Assembly (NCBI GenBank): GCA_012517065.1
Contig: JAAYVR010000227.1
Location: forward strand, 1 to 58,903
Origin: Verrucomicrobiota bacterium
GTDB taxonomy: Bacteria; Verrucomicrobiota; Verrucomicrobiia; Limisphaerales; J093
Length of the DNA stretch: 58,903 nucleotides
Reading direction: 5' to 3'
Made by a program: the position numbers and the translations under genes. Every line of letters starts with the position of its first letter. Position 1 is the first letter of the stretch. The notes under the pieces were generated by a model. That model ran no database searches. It was not told the origin of the DNA and worked only from the letters and a program-made list of their open reading frames with translations. Positions 1-58,903 of this stretch are shown in pieces.

Positions 1-81
1 ATGCTCCTTGCCGACGATCCTGGACATGCAGTGATACAGAACGGTTTTACCCTGAAGTTTGATTCTGGGCAGTCTCATTAG
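1..81 (+). CDS. possible C-terminal tail of an upstream gene (partial)
   Basis: Reading frame 1 is open from the window edge to a TAG at 79-81 and encodes 26 residues ending in FDSGQSH. It could be the 3' end of a gene that starts outside the window. Nothing in so short a stretch identifies a family, and an open run of this length also occurs by chance. Confidence 0.2.
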   Translation: MLLADDPGHAVIQNGFTLKFDSGQSH

Positions 82-685
82 AACCTCCTTGATTTGTATT
101 GTTGTTCTCCTTGCAACAGAGCGACAGGCTCGCAGCCGTGCCTCCCATTGGCCGACTGGTTGGGCGGGTCCGGGTCAGAACCCTGGGCGCCCAAATAACG
201 TGTCTGTCCCTCTATTTGGGGGTAAAATCGCACAACACGCTCCGGGAGTCAAACGGGGCCAAGGTGTTGGCGAGGCGTCGTGGTGTAGTGGGGGCTATCT
301 CGGGGTAGTGTGTCACCATCCCGATCCAGCTCCCGGGGAAACTCCGAGAACACCAGCCCTTCAAACCATAAGTTCAAGCCACAAGCTGTTGTGCAGCGTT
401 GCGATACAGGAGTGTTCGTTGTGAGGAGTGGCCTGTTCACTTCTTGCCTGGAATGCCACCAAAGCGGTAATCCATCTTGCGAGCCGTTTCGTGTCAAAAA
501 GATCCTCTTGCTAGGCTCTGTATGTAGAGCCAGCAGTTCGCCAGTTTCTGCACGGGTGCAAAGTGAATGTACCCCGGGAAAAGGTATAAGGTGCCAGGCT
601 CGAAGTTCCGATTTTTTCGCGCCACGGACAGCGCGCCCTGTTCTTCATGAAAGCTTGGAGGAGATATGTGGCCCAGTCTCGGGCA
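82..685. other. intergenic stretch with one REP-like repeat
   Basis: No convincing gene is visible. Short frames on both strands lack family features and overlap each other. The stretch carries one GTGTCTGTC-type repeat at 191-219 and a small dyad at about 512-529 (GGCTCT/AGAGCC). It lies downstream of the stop of the large secreted protein on the minus strand, and I see no clear intrinsic terminator. Confidence 0.5.
191..219 (+). repeat. REP-like element, GTGTCTGTC type
   Basis: A core reading AACGTGTCTGTCCCTC is flanked by a perfect 7-bp inverted repeat, CCAAATA (191-197) and TATTTGG (213-219). The same core recurs at about 31.5, 31.7, 31.9, 32.0, 35.5, 35.8, 36.0, 43.9, 49.8, 49.9, 58.3 and 58.4 kb, and in reverse at 24.1 kb. 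Confidence 0.75.
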
Positions 686-3600
686 TCAGCGAAAGCGCGT
701 CATTGATTGCTGCACCGATTCAGCCGCAGCTTTTGCGCGATAGAACCTCGCCCCGTAGTCGGATGCTTTCTGGTCAACGAACGTGACCATGCCAGAAACC
801 GGCGCCCGGACAATTGCAATGGTTGTCCACTCGATCAGATTCGTGGACGCCTCGATCTCGTACAACCCGAATGGCACGCCTCGGATGGTTCCGTGGAAGA
901 AGTCGCCGTCGAGAACACATTGTGCGAACAGATTGGCCGTATGCTCTGAAAGCGGCTCCTTTGGGGCTGTCCACGGCTCAACAGTCCACAGGCTGCCGTC
1001 GGTGCGCTTGTCCGTAAACAGGCCCGCCCCTGTTGTGCCTGATCTTTTCCCTGCGCGATCCCACCAGACCTGCCCGCCCGCTGCAGTGAACGACATGCCG
1101 TTTACAGTTTTTCCTTCAAGGCCGACGGTTCTTGCCGGCACACGCAATCTCACCCATTTCCCCGCCGGCGGCAGTATTCCGATATACACTTTGGACGTCG
1201 CGTGGCCTTCGCCATACTTGAACAGGTCTTCACCCCAATAAGCGCGGTGTTCCCATGATGCGCCGTTCCGCCACTGCAACATTATCATTTGCGGCGGCGC
1301 ATAAGGATCCAAGTAAACGTAGCAGAACAGCTCGTCGCCGGAGTTGACGGTCATCGGTTGGATGGGCTGCCCCGAATAATATGCGAAATAATGCGAGCGC
1401 ACGGTGCCGGGCGCAGCCCATTTCGACTTATTGAGGAACGCACCGGAGACCGGCCCGGGCTCCTCGGTGGTCCAAATCCAATCATCACCGGTGCTGGCCA
1501 TTCTTGTTGCCCCGGCTGGCAAATCATCATCGACCCACACCCAATCGTCTGTGGGGAGGTAGGGTTGTGCGGCCACAGGTTGCTTACCGGCATGTCCCCA
1601 CCACGCCTGTCCCCCGTAAAGTGAGAATGCCATCCCAGCAACAGCCCGGTTTTCGAGAGCCACCAACGAGGCGGGCACTTCGAGCCGCACCCATTGACCT
1701 GTTGGCGGCAAAGGCCCTGCGTAGCATCTGTCAGGTGGAGCGTCCTTGCCCCATGGGAACCTGTTCTCGCCCCAGTAGGCGCGATGGTTCCACAAACCGT
1801 CGTTCCATTGCAACATGACCATCTGGGGCGGGTTCGCCGCATCCAAATAAACATAGGCGAACAGCTTGTCTCCGGGATTAACCGTTTCTGGTGAAGTGCC
1901 GAGAAACAGGTGATGGTGATATTGTCGAGGCAAACTGGCTTGGAGGGACAGCGGCGATTTGTGGCTCAACTCGCCCACAATGGGTGAAGGCGTTTCTGTC
2001 CACTCCCAGCCAGCCTCATTAAAAGCGTCTGTTTTTGCGCCCGCGGGCAATTTGTCTGCCAACCAAACAACATCTTCCTCGAGCAAGGCCGAGCTCTTGC
2101 CAGCGTGATCCCACGCAACTTCTCCGCCGTATCGATCAAACGACATTCCTCGCACAAGCTTGCCTTCCAAACCGACAAGTCTTGCCGGGACTTCGAGCCG
2201 AACCCATTTTCCGCCCGGCGGCACAGGTCCCATGTAACAACGCTCGGGAGGACCGTCCGCACCGTACGGAAACAGGTTTTCGCCCCAGTAAGCCCTGTGG
2301 CCCCACGGACTGTTCGTGGCCCCGTCGTTCCATTGCAGCATGATCATCCGAGGCGCGTTGGTGGGGTTGATATAGACGTATGCCATCAGATGATCACCGC
2401 GGTCAACCTGCAGAGCATCTTTCGCGTTCGTGAAGAAATGACCTCGCAACCCTGTCGCAGACGGCGAGACGTGCGCTTTGTTTCCCGAGAAAGGCTCCGG
2501 ATTCGAACTCACCCATGTCCATGTCTCGCCCGTGTAACTTTGGCCGACTGCTCCGGAAGGCAAAGAATCGCTCACCCAAACATGGTCGCTGCTCGGGATT
2601 GCTTTTCCGGTGTTATCCCAGCACGCCTTACCGCCGTACACGGTGAACGCCACACCCGTGACCTGCCGGTTTTCCAACCCCACCACACTGGCCGGAACCG
2701 AAAGCCGCACCCATTGTCCTCGCGCAGGCAGTGAACCAATCCGCACCTTGCTAGTGCGTTCGCCCTTGGTCCAAGTGTTCGGAAACTTGTCTTCGCCCCA
2801 GTAAGCCCGGTGTTCCCAAGACCCATCCCACCACTGAACCATGATCATTTTCGGAGGCGAGGCGCGATCGAGGTGGACATAGGTGAACAGCGAATCGTCG
2901 GGATTGATCTGCCATCCCGGTTTTCCGACCGAGACGAAGTGCGTGCTCATCTCGCCGGACGGCGCTGAAACATGCGCGCGCGTTCCGAAATACGGGGCGG
3001 GGTTTGCGTTCGTCCATATCCATGCATCAGCCCAGAATGCTTCTGTCTTTGAATTGTCCGGGACATCGTCTCCGACCCATACCTGGTCTCGAGCTGGCGC
3101 TGTTTTGGCGAGATGATCCCAGGCAGCTTCGCCGTCATGCACATTGAAAGAAACCCCGTTCACGTCCTTGTCTTCAAGCTCGACGAGCCTCGCCGGGACT
3201 TCGAGTCGAACCCATTGTCCTGTCGGCGGGAGACCGCCAATTCTAACTTTGCTCGCGGGTTCGCCCTTGGTCCATTCCCTTGGGAACAGGTCTTCGCCCC
3301 AGTAAGCCCTGTGTTCCCAAGAAATCCCTTCGCGCCATTGCACCATAATCATTCTCGGTCTGGCGGACGGATTCAGATACACGTACACGACAAGTGAATC
3401 CCCGATTTTGACGTGAAACGGTCTTTTGGCACCGGCAAACCACCAGCTACGCAGGCCTGGCCCCTGTCTCACTCGCAATGCCAGACTGCCTGAGACTGGA
3501 ACTGGGTCACGGTTAATCCATTCCCAAGTGCCGCTGGCGGCGTTCGAGGCGCATTCCGGCATGGAATCTTCCATGCACACGCGATCCGTTGTGCCAGCAA

Positions 3601-4744
3601 CCAATGTGGCGGGCGCGTAGTAGATCACAAGGTTTGTCGTCGTTACGTTGCGGGCGGCGCTGTTGTCTCGTGCTGTCACTGTTATCGTGTTCGCACCCGG
3701 GACGAGATTCACGCTCTTGCTCCAAAAGACTGTTCCCGCGCCGGTTGTCACATCGTTGTTCGCGCGCTCCCCGTTGACCTCGACGGACCGAACCCCGTTG
3801 TCACCACCGCCAAAATCGCAGGCGGATCCAGCAAGGACAATCTCATCGCTGTCCACCAGTTGTCCATCCGCGTGACTGGTCACAGAAATGCTCGGACCAG
3901 TCGTGTCCGGCGGCGCATAGTTGATTGTCAGTCCGATGGTTGTCGCGTTGAGGTTCACACTATTGTCCAGCGCATTCACTGTGAGCGTGTTGCTGCCGGG
4001 ATTGAGAGTTAAAGTCTTGCTCCAATTGGCCGTGCCCGAGCCGACCGCAGTATCGTTTGCTGCGCGTTCGCCGTTGACAGTGACAGACCGAATCCCGTTG
4101 TTGCCGCGGCCTGCGTCGGTCGCAGTGCCCAGCAGAGTTATCGTGCTCGTTGCGACGGTCTGGTCGTTGGTGTGGCTTATGATCGACACCACCGGCCCGG
4201 CGGTGTCAGGAATCGAATATTGTATCGTCAGTCTGACAACCGCAGTGTTTGTGTTCTGGCTGTTGTCGCATGCAACCACAGTGATGGTGTTCGCACCGGG
4301 GATTAAAGTAACACTCCTGCTCCAATACGCCGTGGAAGAACCGACCGCAGTGTCGTTGTTTGCTCGCAGTCCGTTGACCGTCACATATCGAATCCCACTG
4401 TTTCCGCGGCCTGAATCTGATGCCGTTCCGCGCAACATGATCGCGCTGGTGGTGACTGTTTGGCCGTCACTATGGCTGGTGACCGAGACGGCCGGTCCTG
4501 TCGTGTCAGCCGTATCCAAGACGGAAAGGCCGGTTTGCGGGGCAAAACTGTAGTGCGCACTCGGAGCAACTGTTCCGGTCTGGTTGCCTGATGATCTGCC
4601 GTTGACGCTGTTTGCCACGCCACGTTCAACTGTGTACTCAGCCAGCGGATCCGGCGCCTTGGCGTTCACCAGAAAGGTGTCATGAGCGAAGCCGATTGCG
4701 ACTAATAGCAAGATCACGCATCCGTTTGCCCATGCAGAGTGCAT
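686..4744 (-). CDS. large secreted protein: three Ig-like domains plus five tandem W/YWGE repeats
   Basis: The protein has 1352 aa. An N-terminal hydrophobic segment suggests export. Residues about 80-365 hold three consecutive about 95-residue Ig-like (glucodextranase B/Big-like) domains, each with a TGP..SV.SH..GQ start and a W(S)K/RS..L.PG.NT.TV core. Residues about 375-1240 hold five repeats of about 170 residues with the signature GD.L..YVYL, QW..G, HRAYWGE, G.WVRLEVPA and W....GK. The same type of module occurs in planctomycete and verrucomicrobial DUF1549/DUF1553 proteins, where it is presumed to bind a ligand, probably glycan. The last about 60 residues form a small domain (YEIEAS, W, F.D, FYR) also found at the C-terminus of two other secreted proteins here. 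No catalytic domain is visible. Its role is probably surface or matrix binding; the substrate is unknown. Confidence 0.8.
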   Translation of the reverse strand: MHSAWANGCVILLLVAIGFAHDTFLVNAKAPDPLAEYTVERGVANSVNGRSSGNQTGTVAPSAHYSFAPQTGLSVLDTADTTGPAVSVTSHSDGQTVTTSAIMLRGTASDSGRGNSGIRYVTVNGLRANNDTAVGSSTAYWSRSVTLIPGANTITVVACDNSQNTNTAVVRLTIQYSIPDTAGPVVSIISHTNDQTVATSTITLLGTATDAGRGNNGIRSVTVNGERAANDTAVGSGTANWSKTLTLNPGSNTLTVNALDNSVNLNATTIGLTINYAPPDTTGPSISVTSHADGQLVDSDEIVLAGSACDFGGGDNGVRSVEVNGERANNDVTTGAGTVFWSKSVNLVPGANTITVTARDNSAARNVTTTNLVIYYAPATLVAGTTDRVCMEDSMPECASNAASGTWEWINRDPVPVSGSLALRVRQGPGLRSWWFAGAKRPFHVKIGDSLVVYVYLNPSARPRMIMVQWREGISWEHRAYWGEDLFPREWTKGEPASKVRIGGLPPTGQWVRLEVPARLVELEDKDVNGVSFNVHDGEAAWDHLAKTAPARDQVWVGDDVPDNSKTEAFWADAWIWTNANPAPYFGTRAHVSAPSGEMSTHFVSVGKPGWQINPDDSLFTYVHLDRASPPKMIMVQWWDGSWEHRAYWGEDKFPNTWTKGERTSKVRIGSLPARGQWVRLSVPASVVGLENRQVTGVAFTVYGGKACWDNTGKAIPSSDHVWVSDSLPSGAVGQSYTGETWTWVSSNPEPFSGNKAHVSPSATGLRGHFFTNAKDALQVDRGDHLMAYVYINPTNAPRMIMLQWNDGATNSPWGHRAYWGENLFPYGADGPPERCYMGPVPPGGKWVRLEVPARLVGLEGKLVRGMSFDRYGGEVAWDHAGKSSALLEEDVVWLADKLPAGAKTDAFNEAGWEWTETPSPIVGELSHKSPLSLQASLPRQYHHHLFLGTSPETVNPGDKLFAYVYLDAANPPQMVMLQWNDGLWNHRAYWGENRFPWGKDAPPDRCYAGPLPPTGQWVRLEVPASLVALENRAVAGMAFSLYGGQAWWGHAGKQPVAAQPYLPTDDWVWVDDDLPAGATRMASTGDDWIWTTEEPGPVSGAFLNKSKWAAPGTVRSHYFAYYSGQPIQPMTVNSGDELFCYVYLDPYAPPQMIMLQWRNGASWEHRAYWGEDLFKYGEGHATSKVYIGILPPAGKWVRLRVPARTVGLEGKTVNGMSFTAAGGQVWWDRAGKRSGTTGAGLFTDKRTDGSLWTVEPWTAPKEPLSEHTANLFAQCVLDGDFFHGTIRGVPFGLYEIEASTNLIEWTTIAIVRAPVSGMVTFVDQKASDYGARFYRAKAAAESVQQSMTRFR

Positions 4745-4928
4745 TGACGTTTAGATGCCGAAATCCTGTCCGAGGTGTCAAGCGCACAGTCAGTGCGTGC
4801 AGTTGAGTCAATTCCGCTCGTTCGCGCCCACTACATACTATCCAGCCCGAAAACCTCACCTCCTGACCGGCCCAAGAGACCCCGGTGATTACATAGGACG
4901 CGGCCGGTTTGTCTCGCGCTCGAAAGCG

Positions 4929-5732
4929 TCACCGGCCGAACAGCAATACGAGCCCTCCAAGAACGACTCGATACCACCCGAACCCGACAAACGTATGCGT
5001 TTGTACAAAGCGCAACAGCCATTTGACTGAAATGAACGCTGTCACGGCTGCCACCAGAATCCCAACAGCAACCAGCCACCAGTCGATCGGGTACGGCGGC
5101 GGGGACTCGTGCGCGTCCATAAGTTCCTTGGCCGCGGCCGCTGTTAACGTCGGAATTCCAAGCATGAAAGAAAACTCGGTGGCCGGTGCTCGGCGAAGAC
5201 CGAGCACCAGCGCCACCAGAATTGTTGCACCGGACCGCGACAGGCCGGGGAATATCGCAGCCAACAGTTGGCCTCCGGCGACGGCGAGAGCGATCGGCCA
5301 CGTTACATTGTCATGGGTCGGCCGATGTTTGAGCCACGCTTCAACTGCCAAAAACAGAATTCCGCCAATCAGCGTCGCAAGCGCAACGGCAGTCACGCTC
5401 TCCTTGTTCAGCCGCCACCCGAACTTCTTCAGGCAATACCCCCCGACAACAGTGATCCCGAATGCAACAAGCAGCTTCGCGATGTAATCATGCGACTCGG
5501 GCTTGCGCCAATCGCGCGCGAGGTTGACCAGCCGTTTCCAGAAAATCAGAAGAACAGCCGCCACAGCACCGGGTTGGACAATAACCGTGAACAGCTCGTC
5601 TCTGAGGAATTGAGCGCCGGGGGGTAGCCAATGCTCCACCAGAAGCAGGTGGCCGGTCGAAGAAATTGGAAGGAACTCCGTAACCCCTTCGACCACACCC
5701 AATATAACCGCGGTCAACCAATCCGGCATCAA
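4929..5732 (-). CDS. uppP: undecaprenyl-diphosphatase UppP (BacA family)
   Basis: This 267-aa polytopic membrane protein has the standard family length. It removes one phosphate from undecaprenyl diphosphate so that the lipid carrier can be reused for peptidoglycan and other envelope glycans. The N-terminus carries the family motif G-VEG-TEFLPISSTGH (residues about 12-27), with the two catalytic-region glutamates. The second signature, PGLSRSGATI, lies at about residue 163. A run of hydrophobic helices follows to the C-terminus. The start is 6 bp downstream of the pfp stop, so the two genes are probably cotranscribed. High UppP dosage is known to give bacitracin tolerance. Confidence 0.95.
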   Translation of the reverse strand: MMPDWLTAVILGVVEGVTEFLPISSTGHLLLVEHWLPPGAQFLRDELFTVIVQPGAVAAVLLIFWKRLVNLARDWRKPESHDYIAKLLVAFGITVVGGYCLKKFGWRLNKESVTAVALATLIGGILFLAVEAWLKHRPTHDNVTWPIALAVAGGQLLAAIFPGLSRSGATILVALVLGLRRAPATEFSFMLGIPTLTAAAAKELMDAHESPPPYPIDWWLVAVGILVAAVTAFISVKWLLRFVQTHTFVGFGWYRVVLGGLVLLFGR

Positions 5733-5738
5733 TTGGCC

Positions 5739-6980
5739 TTACTCTTCGGTCCTCTTGACAGCAACCTTTGGCCCGACCTTCTGACCGATGTCAAGGAGAA
5801 GATTAAGGAACCATCGGGTGTCAATGTCGAACGGCTTGCCTCCTTTCACACGATCAAACTCGATCGCCCGGAGTTCGCCTTTGGCGTTTTCGTCTTCGCC
5901 AACGACTCCACTAACTCCGGCCAGTGCGCATTCGACAGCTTTTTCGCAGCAGCGCCGAATCAGTGCGAGGTCTTTAGCGTTTGGAGCTGCCGACCGGCAG
6001 AAATACCCGCTCTTTTGCACCAGCGTCTTCTGAGCCCCGATCATCGCGCCAAACTGCTTTCCAAACCACGCGCCGACATTAACCGCATCCAATTTGATGT
6101 GCCCGAACGGATCGCGCGGCAGTGTCTGGCCGCGGCTCTCGATTTCTGCGGCAATCGATTCAACCCCGGCGCCTTCTGACACGAATATGTTTACGCAATC
6201 GTGTTCGTCCATGACACGACGCAAGCGCTCGGCTTCGGACGCGATGTCAAACCCCATTTCGGGTACAAAGATTCCGTGCACCTCGCGCCGTTCCCGCGTC
6301 AGTCCAATGCTCGGAAGAAACTGTTTCCTGTTCAGCCTCGAGCGGTACACGCGGGCGGTGTAGGCTGTCAACCAACCGCAGTTCCGTCCCATGACCTCGT
6401 GAACAATTAACATTCGCGGGTTGGCGCTGTGTTCAGCGACGACGTTTTCGAAGAAACGCGCGCCTTGTTCGGCAGCGGTCCATGCCCCAAGGGTCTGGCG
6501 AATCGGATAAACGTCGTTGTCGATTGTCTTCGGAAGCCCAACAACCGTTAGATTGTACCCTTTCTTATTCTCTTTCAGGTACTTGGCCAAATCTGCCGCC
6601 GCGGTGTTGGTGTCGTCGCCACCAATCGTGTGCAGCACATCCACACCGTCTCTGATCAGTTGCTCTGCCGCAACATCCTGCGGGTTCTGCCCTTCCTTTA
6701 TCAGCGACCGCTTGAGGCAATCCTCGACGTTGGTCAGTTTGACTCTGCTGTTCCCGATGGGACTTCCGCCGTAACCGTGTAGCACATGGGCGTTGGCACG
6801 CACCTCGGCATCGACGATGTACTTGTCCCCCAGCAACAAGCCTTTGTACCCGTCCTTGTAACAGATGATCTCCACGCCTTTCGCCACGCGGTCGTATGCT
6901 TCAATCAGAAATCCAATTGCCGACGAGAGGCAAGGCGCCAATCCACCTGCCGTCAATATTGCTACTTTCTGTACTGCCAT
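5739..6980 (-). CDS. pfp: pyrophosphate-dependent 6-phosphofructokinase
   Basis: The 413-aa enzyme phosphorylates fructose 6-phosphate reversibly, using PPi instead of ATP, in cytoplasmic glycolysis/gluconeogenesis. The phosphate-binding motif reads GGDDTN (residues about 120-125), with Asp where ATP-dependent enzymes have Gly. The catalytic loop reads PKTIDND (150-156), where the Lys is the other PPi marker. PPi specificity therefore rests on two residues visible in the sequence. The substrate-binding MGRNCGWL motif follows at about residue 195. It is upstream of uppP in a two-gene unit with 6 bp between genes. An inverted repeat lies 25-45 bp before the start. Confidence 0.93.
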   Translation of the reverse strand: MAVQKVAILTAGGLAPCLSSAIGFLIEAYDRVAKGVEIICYKDGYKGLLLGDKYIVDAEVRANAHVLHGYGGSPIGNSRVKLTNVEDCLKRSLIKEGQNPQDVAAEQLIRDGVDVLHTIGGDDTNTAAADLAKYLKENKKGYNLTVVGLPKTIDNDVYPIRQTLGAWTAAEQGARFFENVVAEHSANPRMLIVHEVMGRNCGWLTAYTARVYRSRLNRKQFLPSIGLTRERREVHGIFVPEMGFDIASEAERLRRVMDEHDCVNIFVSEGAGVESIAAEIESRGQTLPRDPFGHIKLDAVNVGAWFGKQFGAMIGAQKTLVQKSGYFCRSAAPNAKDLALIRRCCEKAVECALAGVSGVVGEDENAKGELRAIEFDRVKGGKPFDIDTRWFLNLLLDIGQKVGPKVAVKRTEE

Positions 6981-7006
6981 CTTTTCGTATGTCCTCTCAA
7001 ATAAGT

Positions 7007-7026
7007 GCCAAATAAGTACATTTGGC
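7007..7026. promoter_or_regulatory. inverted repeat upstream of pfp
   Basis: GCCAAAT and ATTTGGC form a perfect 7-bp dyad around a 6-nt centre, about 27-46 bp upstream of the pfp start on the minus strand. The position fits an operator or a leader hairpin. No regulator is identified. Confidence 0.3.
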
Positions 7027-7148
7027 GCTCGGGCTGCCCCATTTCAATCGTCCGGGAAAACCCAAAGCGCCGACAGCGCTACCAGTACCGCAACCCGCCC
7101 GTCCTCGCAAGTCCAATTGCGATTGGCCATCCATCATGCTCTAGCCCA

Positions 7149-7332
7149 AATATTTCCCAACCCGGCGTAGCCGAAACCAAAGTCGCCTGGCGGGCAACGC
7201 CCCCGGCTTTTGCTCAACCCCGGACCTTCAGTCACGTCGGCCTGGGAAATATGCCCTGCGAATCCGTCGCTGCGAAAACCACTCTGATCAAGCTCCCACT
7301 GGAAGCGGCACTGCCAGAGTAACTCCCAACCA
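7149..7332 (+). repeat. dispersed palindromic repeat, family A, copy 1
   Basis: The left arm starts ATATTTCCCAACCCGGCGTA and its inverse at 7233-7252 reads CGTCGGCCTGGGAAATAT, so about 104 bp can fold on itself. A conserved tail (CGTCGCTGCGAAAACCACTC and CACTGGAAGCGGC) continues to about 7332. Four more copies lie near 15.7, 21.2, 31.2 and 35.3 kb. The rest of the 6981-7691 gap holds family B and no gene. Confidence 0.8.
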
Positions 7333-7396
7333 CATCAAACTTCTCCGCCTAAAGGCGGGACTCCAACGGCCGCGGGCGTGAAAACGTTGCTGCGAT

Positions 7397-7502
7397 AGTC
7401 CGGGCTTTCAGCCCTTGGATTGTTGAAGGTAATGTCGAGATGGCCCTTCTCGTGGGGTTTCACCCCACGCTGGTATGGACCGCGCCGTTGGCGCTTCGAT
7501 GA
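7397..7502 (+). repeat. dispersed repeat, family B, copy 1
   Basis: About 100 bp beginning at CTTTCAGCCCTTGGA and running through GATGGCCCTTCTCG to GCGCCGTTGGCGCT matches 14930-15030 in order and spacing. It is non-coding and lies between the SDR gene and repeat family A. Confidence 0.6.
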
Positions 7503-7691
7503 CCGACCAATACAACCACCTTGTCCATGGCAGCGTAGTTGATTGTTTCAGCCATGAACGCCTTTCACCGGAGTGAAGCTTTGGCTGTCTTGGGCTGGTC
7601 TGGCGGCGAGATTCCCGGGTCAGTAACGCCTTGCCCAACATTGGCCGCGCAGTCCATCGCTCTGCACTTTGACGTGAAGTGATCGGCGGGT

Positions 7692-8474
7692 CTATCCCTT
7701 CGTCCGCCGGTGGACCTTGTAAACTGCGGCTTGGTCAGTGCATTTGATGACCATCTCGTCAATGCACACGTGCGGTGGTCGTTCCGCAACCCAGACTATA
7801 GCTTCCGCAACATCTTCAGCTCTCAGCGGCTGCACACCCTCGTACACCTGCGCGGCGCGCTTCGCATCACCCTTGAACCGAACAAGCGAAAACTCGGTCT
7901 CGGCCATGCCGGGGTCGATCGTGGCCACACGAAGCCCCGTGCCACACAGTTCGAGCCTTAAAGCGCGAGTGATCTGCAGTTCGCCCGCTTTGGCAGCGCA
8001 ATAGGCAGCGCCGCCTTCGTACGCAGTGCGGCCGGCGACAGAACCAATGTTTATGATAATGCCTCCGGGATAAGGCAGCATCAGAGACAGCGCGGCGCGA
8101 ACCATGCGCAACACGCCAAGAACATTGGTCTGGAACATCGTCTCCCAATCAGAGTCCTTGCCTTCGGCCACGGGGTCCAGTCCAAGCGCGCCGCCGGCAT
8201 TGTTCACAAGAACATCCAGGCGCGGTGTCACGCTCCTGACCCATTCGACGTATTCATTCACCGACGGTGTGGAAGCCACGTCGAGGAAATGGAAGACAGC
8301 TTGTGGCGATCCTTCTTTGCTTGCCTGTTCGGCCAGGGCAGCAAGGCGGTCAACCCTTCGAGCGCCCAAGAGCAACCTCGCCCCGCGTCGCGCAAACTCG
8401 ATTGCCGCCGCTGCGCCAAATCCGCTTGAAGCGCCGGTTATCAACACCCACTTGTCAGTCAAAATCGATTTCAT
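7692..8474 (-). CDS. short-chain dehydrogenase/reductase (YdfG-like)
   Basis: A 260-aa classical SDR. Visible motifs are the cofactor-binding TGASSGFG at about residues 14-21, NNAG at about 91-94, the catalytic Ser in NIGSVAGR (about 144) and YCAAK (Tyr about 157, Lys about 161). The arginines after the glycine motif (GARRVDR) suggest NADP(H). The sequence resembles the YdfG group, which reduces 3-hydroxy acids or malonic semialdehyde, but the substrate cannot be read from the sequence. The gene stands alone, directly downstream of tRNA-Val on the same strand. Confidence 0.88.
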   Translation of the reverse strand: MKSILTDKWVLITGASSGFGAAAAIEFARRGARLLLGARRVDRLAALAEQASKEGSPQAVFHFLDVASTPSVNEYVEWVRSVTPRLDVLVNNAGGALGLDPVAEGKDSDWETMFQTNVLGVLRMVRAALSLMLPYPGGIIINIGSVAGRTAYEGGAAYCAAKAGELQITRALRLELCGTGLRVATIDPGMAETEFSLVRFKGDAKRAAQVYEGVQPLRAEDVAEAIVWVAERPPHVCIDEMVIKCTDQAAVYKVHRRTKG

Positions 8475-8516
8475 GGTCTCAACAGCCAGTGTGAGACGCT
8501 ATAGAACCGAACAAAA

Positions 8517-8591
8517 TGGTGCGCGATAGAGGACTTGAACCTCTGACCCCTTCCGTGTCAAGGAAGTGCTCTACCTCTGAGCTAACCGCGC
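8517..8591 (-). tRNA. tRNA-Val (anticodon GAC)
   Basis: Read on the minus strand, the gene folds as a full cloverleaf. The acceptor stem GCGCGGT pairs with ATCGCGC. The anticodon stem CTTCC/GGAAG encloses loop TTGACAC, so the anticodon is GAC. The T arm is AGAGG TTCAAGT CCTCT. The 3' CCA is encoded (8517-8519). Confidence 0.95.
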
Positions 8592-8738
8592 ACCGCGAAG
8601 GCGCGCGCATAGACTTTCAGCAGACGCGCGCCAGGAAACATTCTCGTTCTTTTCGCGCCCGATGCAAGCCGAATTTGCCGAGTCTGTGCTCCGCTGTTCT
8701 GTGAAGAATCTTTCCTCGCCGCCGATCTGCTGCGGCAT

Positions 8739-8969
8739 TCATCTGCCAAGGGACGGCTTGTTTGTGCCGAAATTGTTGGTCGAAACCGATTCGCCGTACT
8801 TGATCAATTGGCGTTGTTCGATGAGCTGTAGTTCGCGTTTCAGCGACCGCAGCGTGCCGGTGTTTGCTTCAAGAAATGCCATGATTGCCAGCAATAACAC
8901 CAGCACGACCACAACGGCGCTTCCGCCGTCGCTTCGGGTGCAGTCCGAGTTGTTTGCTCGAAGTTTCAT
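8739..8969 (-). CDS. small single-pass membrane protein, last gene of the pilin-like operon
   Basis: A 76-aa protein with a glycine-serine before a hydrophobic helix (residues about 15-35, SAVVVVLVLLLAIMAF) and a charged helical segment (RSLKRELQLIEQRQL). Its ATG overlaps the stop of the preceding pseudopilin gene (ATGA, 8966-8969), so translation is probably coupled. By position and shape it could be a GspK/PilX-like minor component or an assembly factor. The usual Glu+5 of a prepilin is not obvious, so a true pilin is uncertain. Confidence 0.65.
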   Translation of the reverse strand: MKLRANNSDCTRSDGGSAVVVVLVLLLAIMAFLEANTGTLRSLKRELQLIEQRQLIKYGESVSTNNFGTNKPSLGR

Positions 8970-9514
8970 TGGTTCTTGGCAGCACTTGGAACCGCGATGA
9001 AAGTGAACGCAGGCGTCTCGCGCACAGCTTTCATGACACTGGCGAACTCAAGTTCCCAACGCCATGCCGTCACCGTTCCCCAGTTGTCTTGATGAAAAGC
9101 GCATCGCTTGATTCCAGTGAGAAGCGGCTCGCTCAGGCCGTCTTTGCTCTTGATACGCACGATTTGGTTTGTTGAAAAAATGTAGGCTACTTCTTGGTCC
9201 CCTGACGGGATGCAAAACGCAATCCCGCCCTGGCCTTTTTCGACGCGTATGGCCCCCGCAGCCGAACGCACATCCGCACGCCATTGTTCACCGACGCGCA
9301 GCGCTCGTGTCATGTCCTCGGCATTGCTTCGCAGTCGTTTCGAGTGATCCAACGCGTTGTAAAACGCGGCGAGCGCTGCGCCTATGACGACCAACACAAC
9401 GCCCAGATAGATCAGACACTCGATAAGCAGAATACCTCGTTCGGCGTGGCGTGCAGCGGGCATCCAAACGCCCCGCCGCGCCCCAACATCTGCTTTCTTG
9501 TTCAAGGTTTGCAT
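8966..9514 (-). CDS. prepilin-like protein (GspJ/PilW-like pseudopilin)
   Basis: 182 aa. A type IV prepilin cleavage context, ERG followed by ILLIECLIYLG, sits at about residues 26-36. Glu falls at position +5 and a long hydrophobic helix follows. After cleavage the protein would be a minor pseudopilin at the tip of a secretion pseudopilus. The annotated ATG gives a 27-residue leader, long for the family; an internal Met at 9463 would give a shorter leader. It lies between another pseudopilin gene (stop 9567) and the small membrane protein gene, which it overlaps by 4 bp. Confidence 0.75.
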   Translation of the reverse strand: MQTLNKKADVGARRGVWMPAARHAERGILLIECLIYLGVVLVVIGAALAAFYNALDHSKRLRSNAEDMTRALRVGEQWRADVRSAAGAIRVEKGQGGIAFCIPSGDQEVAYIFSTNQIVRIKSKDGLSEPLLTGIKRCAFHQDNWGTVTAWRWELEFASVMKAVRETPAFTFIAVPSAAKNQ

Positions 9515-9566
9515 TGTGTGCCCCTGACAAACTCAGCCAGTCGGCTATCTGCGGTTACAGAGCATC

Positions 9567-9959
9567 TCATGGTTTGACATTCAGACAACGGACAACCGGC
9601 CCACCAGAGTCCGGCTTTGCCGGCAACCACGACAGTTGCAAGCGCTCCCCGTCGAGCGTCAGCTCGAAACGACCAGCCGGAAGCCGGGAAACAGATTCAG
9701 CTCGCGGTGTATAGGCGTGCACACCCGACTGGAATTCGCGCCAGTAACCCGCCGCCAGCACTTCCATCTCGCCATCCACGATTTCCATCGCCACTGCTCG
9801 GTAATACAACGCGCGCGCCAGTTTTTGTTCTCCAAGAAACGAGAGCGACACCGGGAAAATCGCGAGCATCAAGATCGCCACTGCAATGAGCAGCTCGATA
9901 GTCAGTGATCCACGGTTTCCCCGCAGACAACGCTGCTGTTTGTGCACTTGGGTCACCAT
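9567..9959 (-). CDS. prepilin-like protein (GspI/PilV-like pseudopilin)
   Basis: 130 aa from the ATG at 9959, chosen because it overlaps the upstream platform-gene stop (ATGGTGA) and gives a normal short leader. The leader ends RGNRG before SLTIELLIAVAILML, the expected prepilin peptidase site with Glu at +5. A short globular part follows, ending at a cluster of charged and hydrophobic residues. It is probably a minor pseudopilin of the system encoded just upstream. Confidence 0.75.
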   Translation of the reverse strand: MVTQVHKQQRCLRGNRGSLTIELLIAVAILMLAIFPVSLSFLGEQKLARALYYRAVAMEIVDGEMEVLAAGYWREFQSGVHAYTPRAESVSRLPAGRFELTLDGERLQLSWLPAKPDSGGPVVRCLNVKP

Positions 9960-11089
9960 ATGGGCGAATTCAAAATCGTAATGAGCATCGAGAACGCAAA
10001 AACGGCCAGCGCAGCAACAAACATCCCGTTCACAACGACAAGCCCTGACGTGATCACCTGCGCGGCAGTTTGTTCGAGTTGAAAAGCCCGAGCTGAAAGT
10101 GCTTCCTGCCACGACGCCAATGCTTCCGTGAACCGGCCATGCCCAAAAGCCGCATTCTCGAGCCGCCACCGGAATTCACCTGAGTCGTCCAAATGCTGAA
10201 CCGCAACAGTCAGTTTTTCACCCGACTTCAGCGCAGCAACGACCTGTTCGGCTCTGTCATTGAAAACGCGGTTTGCCGTGCTCTCGGCCGCAAGCCGCAC
10301 GGCCTCCTGCTCCGGCACGCCTGCGTCGAGTAACATGCCAAGCATGGCCGAAAAATCGCGTTGCATTCGCTTCCGACGCCACGGCACACGGTAAGCGATG
10401 CGATCGGCCATCCCCGGCACGAACTTGTTTATCCATGCGGCAACTCCAGGTCCGCCAAAGTACAGAACCGCTCCCAGGCAAAACACACCGAAAATCACGA
10501 CCTGCGCACCGATGAGCAAATGTGGATGGTCACTGATCCAGACCAGATGCGCCGGAAACTCGATTTCCATGTCTTGCATGATCATCTTGAGCTTTGGCAG
10601 TACAAACACCATGAGCGTGCTGAACACCACAACCCACGCAGGACTCGCAATCAGCAACACCGCCACAAGGTAGTGTTGGCCTTGAAACACCTTGTTAACC
10701 GCGTCTTCAAGTTGCTGGCGGCACGCCCCAATGACCTTGCGAATGTCACCCAGTTCCTTGCCAACGCGAAGAGTCGCGACAATCTGCGGCGGCAGAAAAC
10801 GCGGCACGCGTTCGAGCGCCGCCCCAAGGCTCAGCCCTGACTCGAGCCAGGCCGCGAGCATGTGAAATCTTATGCCGAGGAGCCGATCGCCGCTTGCTGC
10901 TGCCGACTGCACTGTTGCTTCGGGGTTCTGCCCGTTCCTGAGACCGATCTCAATCAGGTCGAGGAACAACCTTGCGCGTTCCTTTCTCCGGAGCGGCAGG
11001 CTGAAAAGGTAATAGACAACGTAAGCCAGCGCACCTTGGATGAGCAGCCAAAAGAACCAAACCACAATGTCAGCAATCGAGATTTGCAT
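9953..11089 (-). CDS. GspF/PilC-like inner-membrane platform protein (second of two)
   Basis: A 378-aa protein with the type II secretion F architecture: two cytoplasmic helical domains (residues about 35-140 and 240-340), each followed by hydrophobic segments. The first begins with an extra N-terminal membrane helix (WFFWLLIQGALAYVVYY). Sequence such as LESGLSLGAALERVPRFLP and MLLDAGVPEQEAVRLAAE is typical of T2SSF domains. It would anchor the ATPase to the pseudopilus assembly site. It lies 23 bp downstream of another F-like gene with little sequence similarity to it, so the two may form a heteromeric platform. Confidence 0.85.
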   Translation of the reverse strand: MQISIADIVVWFFWLLIQGALAYVVYYLFSLPLRRKERARLFLDLIEIGLRNGQNPEATVQSAAASGDRLLGIRFHMLAAWLESGLSLGAALERVPRFLPPQIVATLRVGKELGDIRKVIGACRQQLEDAVNKVFQGQHYLVAVLLIASPAWVVVFSTLMVFVLPKLKMIMQDMEIEFPAHLVWISDHPHLLIGAQVVIFGVFCLGAVLYFGGPGVAAWINKFVPGMADRIAYRVPWRRKRMQRDFSAMLGMLLDAGVPEQEAVRLAAESTANRVFNDRAEQVVAALKSGEKLTVAVQHLDDSGEFRWRLENAAFGHGRFTEALASWQEALSARAFQLEQTAAQVITSGLVVVNGMFVAALAVFAFSMLITILNSPIW

Positions 11090-11112
11090 TTCGGCCTTTG
11101 ATGATCATTCCG

Positions 11113-12114
11113 TCATCCGCCCAACATGTTGATAAACATAACCACCGAACGCCCCACCGACGCCGCCTGGAACAGAATCATCGATCCAAGAAAAAGCACC
11201 GCAACAGGCAACGCAGCGTACAAGAGCATCTCGGTCCGATGCTTCGCCCGTTCACCGAATATCTCTGCCGCATGGCCAAGCCCGTCTGCAATCGATTCGC
11301 CACTTTGCCCAACCAGCCATACAAACAATGGCGGAACTATTGCGCTTCCGGCGGCAAACTCTCCGAACTTTGCCTTCCCGGACGCCATTCGTTCCTGCCA
11401 TCTATTCAGCTCACGTCCGAGCCTCGTGCTGCCCTCGAGCCGCGCAAGCAAGGACAGCGACCTGCCAAGGTCGTTCCCGCCAGCAACAAGAAGTTTCAAT
11501 GTCGATGCCAACTGGCTCAGGCTCGATTCACGAAACCCGGGCAGCCGCCATCGGCACCAGTCCCGCCATGCAGGCAGCGAAATCGCCAGAAAAAAGAGCG
11601 CTGTTAGCAGCAGAATGAACAGCACCGGCAGACTCAGCACCGCCCATGGGCTTAGTCTTTCGATGGCGGGTCTGCCGTAACCCTCGAATACGTCGTAGAA
11701 ACCGGCCTGGAATGTTCGCTGGCACACCGCCAAAAGCCATGCGAGCACGCCCGAAAGAACAAGGCAACTCACCAACACGATCCCGGGATACACCATCATT
11801 GCTTTGAGCTTGAGCCAGATGCTGTGCCGCTGGCGGTAATAGTCGGCCAACAAGATAAGTGTGGCGGGGAGGTTGTTCGCTTGTGCGCCAATCTGCACAA
11901 CTTCGACGTAAAGCTGAGGCAGCCGCCGACGCGGCAGGGCATCGCTGAGTGGCACGCCGTTGGCGAGGTCTGAAGCGAGCGCTTCGAGTTCGGCTTTCAA
12001 TCCACTGTCCCGCATGCTCGAGCACAATTGCCGAAGCGCACCTTCCAGCGGAACTCCGGTGTTGAGCATTCCAGCCAATTGCTGGTTGAAGAAACTGAAT
12101 TCATCAAGGTTCAT
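11113..12114 (-). CDS. GspF/PilC-like inner-membrane platform protein (first of two)
   Basis: 333 aa from the ATG at 12114 (MNLDEFSFFNQQLA). This start is preferred because it gives a normal T2SSF N-terminus with an 11-bp overlap of the ATPase gene; a start at 12171 would add 19 unrelated residues. The first T2SSF domain carries LAGMLNTGVPLEGALRQL. Two hydrophobic segments follow (residues about 105-130 and 150-180), then a second T2SSF domain and a C-terminal helix. It probably interacts with the ATPase encoded immediately upstream. Confidence 0.85.
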   Translation of the reverse strand: MNLDEFSFFNQQLAGMLNTGVPLEGALRQLCSSMRDSGLKAELEALASDLANGVPLSDALPRRRLPQLYVEVVQIGAQANNLPATLILLADYYRQRHSIWLKLKAMMVYPGIVLVSCLVLSGVLAWLLAVCQRTFQAGFYDVFEGYGRPAIERLSPWAVLSLPVLFILLLTALFFLAISLPAWRDWCRWRLPGFRESSLSQLASTLKLLVAGGNDLGRSLSLLARLEGSTRLGRELNRWQERMASGKAKFGEFAAGSAIVPPLFVWLVGQSGESIADGLGHAAEIFGERAKHRTEMLLYAALPVAVLFLGSMILFQAASVGRSVVMFINMLGG

Positions 12115-13198
12115 GGCCAAAAATCCGCTCGAATTCCTTACTATCTGACAAGCCACGCGCAATAACATCACGTGCGCACTGTTCGAGATTGGGTGCGGGG
12201 CTGACCTTTTCAGGGCCGTCGCTTCTCAAGACGCGTCGAAGCGCCGCATCCACCCGGACCCATTCAACCAACGGGATTCGCCCGCGGTATCCAGTGTTGA
12301 CGCACTCCGCGCAACCGGCGCCTTTGCACTGATTGCACAGTTTCCGCATCAACCGCTGGTTGAGCACCATTTCGACCGATGTAATCACCGCGTACCGGTC
12401 GGCGCACATAACCATCAACCGCTCGAACACGCCCTTGCACGAACCGGCGTGCAACGTCGAAATCACAAGGTGGCCGGTCAACGCCGCACGAACCGCAAGG
12501 GTTGCCGTTTCATCGTCTCGCATCTCGCCAAGGACAAGCACCTGCGGGTCCTGGCGCAGCAGATGCCGTGCTGCCACCGCAAATGTCAAACCACGCGCTT
12601 CGTTGACCTCGGTCTGCATAAGGCCAGGTATGATCTGCTCGACCGGGTCTTCGATGGTTATGATGTGTCGCCCACCGAGATTCAGAATATACCGCAGACA
12701 GGCGTAAATGGTCGTTGTCTTGCCGCTGCCAGCAGGTCCCGTGAAGAGAATCAGTCCAGAGTCGCGTCGCAAAACTGACTCGAGCTCGGCCACAAGACCG
12801 TTGTCCAACCCCAGTTCGCTCAGTGAGCAGGCTGTTGGCTGCTGAAACAGCCGGATCACGATCTTTTCCCCCGTCACGGTTGGGTAAGTTGCCACACGCA
12901 CATCATGCTGAAGGCCGCTGTCTGCACGATCGATTCTCCCGTCCTGCGGCAGTGACTCTTGGTAGGTCTTGAGTCGGGCAAGATACTTGATCCGGCCAAA
13001 AACGTGTGCCGCCACTTCCTCTGGCAGCTTCGTAATCGGTGTCATGACGCCGTCGAGCCGAAACGACACTTCCGCGCCGCTTGAAGTCATCTGGAGATGA
13101 ATGTCGCTGGCACCGGCCTTTTCAGCCTGCGCCAGCAATTCAGCGACAATCTCTGGGGCAGAGGGTTGTGGTTTCACACGATCGATTTGACCAGACAA
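12104..13198 (-). CDS. GspE/PilB-family secretion/pilus ATPase
   Basis: 364 aa, short for the family because the N1 domain is missing. It carries the Walker A motif GPAGSGKTTT (residues 154-163), the Asp box ITIEDPVEQ, the Walker B region LVLGEMRDDETA, the His box STLHAGS and the assembly-ATPase zinc motif CNQCKGAGCAEC. It should power pseudopilus extension. It is the first gene of a six-gene unit with overlapping or closely spaced genes. No secretin, prepilin peptidase or major pseudopilin (GspG) lies in the window, so these must be encoded elsewhere if the machine is complete. Confidence 0.92.
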   Translation of the reverse strand: MSGQIDRVKPQPSAPEIVAELLAQAEKAGASDIHLQMTSSGAEVSFRLDGVMTPITKLPEEVAAHVFGRIKYLARLKTYQESLPQDGRIDRADSGLQHDVRVATYPTVTGEKIVIRLFQQPTACSLSELGLDNGLVAELESVLRRDSGLILFTGPAGSGKTTTIYACLRYILNLGGRHIITIEDPVEQIIPGLMQTEVNEARGLTFAVAARHLLRQDPQVLVLGEMRDDETATLAVRAALTGHLVISTLHAGSCKGVFERLMVMCADRYAVITSVEMVLNQRLMRKLCNQCKGAGCAECVNTGYRGRIPLVEWVRVDAALRRVLRSDGPEKVSPAPNLEQCARDVIARGLSDSKEFERIFGHEP

Positions 13199-13412
13199 CG
13201 ATTGTCATGTCACGCACACGCACGACATCGAAGCCTAATCTGGAAACCCCGCCAACCAATCCCCGGATGAATGCATGCGTGCAATCCTTCGAGATTCCCG
13301 GGCCAAGTCCAAATCTTGGCCCTGTCTCGGCGAGGTCCTTGCCAAAGGCTAAATCGGGTCTATTTTCCAGCAATCAAGGTCGGTGGTGGGGCTTGATCTG
13401 TTTTCAGTTCGA

Positions 13413-14912
13413 ATGAGTGTTCCTTGCATGGCGGTAGAACCGGGGCACGACACGACCGGTAGATTGAGCTGCATCGCGCGGTCGATGCCGGTTGCCCTCA
13501 TTGCGGTGGGGACGTTGGTTTTGGGAAACCTCGCGTTGGGTGGGCAGGCGACGACCGCTGCAGAGCCAAGCCCCGTCTTTGCCGCCGGGCTGATTAGCGG
13601 GTTGGAACTTGCATGGACAACGGCGGTGCAGACAGTCCTGATCGCGGGGTTGATCTTCTTTTACATACGCGAACGTGCGCGCCACGCGTGTGAATCGGCT
13701 GAATTGGAACGCCGAGTTCGCACCGCAGTCGAGTTGATAGAACTCGAACGTAAAGAGAAACTTTTACTCGATGAGATCATCCACAAGATAAACACGGGCA
13801 TTGGCCTTTCTGAAATCCTCGAGTTTGTGTTTGACTCGTTCCAGCCCTTGATTCCGTACGACAGGATCGGCTTTGCACTTATGGAGTCCGACGGAAGTGT
13901 GTTGCGGACTCACTGGTCAAGATCCTCGTCCGGAAGGATCAGACTTGGCGTGGGTTACTCGGCTCCGATTGCGAACAGCAGTTTGGATGGTGTGCTGCGC
14001 ACAGGGGTCCCACGAATCCTCAATGACCTGCCCGGACATCTTGAGAAGAACCCGGCGTCAGAATCAACAAGGTTGATCGTGGCTGAAGGAATGCGATCAA
14101 GCCTGACCTGCCCACTCGTCGCCAATGGGAAGCCCATCGGGTTCCTGTTCTTCTCGAGCCGGGCGTTCGACGCCTACCGGCAGGTGCACGTCGAACGATT
14201 CATGCGCATTGCCCAAAGACTGTCGCTGATTGTCGAAAAAGGGCGGTGTTACGAGGAAACCGCCCGCACAAACGCAAGATTGGCCATGCTCATGGACGAC
14301 ATGCTCCCCCCGTCGATACATCAGCAGCTCGTTCCCGGGAAAGAAGAACTGCTGGCAGAGTCAATCGATGATGCGACCATTCTGTTTGCCGACCTTGTCG
14401 GGTTTTCAAGCTGGTCGTCTCAAATCCGTCCAGAACGGGTCGTCGGACTCCTCAACAAGCTATTCAGCAGCTTCGATCGTTTGGTCCGCCGTCATGGACT
14501 GTGCAAGATAGGAACGCAGGGCGACAGCTACCTTGTCCTTGGAGGCGCACCAATCCGCAGACCAAATCACCTCGAGTCAGCCGCCTCGCTTGCCATTGCC
14601 ATGCAACGTGTGCTGGGAAATATCCGCCAAACCGAATCACTGCCTGTGACAGCAAGGATCGGAATTCATGTCGGTCACGTCGTGGCAGGCGTTATCGGCC
14701 GATTGGTTCATCGCTACGATGCATGGGGCGGAACGGTAAACATGGCCAGCCGGCTCGAGTCCACCGCCGACCCCGGCACAATCCAGGTAAGTGAACCTGT
14801 TTATGTCCGGCTGCGTGCCAGGTTCATCCTCGAGGAACGCGGTCTGGTGGAGCTCAAAGGTTTTGGCCCGCAACGAACTTACTGGCTTGTTGGGCGAAAA
14901 AAGCGCGAATGA
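13413..14912 (+). CDS. membrane-anchored GAF-domain class III adenylate cyclase
   Basis: 499 aa from the ATG at 13413; an in-frame GTG lies at 13383. One or two N-terminal membrane segments (residues about 27-42 and 60-84) precede a coiled linker, a GAF domain (about 125-275) and a C-terminal class III cyclase domain (about 318-480). Catalytic residues are all visible: metal-binding Asp327 in FADLVGF and Asp371 in QGDSY, adenine-selecting Lys365 (KIGTQGD) and Asp436 (YDAWGG), and Asn443/Arg447 in NMASR. The Lys/Asp pair indicates ATP rather than GTP as substrate. The GAF domain probably senses a small ligand. The gene diverges from the secretion operon, about 215 bp apart. Confidence 0.9.
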   Translation: MSVPCMAVEPGHDTTGRLSCIARSMPVALIAVGTLVLGNLALGGQATTAAEPSPVFAAGLISGLELAWTTAVQTVLIAGLIFFYIRERARHACESAELERRVRTAVELIELERKEKLLLDEIIHKINTGIGLSEILEFVFDSFQPLIPYDRIGFALMESDGSVLRTHWSRSSSGRIRLGVGYSAPIANSSLDGVLRTGVPRILNDLPGHLEKNPASESTRLIVAEGMRSSLTCPLVANGKPIGFLFFSSRAFDAYRQVHVERFMRIAQRLSLIVEKGRCYEETARTNARLAMLMDDMLPPSIHQQLVPGKEELLAESIDDATILFADLVGFSSWSSQIRPERVVGLLNKLFSSFDRLVRRHGLCKIGTQGDSYLVLGGAPIRRPNHLESAASLAIAMQRVLGNIRQTESLPVTARIGIHVGHVVAGVIGRLVHRYDAWGGTVNMASRLESTADPGTIQVSEPVYVRLRARFILEERGLVELKGFGPQRTYWLVGRKKRE

Positions 14913-14929
14913 CTTGTTGGAATAGACTG

Positions 14930-15030
14930 AACTTTCAGCCCTTGAGTTCCGGAAGGTTATGCGAAGTGGCCATCCTCGTCGGGGTTCGCCCTACGCCGGA
15001 ATAATCCGCGCCCTTGGCGCTCTGGCTACA
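14930..15030 (+). repeat. dispersed repeat, family B, copy 2
   Basis: CTTTCAGCCCTTGAGTTCC through GTGGCCATCCTCGTCGGGG to GCGCCCTTGGCGCT matches 7397-7502 along its length. It fills the gap between the convergent adenylate cyclase and cytochrome genes. Confidence 0.6.
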
Positions 15031-15032
15031 GT

Positions 15033-15368
15033 TCAGTTCTTTTTGAACTTCCGCATGTAAGCCACAAGCTCTTTCACCTCGGCATCCGTCAGTCCTTGGG
15101 TCGGCTTCATAATCTGGCGCCCAGTCTTCTTGTCTTTGTAACCTTGCGTGATCGACTTCGCTATCGCTTCGTCACTGACACTTGCTTGGACCTTCGGATC
15201 AGTGTAATCCCGCGCGCCCAGCCTCTGGCCGGCTTTGGTCTTGCCACGCCCGTCTTCGCCATGGCACTTCGAGCAATGCTGTCGGTAATTGGCAGCAGCA
15301 TCCGCGGAGTTGACCACGATCGGTGTGGCAAGCAAAAGGCCCAGTCCCAGTACAAATGCTTTGTTCAT
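15033..15368 (-). CDS. small exported c-type cytochrome
   Basis: 111 aa from the ATG at 15368, which starts a clean signal peptide (MNKAFVLGLGLLLATP). A start at 15419 would add 17 residues of poor quality. The single haem site is CSKCH (Cys32, Cys35, His36 from the chosen start), and a Met in QIMKPTQGLT near residue 88 is the likely sixth ligand. The length and order fit a mono-haem class I cytochrome c/cytochrome cbb3-type domain acting as a periplasmic electron carrier. No oxidase or dehydrogenase genes adjoin it. Confidence 0.88.
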   Translation of the reverse strand: MNKAFVLGLGLLLATPIVVNSADAAANYRQHCSKCHGEDGRGKTKAGQRLGARDYTDPKVQASVSDEAIAKSITQGYKDKKTGRQIMKPTQGLTDAEVKELVAYMRKFKKN

Positions 15369-15660
15369 TGCCGCAACCCTCAAACTGTCGATGCTCATTC
15401 TTTGTAACAACCATTTCACAGCGCGGCGCTACTGCAATCAAATGATCTTGCCGAGCGCATGCACACGGAACCATCAATCGCGCTCCGCTGCACCGCGCTG
15501 TGTGGGGCGATACCGTCGCCGCGGCAAATATTGGGGACGGGGATCGAAGTTGTCGAAATCAAAAGCAGAACTTTCAACGCGCAACATTCAACTCACAACG
15601 TTCAACCTGTGTGCGGGTTGCCCGACCGAATGCCTTCATGCGCCCGCGGCGCGTTGGGAG

Positions 15661-15838
15661 TCACTCCGGCAGCGGTGTATCCAGTGGGGACTTGATCAGA
15701 GCGCTTTTCTTGGCAACGGAGTCGCAGCAGGTATTTCGCAGCCCGGCGTGGCTGCGAACCCGCATCAGGCAGCGCATGAGCCGTGGCAAAATGCCCGTCA
15801 GGCAACTTTGGTTCAGGCTACGCCGGTCTGAGAAGCAT
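15661..15838 (-). repeat. dispersed palindromic repeat, family A, copy 2 (inverted orientation)
   Basis: In reverse orientation this copy contains the same palindrome arms (GTATTTCGCAGCCCGGCGTG at 15731-15750 and its partner near 15820) and the same tail (AGTCCCCACTGG, reversed near 15680). The remainder of the 15420-15869 gap shows no gene or other recognised structure. Confidence 0.75.
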
Positions 15839-15869
15839 GCGGGTCAAAGCATCCGCGCCGCATCGAGAT

Positions 15870-18428
15870 TCAGTGCCGACGGAGAACCAGTCTGTGCTCG
15901 ATTCGCCGGGTTTGATGGTATTCAAGAGGCGGCAGGTCAGTGATGGTTGGCGACTCTGTTTCGCTGAGTATCTTTCGAGCCAGGCTTTGCAGTTCGGACC
16001 ACCGATCCCAGTCAAGCTGCGGCGCATGCGCAATCTGTCTCAGCAAACTGCGCCACTCGATTATTGCGCGGTCGATGTCACCCGGCCCGAGCCAAATCGT
16101 GACCCACTCATGCTTTCGACCTGGGTCGCGGTGGACCGCTGCTACAACCTGTTCGGCGCCCGCACCGTACTTCGGAGGCAGACCGTTCTCCAAATAACCA
16201 GGTATTGTCTGCAAACCGTAAGCCTTGTGACATGCTATCGCAAGACGACCGCCGTACCGGTTTTCCTCGCCGGCGAACCTGAATCCAGCGTCAAGGTTCG
16301 CAAAATCATACACCATGTCCTCTATTGGATACTCGGTGTCTTCGAGAGCCGCCGCAATGGCCAGACCGTCGCTTTGAGAAAAAAAGCTCACAACGGCGCC
16401 ACGACGCGTGGGAACACCAGCGGCATCTATAAGCCCCAGCCGCCGCCAGAGAACAGCCGTCCCCGTCGCAGGCGACAAATCCCTGCATTTGTCCACCAAA
16501 TCGCATTTTGCACAGTCCGGCGGCAACACGGTCCTCTCCTGCGGTTTCCACAAGGCCACTCGGTACCGGTCCACGGGAACCTTGATTGTCAGTTCCGCAA
16601 GGCTCACCTGCGCCGAAATTCCCTTTGTGGACTCAACGATGCGGACCAGCGGCGTTCGCCGCTCTGCCAGACCTTTCTCCAACAACGGCACCAAACGGTC
16701 CCGCCACTGCTCAATTGTCACACGGCGACCGTTCCAATTTGTCAAACGCCTCACCCACTTCGCAATAAGCAGCTTGCCATCCTCGAGCCGCTCCGCCGCC
16801 GTCAACGCACGACCATAAATTCGCAGCCCGTCCTTTTCCTCGAGGACAACCAACGTTCCCGTGCCGGCCTTCTCGAGCGCAGACTGCTCAGACAACACAG
16901 GGCGAAGTCGAACCTCGCGTTCTGGTGCACGATTATCTTCCGCCTCCGGAAAAACCTCCGCTCCGGACGCACCATACGATGGAATGAACACCGAACCTAA
17001 AGCCACCTCTTCCAACGCCGCCACCGGTTCCCATTCACCATGGCTGTTCAGAAACTCGCGATATCGTTTTCGAACATGCCTTGCGCGTTCGGCGTCAGTC
17101 CCAAGCCCGCATGGCACAACAGGAGTCTTCAGTGATTCTTCCACACCGAGGTAAATGGGCTTTGTCGTGAAAAGCCGTTCTTGAGCCCGCACAGCAGCTA
17201 GAAACGGCGACTCGCCGTCTTGGGCTGCGGCGCGCATAAGGGATAGTAATGCGCCCCAATCCACCATCCCATTGCGCGTCAAATGCGCCGGATGCGCGTC
17301 CAGCAACCGCAACTCGTTTTCAGTGACAATCACATAACCGGTTTCGTCTATGCCGCGTCGGCCTGCTCTCCCGAACATCTGCAGGATTTCATCCGGGCGA
17401 AGCGGTTGCTCCACTTCGTCGCGCCGGTATGAATCGCCTGCCAGCGCCACCGACCGAAGAGAAAAGTTGATGCCAGCGGCCAATCCCATTGTCGCAACCA
17501 CGACCCGAAGTTGCCCGGCTTTGGCGAGCGGTTCCACCACGCCCGCCCTCGCCCCGTAGCTCAACCCGCTGTGATGATAGGCAACGCGGCACTTGAGCAT
17601 TTTGCCAAGGTGCTCCCCAACAAGCTGCTTTTGCGCCGGCGTCAAACGCAACGGATCCGGGCACGGCAAATAACGAGCGAGCTCTGCCGCAAGCGACTCC
17701 GCCGCCTGGCGCCGTGGCGCGAAAATCAGAATCGGCCCCAATCCCTCCGCCAATGCCTTCGCCACCAGCCTCGGCCAATAACCCCGAACCTCGCTCGGCA
17801 CATGATAGCTGAGCTGGCTCGCATGCACCTCCTCGAGCGGAACGGGCCGTTCTTCATAACGGATGAGAATTGCGTTGCGCCCGATCCGCCTCAGCCACTT
17901 CACAATGTCTTGCGGGTTTTCAACGCTGCCGCTGAGAAGCAGGAGCTGAGTTCGCACCGGCGCCAATGCCAGCGCCAGCTCATAGTTCAAGCCGCGGTCC
18001 GGATCGGCAATCATCTGATACTCGTCAACCACGAGAAGGTCCGGGCCGTCGCCCCTGATCAAACGGTTCTTCTGCGTTTCCAGCGTCGCAACCAAAACCG
18101 GCGCATCGAGGTTCTCGGACAAATCCCCTGTGGCAATTCCAACGTTCCATCCACGCGCGCGCCATTCCGCCAGCTTGTCATTTGCAAGCGCACGGGTCGG
18201 CACGGTGTAAATGGCTTGCCCGCGGTTTCGACCTCCGTTGGACCACAATTCGAAAATCAACGTTTTGCCGGCGCCTGTCGGCGCCTGGACAACAACATCC
18301 TGGCCATTGCGCAGGGCGCTAACGGCCTGCTGCTGCCACAGGTCCGGCACAACGACCTTGTTTAGCTGCGAGGCCGACAGTTGTTCGGCAATCGTTTGCA
18401 CGGGACAAAGATAACCGCAGTTTGTCAT
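15870..18428 (-). CDS. Ski2-like superfamily 2 helicase
   Basis: 852 aa if started at the ATG at 18428 (MTNCGYLCPVQTIAEQL). Starts up to 18566 are possible but would run into the divergent glycosidase gene. The first RecA domain has Walker A APTGAGKT, motif Ia PTRALANDKL and a DEYQ Walker B box. The second has YHHSGLSYGAR, VVATMGLAAGIN and motif VI QMFGRAGRRG, a Ski2/Hel308-type pattern. The C-terminal half has four spaced cysteines (CAKCDLVDKC) that may bind metal or an Fe-S cluster. Likely role: ATP-driven unwinding of RNA or DNA. The substrate is not evident and no partner gene adjoins. Confidence 0.82.
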   Translation of the reverse strand: MTNCGYLCPVQTIAEQLSASQLNKVVVPDLWQQQAVSALRNGQDVVVQAPTGAGKTLIFELWSNGGRNRGQAIYTVPTRALANDKLAEWRARGWNVGIATGDLSENLDAPVLVATLETQKNRLIRGDGPDLLVVDEYQMIADPDRGLNYELALALAPVRTQLLLLSGSVENPQDIVKWLRRIGRNAILIRYEERPVPLEEVHASQLSYHVPSEVRGYWPRLVAKALAEGLGPILIFAPRRQAAESLAAELARYLPCPDPLRLTPAQKQLVGEHLGKMLKCRVAYHHSGLSYGARAGVVEPLAKAGQLRVVVATMGLAAGINFSLRSVALAGDSYRRDEVEQPLRPDEILQMFGRAGRRGIDETGYVIVTENELRLLDAHPAHLTRNGMVDWGALLSLMRAAAQDGESPFLAAVRAQERLFTTKPIYLGVEESLKTPVVPCGLGTDAERARHVRKRYREFLNSHGEWEPVAALEEVALGSVFIPSYGASGAEVFPEAEDNRAPEREVRLRPVLSEQSALEKAGTGTLVVLEEKDGLRIYGRALTAAERLEDGKLLIAKWVRRLTNWNGRRVTIEQWRDRLVPLLEKGLAERRTPLVRIVESTKGISAQVSLAELTIKVPVDRYRVALWKPQERTVLPPDCAKCDLVDKCRDLSPATGTAVLWRRLGLIDAAGVPTRRGAVVSFFSQSDGLAIAAALEDTEYPIEDMVYDFANLDAGFRFAGEENRYGGRLAIACHKAYGLQTIPGYLENGLPPKYGAGAEQVVAAVHRDPGRKHEWVTIWLGPGDIDRAIIEWRSLLRQIAHAPQLDWDRWSELQSLARKILSETESPTITDLPPLEYHQTRRIEHRLVLRRH

Positions 18429-18519
18429 TCTGACATGGCAAAACTTCATCCCGTTCAAGGAGAGGTTGCCATGACTGCACAAATCCACCATCATGCCAAT
18501 GCAACCTGTTATCATCGAA

Positions 18520-19926
18520 ATGAATAAAATGCTGCTCCATCTGTTCGTCTCCGCCGCAGTCCTCACAGCGCCAGTCCTCAGCGCGCAACTGCCAAAGCTG
18601 CGTGTTAGTGAGAATCACCGATTCCTTGTAAGAGAAGACGGCAAACCGTTCTTCTGGCTGGGAGACACCGCGTGGGAGCTGTTCCACAGGCTCAACCGCG
18701 AGGAAGCCATTCAATACCTTGACAATCGCGCGCGGCTTGGATTCACCGTCGTTCAAGCTGTCGCCCTTGCCGAACTGGACGGACTCAACGCGCCAAACCC
18801 TTACGGCCATCGTCCACTTATCGATAACGATCCCACACGACCCGATGTGAAAGACGGACCGGAAAATGATTACTGGGATCATGTTGATTTCATCGTCCGC
18901 GAGGCAAACAAACGCGGCATCTACATCGGGTTCCTCCCCACATGGGGAGATAAATGGAACAAGAAATGGGGCACAGGCCCCGAGATTTTTACACCGGCAA
19001 ACGCCACGACTTACGGTGAATGGCTGGGCCGACGCTATCGTGACGCAGGCATCGTCTGGGTTCTCGGAGGCGATCGGCCGGTCGAAAACAACACGCACAA
19101 GGAAATAATCCGTGCGATGGCACGCGGTTTGCGCGCAGGAGACGGCGGCAACCACCTTCTTACTTTGCATCCAACAGGCGGACAGAGTTCTGCACAGTAC
19201 TTTCACAATGAAGACTGGCTCGATTTCAACATGCGCCAGAACGGGCACGTCGCCGAATACACCGGCCGATACGACCAGACACGCGCAGATTATGATCGCA
19301 CACCGGCCAAACCGGTGATCGATGGCGAGCCCATTTACGAGGATCACCCGGTTTCATTCGACCCAAAAAAGCTGGGGCATTCAATCGCTGCCGATGTGCG
19401 CCGACCGCTTTACTGGGACTTGTTCAATGGCGCGTTTGGCCACACATACGGTCATCATTCCGTTTGGCAGATGTGGGCGCCGCCGCGCAACCCCGTTAAC
19501 AACCCGTTGATGCCATGGTCTGCCGCAATCAATCAACCCGGCGCAGCCCAAATGCAGTTCGGCCGGCGGTTGATCGAATCAAGACCGTTCCTGACGCGCA
19601 TCCCGGACCAGTCGGTAATCGTGACGGATCGCGTCCCCACTTCGGTCCCCGGCGCAGGTCGGTACGCGTTTGTGGCAACCCGCGATCTAGATGGAACCTA
19701 CGCGATGGTCTATGCCCCGGTGGGCAGAAGCTTCAAAGTGCGCATGCCAGTCATCAAAGGACCCAAAGTCAAAGCATCGTGGTACAACCCCCGCACCGGT
19801 GACACCACAGCGATCGGCGAGTTCCCAAACTCAGGCGACCGCGAGTTTGCCCCGCCCAACAACGGCGAGATGCTCGATTGGGTCCTGGTTCTTGATGATG
19901 CATCAAAGCAATATCCACTACCCTAA
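18520..19926 (+). CDS. secreted DUF4038 glycoside hydrolase with C-terminal collagen-binding-like domain
   Basis: About 468 aa from the ATG at 18520, which begins a signal peptide ([18 protein letters not shown]). Residues about 25-340 form the DUF4038 TIM barrel (GH140-like), with the N-terminal [21 protein letters not shown] strand pattern, WVLGGDRP and DGEPIYED at the positions expected for carboxylate residues. Residues about 370-465 match the putative collagen-binding domain that usually follows DUF4038 (WYNPRTGD). It probably cleaves a plant- or algal-type polysaccharide outside the cytoplasm; the linkage is unknown. It diverges from the helicase with a shared promoter region at about 18430-18519. 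Confidence 0.85.
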
Positions 19927-19974
19927 ACCTGATCATGCTTGAAAGAAGGCGCCAGATTGCTACCATCCCGCCCA

Positions 19975-20610
19975 GTGAAAACGAGGCAAGTCCTGCCGAT
20001 TGTTTTGATGATTGTTTTCGCGCTGACACGGATTCCCGGTGTATTGCCGGAGAACTTCAGCGCAGTGTACGGTTTGTTGTTTTGTTGCGGCGTGTACATG
20101 ACCGGACGAATGGCATGGTGGCTCCCATTGGCCACCATGGCTGTCACCGACATCGGATTGAATCTTTATTATCAATTGGCACTGGATGTCGATGCATTCA
20201 AGCCTTACCTGCTGTTCAACTACGCCGCGTACGTGGTCCTGATCTGGCTGGGACGCAGGTTCACCGCCAGAGCATCGTGGCTTGCCCTCCTTGGCGGCGG
20301 AATCATGGGCGCAATCCTCTTTTATCTGATCACAAACACAGCGGCGTGGTTCTTCAATCCATTCGGCAATCCTGAGTACACCAAGGACCTCACGGGATGG
20401 ATCATCGCACTCACCCGTGGTACAGCCGGTTACCCGGCTACTGTCGAGTTCTTCCGCAATACCCTGCTCAGCGGAGGTCTGTTCACGGGCCTGTTCGCCG
20501 GCGCAATGAAACTCTTCGCTGCTCCCGAGGAACAGGAAAGCGAAGAGGAAGAACCCGCTGAAGAACCGGCGGAATCACCCGCACCCGAACCGACCGACGC
20601 GAATGGCTGA
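19975..20610 (+). CDS. DUF6580-family putative transport protein
   Basis: 211 aa from a GTG at 19975. An in-frame TTG at 19939 is possible but adds residues unlike a membrane-protein start. The opening strand RIPGVLPENFSAVYG and helix pattern PLATMAVTDIGLNLYY match DUF6580, a small polytopic family resembling the substrate-binding (S) components of ECF transporters. Five to six hydrophobic segments are followed by an acidic, proline-rich tail (about residues 180-211). Vitamin transport is inferred from family shape only. I see no cobalamin or thiamine riboswitch upstream. Confidence 0.75.
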   Translation: MKTRQVLPIVLMIVFALTRIPGVLPENFSAVYGLLFCCGVYMTGRMAWWLPLATMAVTDIGLNLYYQLALDVDAFKPYLLFNYAAYVVLIWLGRRFTARASWLALLGGGIMGAILFYLITNTAAWFFNPFGNPEYTKDLTGWIIALTRGTAGYPATVEFFRNTLLSGGLFTGLFAGAMKLFAAPEEQESEEEEPAEEPAESPAPEPTDANG

Positions 20611-20657
20611 TAGACCCTGTCGGCCAACACTGCCGCAGAGACAAGGTCCAAACGCAC

Positions 20658-21137
20658 ATGAGCAATCAACGTTCACTGGGACTGATTGCTGATACGCACG
20701 GTTTTGTGGACCCGCGGATTCCGGCCATTTTCTCAGGCGTCGGCCATATCCTGCACGCCGGCGACGTTGGCCCCGAATCGGTCCTGCTCGAATTGCAACG
20801 TCTGGCACCCACAACGGCGGTCATCGGTAACACGGACAACTTGTTGGCCCTGCCACACACGGTTGTCATTGACCTTTTTGGCCGCCGGTTTCTGCTTCAG
20901 CACATCGTCGATCCACTGCATCCCACGCCCGAGTTCTCACAATGCATCGAGACCGCGCGCCCCGACATCGTCGTTTTTGGCCATACACATCGGCCGTTCA
21001 TCGACTGGGTCAATGGCAAGCTTTTTGTCAACCCGGGCTCGGCCGGAAAACGTCGCTGGGACACCCAAAGGTCTGTTGCCGTCCTGCACCTGCTGGATGA
21101 AGGACCACACGTGGAACTCCACACCCTGCCGGACTGA
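20658..21137 (+). CDS. YfcE/MJ0936-type metallophosphoesterase
   Basis: 159 aa, typical length for a single-domain calcineurin-like phosphodiesterase. Metal and substrate residues are visible as DTHG (residues 12-15), GDVG (36-39), GNTDN (57-61), a His in QHIVD and GHTHRP (about 108-113). Known members hydrolyse phosphodiesters with Mn2+ in the cytoplasm; the natural substrate is uncertain. It lies 47 bp downstream of the DUF6580 gene on the same strand, possibly cotranscribed. Confidence 0.9.
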   Translation: MSNQRSLGLIADTHGFVDPRIPAIFSGVGHILHAGDVGPESVLLELQRLAPTTAVIGNTDNLLALPHTVVIDLFGRRFLLQHIVDPLHPTPEFSQCIETARPDIVVFGHTHRPFIDWVNGKLFVNPGSAGKRRWDTQRSVAVLHLLDEGPHVELHTLPD

Positions 21138-21152
21138 CAAACTCCCAACCCG

Positions 21153-21307
21153 CATATTTCGCAGCCGGGCGTGGCCGGAACCAAAGTTGCCAGACGGGCA
21201 CTCCACCCGGCTCCTGCCCCCTGGACCTTCAGCCACGCCGGGCTCGGAAATACCTGCTGCGACCCCGTCCGAAGGAAGAGCGCGCTGATCCCAGTGGTTT
21301 CTCACGC
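21153..21307 (+). repeat. dispersed palindromic repeat, family A, copy 3
   Basis: CATATTTCGCAGCCGGGCGT at the left and CCACGCCGGGCTCGGAAATA near 21233-21251 form the arms of an about 100-bp palindrome. The usual tail (CGCGCTGATCCCAGTGGTTT) follows and passes directly into repeat family C. Confidence 0.8.
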
Positions 21308-21387
21308 GCTGCCGCACATGGAGTGCGCGTTGGTAGGCGCGAAGCGTTTGGAGTGCGGCAGCTTGCTGCCGCTTTATTTATGCGCAT
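21308..21387 (+). repeat. dispersed repeat, family C, copy 1
   Basis: GCTGCCGC, then GGTAGGCGCGAAGCGTTTGG and the perfect hairpin GCGGCAGCTTGCTGCCGC. Other copies are at 31463, 31608 and 35455. Its right edge lies about 10 bp from the terminal attC of the integron. Confidence 0.8.
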
Positions 21388-21397
21388 ACGCGATGCT

Positions 21398-21458
21398 GGC
21401 TAACGCCAGAACTGACCGATCCCGCGAAGCGGGATTCGCTCCAGTGATCTTGTTAGGC
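21398..21458 (-). other. attC site of cassette 4 (last)
   Basis: 61 bp. On the minus strand it starts GCCTAAC (21458-21452), contains the central hairpin AATCCCGC/GCGGGATC and ends GTTAGCC (21404-21398). It follows the cassette 4 stop by 4 bp. Confidence 0.85.
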
Positions 21459-21462
21459 GGTG

Positions 21463-21810
21463 TCATTGTGCTTTCTCTCTGTTTTTTCGTCCCTTGGTTT
21501 CGTGGCCCATGATAAAGACATAGTGTTCCGTGCTGCCGGTCACGATGACGAACTGTCCCTCGCGCAAATCCTCGTCGGTGTATCGGCGGCGATGCTCCTC
21601 AAGGACCGAGGCTGGGACATCAGCCAGCGCCACGCCGCGGCAGCCCGGATGAAGAATCTCTCCAATCTGAAGCGGGGTCAAAGTGTCCAATACGCGCTGC
21701 GCCGCTGCGTCGCAAATCTCGGGCCGGGTAAGTGCTGACATGCCGACTTCGTCCTGAATACGGCGTGCCTGCTCCCGAATCTTGTCGTTGATGTCTTTGG
21801 TGAACTCCAT
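21463..21810 (-). CDS. integron cassette 4 protein, unknown
   Basis: 115 aa, soluble, with no signal peptide or membrane segment. The N-terminal half is helical and polar (KDINDKIREQARRIQDEV, then AAAQRVLDTLTPLQIGEIL). The C-terminal half looks like strands (EGQFVIVTGSTEHYVFIMG) ending in a basic tail (KGRKNREKAQ). I do not recognise the family. The ATG is 22 bp after the preceding attC core and is the only sensible start. Its place as the last cassette makes expression from the distant Pc weak unless an internal promoter exists. Confidence 0.7.
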   Translation of the reverse strand: MEFTKDINDKIREQARRIQDEVGMSALTRPEICDAAAQRVLDTLTPLQIGEILHPGCRGVALADVPASVLEEHRRRYTDEDLREGQFVIVTGSTEHYVFIMGHETKGRKNREKAQ

Positions 21811-21831
21811 ACTCGTATGACACTCGAAACC

Positions 21832-21957
21832 GCCTAACGACCAAGCTCAGCGACCTCCGCCGGAAACGCCCGGTTGGCTGCAACAATCACTGTCAAATCA
21901 CCTGCACCGTCCGACGGCCCAGCGGGGCGGCGGTTCGCTGCAGCGCACTGGTTAGGC
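21832..21957 (-). other. attC site of cassette 3
   Basis: 126 bp, the longest site of the array. Minus-strand inverse core GCCTAAC at 21957-21951 includes the TAA stop of cassette 3; the core GTTAGGC is at 21838-21832. The outer 7 bp are perfectly complementary, and inner complementary blocks (such as CAGCGAACCGCC near 21930) allow the imperfect hairpin expected of attC. Confidence 0.88.
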
Positions 21958-22215
21958 AACGTGCTTTTCTCCTCTGCTGACAAACTCAAAGTCCTCATCG
22001 CTCTCCTGTTGAAAAACAAGCCCACCGCCATCTTGCTCGAACATGAACCCTTGACCGAACTCCTCATAATACCACTCCTTAGCCTCGATGAACTCCGGCA
22101 GGAACTCGTCGAAGCCAAGGACAAAGACGACGCGACCCGGGAAGCCGGCCAGTCGCGCTCGATCTCCGGCGTGAATCTCCTCTCCTGAAACATAATGGCG
22201 TGACAAATCTGGCAT
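21952..22215 (-). CDS. integron cassette 3 protein, small SH3-like candidate
   Basis: 87 aa, acidic and rich in aromatic residues. The order GDRARLAGFPGRVVFVLG, a Trp/Tyr-rich middle (EWYYEEFGQGFMF) and GGLVFQQESDEDFEFV suggests a small beta-barrel. I recall similar short acidic proteins among integron cassettes elsewhere, but no function is established. The ATG is 13 bp after the preceding attC core. The stop codon is inside this cassette's own attC (GTTGCCTAAC), which shows the gene and site moved as one unit. Confidence 0.72.
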   Translation of the reverse strand: MPDLSRHYVSGEEIHAGDRARLAGFPGRVVFVLGFDEFLPEFIEAKEWYYEEFGQGFMFEQDGGGLVFQQESDEDFEFVSRGEKHVA

Positions 22216-22228
22216 GACGCACGAAGTC

Positions 22229-22286
22229 GCCTAACGTTTCGGGTCAGGCGCGCTGGTACCGTGTCGCCTGCACCCGCTTGTTCGAT
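22229..22286 (-). other. attC site of cassette 2
   Basis: 58 bp. Minus-strand inverse core ATCGAAC (22286-22280, one mismatch to RYYYAAC), spacer AAG, then inner arms CGGGTGCAGGCG and CGCCTGACCCG, which pair with one bulged base, and core GTTAGGC (22235-22229). The size and order are those of classical short attC sites. Confidence 0.82.
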
Positions 22287-22295
22287 GGTTTGTTC

Positions 22296-23075
22296 TCAGA
22301 TGTTACCAGGCGCGAACCTCCGCAGTTTGGGTTTCACCGATGGATTCCTCTTCACGATGATGTCGTAAAGATACGGCCAGTATTCGGTTGCGTTGGGGCG
22401 GCCCTGCATCTGATTGCGCACGAAGTGGGAGGTTGAGACGACGCGGTGGTTTCGGAGATCATCGAAGAACACTGGAGCTTTTAGACGGCACATGCGACGG
22501 ATCGGCCCCATGTAGTCTTTCCCCTCTTTCCATCCGGCAGTTACTTTTTGGGATCGGTCCGCCGCGACGAAAACATGGCTGATGCACTGTTCTGGCCGCG
22601 TGAAGTAGTACAGGATCAAGTCACCTTTGTGACACTGACTCGGAAGACTCCATAAGTCCGACGAGTAGTCGTTGCCATTGAGCTTCTCTTTGTATGGATC
22701 GTTTATGGGCACGATCCAGACGTTGAAGCCGAGACCAAACTCTCGGCGAAGTTCGATGATTTGGAGATTTGGCGGAGCGTCAGGCCAGTCATGCTCCCAA
22801 CACACGACCCAGTCGCACTGGCTTTTATCGTGTCCGTGGGTCTTGAAGTTCCGAGACTTGAACTCGAACTCAATCCGAATCCGTTTCTCTTTACCTTGGA
22901 TCTTCTGATACGCGATGCAGTCAGGAAACACCGACTGAACCGCGTCCACGCGGAGACGCCACTTGTGTGCAAGGTGAGCAAAAAGAAAGACCACGCCAAG
23001 CTCATTGGAGGGCGCGTATCGGAGGGGCGCGCCCTCAAGGACTTCGTTTCGTGAGGTAGTGTCTGTTTTTTTCAT
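22296..23075 (-). CDS. integron cassette 2 protein: PD-(D/E)xK nuclease fused to a PUA/EVE-like domain
   Basis: 259 aa. The N-terminal domain (residues about 20-112) shows a restriction-endonuclease-like core: Pro51-Asp52 in FPDCIAYQ, then Glu71-Phe-Lys73 in RIEFEFKSR, followed by a QCDWVVCW strand, which is the PD-(D/E)xK layout. The C-terminal domain (about 117-245) starts NVWIVPIND and has KGDLILYYF, ISHVFVAA and a Trp/Tyr-rich end, resembling PUA-fold EVE/YTH-like domains that bind modified bases. A nuclease plus a modified-base reader is the logic of type IV (modification-dependent) restriction, so an anti-phage role is plausible. The domain assignment is by motif only. The ATG is 10 bp after the preceding attC core. 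Confidence 0.68.
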   Translation of the reverse strand: MKKTDTTSRNEVLEGAPLRYAPSNELGVVFLFAHLAHKWRLRVDAVQSVFPDCIAYQKIQGKEKRIRIEFEFKSRNFKTHGHDKSQCDWVVCWEHDWPDAPPNLQIIELRREFGLGFNVWIVPINDPYKEKLNGNDYSSDLWSLPSQCHKGDLILYYFTRPEQCISHVFVAADRSQKVTAGWKEGKDYMGPIRRMCRLKAPVFFDDLRNHRVVSTSHFVRNQMQGRPNATEYWPYLYDIIVKRNPSVKPKLRRFAPGNI

Positions 23076-23085
23076 CTCATCTTAC

Positions 23086-23178
23086 GGCGAACGCCAAAGC
23101 TCTGCGACCGCCACCGTTGATCCTCGATTCCCAACCAGGAGCGTCATCGCCAGGTTCGCTGCATCTGGCTTGTTAGTC
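23086..23178 (-). other. attC site of cassette 1
   Basis: 93 bp. Minus-strand inverse core GACTAAC (23178-23172) overlaps the TAA stop of cassette 1; the core GTTCGCC is at 23092-23086. Both cores deviate slightly from consensus (RYYYAAC/GTTRRRY). Position and stop-codon overlap support the call more than the inner pairing. Confidence 0.7.
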
Positions 23179-23487
23179 CCTGCGTGCATAGCGGAGTTTC
23201 AGAAGCAAGAACCCCACAGTGCCGAGCGTAACCACGACCGCTGATGCGCCTATTACTACCACCGAAGCGCTTGCCCGAGTTGGAAGATAGCCAAGCTGCC
23301 CGAAGAGAAAATATCGTTCGGCGGGAAACTCATCACCGCCGATCTCCAGCCACCCGAACTCGCCAAGGGGAGTGCGAATGGTCCAATTGTGAATGATGCG
23401 CGAGGAGGCTGCCTGTGCGGTGACTGCGACAAGGCCGACCACCAGAGCCAGCAGCACACTTCCTAGGCATGGGCGGGTCGTTCGCAT
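23173..23487 (-). CDS. integron cassette 1 protein, small membrane protein
   Basis: 104 aa. An N-terminal signal-like segment (SVLLALVVGLVAVTAQAAS) precedes a short extracytoplasmic part with Trp, acidic and aromatic residues (GEFGWLEIGGDEFPAERY). A C-terminal transmembrane helix (about residues 74-97) and a basic end (KLRYARRD) follow, giving an outside-in topology. The family is not recognised. It is the cassette nearest attI and therefore the best placed for expression. The ATG is 5 bp from the recombination core. Confidence 0.7.
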   Translation of the reverse strand: MRTTRPCLGSVLLALVVGLVAVTAQAASSRIIHNWTIRTPLGEFGWLEIGGDEFPAERYFLFGQLGYLPTRASASVVVIGASAVVVTLGTVGFLLLKLRYARRD

Positions 23488-23492
23488 TTGCG

Positions 23493-23601
23493 GCCTAACA
23501 ATTAATAGGCATCATACTTGACACCTTTTTTGCGTCACAGTGACATTCTCCGCTTCCAAAACCGTTTGTCAATAGCCAGTTATGATTTGAGGAGGTAAAA
23601 C
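23493..23601 (-). other. attI region of the integron
   Basis: The recombination core reads GTTAGGC on the minus strand (23499-23493). The about 100 bp to the intI start are AT-richer than the flanks and hold two divergent signals: the integrase ribosome-binding site and a possible cassette promoter. The exact outer edge of attI cannot be read from sequence because accessory integrase-binding sites vary between integrons. Confidence 0.65.
23545..23572 (-). promoter_or_regulatory. candidate cassette promoter (Pc)
   Basis: Minus-strand TTGACA (23572-23567) and GAGAAT (23550-23545, 4/6 match) are separated by 16 bp. They point into the cassette array and sit between intI and attI, where Pc lies in many integrons. 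Prediction by eye only. Confidence 0.35.
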
Positions 23602-24012
23602 ATGGAAACTGCAAATGCTTCAGTGGGTCGATTGGAGAGGGTCGTTCCAAATCCCAAGGCAAAACTGCTGGATCAGGTCCGCGAGGTCTTGCGGGTTAAG
23701 CATTACTTCATACAGACTGAGGAGGCTTATGTGGGGTGGATTAAACGATTCATCTTTTTCCACAACAAGAGACATCCACGGGAGATGGGCGCGACCGAGA
23801 TAAGCGCGTTCTTGAGCGATCTCGCCCTACGACTCCATGTGAGCGCCTCAAGGCAAAATCAGGCTTTCAATGCGCTGCTGTTTCCTGGGGCTGGCAATAT
23901 GTCTTTCCGTCGGCCTCCGTGTCGGTAGATCCGGGCAACGGCCAGACACGGCGGCATCGCGCCACCGAGTTGAGTCTTCAGCGTGCGGTCAAGCAGGCTG
24001 TGCGGTCGGCTG
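23602..24012 (+). pseudogene. intI: integron integrase intI, inactivated by deletions
   Basis: The start follows a strong ribosome-binding site (GAGGAGG, 8 nt upstream). Residues 1-91 match the IntI N-terminal SAM-like domain (KLLDQVREVLRVKHYFIQTE, AYVGWIKRFIFFH, NKRHPREMG). The frame is then lost, and from 23886, two frames over, the sequence WGWQYVFPSAS and TRRHRATE, LQRAVKQAVRSAG matches the region specific to integron integrases. By comparison with the known length of IntI1, about 145 codons between the two blocks are gone, and everything after the second block is gone too. The catalytic Arg/Lys region and the HxxR...H...Tyr region are both missing, so the protein cannot recombine DNA. 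The retained intact reading frame is 108 aa. Confidence 0.88.
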
Positions 24013-24093
24013 GCCACTGGCCGGATCGATGTAGCGATCCACCGCACCGCTGGGCACGGTGCCCCGCTGCCAGTTCGGCGCTCGTGGAATAAG

Positions 24094-24130
24094 GATAAGG
24101 TGACAGACACTTTATTTGTTGCACCTTTTG
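24094..24130 (-). repeat. REP-like element, GTGTCTGTC type, reverse orientation
   Basis: GTGACAGACACTTTATTT with AAGGTG/CACCTT arms on each side is the reverse complement of the GTGTCTGTCAC repeat seen across the window. It lies about 80 bp after the last recognisable intI sequence and 45 bp before the next gene. Confidence 0.65.
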
Positions 24131-24175
24131 AACTCTGCGATTGGCCCGCGTGCATGACCGCGCTACACTTCGGTC

Positions 24176-26936
<2,761 letters not shown>

Positions 26937-27061
26937 AACCGGGCAGGACCCGGTTTTGACGGGCGTGCGTGACGCGCCTTTTGCAAACAATGCAGGACTT
27001 ACTGTCGAACGCCGATTCTCGAAATTCTCACAACGGGCCCGGTTCAACCGGGCGCCATGCC

Positions 27062-28657
27062 ATGCGAAAAAGCAAAACAAGAAATCTGGCCGGGCTCAGC
27101 CTCAGATGTACATTTGTTGCCGGACTGATCGCAGCGTTGGCCCCGCGCGCCGAAACAGCACGTAATCCGATCGTCCATGCCGACGTCCCCGACATGGCAA
27201 TGATTCGCGTTGGCGATACCTACTACATGAGCAGCACGACGATGCACATGAGCCCCGGGCTGCCAATCATGAAGTCGAAAGACCTCGTTAACTGGCAAAT
27301 CGCGAGCTACGCTTACGATATCCTCGAGGACGCCGACGACCTGAATCTAAACAACGGCAAGAGCGCCTACGGCCGGGGTTCGTGGGCCAGCAGCCTGCGC
27401 TTCCACAACGGCACATTCTTCGCCACAACCTTTGCGGGCAACACTGGCAAAACCTACGTCTATGCCACAAAAGACATCGAAAAAGGGCCATGGACCCTGG
27501 TTTCTTTCAGACCATCCCTGCATGACCATTCTTTGTTTTTCGATGACGACGGTCGTGTTTACATGCTGTACGGGGTCGGTAACCTCCGGCTGGTCGAGTT
27601 GGAGTCGGACCTGAGCGGACTCAAACCCGGAGGGCTGGATCAAGTAGTCATCACCAACGCCAGCCGCGTTGCGGGAGAAAACATCGGCCTGCCAGCCGAG
27701 GGTTCGCAACTTTTTAAAGTCAACGGCAGGTACTACCTGTTCAATATCACATGGCCTCGTGGCGGAATGCGAACCGTGATTGTTCACCGCGCGAATAAGA
27801 TCACCGGCCCGTATGAGGGCCGAGTTGCCCTCCAAGACAAAGGCGTTGCCCAGGGCGGCCTGATCGATACCCCAAAAGGGGATTGGTACGCCTATCTGTT
27901 CCGGGATTACGGCGCAGTCGGTCGCATCCCCTACCTTGTCCCCGTCAAGTGGGAAGACGGCTGGCCAGTGCTTGGCGTGGACGGCAAGGTGCCCGACGCG
28001 CTGGACCTACCCGAGAGTAAAGGTCTCATCCCCGGAATCGTTGCCTCAGACGAATTCGAGCGCAAACCGGGCGAACCATCTTTGCCGCTGGTTTGGCAAT
28101 GGAACCACAATCCAGACAACAGATACTGGTCGCTCACCGCCCGCCCGGGGTTCCTGCGGCTCACGACAGGACGGGTTGACCCAGGTTTTCTCTCTGCCCG
28201 CAACACACTCACGCAACGGACAATCGGCCCTGAATGTTCAGCAACGATCGCTTTTGACGTGGCCAACATGAAAGACGGCGACTTCGCAGGCCTCGCGTTG
28301 CTGCAGAAAAACTATGGGCTGGCCGGGGTCAAAACGGATGCCAGCGCCAATTTCATCGTGATGGTAAACGCGCAATCTGGATCGCCCACTGAAGTCGAGC
28401 GCGTGCCGCTGCATCAGAAGACCGTGTTCCTGAGAGCAGATTGCAATTTCAAGGACATGGTAGATGAAGCGAAGTTCTTTTACAGTCTCGATGGCCGCAC
28501 ATGGACCGCCATCGGCAACGTACTGAAAATGCGTTACACAATTCCACATTTCATGGGGTACAGATTCGCTCTGTTCAACTACGCTGCAAAGTCACCAGGC
28601 GGCTTTGTCGATTTCGACTTTTTCCGCGTGAGCGACAAAATTCCTCGAGACAAATGA
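27062..28657 (+). CDS. secreted GH43 beta-xylosidase/arabinofuranosidase-like enzyme
   Basis: 531 aa from the ATG at 27062, which opens a basic signal peptide (MRKSKTRN then hydrophobic). An earlier start at 26969 would add 31 polar residues. The five-bladed propeller (about residues 38-330) begins NPIVHADVPDMAMIRVGDTY, which supplies the GH43 catalytic-base Asp; LPAEGSQLF supplies the acid Glu. The C-terminal about 180 residues match the beta-xylosidase C2 concanavalin-like domain. It should release xylose or arabinose from xylo-oligosaccharides made by the GH10 enzyme encoded next. Confidence 0.86.
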   Translation: MRKSKTRNLAGLSLRCTFVAGLIAALAPRAETARNPIVHADVPDMAMIRVGDTYYMSSTTMHMSPGLPIMKSKDLVNWQIASYAYDILEDADDLNLNNGKSAYGRGSWASSLRFHNGTFFATTFAGNTGKTYVYATKDIEKGPWTLVSFRPSLHDHSLFFDDDGRVYMLYGVGNLRLVELESDLSGLKPGGLDQVVITNASRVAGENIGLPAEGSQLFKVNGRYYLFNITWPRGGMRTVIVHRANKITGPYEGRVALQDKGVAQGGLIDTPKGDWYAYLFRDYGAVGRIPYLVPVKWEDGWPVLGVDGKVPDALDLPESKGLIPGIVASDEFERKPGEPSLPLVWQWNHNPDNRYWSLTARPGFLRLTTGRVDPGFLSARNTLTQRTIGPECSATIAFDVANMKDGDFAGLALLQKNYGLAGVKTDASANFIVMVNAQSGSPTEVERVPLHQKTVFLRADCNFKDMVDEAKFFYSLDGRTWTAIGNVLKMRYTIPHFMGYRFALFNYAAKSPGGFVDFDFFRVSDKIPRDK

Positions 28658-28709
28658 AACCCATCAGATGGTTTGTTTGGATGCATTGCAATTCGCAAGT
28701 AGCCGTTCT

Positions 28710-29882
28710 ATGAAAACAAAGTACATCGAGTTATGCGTGAGCATCGTAATCTGCTGGTGCACGGCCATTGCCACCGCTCAGCCCGCCTTGAAGGAAGTGT
28801 TCAAGAATGACTTCCTCATCGGAGCGGCTTTGAATCCGTGGCAGGTTTCCGGGGCGAGCACCGGAGAAGCGCAGATCATCAAGAAGCATTTCAACACGGT
28901 TACCTCTGAAAACGCGCTCAAGTGGGGTAATATTCACCCAACGGCTGACCGGTACGCTTTTGCGCAGGCGGATAGTTTTGTCCAGTTTGGCCAGGAAAAC
29001 TCCATGTTCATCGTCGGCCACACACTGGTTTGGCACGCGCAAACGCCGCGCTGGGTGTTCAATGCTCAAGACGGAACACCGCTCGCAAAAGAAGCCTTGC
29101 TCGAGCGAATGCGCGAGCATATTCATGCCGTCGTCGGGCGTTACAAAGGCAAAATCCGAGGCTGGGACGTTGTAAACGAAGCGCTGAACAACGACGGAAC
29201 TCTGCGGCAATCTCCGTGGCTGCGAATAATTGGCGAGGATTACATTCTCAAAGCATTTCAGTTCGCGCACGAGGCAGACCCCGAAGCAGAGCTCTATTAC
29301 AACGATTACTCGCTCGAGGACGAATCGAAGCGCCAAGGCGCACTCGAACTCGTGCGCAAGCTGCAAGCCGCAGGCCTTAAGCTGACTGGCGTCGGTCTGC
29401 AGGGCCATTACAATCTCGACCGTCCAACTCCCCGGCAGATTGACGAGACAATCGCAGCATTTGCCAGGCTCGGACTGAAGGTGATGATCACAGAACTGGA
29501 CGTAAACGTGCTTCCAACCCCCGGCCCGGGCGGAGCCGACATATCGATGCGATTCAATGCCGACCCGAAACTGAATCCATACCCGAACGGTCTGCCCGAA
29601 GAAATGCAGCAGCGCCTTGCCCGGCGATACGCCGAGCTCTTCTCCGTTTTCCTAAAGCACAAACAGTCGGTCACTCGAGTCACATTCTGGGGAGTCACAG
29701 ACCGTAGCTCATGGCTCAACCACTTCCCCATCCGCGGTCGCACAAATTATCCGCTGCTCTTTGACCGCGACTGTCAGCCGAAACCCGCTTTCCATGCGGT
29801 CGTCGCCCTCAAGCAAAACTCTGCTAACGCGGAAATCTCACCAGCCACATCCTCGGATTCGCCCATGCCTTCACTACGGTGA
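28710..29882 (+). CDS. secreted GH10 endo-1,4-beta-xylanase
   Basis: 390 aa from the ATG at 28710, with a signal peptide (residues about 1-23). A single GH10 TIM barrel of normal length carries the conserved NTVTSENALKW, HTLVWHAQTPRW, the acid/base Glu157 in WDVVNEAL and the nucleophile Glu262 in MITELDV. It cuts the internal beta-1,4 bonds of xylan. It is the last gene of the four-gene unit starting at 24176; 52 bp separate it from GH43. The last 20 residues are Ser/Pro-rich and probably unstructured. Confidence 0.95.
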   Translation: MKTKYIELCVSIVICWCTAIATAQPALKEVFKNDFLIGAALNPWQVSGASTGEAQIIKKHFNTVTSENALKWGNIHPTADRYAFAQADSFVQFGQENSMFIVGHTLVWHAQTPRWVFNAQDGTPLAKEALLERMREHIHAVVGRYKGKIRGWDVVNEALNNDGTLRQSPWLRIIGEDYILKAFQFAHEADPEAELYYNDYSLEDESKRQGALELVRKLQAAGLKLTGVGLQGHYNLDRPTPRQIDETIAAFARLGLKVMITELDVNVLPTPGPGGADISMRFNADPKLNPYPNGLPEEMQQRLARRYAELFSVFLKHKQSVTRVTFWGVTDRSSWLNHFPIRGRTNYPLLFDRDCQPKPAFHAVVALKQNSANAEISPATSSDSPMPSLR

Positions 29883-29896
29883 GATTTCGGGGCTAA

Positions 29897-31132
29897 TTAT
29901 CTGTTCAGCCAAACGTCGATCCGTGGCGCATCCCAGTTGTATGGCTTGTTGAGCAGGTCAAGGTCGCCGTCGCCGTCCAGGTCTGCAAGCCGGGCTTCGT
30001 GCCAGCCATGTCCGACAACGAAGACTGTCTTCCGGAAGTTTCCGTTGCCGTCGCCGTAGAGAATCCATGCGGTGGCTTCGGGATGATCCGGTTCTTGTTT
30101 CTTTTCACTCCACTTGGCCATTTCCGCGCAGAAGATATCCAAATGACCATCACGATTGATGTCCCCCAACTGCAAGCTGTGCCCGTGGATGACCTCCCGG
30201 CCGATCAGGTCACAGCCTTTCCAATCGGCTGGAATTTCAGGGTTGCCAGTGCACTCATATAACATCACACGACCTTTGCCGTCCCCGGGCGAAATCACGA
30301 TCTGAGGATGCTTCGATTTCTTGAAATAGCCAGCGAAGATAAGACCGCCCGAGTCGGCAATCTTAATCTGCCGAAATTCATTCTTGCCCGTGCGCTTGTA
30401 CCAAGCGTTATAGGCCAGCAGATCAGGTGTCCCGTCCGCATCCACATCAAATGCGGACAACCCCTCTGTATAAGGAGTCGAGCCCGGTGCCGCGCCTGAG
30501 ATCACCTCGCTGCGCGCCCATTCCTTGTCCTCCCGCGGGTTTCCGGGTATCTCTGCAAGGAACAACGTTTTTGCCTGTTGGTTCCAGAAAGCCAGTTGTG
30601 GTTTGCCCGTGCCAAGGAAATCGGCAAAGCACTGGTCGTGATGTTGGTTCTTTCCGCTTCTCTTGATCGTGTGGCGTTTCCAAGGCGTGTTCTTGCCGAA
30701 ATGCGGACACGGGTTTTCCCACCACCAGACCTCATTGCTTTGCCAATCGCCACCAAAAACAACATCCGGATCGCCATCACCATCGATGTCCCACACTGCG
30801 CCACCCGCTTCAATAGTGAGGTAATCCTTTTCGATCACATGGAGGTCCCAACCAGCATTCGTCCGCCGGTACCACACAAGCGCAGGCGGTTTTTGGCGGA
30901 AACTGATTATGAAATCATTAAGTCCATCCTTGTCGAAATCTGCAACGAGGGCGCCTGTTTGCTGGGTTGAGCCGCCGGGCGGCTCGGGGATTTCACCTCG
31001 TTTGCTCGAAAGATTTCGCCACGCAGGGTCAGACGCATACGCGGCCTGCTGAAATGCGAACAATGCAAAGAAGATTGAAGTTACCTTGAACCAAAGCACG
31101 CCGTTGTCGGTCCTTGATTTCATCGATCGCAT
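29897..31132 (-). CDS. exported FG-GAP/VCBS-repeat protein
   Basis: 411 aa from the ATG at 31132; Met at 31123 is an equal alternative. A signal peptide (VTSIFFALFAFQQAAYA) leads into a seven-bladed propeller of calcium-binding blades: ADFDKDGLNDF, DIDGDGDPDVVFG, DVDADGTPDLL, DINRDGHLDIF and DLDGDGDLDLL are visible. Proteins of this kind are secreted or surface-bound; the ligand is unknown. It converges with the xylanase gene, 14 bp between stops. Confidence 0.85.
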   Translation of the reverse strand: MRSMKSRTDNGVLWFKVTSIFFALFAFQQAAYASDPAWRNLSSKRGEIPEPPGGSTQQTGALVADFDKDGLNDFIISFRQKPPALVWYRRTNAGWDLHVIEKDYLTIEAGGAVWDIDGDGDPDVVFGGDWQSNEVWWWENPCPHFGKNTPWKRHTIKRSGKNQHHDQCFADFLGTGKPQLAFWNQQAKTLFLAEIPGNPREDKEWARSEVISGAAPGSTPYTEGLSAFDVDADGTPDLLAYNAWYKRTGKNEFRQIKIADSGGLIFAGYFKKSKHPQIVISPGDGKGRVMLYECTGNPEIPADWKGCDLIGREVIHGHSLQLGDINRDGHLDIFCAEMAKWSEKKQEPDHPEATAWILYGDGNGNFRKTVFVVGHGWHEARLADLDGDGDLDLLNKPYNWDAPRIDVWLNR

Positions 31133-31189
31133 TCTTGTGATGTTGCCCAAATTATTGCAAGCGCTCACGCACCACGCTGCCGACTAGCC

Positions 31190-31375
31190 CGCAATGTTTG
31201 TAGGCCCGGCGTGGTCGGAACCAAAGTTGCCTGACGATCACCGCCCCGGCTCCAGCGCCACCCGGACCTTCACTCACGCCGGACTCCGAAATACCTTCTG
31301 CGACTCCGTCGCCACGAGAACCGCTCTGATCAAGCCCCCACTGGACGCGGCGCTGCCAGAGTAAATCCCAACCAC
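31190..31375 (+). repeat. dispersed palindromic repeat, family A, copy 4
   Basis: GGCCCGGCGTGGTCGGAACC and ACTCACGCCGGACTCCGAAA are the two arms; the tail CGACTCCGTCGCCACGAGAA and CCCCACTGGACGCGGCGCTG follows. The outer ATATTT is degenerate in this copy. It begins the 31169-32149 gene-free stretch, which is filled with repeats of families A, C and D. Confidence 0.75.
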
Positions 31376-31462
31376 ACGAAACTCTTCCGCCTAAATGCGC
31401 GACTCTGACCTGCCCCGGGCGCGACTTTGCCCGATGCGCGGAAAAACCCATCGCCGTTAGAG

Positions 31463-31710
31463 CTGCCGCGGATGCAGTGGGCGTTAGTAGGCGCGAAGCG
31501 TTTGGAGTGCGGCAGCTCGCTGCCGCTTTGTCTCTATGCCCAAATAACGTGCCTGTCCCCATATTGCCCCATTCGATACCGCCGCTGGTCCCGATGGTTT
31601 CCACGCGCTGCCGCGGATGTTGTGGGCGTTAGTAGGCGCGAAGCGCTTGGAGTGCGGCAGCTCGCTGCCGCTTTCTTTCTATGCCCAAACAACGTGTCTG
31701 TCCCCATATC
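31463..31710 (+). repeat. two tandem family C repeats, each ending in a GTGTCTGTC-type element
   Basis: Copies start at 31463 and about 31608, a period of about 145 bp. Each contains GTTAGTAGGCGCGAAGCG, the GCGGCAGC/GCTGCCGC hairpin and, about 20 bp later, AACGTGCCTGTCCCCATAT (first copy) or AACGTGTCTGTCCCCATAT (second copy). No gene is present; the reading frames through them are repeat translations. Confidence 0.78.
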
Positions 31711-31862
31711 CCATTCCCCGCCCAGATTCAGAAAACAGACACACGGTTACACTCGATGGGATCATTGCAATAACAGGCCTTGGATATCCGTGGCATTCGT
31801 GCCATCCGTGGTCGATCGACTCGATCTTGTCCTCGTTGAGCTTCTTGGCCGCGGATGGCGCG

Positions 31863-32070
31863 GATCACACGGATGCGCAAACAACTTGCCTGGAACCATA
31901 TCGGCATGACGCCGCAAACAGCGTGTCTGTCCCCATATCGGCGTCCGAGGGGTTCCTCCGCAGAGTTCGGCAGCCGCCGATTGGAACAGGGGACAATCTG
32001 CAGGCCACGCCGCAGTCAGGGGACAAAACCCGAACAACGTGCCTGTCACCTTCTTCAGCAGCTCCAGCAG
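31863..32070 (+). repeat. composite repeat, family D, copy 1
   Basis: GCAAACAACTTGCCTGGAAC, GTGTCTGTCCCCATATCGGC, then CAGCCGCCGATTGGAACAGG, GTCAGGGGACAAAACCC and a final AACGTGCCTGTCACC. The same order of blocks recurs at 35796, 43640 (inverted) and 49788. Confidence 0.75.
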
Positions 32071-32149
32071 AAACACGCCGAGCGACAAACTGCACATCTT
32101 CTGTTGCTACCGGTTGTCAGGTCCGCGCAGGTTTGCCTAGAATGCCTCC

Positions 32150-35100
32150 GTGAATGCCGTGCCCTTTCCATTTGGCAGTCTGGCCGCCGCCCTGTCCGTC
32201 ACGTTTGCCATTTCACTCTACGGTGCCGACATCACTTACCGGGCAGCAGTCTGGCAAGCCGATGTCCCGGGCGGAGACCCGCAACTGGTCAGGTTCGTCA
32301 CCGACCAGGTTCTTGCGGCGGGCTACGTGGTCGAACAGCTCGACAGCGTTGCACTCACCAACACCGCCATCTTACAGACCAATCGCTTCGATCTTCTGGC
32401 CCTGCCGAATGCCCGCATTATTCCAGTCGAAGCGGCCCCGGCTATCGAGGCGTACCTTCGCCAAGGCGGGGATTTGATGGCTCTTGGATTGCCAGGTTGG
32501 GACGAGCCGCGTTTCCGAATCGGCGGTCAATGGCTTTCCCGCCAAAGCTTCGAGGCGATTTTGTTCGAGCAGCGCTCTGAAAACGCGTTGCTCGACCTGA
32601 CAGAAGATGACCCAACTCGGTGGAGACGGCATACGAACGAACCGCAGTCTGAATCGCACCGTGAAATCATCACCGAGTCCGGAACCCGCTGCCTTCATGT
32701 CACAGTGGGTAACCTGACTGGCTGGGACGCGGTTGAACCTCTGGATGTGCGTGTACCTTTTCCGGACGGGCACAGTCTGACCTGTTTCCGCGCCCGAGGC
32801 GGACCGCGCACGCGCCAGTTGGCTGTCGAATGGATCGAGTCGGACGGCTCGCGCTGGATCGCATCGGTGAATCTGAGCACGAACTGGCAGCGTTACGTGT
32901 TGCCACCGGAAGCGTTCAAGGCCTGGGAACCGCGGGGCGGACGCGGCGGTCCCGGTGACCGGGTGAACGTCCGCCAAGCGGCTCGGTTTACAGTAGGGCT
33001 GGCTTTTTCACACAACGCGCTCGAGCCGGGTCCGCACGAGTACTGGATCTCCGAGTTGGGCACGGCTCCCAATCCATTCGGTAATGCGGTGTTTCCCGAC
33101 ACGCCGCGCCTGCCGCGGCTGGAATCTTTTTCACCCGCGTACATGTGCTATCCATTGACGGTTCCCGCCGTGATTGTCCCGGCCGAACTTGTCGGTCCCT
33201 TCACCAACTTGACTGGTCTGCCAGACGATGGGCTGTTGCTGCGGGCGCTGCATCCGCGTCCTCGCGGGGTTGGGTTCGACCAAGGCGGGTCGTTTCGTTG
33301 GATTTCTGCAATCGAAGTGCACAGCGCGAGTGGGGACGAATTCCTTGGCACGATTGGAGCTCTGTTGGTCCACTGGCGGCCGCCATACACCGGCGGCCTT
33401 TGGGCGTTGCTGACCCCGGCCGAATCTCGGTTTTACGAATCGGTGCATGTCCGGTCCTGGGTTTCCCAGCTCTTGGAGCGTGTGAAACGCGGGGTGTTTC
33501 TGGTCGAAGGCGGGGCGGACCGTTTTGCAGGCTTTGCTCGAACCAATCAGTCCTCACTTGCTGCATCGGAGCATCGCGTGGGCGCGACGGCCGTTAACTT
33601 CGGCAAAGAACCGGCAGAAGCGCTTGAGCTTGAACTGCTGGTCGAAAGCCCCGCTGCCACCAAGGGAGGATCGGGGATGCCGCGGACGTGGCAGTTCACT
33701 TTGCCAGCTGGGGCAACGATGACCAAGGAGTGCCAGGTCCGAATCTCACACCCAGAGCAAGGGGCTCTTAAGGCTCGCGCGTTGCTCAAGCTCAATCCGG
33801 AGTGCAGCGACCGGCTCGAGCACGACATTCTGATGCTTAAACCCAAGAAAGAGCCTCGTTTCATCGAAGCTCGAGATGGCGGTTTTTGGCTTGGCGACCA
33901 GCCATGGAAAGCCCATGGCGTGAACTACATGCCATCTTCGGGAATCGGCGTGACTGGTGACACTTTCGAGCATTGGCTGGATCGCGGCGCGTATGACCCA
34001 ATGGTAATCCAACGGGACCTGGAACGCATCAAGCATATGGGGCTCAACGCAGTCAGCGCGTTCATATATCATCGCTCGCTGCGGCGCGGGCATCTGCTTG
34101 ATTTCCTTGGCCGTTGTGAGGCCTTGGGACTCAAGGTCAATCTCTCCCTGCGACCGGGCACACCAATGGACTTCCGATGGACCGAAATGAGGGAGATCAT
34201 CGAGGTCTGTCGCTTGGCAGAGAATGACACTGTGTTCGCCTACGACCTCGCGTGGGAACCAAGTCACTACGACGAGGCTTATCAGCGGAAACACTACACG
34301 CAGGCATGGAATGATTGGGTGCGCCAGCGCCATGGTTCGGTCGAGGCAGCAGCCCGTGCTTGGGGTGACGAGACATTCGCCTGCGTGCGCCGCCCGACCA
34401 GCAGCTTGCTTGACGTGCCGCCCATGCGGCTCCTCACCCAGGACGGGCCGTGGCGGTCCATGGCGGCGGATTATCGCCGGTTCTTGGACGAACTCCTTGC
34501 TGCGAAGTATGGGGAAGCACGCCGTCTGGTGAAGTCCGTCGATCCCCATCACCCGGTCAGCTTTCGGATGCAGTTCGCAGGCGATCCAACGTTCAACCAA
34601 CCGCATCTCCTGCCGTACGATTTCTATGGGTTGCGCGATGCTGTCGATATTTGGGAGCCGGAAGCATACGGCCGGATTGGGGATTGGACACAGGTCCGCC
34701 CCGGCCACTTCACGGCCGCCTACGCGAGACTGTGCGATCCGGCAAAGCCGCTGGTGTGGGCCGAGATGGGGTTTGATTGCTTGGACAAACAGACAAAAAG
34801 CCCCAGCCCCGCAAAACTCCAGTTCGCCGCCAGTTACTACACAGATTTCTACAGGCTGCTCATTGAGTCCGGCGCCGATGGCATCTTCTTCTGGTGGTAC
34901 CCGGGCGGCTACCGCGTCAACGAAGACAGCGACTACGGCATCATCAACCCGGACGGTACCGACCGGCCCGTCACGCGCGTGATCCGTGAATGGGGACAGA
35001 GATTCCTCGTCGCACCCAAACCGCTTGCGCCGGTCGAATGGATCGAGGTGGATCGCGACCGAGACGCACGCGGCCTGCCGGGCTTGTACGAATCAGTGAA

Positions 35101-35179
35101 GGATGAGTACTGGCGGGCAATCGACCAAGGCAAAGCAGTGCGATTGAAATGGTCCACGACAGCCAAACCCATCCGATAG
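32150..35179 (+). CDS. large secreted clan GH-A glycosidase (beta-galactosidase-like)
   Basis: 1009 aa from a GTG start with a signal peptide (LAAALSVTFAISLYGA). Residues about 30-130 form a ThuA/glutamine-amidotransferase-like beta-galactosidase accessory domain (LALPNARIIPV, YLRQGGDLMALG). A central beta region (about 170-560) precedes a TIM barrel (about 575-960), which begins WKAHGVNYMPSS and carries LAWEPSHYD (Glu about 703, acid/base) and VWAEMGFD (Glu about 872, nucleophile). The layout resembles GH42/GH5-like enzymes on long secreted scaffolds. The substrate is unknown. Repeat-rich DNA isolates it on both sides, so it is probably transcribed alone. Confidence 0.78.
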   Translation: MNAVPFPFGSLAAALSVTFAISLYGADITYRAAVWQADVPGGDPQLVRFVTDQVLAAGYVVEQLDSVALTNTAILQTNRFDLLALPNARIIPVEAAPAIEAYLRQGGDLMALGLPGWDEPRFRIGGQWLSRQSFEAILFEQRSENALLDLTEDDPTRWRRHTNEPQSESHREIITESGTRCLHVTVGNLTGWDAVEPLDVRVPFPDGHSLTCFRARGGPRTRQLAVEWIESDGSRWIASVNLSTNWQRYVLPPEAFKAWEPRGGRGGPGDRVNVRQAARFTVGLAFSHNALEPGPHEYWISELGTAPNPFGNAVFPDTPRLPRLESFSPAYMCYPLTVPAVIVPAELVGPFTNLTGLPDDGLLLRALHPRPRGVGFDQGGSFRWISAIEVHSASGDEFLGTIGALLVHWRPPYTGGLWALLTPAESRFYESVHVRSWVSQLLERVKRGVFLVEGGADRFAGFARTNQSSLAASEHRVGATAVNFGKEPAEALELELLVESPAATKGGSGMPRTWQFTLPAGATMTKECQVRISHPEQGALKARALLKLNPECSDRLEHDILMLKPKKEPRFIEARDGGFWLGDQPWKAHGVNYMPSSGIGVTGDTFEHWLDRGAYDPMVIQRDLERIKHMGLNAVSAFIYHRSLRRGHLLDFLGRCEALGLKVNLSLRPGTPMDFRWTEMREIIEVCRLAENDTVFAYDLAWEPSHYDEAYQRKHYTQAWNDWVRQRHGSVEAAARAWGDETFACVRRPTSSLLDVPPMRLLTQDGPWRSMAADYRRFLDELLAAKYGEARRLVKSVDPHHPVSFRMQFAGDPTFNQPHLLPYDFYGLRDAVDIWEPEAYGRIGDWTQVRPGHFTAAYARLCDPAKPLVWAEMGFDCLDKQTKSPSPAKLQFAASYYTDFYRLLIESGADGIFFWWYPGGYRVNEDSDYGIINPDGTDRPVTRVIREWGQRFLVAPKPLAPVEWIEVDRDRDARGLPGLYESVKDEYWRAIDQGKAVRLKWSTTAKPIR

Positions 35180-35288
35180 AGCAAGGGCTCGTCAGGTGGG
35201 GTTGCCAGACCCAGCGACCTAACAAGGAAAGCTCACCCGGCCACGCTCCCCCAGATATACCCGTGTCTTCAATCCCGTGAGATTTACC

Positions 35289-35454
35289 GGCCCGCATATT
35301 TGCCAGCCCGGCGTAGCCGGAACCAAAGTCGCCTGACGGGCAACGCCCCCGGGCTCTTGGACCCCACCCATACCTTCAGTCACGCCGGGCTGGGAAATAT
35401 CTCCTGCAACTCCGTCGCAAGGAAGAGCGCGCTGATCCCAATGGTTTCTCCCCC
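35289..35454 (+). repeat. dispersed palindromic repeat, family A, copy 5
   Basis: CATATTTGCCAGCCCGGCGT and CACGCCGGGCTGGGAAATAT are the arms, the most symmetrical of the five copies. The tail CGCGCTGATCCCAATGGTTT leads straight into family C at 35455. Confidence 0.8.
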
Positions 35455-35572
35455 GCTGCCGCGGATGCAGGGGGCGTTGATAGCCGCGAAGCGCTTGGAG
35501 TGCGGCAGCTTGCTGCCGCTTTGTTTGCATTCAAAAACTCCGTGCCTGTCCCCATATCCCATATTCCCCATC
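35455..35572 (+). repeat. dispersed repeat, family C, copy 4, with terminal GTGCCTGTC element
   Basis: GCTGCCGCGGATGCAGG, GAAGCGCTTGGAGTGCGG, hairpin GCGGCAGCTTGCTGCCGC, then CTCCGTGCCTGTCCCCATAT. Downstream, 35580-35795 contains two half-related blocks (CCCGTTTCGATCCCGCAAAT and CCCGTTTAGATCACGCAAAT, each followed by ACCGG), an internal duplication with no gene. Confidence 0.75.
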
Positions 35573-35795
35573 AGCCAGATGACCGGTCATGCGACCCGTT
35601 TCGATCCCGCAAATCGGGCCACCGAACATAGACCGGTTGGATGCGGCGAAGAATCGCCGCGCTCCTGCCGGCGCGTTGGAAGAAACACCGACGGCCGGGA
35701 GCGCGGCCGTCCTCGGCCGCATCAACCCGACGACTGACCCTATGCCCCGTTTAGATCACGCAAATGCAGCATCCGAACATTCACCGGCCGGAATC

Positions 35796-36210
35796 CGCAA
35801 ACAACGTGCCTGGAACCAGATCGGCATGACGTAGAAAACAATGTGTCTGTCCCCATATCGGCATTCGAGGGGTTCCACCGCAGACTTCGGCAGCAGCCGA
35901 TTGGAACAAGGGGCAATTCGCTGGCCAGGCCGTAATCAGGGGACAAAACCCAAACAACGTGTCTGTCCCTCTATTTGGGTCCACAACCACACAACGAGCC
36001 TGTCACTCTATTTCTTGTTGGATCTGCGTGGGCGGCAGGCGGCTTGTACAGCATCAAGTTATTTGCCGCCGCATTTGGTTGCCAAGGAACAAGGTGGCGG
36101 CGGAACCGCCACAGTTTATCGAGGCGTGCCATGCACCAAGAGCGGCGGGTTCCAGTTCGGCGTTATTTCACCGGACGCTTGGTCGGTCTGAAGCCGAGCC
36201 GCGCTAAAGG
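35796..36210 (+). repeat. composite repeat, family D, copy 2 (long form)
   Basis: The first half repeats the blocks of 31863-32070. The second half starts at AACGTGTCTGTCCCTCTATT (about 35956) and continues through CATCAAGTTATTTGCCGCCG and AAGAGCGGCGGGTTCCAGTT to about 36210. This second half is shared with the inverted copy at 43640 and with 49905-50128. It is the main content of the gene-free stretch before 36360. Confidence 0.75.
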
Positions 36211-36359
36211 TTATCAGCCCGGGCTTATTCGCACTCAACGGCCAGCGCAATCGTGACCTGTGGGCGGGTCAACGGATTGCCGTTAGCGGAGTTTTTGTTT
36301 GACCAATCCTGTCCCAACGTTCAAAAGCGGGGGTGAAACACACATTAACGGGAGTTCAT

Positions 36360-37328
36360 ATGAGAGCCGAAATCAGTCGTCGATCGTTCGTCAAAGGAGC
36401 GTTGATTGGAAGTGCCGGGATAGCACTTGCGAAGGCGAACTCAGCCGAGCAGCGCGCCGACAAGACCGGTGCGTCGGCAGAATCACAACTCCCGAAAGGG
36501 CGCATAGGAAAAATGGAGGTAAGCCGACTTTTGCTCGGCGGCAATCTCTTGACACATTACACCCACAGTCGCGACCTGCGGTATGTTTACAACCTCGCCG
36601 CCCATTACAACACGGACGAAAAAATCTTGGAGACATTGGCCGTCGCCGAAGCCAATGGAATCAATACCGTCGTCATGCACAATCCACCTCATCCGATGTC
36701 GCTCCTCCGTCGATATCGCAAGGAGCGCGGCGGTAGGATTCAGTGGATCATCTGTCCGACCGCACCAGTCGAGCCGGACATGGTTAAGTACCGACGGGAA
36801 GTCGAGGAGTTGGTAAAGGACGGCTGCGAGGCAATCTATCTGTGGGGAGTACACGCAGATGCACTGACAAACTCGGACCGGATCGACCTGATAGCGAAGG
36901 CGGTTGAGGTGCCGCGCAGTTTTGGTCTGCTTTCTGGTGTGGGCGCGCATTCGCTTGACGTGATCAAAGCCTGCGAAGAACAGGGCGTGAAAGCCGATTT
37001 CTACATCAAGACTTTCCATCACCACAATTATCCGACCGGCCCGAAGCCCGACCAACTTTCTGCGCCGTACAACGAGTTCCCCGGCTATTGGTGCCGGAAT
37101 CCCGAAGAAACTGCCGCTTTCATGAAACAGGTCAAGAAACCATGGATCGCCTTCAAAACAATGGCAGCAGGGGCGATTCCGCCCGCGGATGCATTCAATT
37201 ACGTGTTTGCGAACGGCGCCGATTTTGTCCTTGCAGGAATGTTCGACTTCGAGATTGCCGAGGACGTTAAGATCGCGTGTGAGGCTTTTCAGAAAGCGCG
37301 CAATCGGGAACGCCCTTGGATGGCCTGA
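36360..37328 (+). CDS. Tat-exported aldo/keto-reductase-like TIM-barrel protein
   Basis: 322 aa from the ATG at 36360, which has a good ribosome-binding site (GGGAG, 8 nt upstream) and puts a twin-arginine signal (SRRSFVKGALIG) at residues 6-17. A GTG start at 36333 is possible but less likely. The rest resembles the aldo/keto reductase-like barrel of Bacteroidetes and Verrucomicrobia (MEVSRLLLGGNLL, VAEANGINTVVMHNP, FKTMAAGAIPP). Export by Tat suggests folding with a cofactor in the cytoplasm. The next gene starts 23 bp after the stop, so the pair is probably an operon acting on the same sugar derivative. Confidence 0.8.
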   Translation: MRAEISRRSFVKGALIGSAGIALAKANSAEQRADKTGASAESQLPKGRIGKMEVSRLLLGGNLLTHYTHSRDLRYVYNLAAHYNTDEKILETLAVAEANGINTVVMHNPPHPMSLLRRYRKERGGRIQWIICPTAPVEPDMVKYRREVEELVKDGCEAIYLWGVHADALTNSDRIDLIAKAVEVPRSFGLLSGVGAHSLDVIKACEEQGVKADFYIKTFHHHNYPTGPKPDQLSAPYNEFPGYWCRNPEETAAFMKQVKKPWIAFKTMAAGAIPPADAFNYVFANGADFVLAGMFDFEIAEDVKIACEAFQKARNRERPWMA

Positions 37329-37351
37329 CAACCGCCGTGACGCGATTTATT

Positions 37352-38851
37352 ATGAAATCAACCTGTTTTTGTGCGGGCGGCCTATTGTTGTGCGGCTGTC
37401 TGATGGCATCGGAACCAGTTGCCCCTGGCTGGGTGGAAATCTTCGACGGACGGTCCCTCGACGGCTGGGCGGCTCCGGACGTGTCTTACTGGTCGGTGCG
37501 CGATGGTGCCATCACTGGGACCTCAAAGGAACCGATAGCATCAAATCATTACCTTGTTTGGCAGCGCGGAAAGCCGGCTGACTTTGAACTTTCACTGCGT
37601 TTCAAAATCCAAGGGACGCCCCAAGCAAACTCGGGCGTTCAATTCCGAAGCAAGCTACAACCCAACGGATTTGTCGAGGGGTATCAAGCCGACATCGCGC
37701 GGTACCCTGAACATTGCGGTGTGCTTTACGATGAGACCCCTGGCCGGGGGCTGCTGGCCAAACGCGGCCAGCGGCTATGCATCGACGAAACAGGACAACG
37801 TATTTCCGCCTCGTTCGCAGATGAATCTGACCTTTTCAAACTCGTGCGACTCGATGACTGGAACGAATACCACATTACCGCGCGCGGCTCGTGGGTTTCA
37901 GCCAGGCTGAATGGCAGTCTGGTGTGGCAGGTCGTTGACCGGGACGCATCTCGAAGAGCTGATGAACCCGGTGTGATCGCCCTCCAACTCCACAGCGGCC
38001 CGCCAATGACAATTCAGTTCAAAGATATTCGGTTGCGCGACCTCACGCCCCTGCACGCAGACCGTCCGAATCCTTTCTTCGCATTCTGTATGGACACGCA
38101 CGATTCCAAGAAACGCAACCTCGCCGAACAAGCTGTGCTGTTGTCCAGCCTCGGTTATGCGGGCGCAGGCCACCTTTGGCTTGATTCCGTGGCTGAACGT
38201 CTCGTGACACTCGATGCATCCGGCCTGCGCCTGTTCCAAATCTACCTCAGTCTAAACGTCAGCCCCGACGCACCGCAGCCATACGATCCCCGACTGCGGG
38301 AGATTCTTCCCCTTCTCAGGGCACGCGACACAATGCTGGCTGTCTTAATGACCGGCGGCAAACCGTCCGATACGAGCCTAGACCAAAGGGCAGTGGCAAT
38401 CCTCAGCGAAGTGGCCGATCTTGCCAAGGTACACGGAGTTAAACTGGCGCTGTATCCGCACGCCGGCGATTGGCTGGAACGCGTCGAAGACGCCGTCCGC
38501 CTTGTGCGCAAAACAGGGCGACCAAACATCGGTGTGATGTTTAATCTGTGCCATTTCCTGAAAGCCGAAGATGAGAAAAACTTGAAATCAGCAATCGAAC
38601 TGGCAGGCGATCATCTTTTTGCAGTGAGCATCAACGGCAGCGATACTGGCGAGGAAATCAAGACAGGAAAAGGCCGTTGGATAGCGCCTTTGGACGTCGG
38701 TTCTTTTGACCAAGCTGCGTTTCTGAAGTTGCTTCGGGATAAAGGTTACCGAGGTCCTGTCGGACTCCAATGCTACGGCATACCAGGGGATGCATTTGAC
38801 CACCTTGCTGCGTCAATGAAACAGTGGCGTAGGCTCAACGAGTCCCAATAG
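37352..38851 (+). CDS. DUF1080 (3-keto-disaccharide hydrolase-like) domain fused to a sugar phosphate isomerase-like barrel
   Basis: 499 aa from the ATG at 37352. The N-terminus (CFCAGGLLLCGC) looks like a lipoprotein signal with Cys at about 17, so it may sit on the membrane. Residues about 25-225 are a DUF1080 jelly roll (WVEIFDGRSLDGW, FELSLRFKIQGTPQANSGVQ, WNEYHITARG). Residues about 240-490 are a xylose isomerase/AP-endonuclease-2 type barrel (LAEQAVLLSSLGYAG, NIGVMFNLCHFLKAED, GPVGLQCYG). DUF1080 proteins are linked to 3-keto-sugar chemistry; the barrel may epimerise or eliminate the product. Both functions in one chain are an inference from the domains. Confidence 0.8.
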   Translation: MKSTCFCAGGLLLCGCLMASEPVAPGWVEIFDGRSLDGWAAPDVSYWSVRDGAITGTSKEPIASNHYLVWQRGKPADFELSLRFKIQGTPQANSGVQFRSKLQPNGFVEGYQADIARYPEHCGVLYDETPGRGLLAKRGQRLCIDETGQRISASFADESDLFKLVRLDDWNEYHITARGSWVSARLNGSLVWQVVDRDASRRADEPGVIALQLHSGPPMTIQFKDIRLRDLTPLHADRPNPFFAFCMDTHDSKKRNLAEQAVLLSSLGYAGAGHLWLDSVAERLVTLDASGLRLFQIYLSLNVSPDAPQPYDPRLREILPLLRARDTMLAVLMTGGKPSDTSLDQRAVAILSEVADLAKVHGVKLALYPHAGDWLERVEDAVRLVRKTGRPNIGVMFNLCHFLKAEDEKNLKSAIELAGDHLFAVSINGSDTGEEIKTGKGRWIAPLDVGSFDQAAFLKLLRDKGYRGPVGLQCYGIPGDAFDHLAASMKQWRRLNESQ

Positions 38852-38938
38852 AAAAACACCACACCCGCTCCGTTTGTCATCACTGAGACTCGGCTGCAGC
38901 CGTAACGTGACCGGCACATCCCAACAGGCGTCATGAAC

Positions 38939-41305
38939 TTAGTGGGACTTTTGTTGCCTGAGGCTGTCAACCCGGGCCGGTTCAGGCTCGCGCAGGAGCT
39001 TGCGCAGCACGCTTTCGAGTTCGTCGAAGTTGTAAGGTTTGGGCACCGCGGCCACAAAACCGTACTCGCGATACCGGGACATCACAGGGTCATCACAATA
39101 ACCGCTCGAGACTATTGCTTGCACCTTGCTGTCTATCAACAGCAGCTCCTGGATTGTCTCTTTCCCGCCTTTGCTGCCCTGCACGGTGAGGTCAAGAATG
39201 ACAACGTCGAACGGCCGGCCGGCCGACCTTGCTTCGACAAACCTTTCAATCGCTGCCTCGCCATCTTCAACGGCCGTAACCTCATAGCCGACCGATTCGA
39301 GCATGGCTGATGCCACCTGACGTATTTGCTCGTCGTCATCCATGAGCAGGATTCGTTTCACAGCCGAGCTCGGATGCTCCTTGGTTTGCGCCCCCGCAGG
39401 CCCTGGCTTTGCGGGCAGGTATATGTGGAATGCCGTTCCCTTGTCGGGTTTCGGGTCAACGGCGATGTGACCTCCGTGTCTCTTGACGATCGTGTAAGCT
39501 GCAGCAAGCCCCAACCCTCCGCCTTCCTTGACAAAATACGGATCGAACACGTTGGGGATATCCTCGTTCTTTATTGGCTGACCGTGGTCGTGTATTGAGA
39601 TCAAAATGTAATTGCCCGGCGTCAGGGGCATCACCGATGTCTCGCCTATCGTAACATTTGCAGCTCTAACCTCGATGGTTCCGCCCCCCGCCATGGCTCG
39701 AACTCCCCGAAGAACCACGTTTTGGATGACCTGAGAGAACTGGCCTTCGTCAACATCCACAGGCCACAAAGCATCGTCAATGGTAATTCTGCTCCGCACA
39801 TTGCTTCCTCTCAGCGCAAAACTGGTCGCTTCAGTGATCAGGTCGTTGACACGAACAGTTCTCTTTACCGGGACACCGGACTTGGCGAAGGTCTGCAGTT
39901 GGCGGGTAATCTCACGGGCTTTCAACGCTGATTCCTCAGCACAAGCCAGATGCTCGATCAGTTCGCCATTTGCGGTCGGACTGCGTTTGGCCATTGAGAT
40001 GTGGCCAAGCACACTTGTCAGGATGTTGTTGAAATCGTGCGCAATTCCACCAGCCATCATGCCGATCGACTGCAGTTTGCTCGCAGTTAGCAACGCTTCC
40101 ACGTGGCGCTGCTGTTCTGTCACATCCCGGAACACGACCACGACGCCGATGCTCTTGCCGCCAGCATCCGAAATCGGCGAACAACTCAATTCAATCAACC
40201 TCTCTGTCTGGTCTCTCCCAACCAACAACACGCCTTCGGTCAGCTTCGTCGATGCCCCGGTCCGAAGCGCGTCCTCAACAAGGTTGGCAACTGGCTGCCG
40301 CGTGTCGGAATGGTAACAGCGCAGCACCTGCCTGAGGTTTCGGCCAACTGCCTCCTTGGATGGCCAACCGGTCAGTTCCTCCGCCACAACGTTGAATAGC
40401 ACTATGTCACCACGGCAATCTGTCGCTACTACGCCATCGGCGATCGAACGCAACGTGACAGCAAGCCGTTCTTTTTCATCCGCCAATGCAGCCTCGACCT
40501 TGCTCCGCTGCTGAATTTCCTCCTGTAATTCACGCGTGCGCTCTGCCACACGCTTCTCCAGCTCGCTCTGCGATTTCACCAGCGCTGCTTCGCGGCTTTG
40601 GATTTTCGCAACCACTTCGCCGAAACCCTCCGCCAACCGCGCAAGCTCGTCTTCGCCGTCAGCAGCCCCACCAAGCCCGCTCGAACCGTCGCTCGCAGAA
40701 ACAAGCCGCGATGTCTGCCACAATGCCTTGATCGGCTCCGAAATGGTTCTCCGCACTTCGCTGCTCACCCAAACGGCAATTGCAATCGAAAAGGCAAATA
40801 CTCCAAGCACACCAAGCCCGGAGAGAAGTAACCTCCAATAAGCCGGCCTGATTTGAGCCTGCAGGCAGATCACTCCCATCCGCTGCTTCCCCGCCACCAT
40901 CACCGGCCGATAAAGATAAACAGTGCCGCCGTCGAAATGGAGCTCCCGGTCCAGCCCTTGGATAACACCGGTTTGTGCCGTGCCTCCAGCCAGCGAGCCA
41001 ATCAACCCGCCTTCAGTAACATAACCGCTCAGACCGGCAGTTTGCGGACTTGACTTCAACGCTGCCAGGATGTTTGTAGCCGTTGTGTTGTCCCCCGACT
41101 CAAGTGCTGTGCTCAAGAAACTCGCAACAAACTCCAGCTTCATCCTGGCCTCGTGCCTCGCCTGGTCGCGGATATCAATCCATTTGCCAACCAAAAATGC
41201 AACGGAAGCCACAATAAGCCCCGCCGCACAGGCGAAAGTCACCAGCAAGAACAGCTTTCTCTCGATCGATTTCCTCCGCAACAGGCGTGTCATCATTTCG
41301 CACAA
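38939..41305 (-). CDS. membrane-bound PAS hybrid histidine kinase with receiver domain
   Basis: 788 aa. TM1 (about residues 18-40), an extracytoplasmic sensor (about 45-155), TM2 (about 158-181), HAMP (about 180-235), coiled coil, PAS (about 278-398), HisKA with phospho-acceptor His423 (GGIAHDFNN), HATPase (about 520-632) and a receiver (about 650-770) with Asp656/657, Asp705 and Lys756. The ATPase domain is unusual: the second Asn of the N box is Arg533 (NVVLRG instead of the usual NLVVNA), and the G1 box reads DHGQP. The Asn normally coordinates Mg-ATP. The kinase may be weak or act mainly as a phosphatase or sensor. No separate response regulator adjoins. Confidence 0.88.
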   Translation of the reverse strand: MCEMMTRLLRRKSIERKLFLLVTFACAAGLIVASVAFLVGKWIDIRDQARHEARMKLEFVASFLSTALESGDNTTATNILAALKSSPQTAGLSGYVTEGGLIGSLAGGTAQTGVIQGLDRELHFDGGTVYLYRPVMVAGKQRMGVICLQAQIRPAYWRLLLSGLGVLGVFAFSIAIAVWVSSEVRRTISEPIKALWQTSRLVSASDGSSGLGGAADGEDELARLAEGFGEVVAKIQSREAALVKSQSELEKRVAERTRELQEEIQQRSKVEAALADEKERLAVTLRSIADGVVATDCRGDIVLFNVVAEELTGWPSKEAVGRNLRQVLRCYHSDTRQPVANLVEDALRTGASTKLTEGVLLVGRDQTERLIELSCSPISDAGGKSIGVVVVFRDVTEQQRHVEALLTASKLQSIGMMAGGIAHDFNNILTSVLGHISMAKRSPTANGELIEHLACAEESALKAREITRQLQTFAKSGVPVKRTVRVNDLITEATSFALRGSNVRSRITIDDALWPVDVDEGQFSQVIQNVVLRGVRAMAGGGTIEVRAANVTIGETSVMPLTPGNYILISIHDHGQPIKNEDIPNVFDPYFVKEGGGLGLAAAYTIVKRHGGHIAVDPKPDKGTAFHIYLPAKPGPAGAQTKEHPSSAVKRILLMDDDEQIRQVASAMLESVGYEVTAVEDGEAAIERFVEARSAGRPFDVVILDLTVQGSKGGKETIQELLLIDSKVQAIVSSGYCDDPVMSRYREYGFVAAVPKPYNFDELESVLRKLLREPEPARVDSLRQQKSH

Positions 41306-41827
41306 GCTCCAATAAACCGCGGCAGCGTTATGCTCTCAACTGTTAGAACAGAAATCCCAAATCTGTCTCCTGTTTTCAAGCGCAAATCTTGACTGGCAAA
41401 TCGCTGCACTCCTGTAACAAACGCCGCCGCAAGCACAAGACAATCCATTTCTCTTGGCGGTTTGCTCCAAGCCACAGCCGCGGCAATTCCCATTGTGTAC
41501 AATTGCCAAACACTGTTCTCGAGGATCAGCATCAGGCGTGCCAGTTGCCAGTATGATGATAGTTCTTGGAACTTAAGCGTTGATAATAAATGCCTTACAG
41601 CTTTACATAGGAGTCAACCAATACCTCGCTTGACTGCCTGTCCAGTACATATGTGTAAATTATTCCGACGTTCGGCATCATGTTGAACGACCACCGAACT
41701 CGGCCCCGAGCCCCTTGGTAACCCGGAAAACCCCTCAGTCTCCGCGAGGTGGATATGTCAAATCCGAGGCGATTCTCCAGAATTATGCTGGATTTGCACC
41801 CCGGGAAAAGCCATGGTCCATTTGCGC
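41306..41827. other. 522-bp intergenic region between divergent genes
   Basis: Separates the hybrid kinase from the Ig-like protein gene. It must hold both promoters; I find no box pair good enough to name. No repeat of families A-D, RNA gene or coding frame with family features is visible. The section 41560-41640 is AT-richer than its surroundings. Confidence 0.4.
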
Positions 41828-43624
41828 ATGAAAATTAAAACAATCAACTCGTGTTTCAATTCGAAGGCCTTGCATAAAACCATTGGACTTTCATTGTCAA
41901 CTGTTCTCGCCGGTGTTTTCCCATTTCTTGGAATTATCACAGGAGAAGCAATGGCGCAGTCCACGCCAAAGGTCGTGTCAGTGACGCCATCCAACGGTAG
42001 CTCGGGCGTTTCAGTCAGCACAGGACTCGTATTCACTTTTGATCAAGAGATGAACGACGGGATTCCCATCATGCCCTCAATTCCAGGTTTCTTCACGGGC
42101 AACGTCGAGTTTACACCCGATGTGGGCTTTGGTTTCGATGGCGAATGGGGGACTGACAAACGAACACTTACAATAACCTTTTCCGATAACCTCGATCCCA
42201 ACACCAGTTACACATGGAAGCTGAATCCGGCGGGCGCGATGATGCCGATTACCAGCGCCACTGGCGTCGCGCTGCCAACCACAACCGGCAGTTTCACAAC
42301 CGGCAGCGGCGGTGGCGGCGGAACGGCGCCTAAGCTCGTCTCATCTTCGCCAGCAAACGGCGCTTTCAATGTGCCACGAAATGTAAACGTCGTTTTCGTG
42401 TTCGATCGCCCAATGAAAAAGATTTCCAACCCCGGCCTCGCGATCGAGTGGCAAGGGACAGACCTTGACCCCGCAAAATTCAGCTACACATGGAGTGCGG
42501 ACGGTACAACGTTGACGTGCGATTACGCCGGAGATTTGCCCGCCCAAAGCTGGATTGCCTGGCAGCTCAACCCCGGATCGGCCTCCGTCCTGCTCGAAAG
42601 CCAGGAAGGCGAACTGCTCCCTGAGGACGAATATCAAGGCGTGTTTCTCACCGCGATGAACAGCGGCGAGTGCGACCCCGACGGCGTTCCCGATACTTGG
42701 GGAACCTACGGCGTTCAGAAAACCGCGCGTTACGAACAAACCTCGGCTGCCGACCCAACGCCCGAAAAGGAACAGCCGTTCTTCTTCTCTGCGATAGTCT
42801 TTGCTCCAGCCATGGGACCGGCCATTGCAAGTGCTTCGGTCACTCTCCCATCGGGTTCGGCCAAACCTCTCACAAACGAGCTCGCAAACCTTTGGGCGTA
42901 CATGGACTACAACACCAACGAGGCCGCACTTGACTCAGCCTACCCGGCCGGGAACTACACGCTAAGGTTTGCTCTGACAAACCAGCCTGAACGTGTCATA
43001 ACGATGAACATGCCGGCCACCAAACCGCCCGTGCCGAAGATTCTCAACTACGCCGAAGCACAGGCTGTCAATGCAGCACAGGACTTCACCTTGCGCTGGA
43101 ACCAGTTCACCGGCGCTGGTGCCAATGATTCCATATCACTGATTGTCCATACAACCAACGGCACGATTGTGTTCAGAGCGCCTGACTTGTGCGTGCCAAG
43201 ACCCCTGCCCGTATCCGCAACGTCCATCGTCATCCCCGCAAATACATTCAAATCAAACGCCACTTACACGGCCAGCCTGACTTTCCATCGTACCGGTTAC
43301 AGTTCAACAAATGCAGTTCCGGAAATGGCGGGTTCAAGCGGAGTCGGCAAATCAACCAGTTTCACCATCAAGACGGGCACAGGCGGCTCAGCCGCGCAGG
43401 CAAGATTCACACAAAGCCGGCTCTTGCCCAACGGCAACCCCGAAATGACCCTCACTGGCTCGCCCCAAACAAAATACACGATCGAACGCTCCAAAACGAT
43501 CGGCCAATCCGCCGCGTGGACAACCGTCGGCATCGTCAACACAGACACCACCGGAAAAGGCGTGTTCGAAGACACTCAGGCCGGGAAAGCGCCGCCCCTT
43601 TTCTATCGCGCTGTCGCTTACTGA
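41828..43624 (+). CDS. secreted protein with two Big_5 (SbsA-like) Ig domains
   Basis: 598 aa from the ATG at 41828, which gives a signal peptide (SLSTVLAGVFPFLGII). Two bacterial Ig-like Big_5 domains start at about residues 46 (PKVVSVTPSNGSSGV) and 166 (PKLVSSSPANGAFNV), with a Gly-rich linker between them. A middle beta region (about 300-520) follows. The last about 60 residues (YTIERSKTIG, AWTTVG, FEDTQ, FYRAVAY) match the ends of two other secreted proteins in the window. No enzyme domain is seen; a structural or adhesive role is likely. Confidence 0.8.
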   Translation: MKIKTINSCFNSKALHKTIGLSLSTVLAGVFPFLGIITGEAMAQSTPKVVSVTPSNGSSGVSVSTGLVFTFDQEMNDGIPIMPSIPGFFTGNVEFTPDVGFGFDGEWGTDKRTLTITFSDNLDPNTSYTWKLNPAGAMMPITSATGVALPTTTGSFTTGSGGGGGTAPKLVSSSPANGAFNVPRNVNVVFVFDRPMKKISNPGLAIEWQGTDLDPAKFSYTWSADGTTLTCDYAGDLPAQSWIAWQLNPGSASVLLESQEGELLPEDEYQGVFLTAMNSGECDPDGVPDTWGTYGVQKTARYEQTSAADPTPEKEQPFFFSAIVFAPAMGPAIASASVTLPSGSAKPLTNELANLWAYMDYNTNEAALDSAYPAGNYTLRFALTNQPERVITMNMPATKPPVPKILNYAEAQAVNAAQDFTLRWNQFTGAGANDSISLIVHTTNGTIVFRAPDLCVPRPLPVSATSIVIPANTFKSNATYTASLTFHRTGYSSTNAVPEMAGSSGVGKSTSFTIKTGTGGSAAQARFTQSRLLPNGNPEMTLTGSPQTKYTIERSKTIGQSAAWTTVGIVNTDTTGKGVFEDTQAGKAPPLFYRAVAY

Positions 43625-43639
43625 CAACACCATCCCATC

Positions 43640-44010
43640 CAGTCTAAGAGCAAACCCAGACCAGGCCACTTTTCGGCGCAGCTCCGCTTCCGACCGGGCA
43701 TGCGGTGCAATAATACCGGACTGGAACCGCCGCTCTCGGTCCATGGCCCGCCCTGCTCAAATGTGACCGGTCCGCGGCTACCTCGTCTCTTGGATCGAAT
43801 GTGTGGGCAAATGACTTGATTCTGTACATCCTGCCTGCCACCCACGAACATCCGACAAAGACGCAAATAGAGGGACAGGCACGTTGTTTGGGCGTTGTCC
43901 CCTGATTGCGGCGTGGCTCGCAAATTGTCCCTTGTTTCAATCGGCAGCTGCCGAAGTCTGTGCAGGAACCCCGCGCATGCCGATATGGGGACAGGCACGT
44001 TGTTTGTGGT
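43640..44010 (-). repeat. composite repeat, family D, copy 3 (inverted, long form)
   Basis: Minus-strand blocks in order: AACAACGTGCCTGTCCCCAT (44007-43988), CGGCAGCTGCCGATTGAAAC, GGACAACGCCCAAACAACGT, CCCTCTATTTGCGTC, CATTTGCCCACACATTCGAT and GAGAGCGGCGGTTCCAGTCC. Both halves of the family D unit are present. The 43625-44100 gap has no other content. Confidence 0.75.
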
Positions 44011-44110
44011 GTGCGCGGAGCGCCCGCCCTAGCTTACGCGGTTCCTTGAACGGCAGGGCGCGCCATCGTTAACGCGCCGAAGCTGCGACAGTTATTGAAT
44101 TTGGGTCAAA

Positions 44111-44153
44111 AATGAAACAGCTTGCCGGTCCACTCGGGCCAGGCAAGCTGTTT
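44111..44153 (-). terminator. intrinsic terminator of gap
   Basis: On the minus strand, AAACAGCTTGCC (44153-44142) pairs perfectly with GGCAAGCTGTTT (44126-44115) around a 15-nt loop, followed by CATTTTT. It starts 22 bp after the GAPDH stop. Confidence 0.85.
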
Positions 44154-44175
44154 GCGTGAACTGAAAGAATCCGGG

Positions 44176-45324
<1,149 letters not shown>

Positions 45325-45542
45325 CTATCCACAAACTCGCGCTCGTCAACGACATTTAGCCCGGAAATCGAACCGGAATGACAGCCCGGGTGTACCGTGG
45401 CTGTCGCACGGCGGCATTTCCGGAGTCAACCCGCGTCTGCAATGCGCGGTCCGTTCATTGTCCTTGCCCGGACGCTCGTGCCAAGCTAAAGGTTTACCCA
45501 ACAACATGCACCCAGCTTAGCACTTGTCCACACGCTCTCAAA

Positions 45543-47108
45543 ATGGCTTACCAATCTTTCCGAGATTTTCTCAACGCACTCGACAGGGCAGCCGAACTGA
45601 TCCGATGCACGGACCCAATCGCTACCGAACTCGAGATTACAGAGCTGGCTGATCGCCAAATGAAGTCGCCCGGCGGCGGCAAAGCGCTTTTGATTGAAAA
45701 ACCCACTGTAAACGGCCTGCTCTCGCCGTTCCCCGTGGTCATCAACGCCATGGGCTCTTTCCGACGAATGGCGCTGGCGCTGGGCACGGAATCTCTCGAT
45801 GCTTTGGCCGGCGAAATTGCAGGAATCGTAAAGGCCAAGCCCCCAATTTCGGTCCGAGACGCCCTCAAACTCCTTTCAACCGCGCTCGAGCTGCGCCACA
45901 CCAGGCCCAAAATGGTGGCAAACGGGCCGTGCCGTGAGGTGATCCATACATTCGACCCCAAGCCGACGCGCACCGAACCATGGCCTGAAGCGCCCACGAT
46001 ATCCGATTCACAGATTCAGTCCCGCAGTCCCGCGCCCACTCTGCTGAATCTGCCCATCTTAAAGTGCTGGCCACTGGATGCCGGGCGGTTCATCACATTG
46101 CCCTGTGTTGTGACAAAGGACCCGGAAACCGGTACTCGAAATGTCGGCATGTACCGAATGCAGGTTTACGACCCGGAAACAACCGGGATGCACTGGCAAC
46201 TCCAAAAGGTCGCTGCACGCCATGCCAGGCGATATTACGACCGCGGTGAGCGCATGCCCGTGGCGGTCTTTCTGGGCGGAGACCCAGCGTTCACTTTCGC
46301 CGCAACAGCGCCGTTGCCCGACGATTTCGACGAGTTCCTGCTGGCTGGTTTTCTCAGAAAACGATCGGTCGAGCTGGTGCGGTGTGTCACCTGCCCGCTC
46401 GAAGTACCGGCAGATGCTGACATCGTCATCGAAGGATACATTGATCCGCGCGAGCCTTTGCGGATGGAAGGTCCCTTCGGCGATCACACCGGATACTACA
46501 GCTTGCCGGAACCCTACCCGGTCTTTCATATAACAGCCATCACCCATCGCAAAGAAGCTGTCTATCCAGCAACTGTCGTCGGCATCCCGCCCATGGAAGA
46601 TTTTTACATCGGCACGGCCGCTGTGAAACTGTTCCTGCCCATCTTGAAAATGAATTTTCCTGAGCTTGTGGACATTGCGCTGCCGCCCGAGGGCGTGTTC
46701 CACAACCTCGTCTTTGCAAGCATCCGAAAGACATACCCAATGCAAGCTTACAAAATCATGCACGGCCTGTGGGGTATGGGTCAGATGATGTTCTCCAAAT
46801 ACATCGTCGTGGTTGACGATGACGTCGATGTGCACAACACAAGCGAGGTCATTTTCCGACTTTGCGCAAACACCGACCCACAACGCGATTGCATCTTTAC
46901 CAAAGGCCCTGCCGATGTGCTCGATCATGCCACGCCCGAAATCGGTCTCGGCACCAAACTCGGGTTCGACGCTACACGCAAGCTCCCCGGAGAAGGTTTC
47001 AAACGACCATGGCCGCCAATCATCAAAATGGACGCCGAAGTAAAAGCCAGAATAGACCAGATGTTCTCGTCTCTTGGTCCTAGACCAGAACCAACGCGCC
47101 GGTCCTGA
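45543..47108 (+). CDS. ubiD: UbiD-family (de)carboxylase
   Basis: 521 aa from the ATG at 45543. A longer frame to 45378 exists but its extra 55 residues look non-coding. UbiD enzymes use prenylated FMN to decarboxylate aromatic or alpha,beta-unsaturated acids, often in quinone synthesis. Visible signatures are RNVGMYRMQVYD near the prFMN site, VAVFLGGDPAF, and EGYIDPREPLRMEGPFGDHT with the catalytic Arg/Glu residues, then YPATVVGIPPMED. Quinone synthesis is inferred from the family; no other quinone gene adjoins. It diverges from gap across 281 bp. Confidence 0.9.
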   Translation: MAYQSFRDFLNALDRAAELIRCTDPIATELEITELADRQMKSPGGGKALLIEKPTVNGLLSPFPVVINAMGSFRRMALALGTESLDALAGEIAGIVKAKPPISVRDALKLLSTALELRHTRPKMVANGPCREVIHTFDPKPTRTEPWPEAPTISDSQIQSRSPAPTLLNLPILKCWPLDAGRFITLPCVVTKDPETGTRNVGMYRMQVYDPETTGMHWQLQKVAARHARRYYDRGERMPVAVFLGGDPAFTFAATAPLPDDFDEFLLAGFLRKRSVELVRCVTCPLEVPADADIVIEGYIDPREPLRMEGPFGDHTGYYSLPEPYPVFHITAITHRKEAVYPATVVGIPPMEDFYIGTAAVKLFLPILKMNFPELVDIALPPEGVFHNLVFASIRKTYPMQAYKIMHGLWGMGQMMFSKYIVVVDDDVDVHNTSEVIFRLCANTDPQRDCIFTKGPADVLDHATPEIGLGTKLGFDATRKLPGEGFKRPWPPIIKMDAEVKARIDQMFSSLGPRPEPTRRS

Positions 47109-47375
47109 TATGAAACCGCATTCGGCACAGAAATCGCTTCCATTTGTAATCTGGCGGGCAACAATGACACGCCGCGGCGCGCCCGCAACCGGCTCATCCA
47201 GTCGAAAAGTTTGCGTTGGTTGCAGAAACGCTGCTCTGTCATGACACGCCGCCCGAGGCGAGCGTCGCCTCGAGTTGGGTGTGAGAGTAAACTGAAACCG
47301 CTGAATGCAGCGGTGTTTGAATCGGAGAGTTCGCGATAGCTGCGAAAACTTTCCAGGATAGCTATACGGGGTTTT

Positions 47376-49586
47376 ATGCGAATACTAGCAAACAAGTGTT
47401 CAGTGGCTCTTGTTGTAGTTGGGTTTTGTCACTTCACGTTCTCTGTGTTGGGCGCGGACGTGGTGCTCAACGAAGTAATGGCCGTCAATCACACAACCAT
47501 TGTCAATGGCGGGAAAACGCCCGACTGGATCGAGCTTTACAACACTACTTCGACCCCAAAAGACCTTGGCGGGATGAGTCTCAGCGACGACGCCGCATTG
47601 CCCCGGAAGTTTGTTTTTCCTGCAAACACGATTGTCGATGGAAACTCGAGGATTGTGATCTGGTGTGACGATGACCTTGGCGCGCCCGGAATTCACACTG
47701 GATTTGCCCTCTCAGCCACCGGCCAGCGTTTAACCCTCTACTCCGCAGATGCGGTCCCAAAACAAATCGACGCCGTCGAGTTCGGCCTTCAGTTACAGGA
47801 CTTGTCAATAGGCCGTGTGCCGGACGGTTCCGGCTCATGGCAGCTCTGCAAACCTACCCCGTGGATGCCCAACTCGGCCCAGCAACTCGGCTCGAGATCA
47901 AGACTCCGCATCAACGAGTGGATGGCATCCTCGAGCGCAGGTGACGACTGGTTCGAGCTCTACAACGGCGATTCGCTCCCCGTCGCTTTGGGCGGACTCA
48001 CATTTACCGATACTCCCACCGAACCTGGCAAATCGATCGTTCCTGCGTTGAGTTTCATTGCACCCCTCGGTTTTCAGTTGTTCTGGGCCGACCAAAAGCC
48101 ATATCTCGGCGCAGATCACGTCGATTTCAAACTTGGCGCCGGTGGCGAAAGCATCGGGATTTACTCCGGATCAACTGCACTTGACCTCGTCAACTTCGGC
48201 CAACAGCAAACCGACGTCAGCATGGGCCGCCTCCCAGACGGGTCGGCTACTTTTGTGTTCTTCACAAAAACAGTCTCTCCGGGCGAAAGCAACTACATGC
48301 TCTTGACAAATATCGCCATCAACGAAGTCCTCGCTCACACTGATTTGCCAATGGAGGACGCTGTGGAACTGCTAAACCTAACCTCTAACCAAATCGACAT
48401 CTCAGGTTGGTACCTCAGCAACAGCGAAAACGAACCGATGAAATACCGAATACCAAACGGCACGGTCGTTCCTGCAAATGATTACTTGGTGTTTTATGAG
48501 TACCAATTCAACAGTCAATCAAGCCCGACCGCGTTCACCTTCAATTCCGCGCACGGCGACAACGTTGTCCTGTCAGAAGCCAAGAACGGCGCGTTGACCG
48601 GTTATCGCATCAGCCAAAAGTTTCCCGCTTCCGCCAATGGAGTGTCGTTCGGCCGGGTCATCACCAGTGTCGGAACAGACTTCGCGCCATTGATCAGCCC
48701 AACGTTCGGGGTGGACAATCCGCAAACCGTCGCTGAGTTCAGGACCGGCAAGGGCGCGGCAAACACCGGCCCGCAAGTCGGCCCCGTCGTAATAAACGAA
48801 ATCATGTACCACCCACCCGACATCGTCACCGCCACCAGCACAAACGACAATGTCCTCGACGAATACATCGAGCTCCGCAACATCACTTCATCCGAGGTGC
48901 TGCTGTTCGATCCGGTGTACCCGGCCAACACATGGCGATTGGATAACGCCGTGACATTCGCGTTCGCCATGGGCACCAAAATCCCGCCTGGCGGACTCAT
49001 CCTTGTCGTCGGATTCAACCCGCAGTCCAACGCCAGCCAACTGGCGGCGTTCCGCGCCAAATACAACATCACAGACGACACGCGAATCTATGGGCCTTGG
49101 TCCGGTAAACTCAGCAATGACGGCGAAACAGTTGAACTGCTGCGACCCGATGTGCCCCAGGCGCCGCCTCACCCTGATGCAGGCTATGTTCCGTATGTCC
49201 CCGTGGACAGAATCAAATACTCCGACACCGCTCCTTGGCCCGTTCAAGCCGACGGTCTAGGACCTTCTCTTCAGAGGTTAAACGGGAACAGCTACGGCAA
49301 TGACCCCGCTAATTGGTTCGCAAACATGCCCTCCCCAGGCCGTGACAACGCTCCCGTCCAAATCGCCTCTGTCGAAGTTTCTGACAGCCGGTTCGTCATG
49401 TCGTTCACGACCTTTCCCAAGCTCGCCTATTCGGTTGAAGCTTCGGATAGCCTGATCGCACCGAGCTGGACGCGTGTTGCCGAATACCCCGCAACGCCCA
49501 CTCCGCAGCAACGTCAGTTCATCGACACCATCGCGCCCAACCAAAACCACAGATTCTACCGTATTGTTGCGACTGCAGCCCCCTGA
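47376..49586 (+). CDS. secreted multi lamin-tail-domain protein
   Basis: 736 aa with a signal peptide (SVALVVVGFCHFTFSVLGA). Four lamin-tail (LTD) domains can be recognised by their openings: VVLNEVMAVNH (about 28), LRINEWMASS (about 176), IAINEVLAHT (about 312) and VVINEIMYHP (about 473). Each has a D-W-IELYN-type strand. The last about 60 residues (YSVEASDSL, WTRVAEY, FIDT, FYRIV) match the C-terminal domain of two other secreted proteins in this window. Proteins of this type in Verrucomicrobiota often carry CotH kinase domains, but none is present here. Likely a surface or matrix protein. Confidence 0.82.
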   Translation: MRILANKCSVALVVVGFCHFTFSVLGADVVLNEVMAVNHTTIVNGGKTPDWIELYNTTSTPKDLGGMSLSDDAALPRKFVFPANTIVDGNSRIVIWCDDDLGAPGIHTGFALSATGQRLTLYSADAVPKQIDAVEFGLQLQDLSIGRVPDGSGSWQLCKPTPWMPNSAQQLGSRSRLRINEWMASSSAGDDWFELYNGDSLPVALGGLTFTDTPTEPGKSIVPALSFIAPLGFQLFWADQKPYLGADHVDFKLGAGGESIGIYSGSTALDLVNFGQQQTDVSMGRLPDGSATFVFFTKTVSPGESNYMLLTNIAINEVLAHTDLPMEDAVELLNLTSNQIDISGWYLSNSENEPMKYRIPNGTVVPANDYLVFYEYQFNSQSSPTAFTFNSAHGDNVVLSEAKNGALTGYRISQKFPASANGVSFGRVITSVGTDFAPLISPTFGVDNPQTVAEFRTGKGAANTGPQVGPVVINEIMYHPPDIVTATSTNDNVLDEYIELRNITSSEVLLFDPVYPANTWRLDNAVTFAFAMGTKIPPGGLILVVGFNPQSNASQLAAFRAKYNITDDTRIYGPWSGKLSNDGETVELLRPDVPQAPPHPDAGYVPYVPVDRIKYSDTAPWPVQADGLGPSLQRLNGNSYGNDPANWFANMPSPGRDNAPVQIASVEVSDSRFVMSFTTFPKLAYSVEASDSLIAPSWTRVAEYPATPTPQQRQFIDTIAPNQNHRFYRIVATAAP

Positions 49587-49787
49587 GCAATCTCCAAACA
49601 GCACTGCTGACCACGGCGCGCCGGGGAGGCCGCGCCTGCCTTGATGAAACCTTCCACAACGTGGGGCGCACGGCCGCTTGCGCGCCGAAGGTAATTCTTT
49701 CAGCCCTAAATGTGACTCCCGCAGGCCCGTGAGCCTTTCCTTAGCCGCAACTCTGCGCCAAGGAAGGGCGGTCGCGCCCCCGCCCCG
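49587..49787. other. start of the 1.06-kb gene-free stretch before the element genes
   Basis: Contains no gene or terminator that I can support. From 49788 the stretch continues with family D copy 4, then the left attachment site and the non-coding left end of the element up to 50646. Confidence 0.4.
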
Positions 49788-50128
49788 AAAACAACGTGCC
49801 TGTCACCATATCGGCATGCGCGGAGTTCCCGCACGTAGTTCAGCAGCCGCGGATTGGAACAAGGGGCGGTCTGCGGGCCATGCTGCAATCTTGATGGCAA
49901 CACCCAAACAATGAGCCTGTCACTCTATTTGAATTCTTTGGATGTCTGCGGATGCAGGCTGCACGTACCGAATCAGTTCGTTAGCCGCCGCATTCGTTTG
50001 CCAATGGACGAAGTGGCCGCGGATCGACTGCGTTTCAGAAGGGCGGACGAGGTGCCGAGATCAGCCATCACCCGTTGCACATTACAACACCGAATGCTCG
50101 GCAAATCTAAAAGACGAAGGCTCTCTGA
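49788..50128 (+). repeat. composite repeat, family D, copy 4 (long form)
   Basis: AACAACGTGCCTGTCACCAT, CATATCGGCATGCG, GCAGCCGCGGATTGGAACAA, AATGAGCCTGTCACTCTATT, then the second half with GTACCGAATCAGTTCGTTAG and AGCCGCCGCATTCGTTTGCC. It ends within a few bases of the left end of the integrated element and so was the original downstream neighbour of tRNA-Gln. Confidence 0.72.
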
Positions 50129-50130
50129 AA

Positions 50131-50165
50131 GGCTTTTTTGGCTGTCCGACCAGGATTCGAACCTG
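50131..50165 (-). other. attL: left attachment site
   Basis: 35 bp identical to 56334-56368, reading GGCTTTTTTGGCTGTCC at the left. It contains the 3' end and most of the T arm of tRNA-Gln only, so it is the displaced copy. Confidence 0.92.
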
Positions 50166-50342
50166 AAAATTCGGCCGTTTTCGCTTGCGTTTCGTTGCTC
50201 ATGGTTTGCCTTTCGTTGCACATCATTGCATAAACAGAATGCCATTTTGTGCAGTACTGTCAAGGGTTTTCTGTGTTTTTATGTGCAAGAATGTGAAGAA
50301 ATCCTTGTGCGATACCGTGTCAGCCCAAAAGTCGAACCTTGT

Positions 50343-50361
50343 TGTGTCAAATTTGTGTCAG
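50343..50361 (+). other. arm-type repeat, left end of element
   Basis: TGTGTCAAATTTGTGTCAG, two direct TGTGTCA boxes 10 bp apart. The identical 19 bp lie near the other end at 56290-56308. Shared short boxes inside both ends are expected of integrase arm-binding sites. The 50166-50646 stretch around it also has two TTTCGTTGC boxes (about 50188 and 50211) and no convincing gene. Confidence 0.6.
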
Positions 50362-50530
50362 AGCCACCCGGCTCGATAGACCAACCCGCAAATCGGCATG
50401 ACAGCCCGCCGCCATTTAGCCAGGCTCGACGATTCGACGGCGGCAAGTGTGGACATAGCCGGCTCGAAACAAAACGCGCCAGAACGGCTTTTAGGTGGCT
50501 TGCCGGCGATTGTCACACATACGCTGACAA

Positions 50531-50570
50531 ATGCAAAAGGCCGGTCAGACCCGCGCTCGCCTGACCGGCC
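50531..50570 (-). terminator. intrinsic terminator of the element operon
   Basis: On the minus strand GGCCGGTCAG (50570-50561) pairs perfectly with CTGACCGGCC (50548-50539) around 12 nt, followed by TTTTGCATTTG. It lies about 77 bp after the DUF5681 gene. Confidence 0.8.
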
Positions 50571-50646
50571 CAACCGCCGCCGAGAGAAACTAAGTGACAA
50601 AAAAGCTCGGCAGCGTTCACGCTACGTGCACCCGCACGCGCGCAAA

Positions 50647-51123
50647 TCATCCAGAATTGCCTGGCACGCCAGCCCCGCCAGCCGGCTCCTGGGCAGGCTC
50701 CTGGCCAGCCGGCACGGGCAATGCCGGCACGGCGCCTGATTCGACGAGCACAATGTCTTCAAATTTCGCTCGCAAAATCTCACGGACTTCATCCGGCGGA
50801 ATCTCGAACGGCGGCACGCCGACAGCAACGTTGACAGTCGATTCTTGCCCCACACCAAGCTCGCCAAGCAATTGCGCGCACACCTTGATGGCGGCAACAT
50901 CGCCCAGCACAGCCTTATCAATCAAAGCTTGAACGATTGCCTTCGTTTGACCTGGGTTGGCCCGCAAATGACGCAGCAACGCAACCTTCAACGAGACCGC
51001 GCCCTTGCGGCGGCCCGACGGATTGCCGCTAACGCCTTTTCGCCAGAGATACGGCTTCAATTGCTCCGGCACACGGTCCGACATCTGCGTGTTCTTAGTC
51101 TGCAAACCACTTTGGTCACTCAT
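50647..51123 (-). CDS. DUF5681 protein, small-terminase-like
   Basis: 158 aa from the ATG at 51123, chosen because it overlaps the preceding stop (ATGA, 51123-51120); a frame to 51237 would run far into that gene. The N-terminal YLWRKGVSGNPSGRRKG is the DUF5681 signature, seen in phages and mobile elements and often next to terminase genes. A helical middle (LLRHLRANPGQTKAIVQALI, VCAQLLGELG) resembles small terminase oligomerisation helices. The tail is rich in Pro, Ala, Gly and Glu and is probably disordered. A DNA-recognition role in packaging is inferred. No large terminase is present. Last gene before a strong terminator. Confidence 0.68.
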   Translation of the reverse strand: MSDQSGLQTKNTQMSDRVPEQLKPYLWRKGVSGNPSGRRKGAVSLKVALLRHLRANPGQTKAIVQALIDKAVLGDVAAIKVCAQLLGELGVGQESTVNVAVGVPPFEIPPDEVREILRAKFEDIVLVESGAVPALPVPAGQEPAQEPAGGAGVPGNSG

Positions 51124-51647
51124 GGATGTAAGAGCCTCCACCTGGTCAATTCGTCGGCCGCCTGGGCGAGCCACAACCAGCTCGGCAACGTTCGATGCTC
51201 CGGCCCGGCATGCTCGAACAAACGCGCTGCCCGCCATTCAGCCCATTCGCGGCTCTCGAACACTGTCAACCTATCCAGCCCTGGCGGCTTGAACGCCTGG
51301 CCGATTAACTCGGATGCTTCGGCCATCGAAAAGTTTGGCACCGGCCCCGGCGGCAGGTTTACCGGCGGCGTCTTATGCTTTTGAAAGTACGCCAACAGCT
51401 CATCCGCAAACATCTCGACGACCCGGCGCACATCGGCCGGCGGCCGGCAACCGTCGTCGTCAAGCACGATAATATCGGACGGCTCCGCCCAGCCGACGCG
51501 CCAACCTCGCACACGCAACCAACAAACGAGAATAACCGCCTGCCGGCCCGGCTCGGCGGGCAAACTCGCGGCATGAAACGGTCCAAGCAACTTGCCCAGT
51601 AAATCGCGGCGGCGTTTCTCGAAGTTTTTGGTTAGGCTGTCAGTCAT
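51120..51647 (-). CDS. element protein, unknown
   Basis: 175 aa, soluble. It begins with a basic helix (TKNFEKRRRDLLGKLLGPFH), has a Trp-rich strand region (LRVRGWRVGWAEPSDIIVLDDDG) and ends with Trp-rich helices (REWAEWRAARLFEHAG, WLWLAQAADELTRWRLL). I do not recognise a family. It starts right after the box array at 51661-51790 and overlaps the DUF5681 gene by 4 bp, so the two are probably a unit whose promoter or control site lies in the array. Confidence 0.7.
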   Translation of the reverse strand: MTDSLTKNFEKRRRDLLGKLLGPFHAASLPAEPGRQAVILVCWLRVRGWRVGWAEPSDIIVLDDDGCRPPADVRRVVEMFADELLAYFQKHKTPPVNLPPGPVPNFSMAEASELIGQAFKPPGLDRLTVFESREWAEWRAARLFEHAGPEHRTLPSWLWLAQAADELTRWRLLHP

Positions 51648-51660
51648 GACTCACCCCCCC

Positions 51661-51790
51661 CTGGAAAGAATGGCAGGAATAAATCGCGCCCCTGGCAGTT
51701 TGGCTGTGAAAGAATACCCTGTAAGGGTATTCTTTCCAGCCCTGCCAGAACTGCCCTGGAAAGAACTTGGAAAAAATAAATTCTTTCCAG
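51661..51790. promoter_or_regulatory. iteron-like array: candidate origin or operator of the element
   Basis: The 147-bp gap between two genes holds four perfect copies of CTGGAAAGAA: 51661-51670 (+), 51730-51739 (-), 51756-51765 (+) and 51781-51790 (-). A fifth, with one inserted base, lies at 51704-51714 (+). The last four start 26, 26 and 25 bp apart. Two pairs form inverted repeats: GAAAGAATACCC/GGGTATTCTTTC (51708-51736, perfect 12-bp stem, extended by GGCTG/CAGCC) and a pair flanking a 15-bp A-rich centre (51766-51780). It lies directly after the replication-type ATPase gene. An origin bound by that protein or an operator are both possible. Confidence 0.7.
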
Positions 51791-51794
51791 GCTG

Positions 51795-53441
51795 TCATGC
51801 ACGTTTGCCGCCATTGAAACTTTCCCAAACTTTTCTGCCTTCATCTGTGATTGCTTGCCGGATGCCGTGTTCGTCTTCAACCGTCTGAATCCAACCGCTC
51901 GCCCGCATCGCCCTGGCATAATTGCAAAGTGTCCTTCGTACCAGGCCGCACTCATCCGCCCAACTCGACATGGTCAACGGCCCGCGCTCGATCAATGCGC
52001 CCAAAAATTGTCGGCTATCATGTTCTGGCTTACGCCCGCCACCTGGCTTGCGAAGCCGTGTTGGATCAAGCCCGGCTTGGCGTTCAAACAATGGGTAATT
52101 CCACCGTACAACAAATTCCTCGACCGGCGGGAACGATCGCAATGTTGCTTCCACAACAAAATGATCGTCCAGTTCGTGCCGTGTCAACGTCGCAATCCCG
52201 TCCGGCGCCCTTGAAAATACACTGCTTCCAGCAACTCGATCGATTGAAAACTTCTGGCTCGGATCTCCTTTGGCGTAGTGCGCCACGAAGACGACTGCAC
52301 ATTGCCCTTCGACAGCCACCCGCTCAATGCAACGCATGATCAAAGCGACGTCGGTTTGCGTTCGCTCATCCGTGGTCTCGCCGTAAACCCTGTAAACCGG
52401 ATCAATCAGAATCAGCCCGACTCTGAGCCTCCAAACTTCTGACAAAATGTCGGATACAAGCTGATCGATCGACCGCGTGCTACCCCGCAGAAACATTGCA
52501 GACACAGCGCCCGGCCGCATCGTGATGCCCCTGGCTTCGGCTATGGCCGACAACCTACCCGCGAGCATCCAATCGGCCAACTCAAATGACAAATACAGCG
52601 TGTTCACTGGCTGAGGCACGGTAAACCCAAGCCACGGGATGCCGTGTGAAATGCACATCAACATGTCGAGCGCGAACCAGCTTTTAAACGATTTGCTCTG
52701 GCCGCCGATCATCATCACGTCAGCTTGATGCAGCAGTCCATCAACGAGAACCGGCGGCTCGGCCGGCGGATCAGCAAGCAACTCTGACACGTCAACGGCC
52801 GGCATCGAGCTTGGGATTTGTCGCTGAAGGTAACGGCCGGCATCGATCAGCCCGGCCAACACGTGGCCGGCAGGAACATCGCCCAATGCGGCGCGCGCCT
52901 CGTCCATCATGGCGAGCAGACGGCGTTTGACGTGCGCGTCCAGAACATCGCGTAGATGATGCTCAAGCAACTCTCCTTCGCCCAAAGATTTCTCCGGCAA
53001 TGATGACGCCCAGGCCAAAAATCTCGCAGAAATCTCCGGGTTTTTGGTCAGCGCCAACGCCCGTTTTTCGAAGTGCAAGCAAATCGTCGGAAAGTCCAAA
53101 TGCGCGCCTGATTGTGCCAAGTCCTTGATCGTGTCAAACAGAAGTTTGCAACGTTCGTCGTTGAAGGGAACATCGCCGTTCAATCTTGCCAGCGTTCGTG
53201 GGATCAGCGTCGGCTCTTCCAACAAGGCACCGAGTACGACGCACTCAGACATTGAAGCATCCGGCAATTCTGCTGTGCTCGCGGGCAAGCTCGGCGCCGC
53301 CCGGCTTGGCACTCGATCATAGTCGCGCTCGTTCGCGCACAACACCCAGCCGTTGCGCCGAATTTTCCATTGCCACCATTGATTCAGCGCCCAGTCAAAA
53401 ATTCGGAACGCGCCCTCTGAGACTTTTTCAAAAACATTCAT
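51795..53441 (-). CDS. element replication ATPase (DnaB-N plus RepA-like AAA domain)
   Basis: 548 aa from the ATG at 53441; an in-frame TTG lies 9 bp upstream. Residues about 60-190 resemble the DnaB N-terminal helical domain (SECVVLGALLEEPTLIPRTL). Residues about 235-430 form a RecA/RepA-type ATPase with Walker A GGQSKSFKS (Ser-Phe replacing the usual Gly before Lys) and Walker B LILIDPVYR, plus a VVFVAHYAK sensor strand. The C-terminal about 90 residues look like a winged helix (LTMSSWADECGLVRRTLCNYA). Proteins of this layout are replicative helicases or initiators of phages, plasmids and satellites. Starts 74 bp after the previous gene; its stop adjoins the 10-bp box array. Confidence 0.8.
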   Translation of the reverse strand: MNVFEKVSEGAFRIFDWALNQWWQWKIRRNGWVLCANERDYDRVPSRAAPSLPASTAELPDASMSECVVLGALLEEPTLIPRTLARLNGDVPFNDERCKLLFDTIKDLAQSGAHLDFPTICLHFEKRALALTKNPEISARFLAWASSLPEKSLGEGELLEHHLRDVLDAHVKRRLLAMMDEARAALGDVPAGHVLAGLIDAGRYLQRQIPSSMPAVDVSELLADPPAEPPVLVDGLLHQADVMMIGGQSKSFKSWFALDMLMCISHGIPWLGFTVPQPVNTLYLSFELADWMLAGRLSAIAEARGITMRPGAVSAMFLRGSTRSIDQLVSDILSEVWRLRVGLILIDPVYRVYGETTDERTQTDVALIMRCIERVAVEGQCAVVFVAHYAKGDPSQKFSIDRVAGSSVFSRAPDGIATLTRHELDDHFVVEATLRSFPPVEEFVVRWNYPLFERQAGLDPTRLRKPGGGRKPEHDSRQFLGALIERGPLTMSSWADECGLVRRTLCNYARAMRASGWIQTVEDEHGIRQAITDEGRKVWESFNGGKRA

Positions 53442-53524
53442 GCCGATCAAAGTTCATGCCGATGTTCTTTTTTTGTGGAGCGTGCGGACTCGGCATGAAA
53501 CATCCGCACGCCCCGTGTTTCGCC

Positions 53525-54010
53525 TCAGTGCCCGTCCGGCGAAAAAATTCTGCGCAACGGCACCGTCGGCCCGGTCACAACGAACATTTGGCCCTCGTTC
53601 GCGGCAGCCAGGCTCGACGTTGACGTGCCGGCAACCGGATACGTGCCGCTCAAAATCGCATTTGCGAATTGTTCGGCCTGGCTTTTGCTGGGATAAACGT
53701 AGCGTTTTTGTTCACGCCCGACTTTGTGCACAACCATGTACTTGTTCGTTCGAGCATCATGCTCAATACGGACGTCGCCCGGTACAACTTTCTCGTTGCC
53801 GGCGGCTTTGCCCAGCCCTGTTTCGAGCTTTTTGCTGCTGCCCCAGCCGAATCGCGCCGCCAGCGCTTGCGCCAGAAACTTGTATTCGACGGAAGGCACG
53901 ACTACAGCGCCGTTCACGATGATGCGATAAGTGCCGTCCGAGTTTTTGGTGATTCGGATTTCAAGCGGCCCATTATTCAGTGATGGAGTTTTAGTCGATG
54001 TCATTGGCAT
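53525..54010 (-). CDS. element protein, unknown
   Basis: 161 aa, basic, mostly beta: EIRITKNSDGTYRIIVNG, VRIEHDARTNKYMVVHKVG and RYVYPSKSQAEQFANAILSG. The last part suggests a small nucleic-acid-binding domain, but no family is recognised. It overlaps the preceding gene by 20 bp. The ATG at 54004 (MTSTKTPS) is an alternative start. Confidence 0.7.
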   Translation of the reverse strand: MPMTSTKTPSLNNGPLEIRITKNSDGTYRIIVNGAVVVPSVEYKFLAQALAARFGWGSSKKLETGLGKAAGNEKVVPGDVRIEHDARTNKYMVVHKVGREQKRYVYPSKSQAEQFANAILSGTYPVAGTSTSSLAAANEGQMFVVTGPTVPLRRIFSPDGH

Positions 54011-54608
54011 TCCTCAGTTGTCTGTTTTCAGGAATGGTTTGAAAAATTGCGGGCAGCTCGCCGGCCAAAATGCGCTCGATTTGATCGAGCAAACGCTCGG
54101 CGCCCACCGGCGCCTCGACTGGTGGCCGGCATTGGGATTGATGCTGAAATTCTCGCAACGCCTTAACCCTGGGCAATTGCATAATCCAGTCCTCGACTCG
54201 CCAGTCGAGAATCCACGGTTTGATCGACTCGGCCGCCTCGTGCTCGATGCTCGCCACAATCGGATCAAGCGCACGTGAAAATTCGGTCAATGCATCTTCA
54301 AGCTCACTACGCAAATTTTGCCGCAAGCCGGCTCGACGCCGTTCGGCCGCGTGCAGCGCCTCACGCAACACGCCCGGCCGGGCACGCAACTCGACAACGC
54401 GCTTAATCGCGTCCTCGCTGAAATCGGAAATCGGCGTTTGAAGCGCCGCGGTTTCAGCCTGTGCGAGCATCTGTTGGCCGCGCTCGATGTCATGCTCAGC
54501 TTTTGAGTACTCGGACAACGCCTGGCGCAACCGCTCGGCGGCTTGTTGAAGTCTCGCCCTCGATTCGACGGTCAAAGCCGGCCCGCCGGTGTTCGTGGTT
54601 GCGTTCAT
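53991..54608 (-). CDS. element coiled-coil protein, unknown
   Basis: 205 aa from the ATG at 54608, which overlaps the HTH-gene stop (ATGA); a frame to 54695 would overlap far more. Residues about 15-130 are a long charged helix or coiled coil (RARLQQAAERLRQALSEYSK, RREALHAAERRRAGLRQNLR-type pattern). The end is more mixed (WILDWRVEDWIMQLPRVKAL). The family is not recognised. Its place between the HTH gene and replication gene suggests an accessory role in replication or regulation. Confidence 0.7.
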   Translation of the reverse strand: MNATTNTGGPALTVESRARLQQAAERLRQALSEYSKAEHDIERGQQMLAQAETAALQTPISDFSEDAIKRVVELRARPGVLREALHAAERRRAGLRQNLRSELEDALTEFSRALDPIVASIEHEAAESIKPWILDWRVEDWIMQLPRVKALREFQHQSQCRPPVEAPVGAERLLDQIERILAGELPAIFQTIPENRQLRNANDID

Positions 54609-54856
54609 TCGACTTTCCTCCTTTGCGAGTTGGCCAACGTGAGAACAGTGCCGCGCCTTTGGTTGGACAACAACGCGCCGCGAACGGATTCCCAATCGTA
54701 CAAAACGCGCCGTGTTAGTTTGATGAATGGCAGCCTGCCTTCACGCCGCAGCGCATAAAGCGTTCGGCGCGAAATCGGCAGCCTACTTAATAACTCATTT
54801 TCACTCAGTAACCTGTTTTCGCTTGTTGTTTCTGATCTCATAATGTTTGTACTCAT
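54605..54856 (-). CDS. small HTH protein, probable excisionase/regulator
   Basis: 83 aa from the ATG at 54856; Met at 54841 is an alternative. One MerR/Xis-type helix-turn-helix: LLSENELLSRLPISRRTLYA, then LRREGRLPFIKLTRRVLYD and a basic end. Proteins of this size beside a tyrosine integrase usually act as excisionase or as the operon regulator. The ATG is about 10 bp after a candidate -10 box, so the transcript would be almost leaderless. A dyad overlaps the -35 box. Confidence 0.8.
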   Translation of the reverse strand: MSTNIMRSETTSENRLLSENELLSRLPISRRTLYALRREGRLPFIKLTRRVLYDWESVRGALLSNQRRGTVLTLANSQRRKVE

Positions 54857-54865
54857 AACAGGCAC

Positions 54866-54898
54866 TTTATCACGCAACTTGTTACTTGGCGTCAAGTA
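54866..54898 (-). promoter_or_regulatory. candidate promoter and operator of the element operon
   Basis: Minus-strand TTGACG (54895-54890) and GATAAA (54871-54866) with an 18-bp spacer. The perfect dyad TACTTG-GCGT-CAAGTA (54883-54898, plus strand) covers the -35 box, as a repressor site would. Confidence 0.45.
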
Positions 54899-54919
54899 CC
54901 TCAGAAATAGCAACAATGA

Positions 54920-54955
54920 GAAAACCCGCGTCGTTATTGAACGAAACGCGGGTTT
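54920..54955 (-). terminator. terminator downstream of the element integrase
   Basis: AAAACCCGCGT (54920-54930) and ACGCGGGTTTT (54945-54955) form a perfect 11-bp stem with T/A runs on both strands. On the minus strand it ends integrase transcription 25 bp after the stop and separates it from the HTH-led operon. Confidence 0.8.
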
Positions 54956-54980
54956 TGCCCAAAGCGTTTTGTGTTTTTGG

Positions 54981-56315
54981 TCAGTGCCCGGCGGTGATGG
55001 AAACAACGTTTTGCGGCCGTTGCGGCACGACGTCGAACCATAGCCGCGCCTCACTTTCGCTGACAAGCCCTCGGTAATTCGCGTGCAACATCGTCGGATC
55101 GTGGCCGGCCTGGCTTGCGGTCAAATTTTCGTCGTTCGTCAGCGCAAAATAGTGCGAAACCCAACCGTGCCGAAGACCGTTTCGACGATACGGTATGCCC
55201 AGCGACGTTCGCACTTTGTTGAATCTATAAAGATAAACTCCCCTTGTGTCCGTCCACACCCGCCCCGTTCGGCCTCGATACGGTTCAAGCCAGGCAGCCA
55301 GGGTTGGACACATCTTGACCAGCCGTCGGCTCCGAAGCTTGGCGATTTCGGCCCCGATTTCGATGTGCCCCTCGACGCTGAACACATTCGCCCAGCTCAT
55401 GCGAAGCGCTTCTTCAAGCCGCACGCCTCCGAATGCCTGCAACGCGATTATCGGCACAAGTTCAGCCGGCGCAGCATCAAGCAAGGCTCGCAGTTCGTTC
55501 ACACGATAAAAATCAACTCTTGCTCGAACAACCGGTTCTTTTTTCAACGCATCGCAATTGACCAGCTTGCTCGCTTGCGTCGGCTCGATGTAATCGCGCA
55601 ACGTACACCAACGCAAAAACTGTTTGATTGTTGCCCGCCTATCGTTTCGACTCTTGGCAGCCAGCCGGCCGAACTTCGACATGTGCAAGTCCAGCCCCTC
55701 GACACTCAAATGCCCGACCTGGCAATTCTGAAACGTATTGCAAAGCTCGATCAGATAATCTTCGACGATATCGACGTAACGCTCGCACAATGCCGGCCGG
55801 CCGCCGTTGTTCGACACGCTCTTGGCTCGTTGAAGCGCGACAAACGACTTCACGGCTTCATCAAGCCGCATCGGTTTGAGCTTGGCCATGACGCGCAGAT
55901 ACTGTTTCACGACATTCACCACCGACTCGCCATCACCAAGCAGCTTGGCGGCCTCGACGTATTCGCTCACGACTTGCGAGGCCGACATCTTCCTGCCCGT
56001 TGCCGCGTGAAGCTCTGCCAGCAAATCGCGAATTCCGAGCATGTCAGTCACTTCACGCGGCGTCAGCGCCCTCGATTCGGCGCCCCGGCACAGTTCGTCC
56101 AACACGGTTCTGGCGGCGTGGAGCGCATCCGAATACTTCTTGAACGACTCGACAACCCGTTTGCCCGCGGCGTAAAAGGCAACTCGATAACTAGGGTAGG
56201 CGGCTGTTCGGCCGTAGATGCGCACTTCGGCCCGCCGCTTGCGCAGTTTGACCGGGAATTTCATCTTGCCAGTCTTTTCGTCGGGAATCTGTGTCAAATT
56301 TGTGTCAGGAACCAC
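54981..56315 (-). CDS. tyrosine-type site-specific integrase of the element
   Basis: 444 aa from a GTG at 56315 with a GGGGGG ribosome-binding stretch close upstream. An ATG at 56264 (MKFPVKLRKRRAEVRIYG) is a good alternative and would leave the 19-bp arm repeat outside the gene. An N-terminal arm-binding-like domain (about 18-75) precedes a SAM-like core-binding domain (about 155-255) and the catalytic domain. Catalytic residues seen: Arg in FGGVRLEEAL, Arg382-His383 in RNGLRHGW (the usual first His is Asn379), His405 in AGHDP and Tyr414 in HANYRG. It acts on the tRNA-Gln 3' end, 27 bp from its own 5' end. Transcribed separately from the rest of the element. Confidence 0.92.
   Translation of the reverse strand: MVPDTNLTQIPDEKTGKMKFPVKLRKRRAEVRIYGRTAAYPSYRVAFYAAGKRVVESFKKYSDALHAARTVLDELCRGAESRALTPREVTDMLGIRDLLAELHAATGRKMSASQVVSEYVEAAKLLGDGESVVNVVKQYLRVMAKLKPMRLDEAVKSFVALQRAKSVSNNGGRPALCERYVDIVEDYLIELCNTFQNCQVGHLSVEGLDLHMSKFGRLAAKSRNDRRATIKQFLRWCTLRDYIEPTQASKLVNCDALKKEPVVRARVDFYRVNELRALLDAAPAELVPIIALQAFGGVRLEEALRMSWANVFSVEGHIEIGAEIAKLRSRRLVKMCPTLAAWLEPYRGRTGRVWTDTRGVYLYRFNKVRTSLGIPYRRNGLRHGWVSHYFALTNDENLTASQAGHDPTMLHANYRGLVSESEARLWFDVVPQRPQNVVSITAGH
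56290..56308 (+). other. arm-type repeat, right end of element
   Basis: Same 19 bp as 50343-50361, in the same orientation, 25 bp inside the right attachment core and overlapping the first codons of the long form of the integrase. Confidence 0.6.
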
Positions 56316-56333
56316 AGACCCCCCGTTTTCATT

Positions 56334-56368
56334 GGCTTTTTTGGCTGTCCGACCAGGATTCGAACCTG
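56334..56368 (-). other. attR: right attachment site within tRNA-Gln
   Basis: 35 bp identical to 50131-50165. It covers the 3' part of the intact tRNA-Gln (acceptor 3' strand and T arm) plus 8 bp beyond the CCA end. Confidence 0.92.
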
Positions 56369-56415
56369 GACTAAAGGCTCCAAAGACCTCTGTGCTACCG
56401 TTACACCATCGGACA
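56342..56415 (-). tRNA. tRNA-Gln (anticodon TTG)
   Basis: On the minus strand the gene begins TGTCCGA and ends TCGGACAGCCA, giving the U1-A72 pair typical of tRNA-Gln, with CCA encoded. The anticodon loop CTTTGGA gives TTG. The T arm is CCAGG TTCGAAT CCTGG. Its 3' end is the integration target of the 6.2-kb element, which keeps the gene intact. Confidence 0.95.
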
Positions 56416-56557
56416 AACCAGCGCTAAGTTACTCGCTAATTCCTACGGCGCAACGAGAAAAATCCCACCCCGGCAACCCTTCCGTGGAACCGACTTGCTG
56501 GCCCCGGTCACTAATTGCAATCTCGACTTTCGGCCGCAGGCTGCTAACTTCAATCCG

Positions 56558-57811
56558 GTGAGTTTTGCCATTGAATTGAGTTCGTTGCCGCTAAAAGCGC
56601 TGCTGGAACGCGCCCGCAGCGCAAACAGGCAGTCCGTTCTGGCGAGCCTTGCCTCGAACCGGCTCCGGTTGGAGGATTTTGCGCATCTGATTTCGCCCGC
56701 TGCGGCGGACCATCTCGAGGCGCTGGCGCGCCGTGCGCATTCAATCACAACGCAGCGGTTCGGCCGTGTCGTCAGGTTGTTCGCGCCGATTTACCTGTCC
56801 AATGAGTGCGTGAACAACTGCGCCTACTGCGGTTTCGCCCGATCCAACGCGATCCGGCGGGTCACCTTGACGCTCGAAGAGGTCTTGCAGGAAGCGCGCG
56901 CATTGAAAGCCCAAGGGTTCCGCAATCTGCTCCTGGTCGCCAGTGAACACCCAAAGTTGGCAGGCGTTGATTACCTCGAATCATGCGTTCGAATGCTTCA
57001 CGAGGAGATTCCGAGCCTGTCGCTCGAAGTGGGCGCATTGGACACGCCAGATTACCAGAGACTGGTCGCCGCAGGCGCCGAAGGATTGGTGATTTACCAG
57101 GAAACCTACGATCGCGCCGTGTACGCCGAATTGCATCGGGCCGGCCCGAAACGCAATTTCGACTGGCGCCTCGGATCGCCAGAACGCGCTTATGCAGCCG
57201 GGTTCAGAAGGCTGGGCATCGGCGCGCTGCTTGGATTGAACGACTGGCAGAGCGAGGCGATATGCGTTGCAGCGCACGCTGCACACCTGTTCCGCAATTG
57301 CTGGAGGTCTTACCTGACGATTTCGGTCCCCCGATTGCGCCCAAGCGCCGGACACTTCAGGCCAAGGTTTCCTGTGACAGACCGCGAACTCGCACAACTG
57401 GTCTGTGCGTTTCGGATTTTCCTGCCCGACGTTGGAATAGTCCTTTCGACTCGCGAAGCCGCCACTTTGCGGGATGGGTTGATTCCGTTGGGCATCACGT
57501 TGATGAGCGCAGGAAGTCACACCGAACCCGGCGGATACACCGGCGCAGGCCACGAGCACGTACACGCCGCCGACGAGTTTCCTGACCTTGACGACTCAGA
57601 CCAAACCGCCCGGACCACACAGGCCAAGAACACGGGCACTGATGCTACGGGCCAATTCGATGTCGCAGACAATCGAAGTCCGGCAGAGGTTGCGGACCGG
57701 ATCCGTCAACTCGGCTACGAACCTGTGTGGAAAGACTGGGATTTTGCATTTGGCGAAGAACCCACCGTTGAATCTGCCCAGGTAAATCGCGCACCCGCAT
57801 TTTCACCGTGA
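56558..57811 (+). CDS. thiH: 2-iminoacetate synthase ThiH
   Basis: 417 aa from a GTG at 56558; a TTG at 56495 would add 21 residues that look non-coding. A radical-SAM enzyme that splits tyrosine to dehydroglycine and p-cresol for the thiazole part of thiamine. The cluster motif is CVNNCAYC (Cys84, Cys88, Cys91), followed by GFRNLLLVASEHPK, YQETYD, and LSTREAATLRDG and TLMSAGSHTEPGGY near the end, all typical of ThiH. The stop overlaps the ThiS start (GTGA). No TPP riboswitch is visible upstream. Confidence 0.92.
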   Translation: MSFAIELSSLPLKALLERARSANRQSVLASLASNRLRLEDFAHLISPAAADHLEALARRAHSITTQRFGRVVRLFAPIYLSNECVNNCAYCGFARSNAIRRVTLTLEEVLQEARALKAQGFRNLLLVASEHPKLAGVDYLESCVRMLHEEIPSLSLEVGALDTPDYQRLVAAGAEGLVIYQETYDRAVYAELHRAGPKRNFDWRLGSPERAYAAGFRRLGIGALLGLNDWQSEAICVAAHAAHLFRNCWRSYLTISVPRLRPSAGHFRPRFPVTDRELAQLVCAFRIFLPDVGIVLSTREAATLRDGLIPLGITLMSAGSHTEPGGYTGAGHEHVHAADEFPDLDDSDQTARTTQAKNTGTDATGQFDVADNRSPAEVADRIRQLGYEPVWKDWDFAFGEEPTVESAQVNRAPAFSP

Positions 57812-58017
57812 ACAAAGAGTTTGTCATAGCCAACGGACGTCAAATTGCCATCGAGCTTCCATGTTCGTTGGAACAGTTCTTGGTCCTTCAAGAGCTCCCT
57901 GTTCGGAGTGTCGTGGTCGAACACAACGGCGACGCTGTGCCCCCGTCCGAGTTTGCGAAAAGAACACTCTCCCCGGGCGACAGACTTGAGATTGTGACGG
58001 TGGTTGCGGGCGGATAG
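57808..58017 (+). CDS. thiS: thiamine sulphur-carrier protein ThiS
   Basis: 69 aa from a GTG that overlaps the ThiH stop. A ubiquitin-like fold that carries sulphur as a C-terminal thiocarboxylate to thiazole synthase. The required C-terminal Gly-Gly is present (VTVVAGG), and the core SLEQFLVLQELPVRSVVVEH and SPGDRLEIV fits the family. The overlap suggests coupled translation with ThiH. No thiG or thiF follows. Confidence 0.9.
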   Translation: MNKEFVIANGRQIAIELPCSLEQFLVLQELPVRSVVVEHNGDAVPPSEFAKRTLSPGDRLEIVTVVAGG

Positions 58018-58307
58018 GGCCGAATCGCAGGAGCGTGTAGTCTATGCATTCGGAAGCGCGGCCCATTCCCGATAACCGTGCTGTCTTCGTCGGCACCTTT
58101 GTCGCAACCTTTGTTGGCCGCTAGAGCTGGACTCGGACGCTTGCGCCATCAGCCCGCTGCAACGCTCCTAGAAACCGGACATCCCAAATTCGGCTTCGCC
58201 CTGAAGGTGCGGAACTCGGAAACAGGCGTCCGGGCACAGGTGCCGGTGATCAGCAATCCAGCGCCGTCCTGCCATGCGTCCTTTCATTCACCGCATTGAA
58301 AGTTGAA
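58018..58307. other. gene-free stretch after thiS
   Basis: I see no gene, RNA or terminator. With the repeats at 58308-58560 and further unassigned sequence to 58719, it forms a 700-bp non-coding region between thiS and the RAYT transposase remnant. Confidence 0.4.
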
Positions 58308-58560
58308 TATCGTGTCTGTCACTCTATTTGCTCTGCACGCGCCAAAGCGCACCAACCCCTCGCGACGATCCCCGGCGACTTCACTCATTACACCACAATG
58401 CCCGCCCAGCCCGATTCAACCCGACCGCCACAATATCGTGTCTGTCACTCTATTTGCTCCGCCAACGCCAATCCACCACCAACCCCTCAAAACGATCCTC
58501 GGAAACTTCACCTCCGACCCAACAATGCCTGTTCAGCCGGCTTGAACACCCGTCCCACTG
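58308..58560 (+). repeat. tandem pair of about 126-bp repeats with GTGTCTGTC cores
   Basis: Two copies begin AATATCGTGTCTGTCACTCT at about 58308 and 58434. They share, in order, CTATTTGCTC, CACCAACCCCTC, ACGATCC and ACTTCAC. The core is the same as the window-wide REP-like element. The pair lies 160 bp downstream of a RAYT transposase gene, where such transposases often keep their cognate repeats. Confidence 0.72.
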
Positions 58561-58719
58561 CGGATCTCACCCCGATCACCGAGCTCACAAAGTCCGCAAT
58601 GACAACACGTGAAAACAATCCCCCATCACCGATCACCTTCACCAGGCCTTCGGCATCCCTCAACTCCGATCTCTGAAAACGTCCCTCTACCCCTTTGCTC
58701 GGCTTACTCCTCCCAGCCC

Positions 58720-58903
58720 TTACTCGATCGCTCTCACCTTCAGATCACGCAACACATAGATTTCTCCCAACAACATCCCGGGAATCTTCCTTGCTCCACT
58801 CTTCCGCTTCGGACCAAACAGCGGCCGATGCCTCTTGAACACCTCCTCGACAAACGCCCTGCTCCCCAACGCCACTCCGTCTGTTATGTGCCTGATCTTC
58901 AAC
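58720..58903 (-). CDS. C-terminus of a REP-associated tyrosine transposase (RAYT), partial
   Basis: The last 60 residues of a gene that starts beyond the right edge. RHITDGVALGSRAFVEEVF, then FGPKRKSGARKIPG and LRDLKV match the C-terminal signature I know from IS200-like Y1 transposases (TnpA_REP) of Verrucomicrobiota. RAYTs act as single-strand DNA endonucleases on REP hairpins and are thought to spread them. The catalytic HUH and Tyr parts are outside the window, so activity cannot be judged. Confidence 0.75.
   Translation of the reverse strand, partial: LKIRHITDGVALGSRAFVEEVFKRHRPLFGPKRKSGARKIPGMLLGEIYVLRDLKVRAIE

Follow-up and report, generated by a model that had tools for sequence, protein, structure and literature searches.

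What does a gene do when it lies on an integron cassette and joins a nuclease-like domain to a domain that reads modified bases? The question is raised by a gene for a protein of 259 aa on the minus strand (22296..23075) of a 58,903-nucleotide stretch of Verrucomicrobiota DNA, hereafter the window, which is the entire contig C79 of a genome of 5.26 Mb and 95% completeness. Its frame is open from ATG to stop, and 27 further full-length homologues support it. We consider it probable that this nuclease-EVE protein is a type IV restriction enzyme, encoded by one gene and dependent on DNA modification. As such, its C-terminal EVE domain would bind DNA and take up a flipped-out modified base in its pocket; this base is most likely a cytosine derivative, for instance 5hmC or 5mC. 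The PD-(D/E)XK-like domain at the N-terminus, in which D52, E69-x-E71 and perhaps E25 hold a metal, would then cut the DNA nearby. Phage genomes that escape ordinary restriction through base modification would thereby be degraded. The nuclease activity, the DNA substrate, the flipping of a base, the nature of this base and the anti-phage role are what we infer from the evidence below, and the dependence on modification would follow from the EVE domain and from the analogy with the known enzyme VcaM4I.

The cassette array and its integrase

The nuclease-EVE gene is the second of four cassettes that lie on the minus strand next to the remains of an integron integrase gene (intI; 23602..24014, plus strand), which were located by a search of the genome with TIGR02249. 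Reading from the integrase, the attI junction is found in the sequence as GTTAGGC (23493..23499, minus strand) at the integrase side of cassette 1, whose ORF (104 aa, 23173..23487, minus strand) is followed by an attC (23086..23178, minus strand) recognized from the sequence and from the same end in L009, the closest relative. The nuclease-EVE cassette has as its 5' end the R' box of this site, GTTCGCC (23086-23092), and ends in turn with its own attC (22229..22286, minus strand; R'' ATCGAAC, R' GTTAGGC), identified by direct reading of the sequence and by the repeat of the cassette end. Cassettes 3 and 4 carry ORFs of 87 aa (21952..22215, minus strand) and 115 aa (21463..21810, minus strand) and their attC sites are at 21832..21957 (minus strand; hairpin, R''/R' complementary at 7/7 positions) and 21398..21458 (minus strand; hairpin, 6/7). 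The ORFs of cassettes 1, 3 and 4 have no Pfam match.

The sites of cassettes 3 and 4 passed a strict attC search, for which the shuffled background is about 0.1 per kb per strand. The attC of the nuclease-EVE cassette is absent from the strict matches because its R''/R' pairing is imperfect; the cassette starts with G/TTCGCC, to which the R'' box ATCGAAC is complementary at 5/7 positions. In L009 the cassette has the same start GTTCGCC and its R'' box GGCGAAC is complementary at 7/7 positions, a result obtained in 0 of 400 random trials in the L009 locus. L020 is also a cassette with 7/7 complementary ends, and the same test on the 24 other full-length loci gave no further clear cassette, L023 scoring 7/7 and L027 6/7. 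By the evidence of sequence, the gene is thus confirmed as a true integron cassette, as are two relatives, and most relatives are not cassettes.

The attC sites and complementary cassette ends bear out the location proposed by the original prediction, and the homologues in integron cassettes that it suggested looking for exist, as L009 and L020. The mobility that it also claimed is weakened by the state of the integrase and by the fact that most relatives are not cassettes. What is left of intI covers model positions 1-73 and 207-254, which lie in different frames. Positions 74-206 and the C-terminus are lost, and the search of the genome with TIGR02249 gave no integrase match over the cut-off. 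The array is therefore probably not self-mobile; an integrase supplied from another source could act on it in trans. Rfam found nothing in positions 19000-25000.

A family of two-domain proteins

Homologues of the protein were collected by scans of genome contigs and of IMG/VR, which returned 80 and 5 loci, respectively. The query and 27 two-domain proteins, including L031, which is clipped by a contig end, form an alignment of 28 rows in which the architecture is kept as a unit, the homologues being 29-81% identical to the query. In the majority of the remaining loci only the N-terminal domain is present, joined to another partner. The window protein had no curated match in Pfam, NCBIfam, PADLOC or PHROGs, and plasmid and phage records had no match to the gene. 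A match to RWD (E 0.08) was not significant, and those to VPS26A, TetR proteins and others in the PDB were below significance. L007 and L008, of aminotransferase type by eye, were treated as chance matches, and L002, which by eye combines EVE and the same nuclease module in reversed order, was not used as evidence since Pfam gave no EVE match.

In the tree, the window protein and L009 are placed beside members from Planctomycetota and Nitrospirota, a position of the sequences that is compatible with a transfer and is not proof of one. The nuclease and EVE halves are encoded by separate ORFs in L015 (5764-6159 and 6187-6570) and L033 (3371-3778 and 3753-4145), both split near the same domain junction, where L030 also breaks; the halves in L015 and L033 may be either natural split genes or products of frameshifts.

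The EVE domain

The C-terminal domain (residues 115-255; 22311..22733, minus strand) is recognized in sequence profiles of the family. Pfam EVE (PF01878) matches 18/28 members, with a best E of 3.1e-8, and does not match the window protein alone. A PDB search with the family profile retrieved the EVE proteins 2gbs (E 0.003) and 1zce (E 0.02). Similarly, in a structure model built on 61 rows with a mean pLDDT of 92.7 (a single-sequence prediction, with a pLDDT of 32, was not usable), residues 115-246 resemble solved EVE structures with Z 13.3-12.3, the highest value being that to 2gbs. The EVE half also matches THYN1, solved with 5mC DNA (Z 11.8), and the EVE domain of VcaM4I (Z 11.1), and ASCH and YTH domains follow below the EVE matches with Z about 10. 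W142, Y157 and W233, which may belong to the hydrophobic pocket for a flipped modified base, are conserved in 27/28 members. Both the sequence profile and the modeled fold confirm that the C-terminal half is an EVE domain of the PUA superfamily, which narrows the PUA/EVE-like domain originally proposed. Since this fold matches VcaM4I, a proven modification-dependent enzyme, it supports the type IV reading.

Neighboring genes and host methylation

The neighbor genes of the relatives were chosen by eye and no enrichment is claimed. At L014 (5503-9840), a possible restriction-modification cluster, the gene has as neighbors an N6/N4 methyltransferase, a 357-aa protein without assigned identity and, directly downstream, a methyltransferase of the D12 class. 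Other neighbors include a methyltransferase-Mrr fusion (L019), AbiEii (L013) and a WYL regulator (L024). Such methyltransferases, AbiEii and the WYL regulator beside some relatives support a type IV enzyme. They could be taken differently, with the nuclease paired with a partner methyltransferase as a restriction-modification pair in some genomes, in which the EVE domain would read the sequence or the mark of the partner. The position of L014 between two DNA methyltransferase genes and that of L019 near the fusion fit such a pair, which we nevertheless hold to be unlikely, given that the window cassette and its array contain no methyltransferase, that most other loci have none in an adjoining gene, and that EVE is a known modified-base reader.

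A type IV enzyme also raises the question of the methylation of its hosts. The host genome has no C5-methyltransferase (PF00145), and 9/24 carrier genomes have one as compared to 109/193 genomes in the phylum (p 0.086), so that avoidance of C5-methyltransferases by the hosts is not supported. In the nine carriers that do have such an enzyme, the target cannot be plain 5mC regardless of context, a point against the type IV reading.

The nuclease-like domain

The N-terminal domain (residues 12-113; 22737..23042, minus strand) was delineated from the model topology and from residue counts. The model, with a local pLDDT mostly >93, contains a helix (25-39), three strands (41-46, 53-59 and 62-73), a helix (75-79) and strands at 89-94 and 105-108, so that the predicted order is helix-strand-strand-strand-helix-strand, as in the PD-(D/E)XK core. 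Across 61 homologues P22, E25, G27, P51, D52, E71, C92, W93 and W97 are invariant, and E69 (60/61), H80 (59/61) and H82 (56/61) are nearly so. A PD-(D/E)XK domain is expected to have an Asp where its second strand begins and an acidic residue within its third strand; these are present as D52 and E71, together with E69. D52 and E69-x-E71 likely form the metal site, to judge from conservation and model, and E25 perhaps also takes part in it.

The canonical catalytic Lys of the (D/E)-x-K motif is missing, as only 22 of the 61 sequences have K at position 73, with R in 17, Q in 5, Y in 5, E in 4, D in 2 and another residue in the others. The triad of Asp52, Glu71 and Lys73 that had been proposed therefore keeps its two acidic members and loses its lysine, and the original prediction had itself named variation of these residues among homologues as evidence against it. 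The topology and motif positions of the PD-(D/E)xK pattern stand in the confident model, with E69-x-E71 instead of E-x-K. Because the canonical Lys is not conserved, we call the domain PD-(D/E)XK-like rather than a proven member of the superfamily, its fold being predicted from topology and motif positions. It had no significant match in Pfam, NCBIfam or the PDB and no curated PADLOC family, hhalign against Mrr_cat gave nothing, and the fold matches listed for the full-length model are all on the EVE half, with no known nuclease among them.

These observations act on the type IV reading in both directions. It is supported by the invariant E25, D52 and E71 and the near-invariant E69 on a core of PD-(D/E)XK order, and weakened because the canonical Lys is absent and because neither profiles nor the PDB gave the nuclease domain a significant match. 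The latter points would suit an N-terminal domain, PD-(D/E)XK-like or unrelated, that is no active nuclease and binds only nucleic acid or metal, as would the existence of a member, L029, without E69 and both His. We find such an inactive domain rather improbable, as D52, E71 and E25 do not vary in 61 sequences with identities as low as 29%, which would be difficult to account for if no metal were bound, and (D/E)-x-E active sites occur in the PD-(D/E)XK superfamily, for instance in BamHI. L029 (2408-3217), in which the E-x-E strand is altered (RIAMEF), may possibly be an inactive copy.

The combination typical of type IV enzymes, a modified-base reader fused to a nuclease domain, is accordingly kept as a unit in 28 sequences, with a nuclease half that is predicted as above. 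Of the type IV enzyme originally proposed, a nuclease-like domain and a modified-base reader in one cassette gene are retained, the triad lysine is not, and the mobility is weakened.

Relation to known systems

Bell, Wolf and Koonin (2020) described EVE-PD(D/E)XK proteins, in which EVE may stand on either side of the nuclease, as putative type IV restriction enzymes (PMC7641849), and this previous prediction supports the type IV reading. The window protein likewise unites these two kinds of domain in a single chain, has the same predicted role, and differs by E-x-E in place of E-x-K, by the lack of a family entry and by its location on a cassette; the paper gives the class and not this family. 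The general design is thus already predicted, and the nuclease module is absent from the curated family libraries searched (Pfam, NCBIfam and PADLOC) and from the PDB, as far as sequence searches can tell. VcaM4I, an enzyme that restricts T4gt and whose nuclease-linked EVE domain flips 5mC/5hmC (PMC7897488), shares the EVE fold and the fusion to a nuclease, whereas its EVE domain is N-terminal and its C-terminal nuclease is of the HNH type. CMoRE, a single-gene type IV enzyme with an N-terminal GIY-YIG nuclease and a C-terminal sensor (PMC12923530), is similar when compared by architecture, since nuclease and modification sensor follow in the same order in a single gene, and differs in its nuclease.

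Integrons are recognized stores of anti-phage genes according to the general description in PMC12409362, which cites Darracq 2025, Kieffer 2025 and Getz 2025. At that level of comparison, the present gene is likewise a predicted defense gene on a cassette, in contrast located in a four-cassette Verrucomicrobiota array with a broken integrase. If active, it would provide a one-gene defense against phages with modified DNA that moves on an integron cassette in some lineages. Its EVE domain could then serve as a reagent to detect modified bases.

A module with exchangeable partners

The N-terminal domain is also found in 52 other proteins, joined to HNH_repeat, a homing-endonuclease-associated repeat, in 32/52 and to DUF5655 in 9/52. 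Their hosts belong to many bacterial phyla and to archaea (Lokiarchaeota, Bathyarchaeota, Thermoplasmata and Nanoarchaeia). A single cutting-like module with exchangeable partners would fit a nuclease guided by a reader. PD-(D/E)XK enzymes act mostly on DNA, and the module is joined to repeats of DNA homing endonucleases, which suits a DNA nuclease and supports the type IV reading. Both points, and the lack of an antitoxin partner seen in the cassette, make very doubtful an RNA-directed enzyme whose EVE domain would read a modified base in tRNA or phage RNA for the nuclease-like domain to cut, possibly as a toxin or an abortive response, even if EVE and YTH domains are known from RNA binding too (PMC7641849) and YTH structures are among the fold matches.

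Some genomes carry several copies of the module, mostly with HNH_repeat, such as one Rhodospirillaceae MAG (L051, L061, L066 and L077) and one Alphaproteobacteria MAG (L042, L052 and L069), which might fit a mobile or multi-target family.

We tentatively propose that the domain represents an undescribed nuclease family with the signature D...E-x-E...H-x-H, in which exchangeable target readers (EVE, homing-endonuclease-associated repeats, DUF5655 and others) would decide what is cut across bacteria and archaea, and of which DUF2851 could be a distant relative. Naming this module would annotate a set of uncharacterized proteins in both domains of life. DUF2851 (PF11013) is the nearest profile to the N-terminal domain (hhalign P 5e-4, score 31, as compared to 10-20 for Mrr and reversed controls). 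The likeness consists of this weak profile match and of E-x-(E/D), F/W and H-x-H positions whose spacing agrees; the difference is that DUF2851 is a longer protein of unknown function. It was present in 30/30 relatives searched, nearly always as a single copy (L094-L113; in the own genome on C91, 6520-7647, L101), a distribution that resembles that of a housekeeping gene. Its motif GPDF...E(I/V)D...W..H.H resembles that of the nuclease module, and from these sequences DUF2851 is possibly an unrecognized PD-(D/E)XK-like family.

Follow-up and report, generated by a model that had tools for sequence, protein, structure and literature searches.

Is the small island inserted at a tRNA-Gln gene of a Verrucomicrobiota bacterium (Limisphaerales; J093) a phage satellite that borrows the particles of a helper, as the original prediction held, or a mobile or decaying element of another kind? 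We addressed this question in the contig that carries it (JAAYVR010000227.1 of assembly GCA_012517065.1; 58,903 nt, hereafter the window). An exact 35-bp direct repeat at 50131-50165 and 56334-56368 bounds an element of 6.2 kb, and since the right copy consists of the last 27 nt of tRNA-Gln(TTG) followed by 8 nt, the predicted 35-bp duplication of the tRNA 3' end is borne out at both ends of the island:

50131-50165, no strand: distal att core, 35 bp, a displaced tRNA fragment (exact repeat)
50166-50646, no strand: distal non-coding end with the att arm region (sequence and arm-site array)
56334-56368, no strand: tRNA-side att core, 35 bp (exact repeat; 27 nt of tRNA 3' end plus 8 nt)
56342-56415, minus strand: intact tRNA-Gln(TTG), the integration target (ARAGORN)

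A 121-bp query taken from position 50100 matched the host genome at these two repeat places only, and in a control a repeat of at least 26 nt more than 1 kb away was found for 6 of 520 random 130-nt segments of related loci. The GC content of the island (0.563) resembles that of its flanks (0.560 and 0.580), so that composition does not signal a recent import. A same-genus relative has kept the tRNA-Gln, and the island is absent from the 162 bp readable there before the contig ends. Separately, a dispersed repeat of about 270 bp is located at 49780-50060 (just outside the distal att core), 43734-44005 and 35834-36104, and dozens of copies with about 71-84% identity are scattered through the genomes of the host and the same-genus relative.

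The interior of the island holds seven genes, all on the minus strand, which agrees with the claim that an integrase adjoining the tRNA and its co-oriented companions are packed into 6.2 kb. Starting from the integrase, the order is as follows:

54981-56315, minus strand: tyrosine integrase, 444 aa (phrog_1, 1.1e-18; Pfam Phage_integrase, 0.008, below cut-off)
54605-54856, minus strand: small HTH_17 protein, excisionase- or regulator-like, 83 aa (PF12728, 1.2e-6; phrog_66, 5.5e-7)
53991-54608, minus strand: coiled-coil-like protein, 205 aa (no family above cut-off)
53525-54010, minus strand: 161-aa protein (no family; no homologue in the loci fetched)
51795-53450, minus strand: replication ATPase/helicase, about 548-551 aa (PF13481, 4.5e-25; PF00772, 3.2e-6; phrog_2597, 2e-36)
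51650-51795, no strand: candidate origin or operator, with CTGGAAAGAA present four times (twice per direction) and the palindrome GAATACCCTGTAAGGGTATTC
51120-51647, minus strand: 175-aa protein (no family above cut-off)
50647-51123, minus strand: DUF5681 protein, 158 aa, proposed small terminase-like packaging selector (PF18932, 2.6e-10; synteny in relatives)

Profile searches thus recovered the short HTH gene (HTH_17, 1e-6), the helicase- or initiator-type ATPase (AAA_25, 4.5e-25; DnaB_N, 3e-6) and the DUF5681 gene (2.6e-10) that had been named from the letters alone, and the reported lack of structural genes held as well, no virion gene being present among the seven proteins. The integrase profile matches the solved integrases 5c6k and 5dor, and its residues R299, R382-H383, H411 and Y414 are invariant in 16 relatives, while homologues of the HTH_17 protein occur in many related islands. 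Two gene junctions overlap in an ATGA, that between the HTH gene stop and the start of the 205-aa gene and that between the stop of the 175-aa gene and the start of DUF5681 (51120-51123). The ATPase combines DnaB_N and AAA_25 domains with a C-terminal winged-helix-like domain, by homology a replication function of the island's own, and had no match when compared with viral contigs; the fold model of the 175-aa protein (pLDDT 40) was uninformative. Exactly four copies of CTGGAAAGAA exist in the whole window, two per direction and all within 51661-51790, so the repeat cluster behind the predicted origin is real and an origin function is suggested by it.

Within the host's order, Limisphaerales, 65 of the 320 genomes have a relative of the integrase, admitted to the family at E <= 1e-60, and the genome contigs with matches are labelled nearly all as Verrucomicrobiota, many as subdivision 3, Pedosphaera or Limisphaerales. 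For the 62 distinct integrases, 59 loci include enough upstream sequence, and 52 of these have a same-strand tRNA just upstream (27-110 nt from the integrase match, with one outlier at 698 nt); the target tRNAs are Gln, Leu, Asn, Pro, Val, Lys, Arg, Met and SeC. Exact repeats of at least 26 bp were found at 17 of the 24 loci having at least 7 kb downstream, compared to the 6 of 520 control segments, and they delimit 17 bounded elements with repeats of 26-51 bp and sizes of 6.2-17.9 kb, 13 of them under 11 kb. Scans of the fetched loci, which reach as far as about 18 kb on the downstream side of the integrase, revealed no recognised capsid or portal: within the order, relatives of this integrase belong to small islands and not to the full prophages that would have told against the prediction. 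The island belongs to a widespread family of small mobile islands that is seemingly new to the literature.

A second exact repeat, of 19 bp, had been overlooked in the original prediction and marks both ends of the island:

50343-50361, no strand: putative distal arm-type site, about 180-195 nt from the distal core (exact 19-bp repeat; family geometry)
56290-56308, no strand: putative arm-type integrase site on the tRNA side (exact 19-bp repeat; family geometry)

On the tRNA side it contains two GACACA copies 11 bp apart, positioned about 25 nt from the core and overlapping the start of the integrase gene. Across the family the rule is a pair of GACACA or GCACA motifs spaced 9-12 bp, with tRNA-side pairs about 26-73 nt inside the core in 15 of the 17 bounded elements, distal pairs (usually two or three, phased) about 133-230 nt inside the core in 16 of 17, and sites on both sides in 15 of 17; no such pair was found in 151 kb of element interior. 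Because the pattern was defined after the repeats had been seen, these counts are a description of the family and not a blind test. We read the pairs as integrase arm sites, with binding predicted from their arrangement, and the array provides a sequence signature by which such islands can be located.

DUF5681 was claimed to be tied to packaging, and its gene neighbourhoods argue for this tie. Few genomes of the order have the domain (5 of 196); in one order relative (L159) the very next gene is a large terminase (Terminase_6N, 7.8e-14), with a portal (2e-73) after it, and in another (L160) it overlaps a terminase-like gene (a weaker match, 1e-4). At 50 IMG/VR loci the Pfam matches of the next large gene after DUF5681 are almost wholly to terminases, with Terminase_3 in 26 and Terminase_6N in 21, counts that possibly overlap and thus give a terminase ATPase at 26 or more of the 50. 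In two named phages, Microcystis phage Mae-JY35 and Rhizobium phage RHph_N3_2, the gene annotated as large terminase is likewise overlapped by a DUF5681-like gene, as revealed with a relative's copy as query because the island's own copy matched no named phage by tblastn; identity between the island protein and phage copies is only about 20-36%. The domain corresponds to no named TerS family and to no solved structure: the model of the island protein (mean pLDDT 69) had no significant match in a fold search, and its profile hit no solved terminase in the PDB, chance matches only. As virion proteomics of a Salmonella phage also detected a DUF5681 protein (PMC8954984), the small-terminase role is well supported by synteny and is not the sole possibility. 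On this basis, the designation of DUF5681 as a small-terminase-like packaging protein is a supported prediction. The DUF5681 protein closest to that of the island (L158:761-1231; 38% over 80 aa) is encoded close to where a contig stops, and no phage gene was recognised next to it.

Packaging genes recur in a minority of the family. Among loci with at least 7 kb downstream, terminase or DUF5681 was recognised at four only: the window; a 6.5-kb tRNA-Val element (L278) with a replication initiator-like gene and distal TerS (phrog_4102, 2e-10) and TerL (phrog_979, 6e-38) genes; L282, with integrase, HTH, TerS and TerL; and the 13.1-kb L288, with TerL (4e-148) and a DNA methyltransferase. A second tRNA-Gln island (L264) has a PrimPol-like gene and DUF5681 at the contig end, where it is cut off. 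On IMG/VR contigs, L358 presents integrase, HTH, PrimPol, TerS and TerL on 5.2 kb, L360 is a 14.1-kb tRNA-Asn element with AAA_25 and TerS-like and TerL-like genes followed by host genes, and L359 likewise has packaging genes without capsid or portal. No recognised capsid or portal was found in L278, L282, L288 or L358-L360, and for L360 this includes portal PF04860 and HK97 capsid PF05065. The IMG/VR contigs are no proof of encapsidation, as their ends show no repeats and tRNA or host DNA is part of L359 and L360. Terminase genes are taken in a review to suggest mobilisation by phages (PMC11389934), and packaging genes without shell genes in several members suggest travel inside the particles of other viruses. 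A 10-kb tRNA-Glu-bounded element (L117:4170-14204) with HTH_17, DUF3102, an AAA_25 primase-helicase and a lone HK97 major capsid gene was considered as a close relative and rejected; as its integrase is only 27% identical, it was left out of the family evidence.

Taken as a whole, we think it probable, with considerable room for doubt, that the island is an intact integrative element of the phage-satellite type whose DUF5681 protein steers the packaging of a helper. Precise insertion at the 3' end of tRNA-Gln is seen in the sequence. The integrase and the HTH protein, the latter acting as excisionase or switch, would release the island in circular form at the 35-bp cores by way of the GACACA arm sites, and the CTGGAAAGAA array would be where the AAA_25/DnaB-like protein initiates replication. 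During activity of a tailed phage, DUF5681 as small terminase would steer the helper's large terminase to island DNA, a step that we propose on grounds of synteny and of analogy with the TerS-encoding SaPIs, which are the precedent for an own small terminase that redirects packaging (PMC10690885); no pac or cos site was identified in the island. Relatives with both TerS and TerL would need only heads and tails from the helper.

The reading that survives best beside this one, and which we nonetheless hold to be unlikely, is that of a generic or tycheposon-like integrative island, which excises, re-integrates and replicates by its own means without a dedicated hijack of virions, spreads through generalised transduction, in vesicles or by natural uptake, and carries DUF5681 as incidental cargo. 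It draws on the cargo of most family members, which consists of restriction-modification, RhuM, AbiEii, Sel1 or unrecognised genes and not of packaging genes (in the further elements, among the 25 of 59 families listed by a Pfam scan that is not exhaustive), as at L261:568-8211, where an element of this integrase family has a 51-bp repeat at tRNA-Pro and includes type I restriction-like genes in its cargo; in this respect a satellite composition does not extend to most of the relatives. It also draws on the search for a helper prophage, which detected none in the host genome (95% complete): portal PF04860, HK97 capsid PF05065 and Terminase_6N were all absent from it, and a phrog_2 match is probably chromosomal, being weak and conserved in the same-genus relative. 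The helper may be lytic or absent. On the other hand, terminase or DUF5681 genes recur in independent members, mostly co-oriented with the integrase and without other phage structural genes, and in the island DUF5681 stands in an operon-like array, its gene overlapping the one upstream.

We regard as improbable, and as already disfavoured, the possibility that the island is a degraded prophage that has kept its integrase, replication and small terminase genes. Prophages of the same order do have related AAA_25 replicases followed by TerS, TerL and portal, but they use another integrase type, whereas members of the island's integrase family have small size, gene order and att design in common and lack a recognised capsid or portal in the loci described above; moreover, the reading frames of the island are intact and its att repeats exact. 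AAA relatives (L128-L137) were also considered as terminase-bearing satellites and rejected, because a gene family found in several of them has a member in L130 that matches portal proteins. The loci L128-L132, L136, L137 and L141, with a tandem pair of related large genes (possibly integrases), HTH, a resolvase-like gene, AAA_25 replicase, TerS-like gene, TerL and portal, are probably prophages of the order, and order prophages of this composition are candidate helper types. Least probable is an integrative mobilisable element moved by a borrowed conjugation machine, which the size, tRNA target and integrase would also fit and for which three proteins without assigned family leave some room, since no relaxase, coupling protein or other conjugation gene was found in the seven proteins or in eight bounded elements whose Pfam scan was fully listed.

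How, then, does the putative satellite relate to named systems? The island shows site-specific chromosomal integration with its own integrase, a replication function of its own as judged by homology, and no gene set for a complete virion, three features of phage satellites. The description "typical of satellites" fits an island that is precisely bounded at tRNA-Gln, encodes an integrase and a replication protein for itself and lacks virion genes, but is too general, as no named satellite family was matched. With the TerS-encoding PICIs and SaPIs it shares a chromosomal att-site island, a terminal integrase, its own replication gene, a putative TerS-like gene and the lack of an own capsid; it differs from them in its phylum, its tRNA 3'-end target, its distinct integrase clade and att array and its AAA_25/DnaB_N replicase, and no SaPI regulator or capsid-remodelling gene was recognised in it. 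PICIs redirect packaging by TerS, or at cos with Rpp, and the island's DUF5681 occupies the TerS position by synteny with an unmatched fold. In PICIs a phage-encoded inducer relieves a master repressor; the sole candidate regulator found in the island is the excisionase-like HTH_17 protein. PICMIs of Vibrionaceae are similarly minimal, with an integrase, a small regulator, a replication protein and no capsid-remodelling genes, but they adjoin fis and no terS homologue was found in them, unlike the tRNA-Gln island with DUF5681. Some relatives resemble cfPICIs in having their own TerS and TerL, yet cfPICIs also encode capsid, portal, protease and connectors, none of which is among the island's seven proteins, nor is any P4-like sid, psu, delta or alpha primase-helicase family. 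By these feature tests, the island is not a cfPICI, a P4-like element or a PICMI. Tycheposons of Prochlorococcus and VEIMEs are small elements bounded by tRNA sequence; their tyrosine recombinase adjoins the tRNA, and their cargo varies. The island resembles them in architecture and differs in belonging to another phylum. As predicted from its genes, it would work like a TerS-type PICI and look like a tycheposon, a resemblance in features and not an assignment to either group.

We tentatively suggest, at somewhat less than even confidence, that these elements form a new satellite family, widespread in Limisphaerales, that unites one tRNA-targeting integrase clade, a phased arm-site array and interchangeable packaging modules (DUF5681 alone, TerS with TerL, or TerL alone) in the absence of capsid genes, a combination undescribed for PICI, cfPICI, P4, PLE or PICMI. 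If true, DUF5681 would gain a testable function as small terminase, and the family would offer a natural series of packaging takeovers of rising autonomy on one common integration module. Phage satellites would then extend to an abundant soil and freshwater phylum for which none are described in the literature searched.

Follow-up and report, generated by a model that had tools for sequence, protein, structure and literature searches.

Organization of the integrative element

The window, meaning the whole 58,903-nucleotide stretch of Verrucomicrobiota DNA analysed here, contains a 6.2-kb integrative element inserted at a tRNA-Gln gene and bounded by 35-bp attachment repeats. One repeat (56334–56368) lies over the 3' end of the tRNA-Gln gene (56342–56415, from the tRNA call), and a direct repeat identical to it at 35 of 35 positions (50131–50165) forms the far end of the element. 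The integrase gene is located beside the tRNA 3' end, and the element is absent at this locus from a genome of the same genus (G001) in which homology to the window starts at the tRNA, as expected of an integrative element that uses a tRNA site. All of the element's genes are read in one direction, from the reverse strand: the integrase (54981–56315; phrog_1, 1.1e-18), an HTH_17/excisionase-like gene identified by family search (54605–55066), two genes of unknown function without a family (a 234-aa open frame at 53991–54695, and one of 161 aa at 53525–54010), rep (51795–53441), the box array, a further gene without a family (175 aa; 51120–51647), and a gene coding for a DUF5681 protein (50647–51237; Pfam, 2.9e-10), which is the last of the operon. 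Neither capsid nor tail genes were recognised within the 6.2-kb element, and this absence fits a satellite or another small mobile element, a label that we infer.

Additional repeats are present near the element ends. A perfect 19-bp direct repeat, TGTGTCAAATTTGTGTCAG, is located close to both of them (50343–50361 and 56290–56308), and each copy has an internal TGTGTCA repeat; these are candidate arm sites for the integrase or an excisionase. A repeat of about 240 bp lies beside the left attachment repeat (49785–50035) and again at 43734–44030, with at least 30 copies in the genome at 72–84% identity, and many in a same-genus genome.

Rep is a DnaB-like helicase with a predicted winged helix

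Rep, the presumed initiator helicase, has a DnaB-type N-terminal domain, a RecA-fold core (AAA_25, RepA/DnaB), and a C-terminal winged helix. Pfam matches are to AAA_25 (4.4e-25) and DnaB (3.2e-6), profile comparisons match REPA 1g8y (3.9e-9) and DnaB N-terminal domains, and the fold of the structure model (mean pLDDT 82.8) matches DnaB structures. The winged helix is predicted at residues 476–544 (51810–52016, reverse strand), where the model has the order H-H-H-E-E-H with a pLDDT of 92–95 and there are weak matches to HTH profiles. Its recognition helix corresponds to residues 502–514 (51900–51938, reverse strand) and includes R503 and N507 at the two positions that covary with box sequence in relatives (see below).

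The start of rep has repeats of its own. The sequence TCGGCATGAA is present three times at 53437–53499, as a tandem pair with a 16-bp step across the start and as one inverted copy 28 bp upstream, accompanied by a GTGCGGA/TCCGCAC palindrome, and this may be an autoregulatory site.

A palindromic box array fills the gap behind rep

Between the rep stop codon and the following gene of the operon is a 147-bp gap (51648–51794), which a preliminary description singled out as the operon's only sizeable one; this is approximately right. The whole gap constitutes the putative replication origin or initiator-binding array. Four perfect copies of CTGGAAAGAA and one variant with a single insertion are present exactly as first reported: box 1 (51661–51670, forward), the variant box 2, CTGTGAAAGAA, in which a single extra T gives CTG(T)GAAAGAA (51704–51714, forward), box 3 (51730–51739, reverse), box 4 (51756–51765, forward), and box 5 (51781–51790, reverse). 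The start-to-start steps of 26, 26, and 25 bp among the last four boxes are likewise borne out, and the step from box 1 to box 2 is 43 bp. Orientation alternates among the last four boxes as had been proposed, but not over the whole array (+ + − + −).

Four of the five boxes form the arms of two strong palindromes, in agreement with the two inverted repeats noted earlier. The first (51708–51720/51724–51736, 13/13) includes boxes 2 and 3 and is lengthened outward by GGCTG/CAGCC and CTGGCAG/CTGCCAG into a hairpin of about 57 nt (51692–51748), with CCCTTACAGGG as its core on the rep strand. The second (51755–51768/51778–51791, 13/14) includes boxes 4 and 5 around an A/T-rich 9-nt loop. The A-rich centre attributed to the array is confined to the loop and flank of this second palindrome (51755–51791), and the core of the array is CCCTTACAGGG. 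The first palindrome encountered past the rep stop begins 3 bp beyond it. Repeat searches and folding agree on both palindromes, and the array region folds much more stably than shuffled sequence on the transcribed strand (z = −8.9 as RNA, −8.0 as DNA).

This clustering is unusual. Nowhere else in the window do four copies of one 10-mer fall within 150 bp, and only 4 of 2000 dinucleotide shuffles of the array reached four copies. Across the 5.26-Mb genome CTGGAAAGAA occurs 18 times, with four copies in the array and one copy on each of 14 other contigs, so that the boxes are rare and unclustered elsewhere rather than common throughout the chromosome. A search of the same genome with the 141-bp array found no second copy.

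Relatives keep the layout with element-specific boxes

Single-protein scans of viral contigs and genome contigs revealed no close relatives, and we therefore collected relatives with a profile, from viral contigs, species genomes, and whole genomes within the same order, and oriented the loci. They span Verrucomicrobiota, Firmicutes, other phyla, and phage contigs. Within the 220 bp directly 3' of rep we observed a mean of 21.9 repeat pairs, compared to 4.0 expected, over 183 loci. Repeat arrays at this position are significant (p<=1/60) in 69% of the 183 loci, a set that includes some mutually close relatives, compared to 8% upstream of rep and 9% in the other controls. About 31% of the loci are not significant by this simple test; in some of them the array is located within the 3' end of rep, and others have no array. 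Folding shows the same positional preference: among 107 non-redundant loci, z is below −3 in 60% 3' of rep, in 7% upstream, and in 1% inside the gene.

The letters of the boxes are unlike in nearly every element (AGTCTCA, GTGTCA, AGTCCCA, GTGCCA, CTGCCA, ACTGACA, GGACA, and others). What recurs among the relatives is a palindromic core, of either the CCCTTTAGGG or the CCTTATATATAAGG type, and CCT[AT]nAGG occurs in 21 of the 107 loci, compared to 4 expected. The arrangement in relatives is box-box-ATCCCTTTAAA-box'; in many the box copies are direct and unpaired, and in some the array starts within the last codons of rep. At one locus (L149), a single case given as illustration only, rep ends before the winged helix and the array is absent. 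The preliminary description had considered that the boxes might be missing from related elements that retain the genes; what we observe is that the layout is kept and that its letters are specific to each element.

Recognition-helix residues covary with box positions

Box sequences can be aligned among 18 distinct elements (16 different boxes), a subgroup whose helicase cores are closely similar, because each shows box-box-CATCCC...-box' at the rep stop. Residue 7 of the recognition helix is Arg in all 12 elements with C at box position 5, and Asn, Thr, or Val in all 6 with A, an 18/18 agreement that does not amount to 18 independent events, since the subgroup sequences are related, and for which the boxes of L016 and L053 were placed in register by hand against the core. 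This is by far the strongest of 1008 pairings of a variable protein column with a box position (z = 9.7). One helical turn away, residue 3 is Arg in exactly the six elements with GC at box positions 3–4, again an 18/18 correspondence. Columns of the helicase core have no comparable association with box positions in these 18 elements. Such covariation is the pattern that direct base reading by contact residues of a recognition helix would give.

The pattern appears to generalise in part. At loci outside the subgroup, a small sample in which boxes were picked by repeat count, residue 3 is Arg with box G3 in 7 of 8 cases (p = 0.04) and Ala or Ser with T4 in 6 of 7 (p = 0.01). Over all families the overall correlation between box similarity and winged-helix similarity is significant but weak (Mantel-type, partial r = 0.075, p = 0.011), and most of the signal is confined to the subgroup with alignable boxes. 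For the window itself, the box has slight similarity to those of the nearest winged-helix neighbours, and applying the residue code to R503, N507, and CTGGAAAGAA gives G3 and A5 as expected, with G in place of C at position 4. The code may fit the window box, and we regard this as suggestive only, as the alignment of distant boxes is loosely constrained.

A further group of Reps has Asp at the same recognition-helix position (L042, L043, L063, L050, L172, L015, and L168), and their boxes contain CCG, mostly following TT or T. The window, with Asn, has TTCCA instead, which would fit the idea of residue-base correspondence.

Comparison with known replication systems

In SaPI Rep and SCCmec Cch2 a C-terminal domain recognises iterons directly downstream of the protein's own gene or operon (PMC7581432), and in the PICIs of Gram-negative bacteria rep and ori are sufficient for plasmid maintenance and rep-ori segments replicate autonomously (PMC6092414). 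This layout was earlier stated to be unique to PICIs among bacterial replicons. The window resembles SaPIs and PICIs in being an integrative element with an array immediately 3' of its initiator helicase gene (PMC6092414, PMC7581432), in having short element-specific iterons (here four exact and one variant 10-mers, with other boxes in relatives), and probably in having a C-terminal DNA-binding domain on the helicase, as suggested by the modelled winged helix here and by the covariation in relatives. It differs in that its boxes are 10-bp arms of palindromes, there is no evidence of phage induction here, and Rep has the RecA-type DnaB/RepA fold and is not of the SaPI Rep/D5-like AAA+ type; because the initiator belongs to this other helicase class, we do not classify the array as a PICI-type origin. 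Cch2 is similarly a self-recognising helicase, and its putative origin likewise has hairpin-capable inverted repeats beside direct repeats (PMC7581432). However, Cch2 is a D5/MCM-like helicase, and its inverted repeats are dispensable for binding, whereas in the window the boxes themselves constitute the arms.

The helicase fold of Rep is that of RSF1010-type RepA, as the REPA match indicates, and of replicative DnaB, with which Rep also shares a DnaB-type N-terminal domain. In RSF1010 the iterons are bound by a separate protein, RepC, whereas here the box reader is putatively fused to the helicase; DnaB, in contrast, needs a loader and is without such a DNA-reading domain.

Homologous helicases are encoded by the streptococcal phage Javan629 and the Flavonifractor phage Castelnaud, and in both of these boxes and palindromes are positioned right behind the repA/primase gene, with arrays containing GGACA (14 copies) or GGGCA (7 copies). 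They differ from the window element in being full phages of 37–40 kb, in the annotation of the gene as a replicative helicase or primase, and in having boxes unlike those of the window. No origin is annotated in the stretches of the two phages that we examined.

The array as a probable origin read by its own helicase

We consider it quite probable that the element's own initiator helicase binds the boxes and that these form the element's origin of replication, and the covariation between protein helix and box suggests recognition of the boxes by the helicase as the start of element copying. The best reading is an iteron-type origin with PICI-like workings but another class of helicase. The initial proposal was a site of protein binding, for instance an iteron origin. 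Its binding-site part is strongly supported by the conserved position, the element-specific letters, and the covariation, which together make a good case for box recognition in relatives; origin function, beyond binding by Rep, would follow by analogy with the SaPI, PICI, and SCCmec precedents, and the proposal as a whole is supported. For the window we infer binding by Rep, melting, helicase loading, origin firing, and replication of the element after excision. The C-terminal winged helix of Rep would bind the 10-bp boxes, the paired and inverted boxes would load Rep at both sides of the palindromic core, the core would open or extrude, and the DnaB-type ring of Rep would begin unwinding, with host or element enzymes priming synthesis. 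Since every element spells its boxes in its own way, and the spelling would change along with the recognition helix, each element would fire only its own origin.

An alternative explanation is that the palindromes act as RNA hairpins that uncouple the expression of rep from that of the gene after it, make the rep transcript more stable at its 3' end, or cause transcriptional attenuation. The hairpins do lie between two co-directional genes, the fold of the transcribed strand is very strong, and most relatives have an excess of structure downstream of rep. We nevertheless think this unlikely, as many relatives have direct unpaired boxes or arrays that start in the coding region, and pairing leaves unexplained why the recognition helix tracks single box bases. 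Furthermore, the gap contains neither a T tract nor a terminator call, the best call of the element being behind its last gene (50571–50538), and an Rfam search returned tRNA only, with no match for the array.

It is also conceivable, although quite improbable, that Rep binds the boxes as an operator-like regulatory, partition, or incompatibility site and that replication begins elsewhere in the element. Covariation speaks for recognition rather than its consequence, the TCGGCATGAA repeats at the rep start could themselves be an operator or an origin, and GC skew shows no change over the length of the arrays (60 loci, p = 0.96). However, the array is located 3' of rep and not at a promoter, with the sole promoter-like match of the element at 55037–55066, the presumed box reader is part of a replicative helicase, and the layout agrees with the tested origins of PICIs and the putative one of SCCmec.

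Chance insertion of a REP- or MITE-like palindromic sequence behind rep is very improbable: the array is palindromic, the 9-bp direct repeat AGGCTGTCA is present at 51634 and 51789, and the genome does hold the multi-copy 240-bp repeat, but the array is single-copy in 5.26 Mb and relatives from different phyla have arrays of other letters at this position, a conservation of position that also rules out AGGCTGTCA as a target duplication.

Returning to an origin read by its own helicase, we found no published account of the helicase–winged-helix family or its origin in the literature searched, an incomplete set that yielded only SaPI, SCCmec, and PICI work; single cases have possibly been described. 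On balance we favour the view that this is a large family, undescribed in that literature, of phage and satellite DnaB-type ring initiators with an origin-reading winged helix and with the origin at the 3' end of their own gene, and that the initiator spreads and diverges together with its origin as a single cassette, following a residue-to-base code (Arg with C, Asn with A, and Arg with GC). A PICI-like layout with another class of helicase in several phyla would point either to convergence on a single-piece cassette of initiator and origin or to its exchange as a module. With the covarying residues, origin specificity becomes a direct question, in which one helix residue is changed and the bound box predicted, and the layout provides a rule for locating unannotated origins in many phages.

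A second hairpin downstream of the array in relatives

Many relatives have a second, longer hairpin after the box array (L016, L017, L053–L062 behind rep, L181–L211, and L224 at 7470–7540), with a sequence that is conserved within each host group, such as GGCAG..CAACCCTCCTTGGGTCGGGTTG..CTGCC. This hairpin, possibly a priming site, is not present as a separate copy in the window. In L016 and L053–L062 the gene following the array begins, by eye, like a small terminase-type HTH protein, and in place of this the window has its DUF5681 gene two genes downstream.
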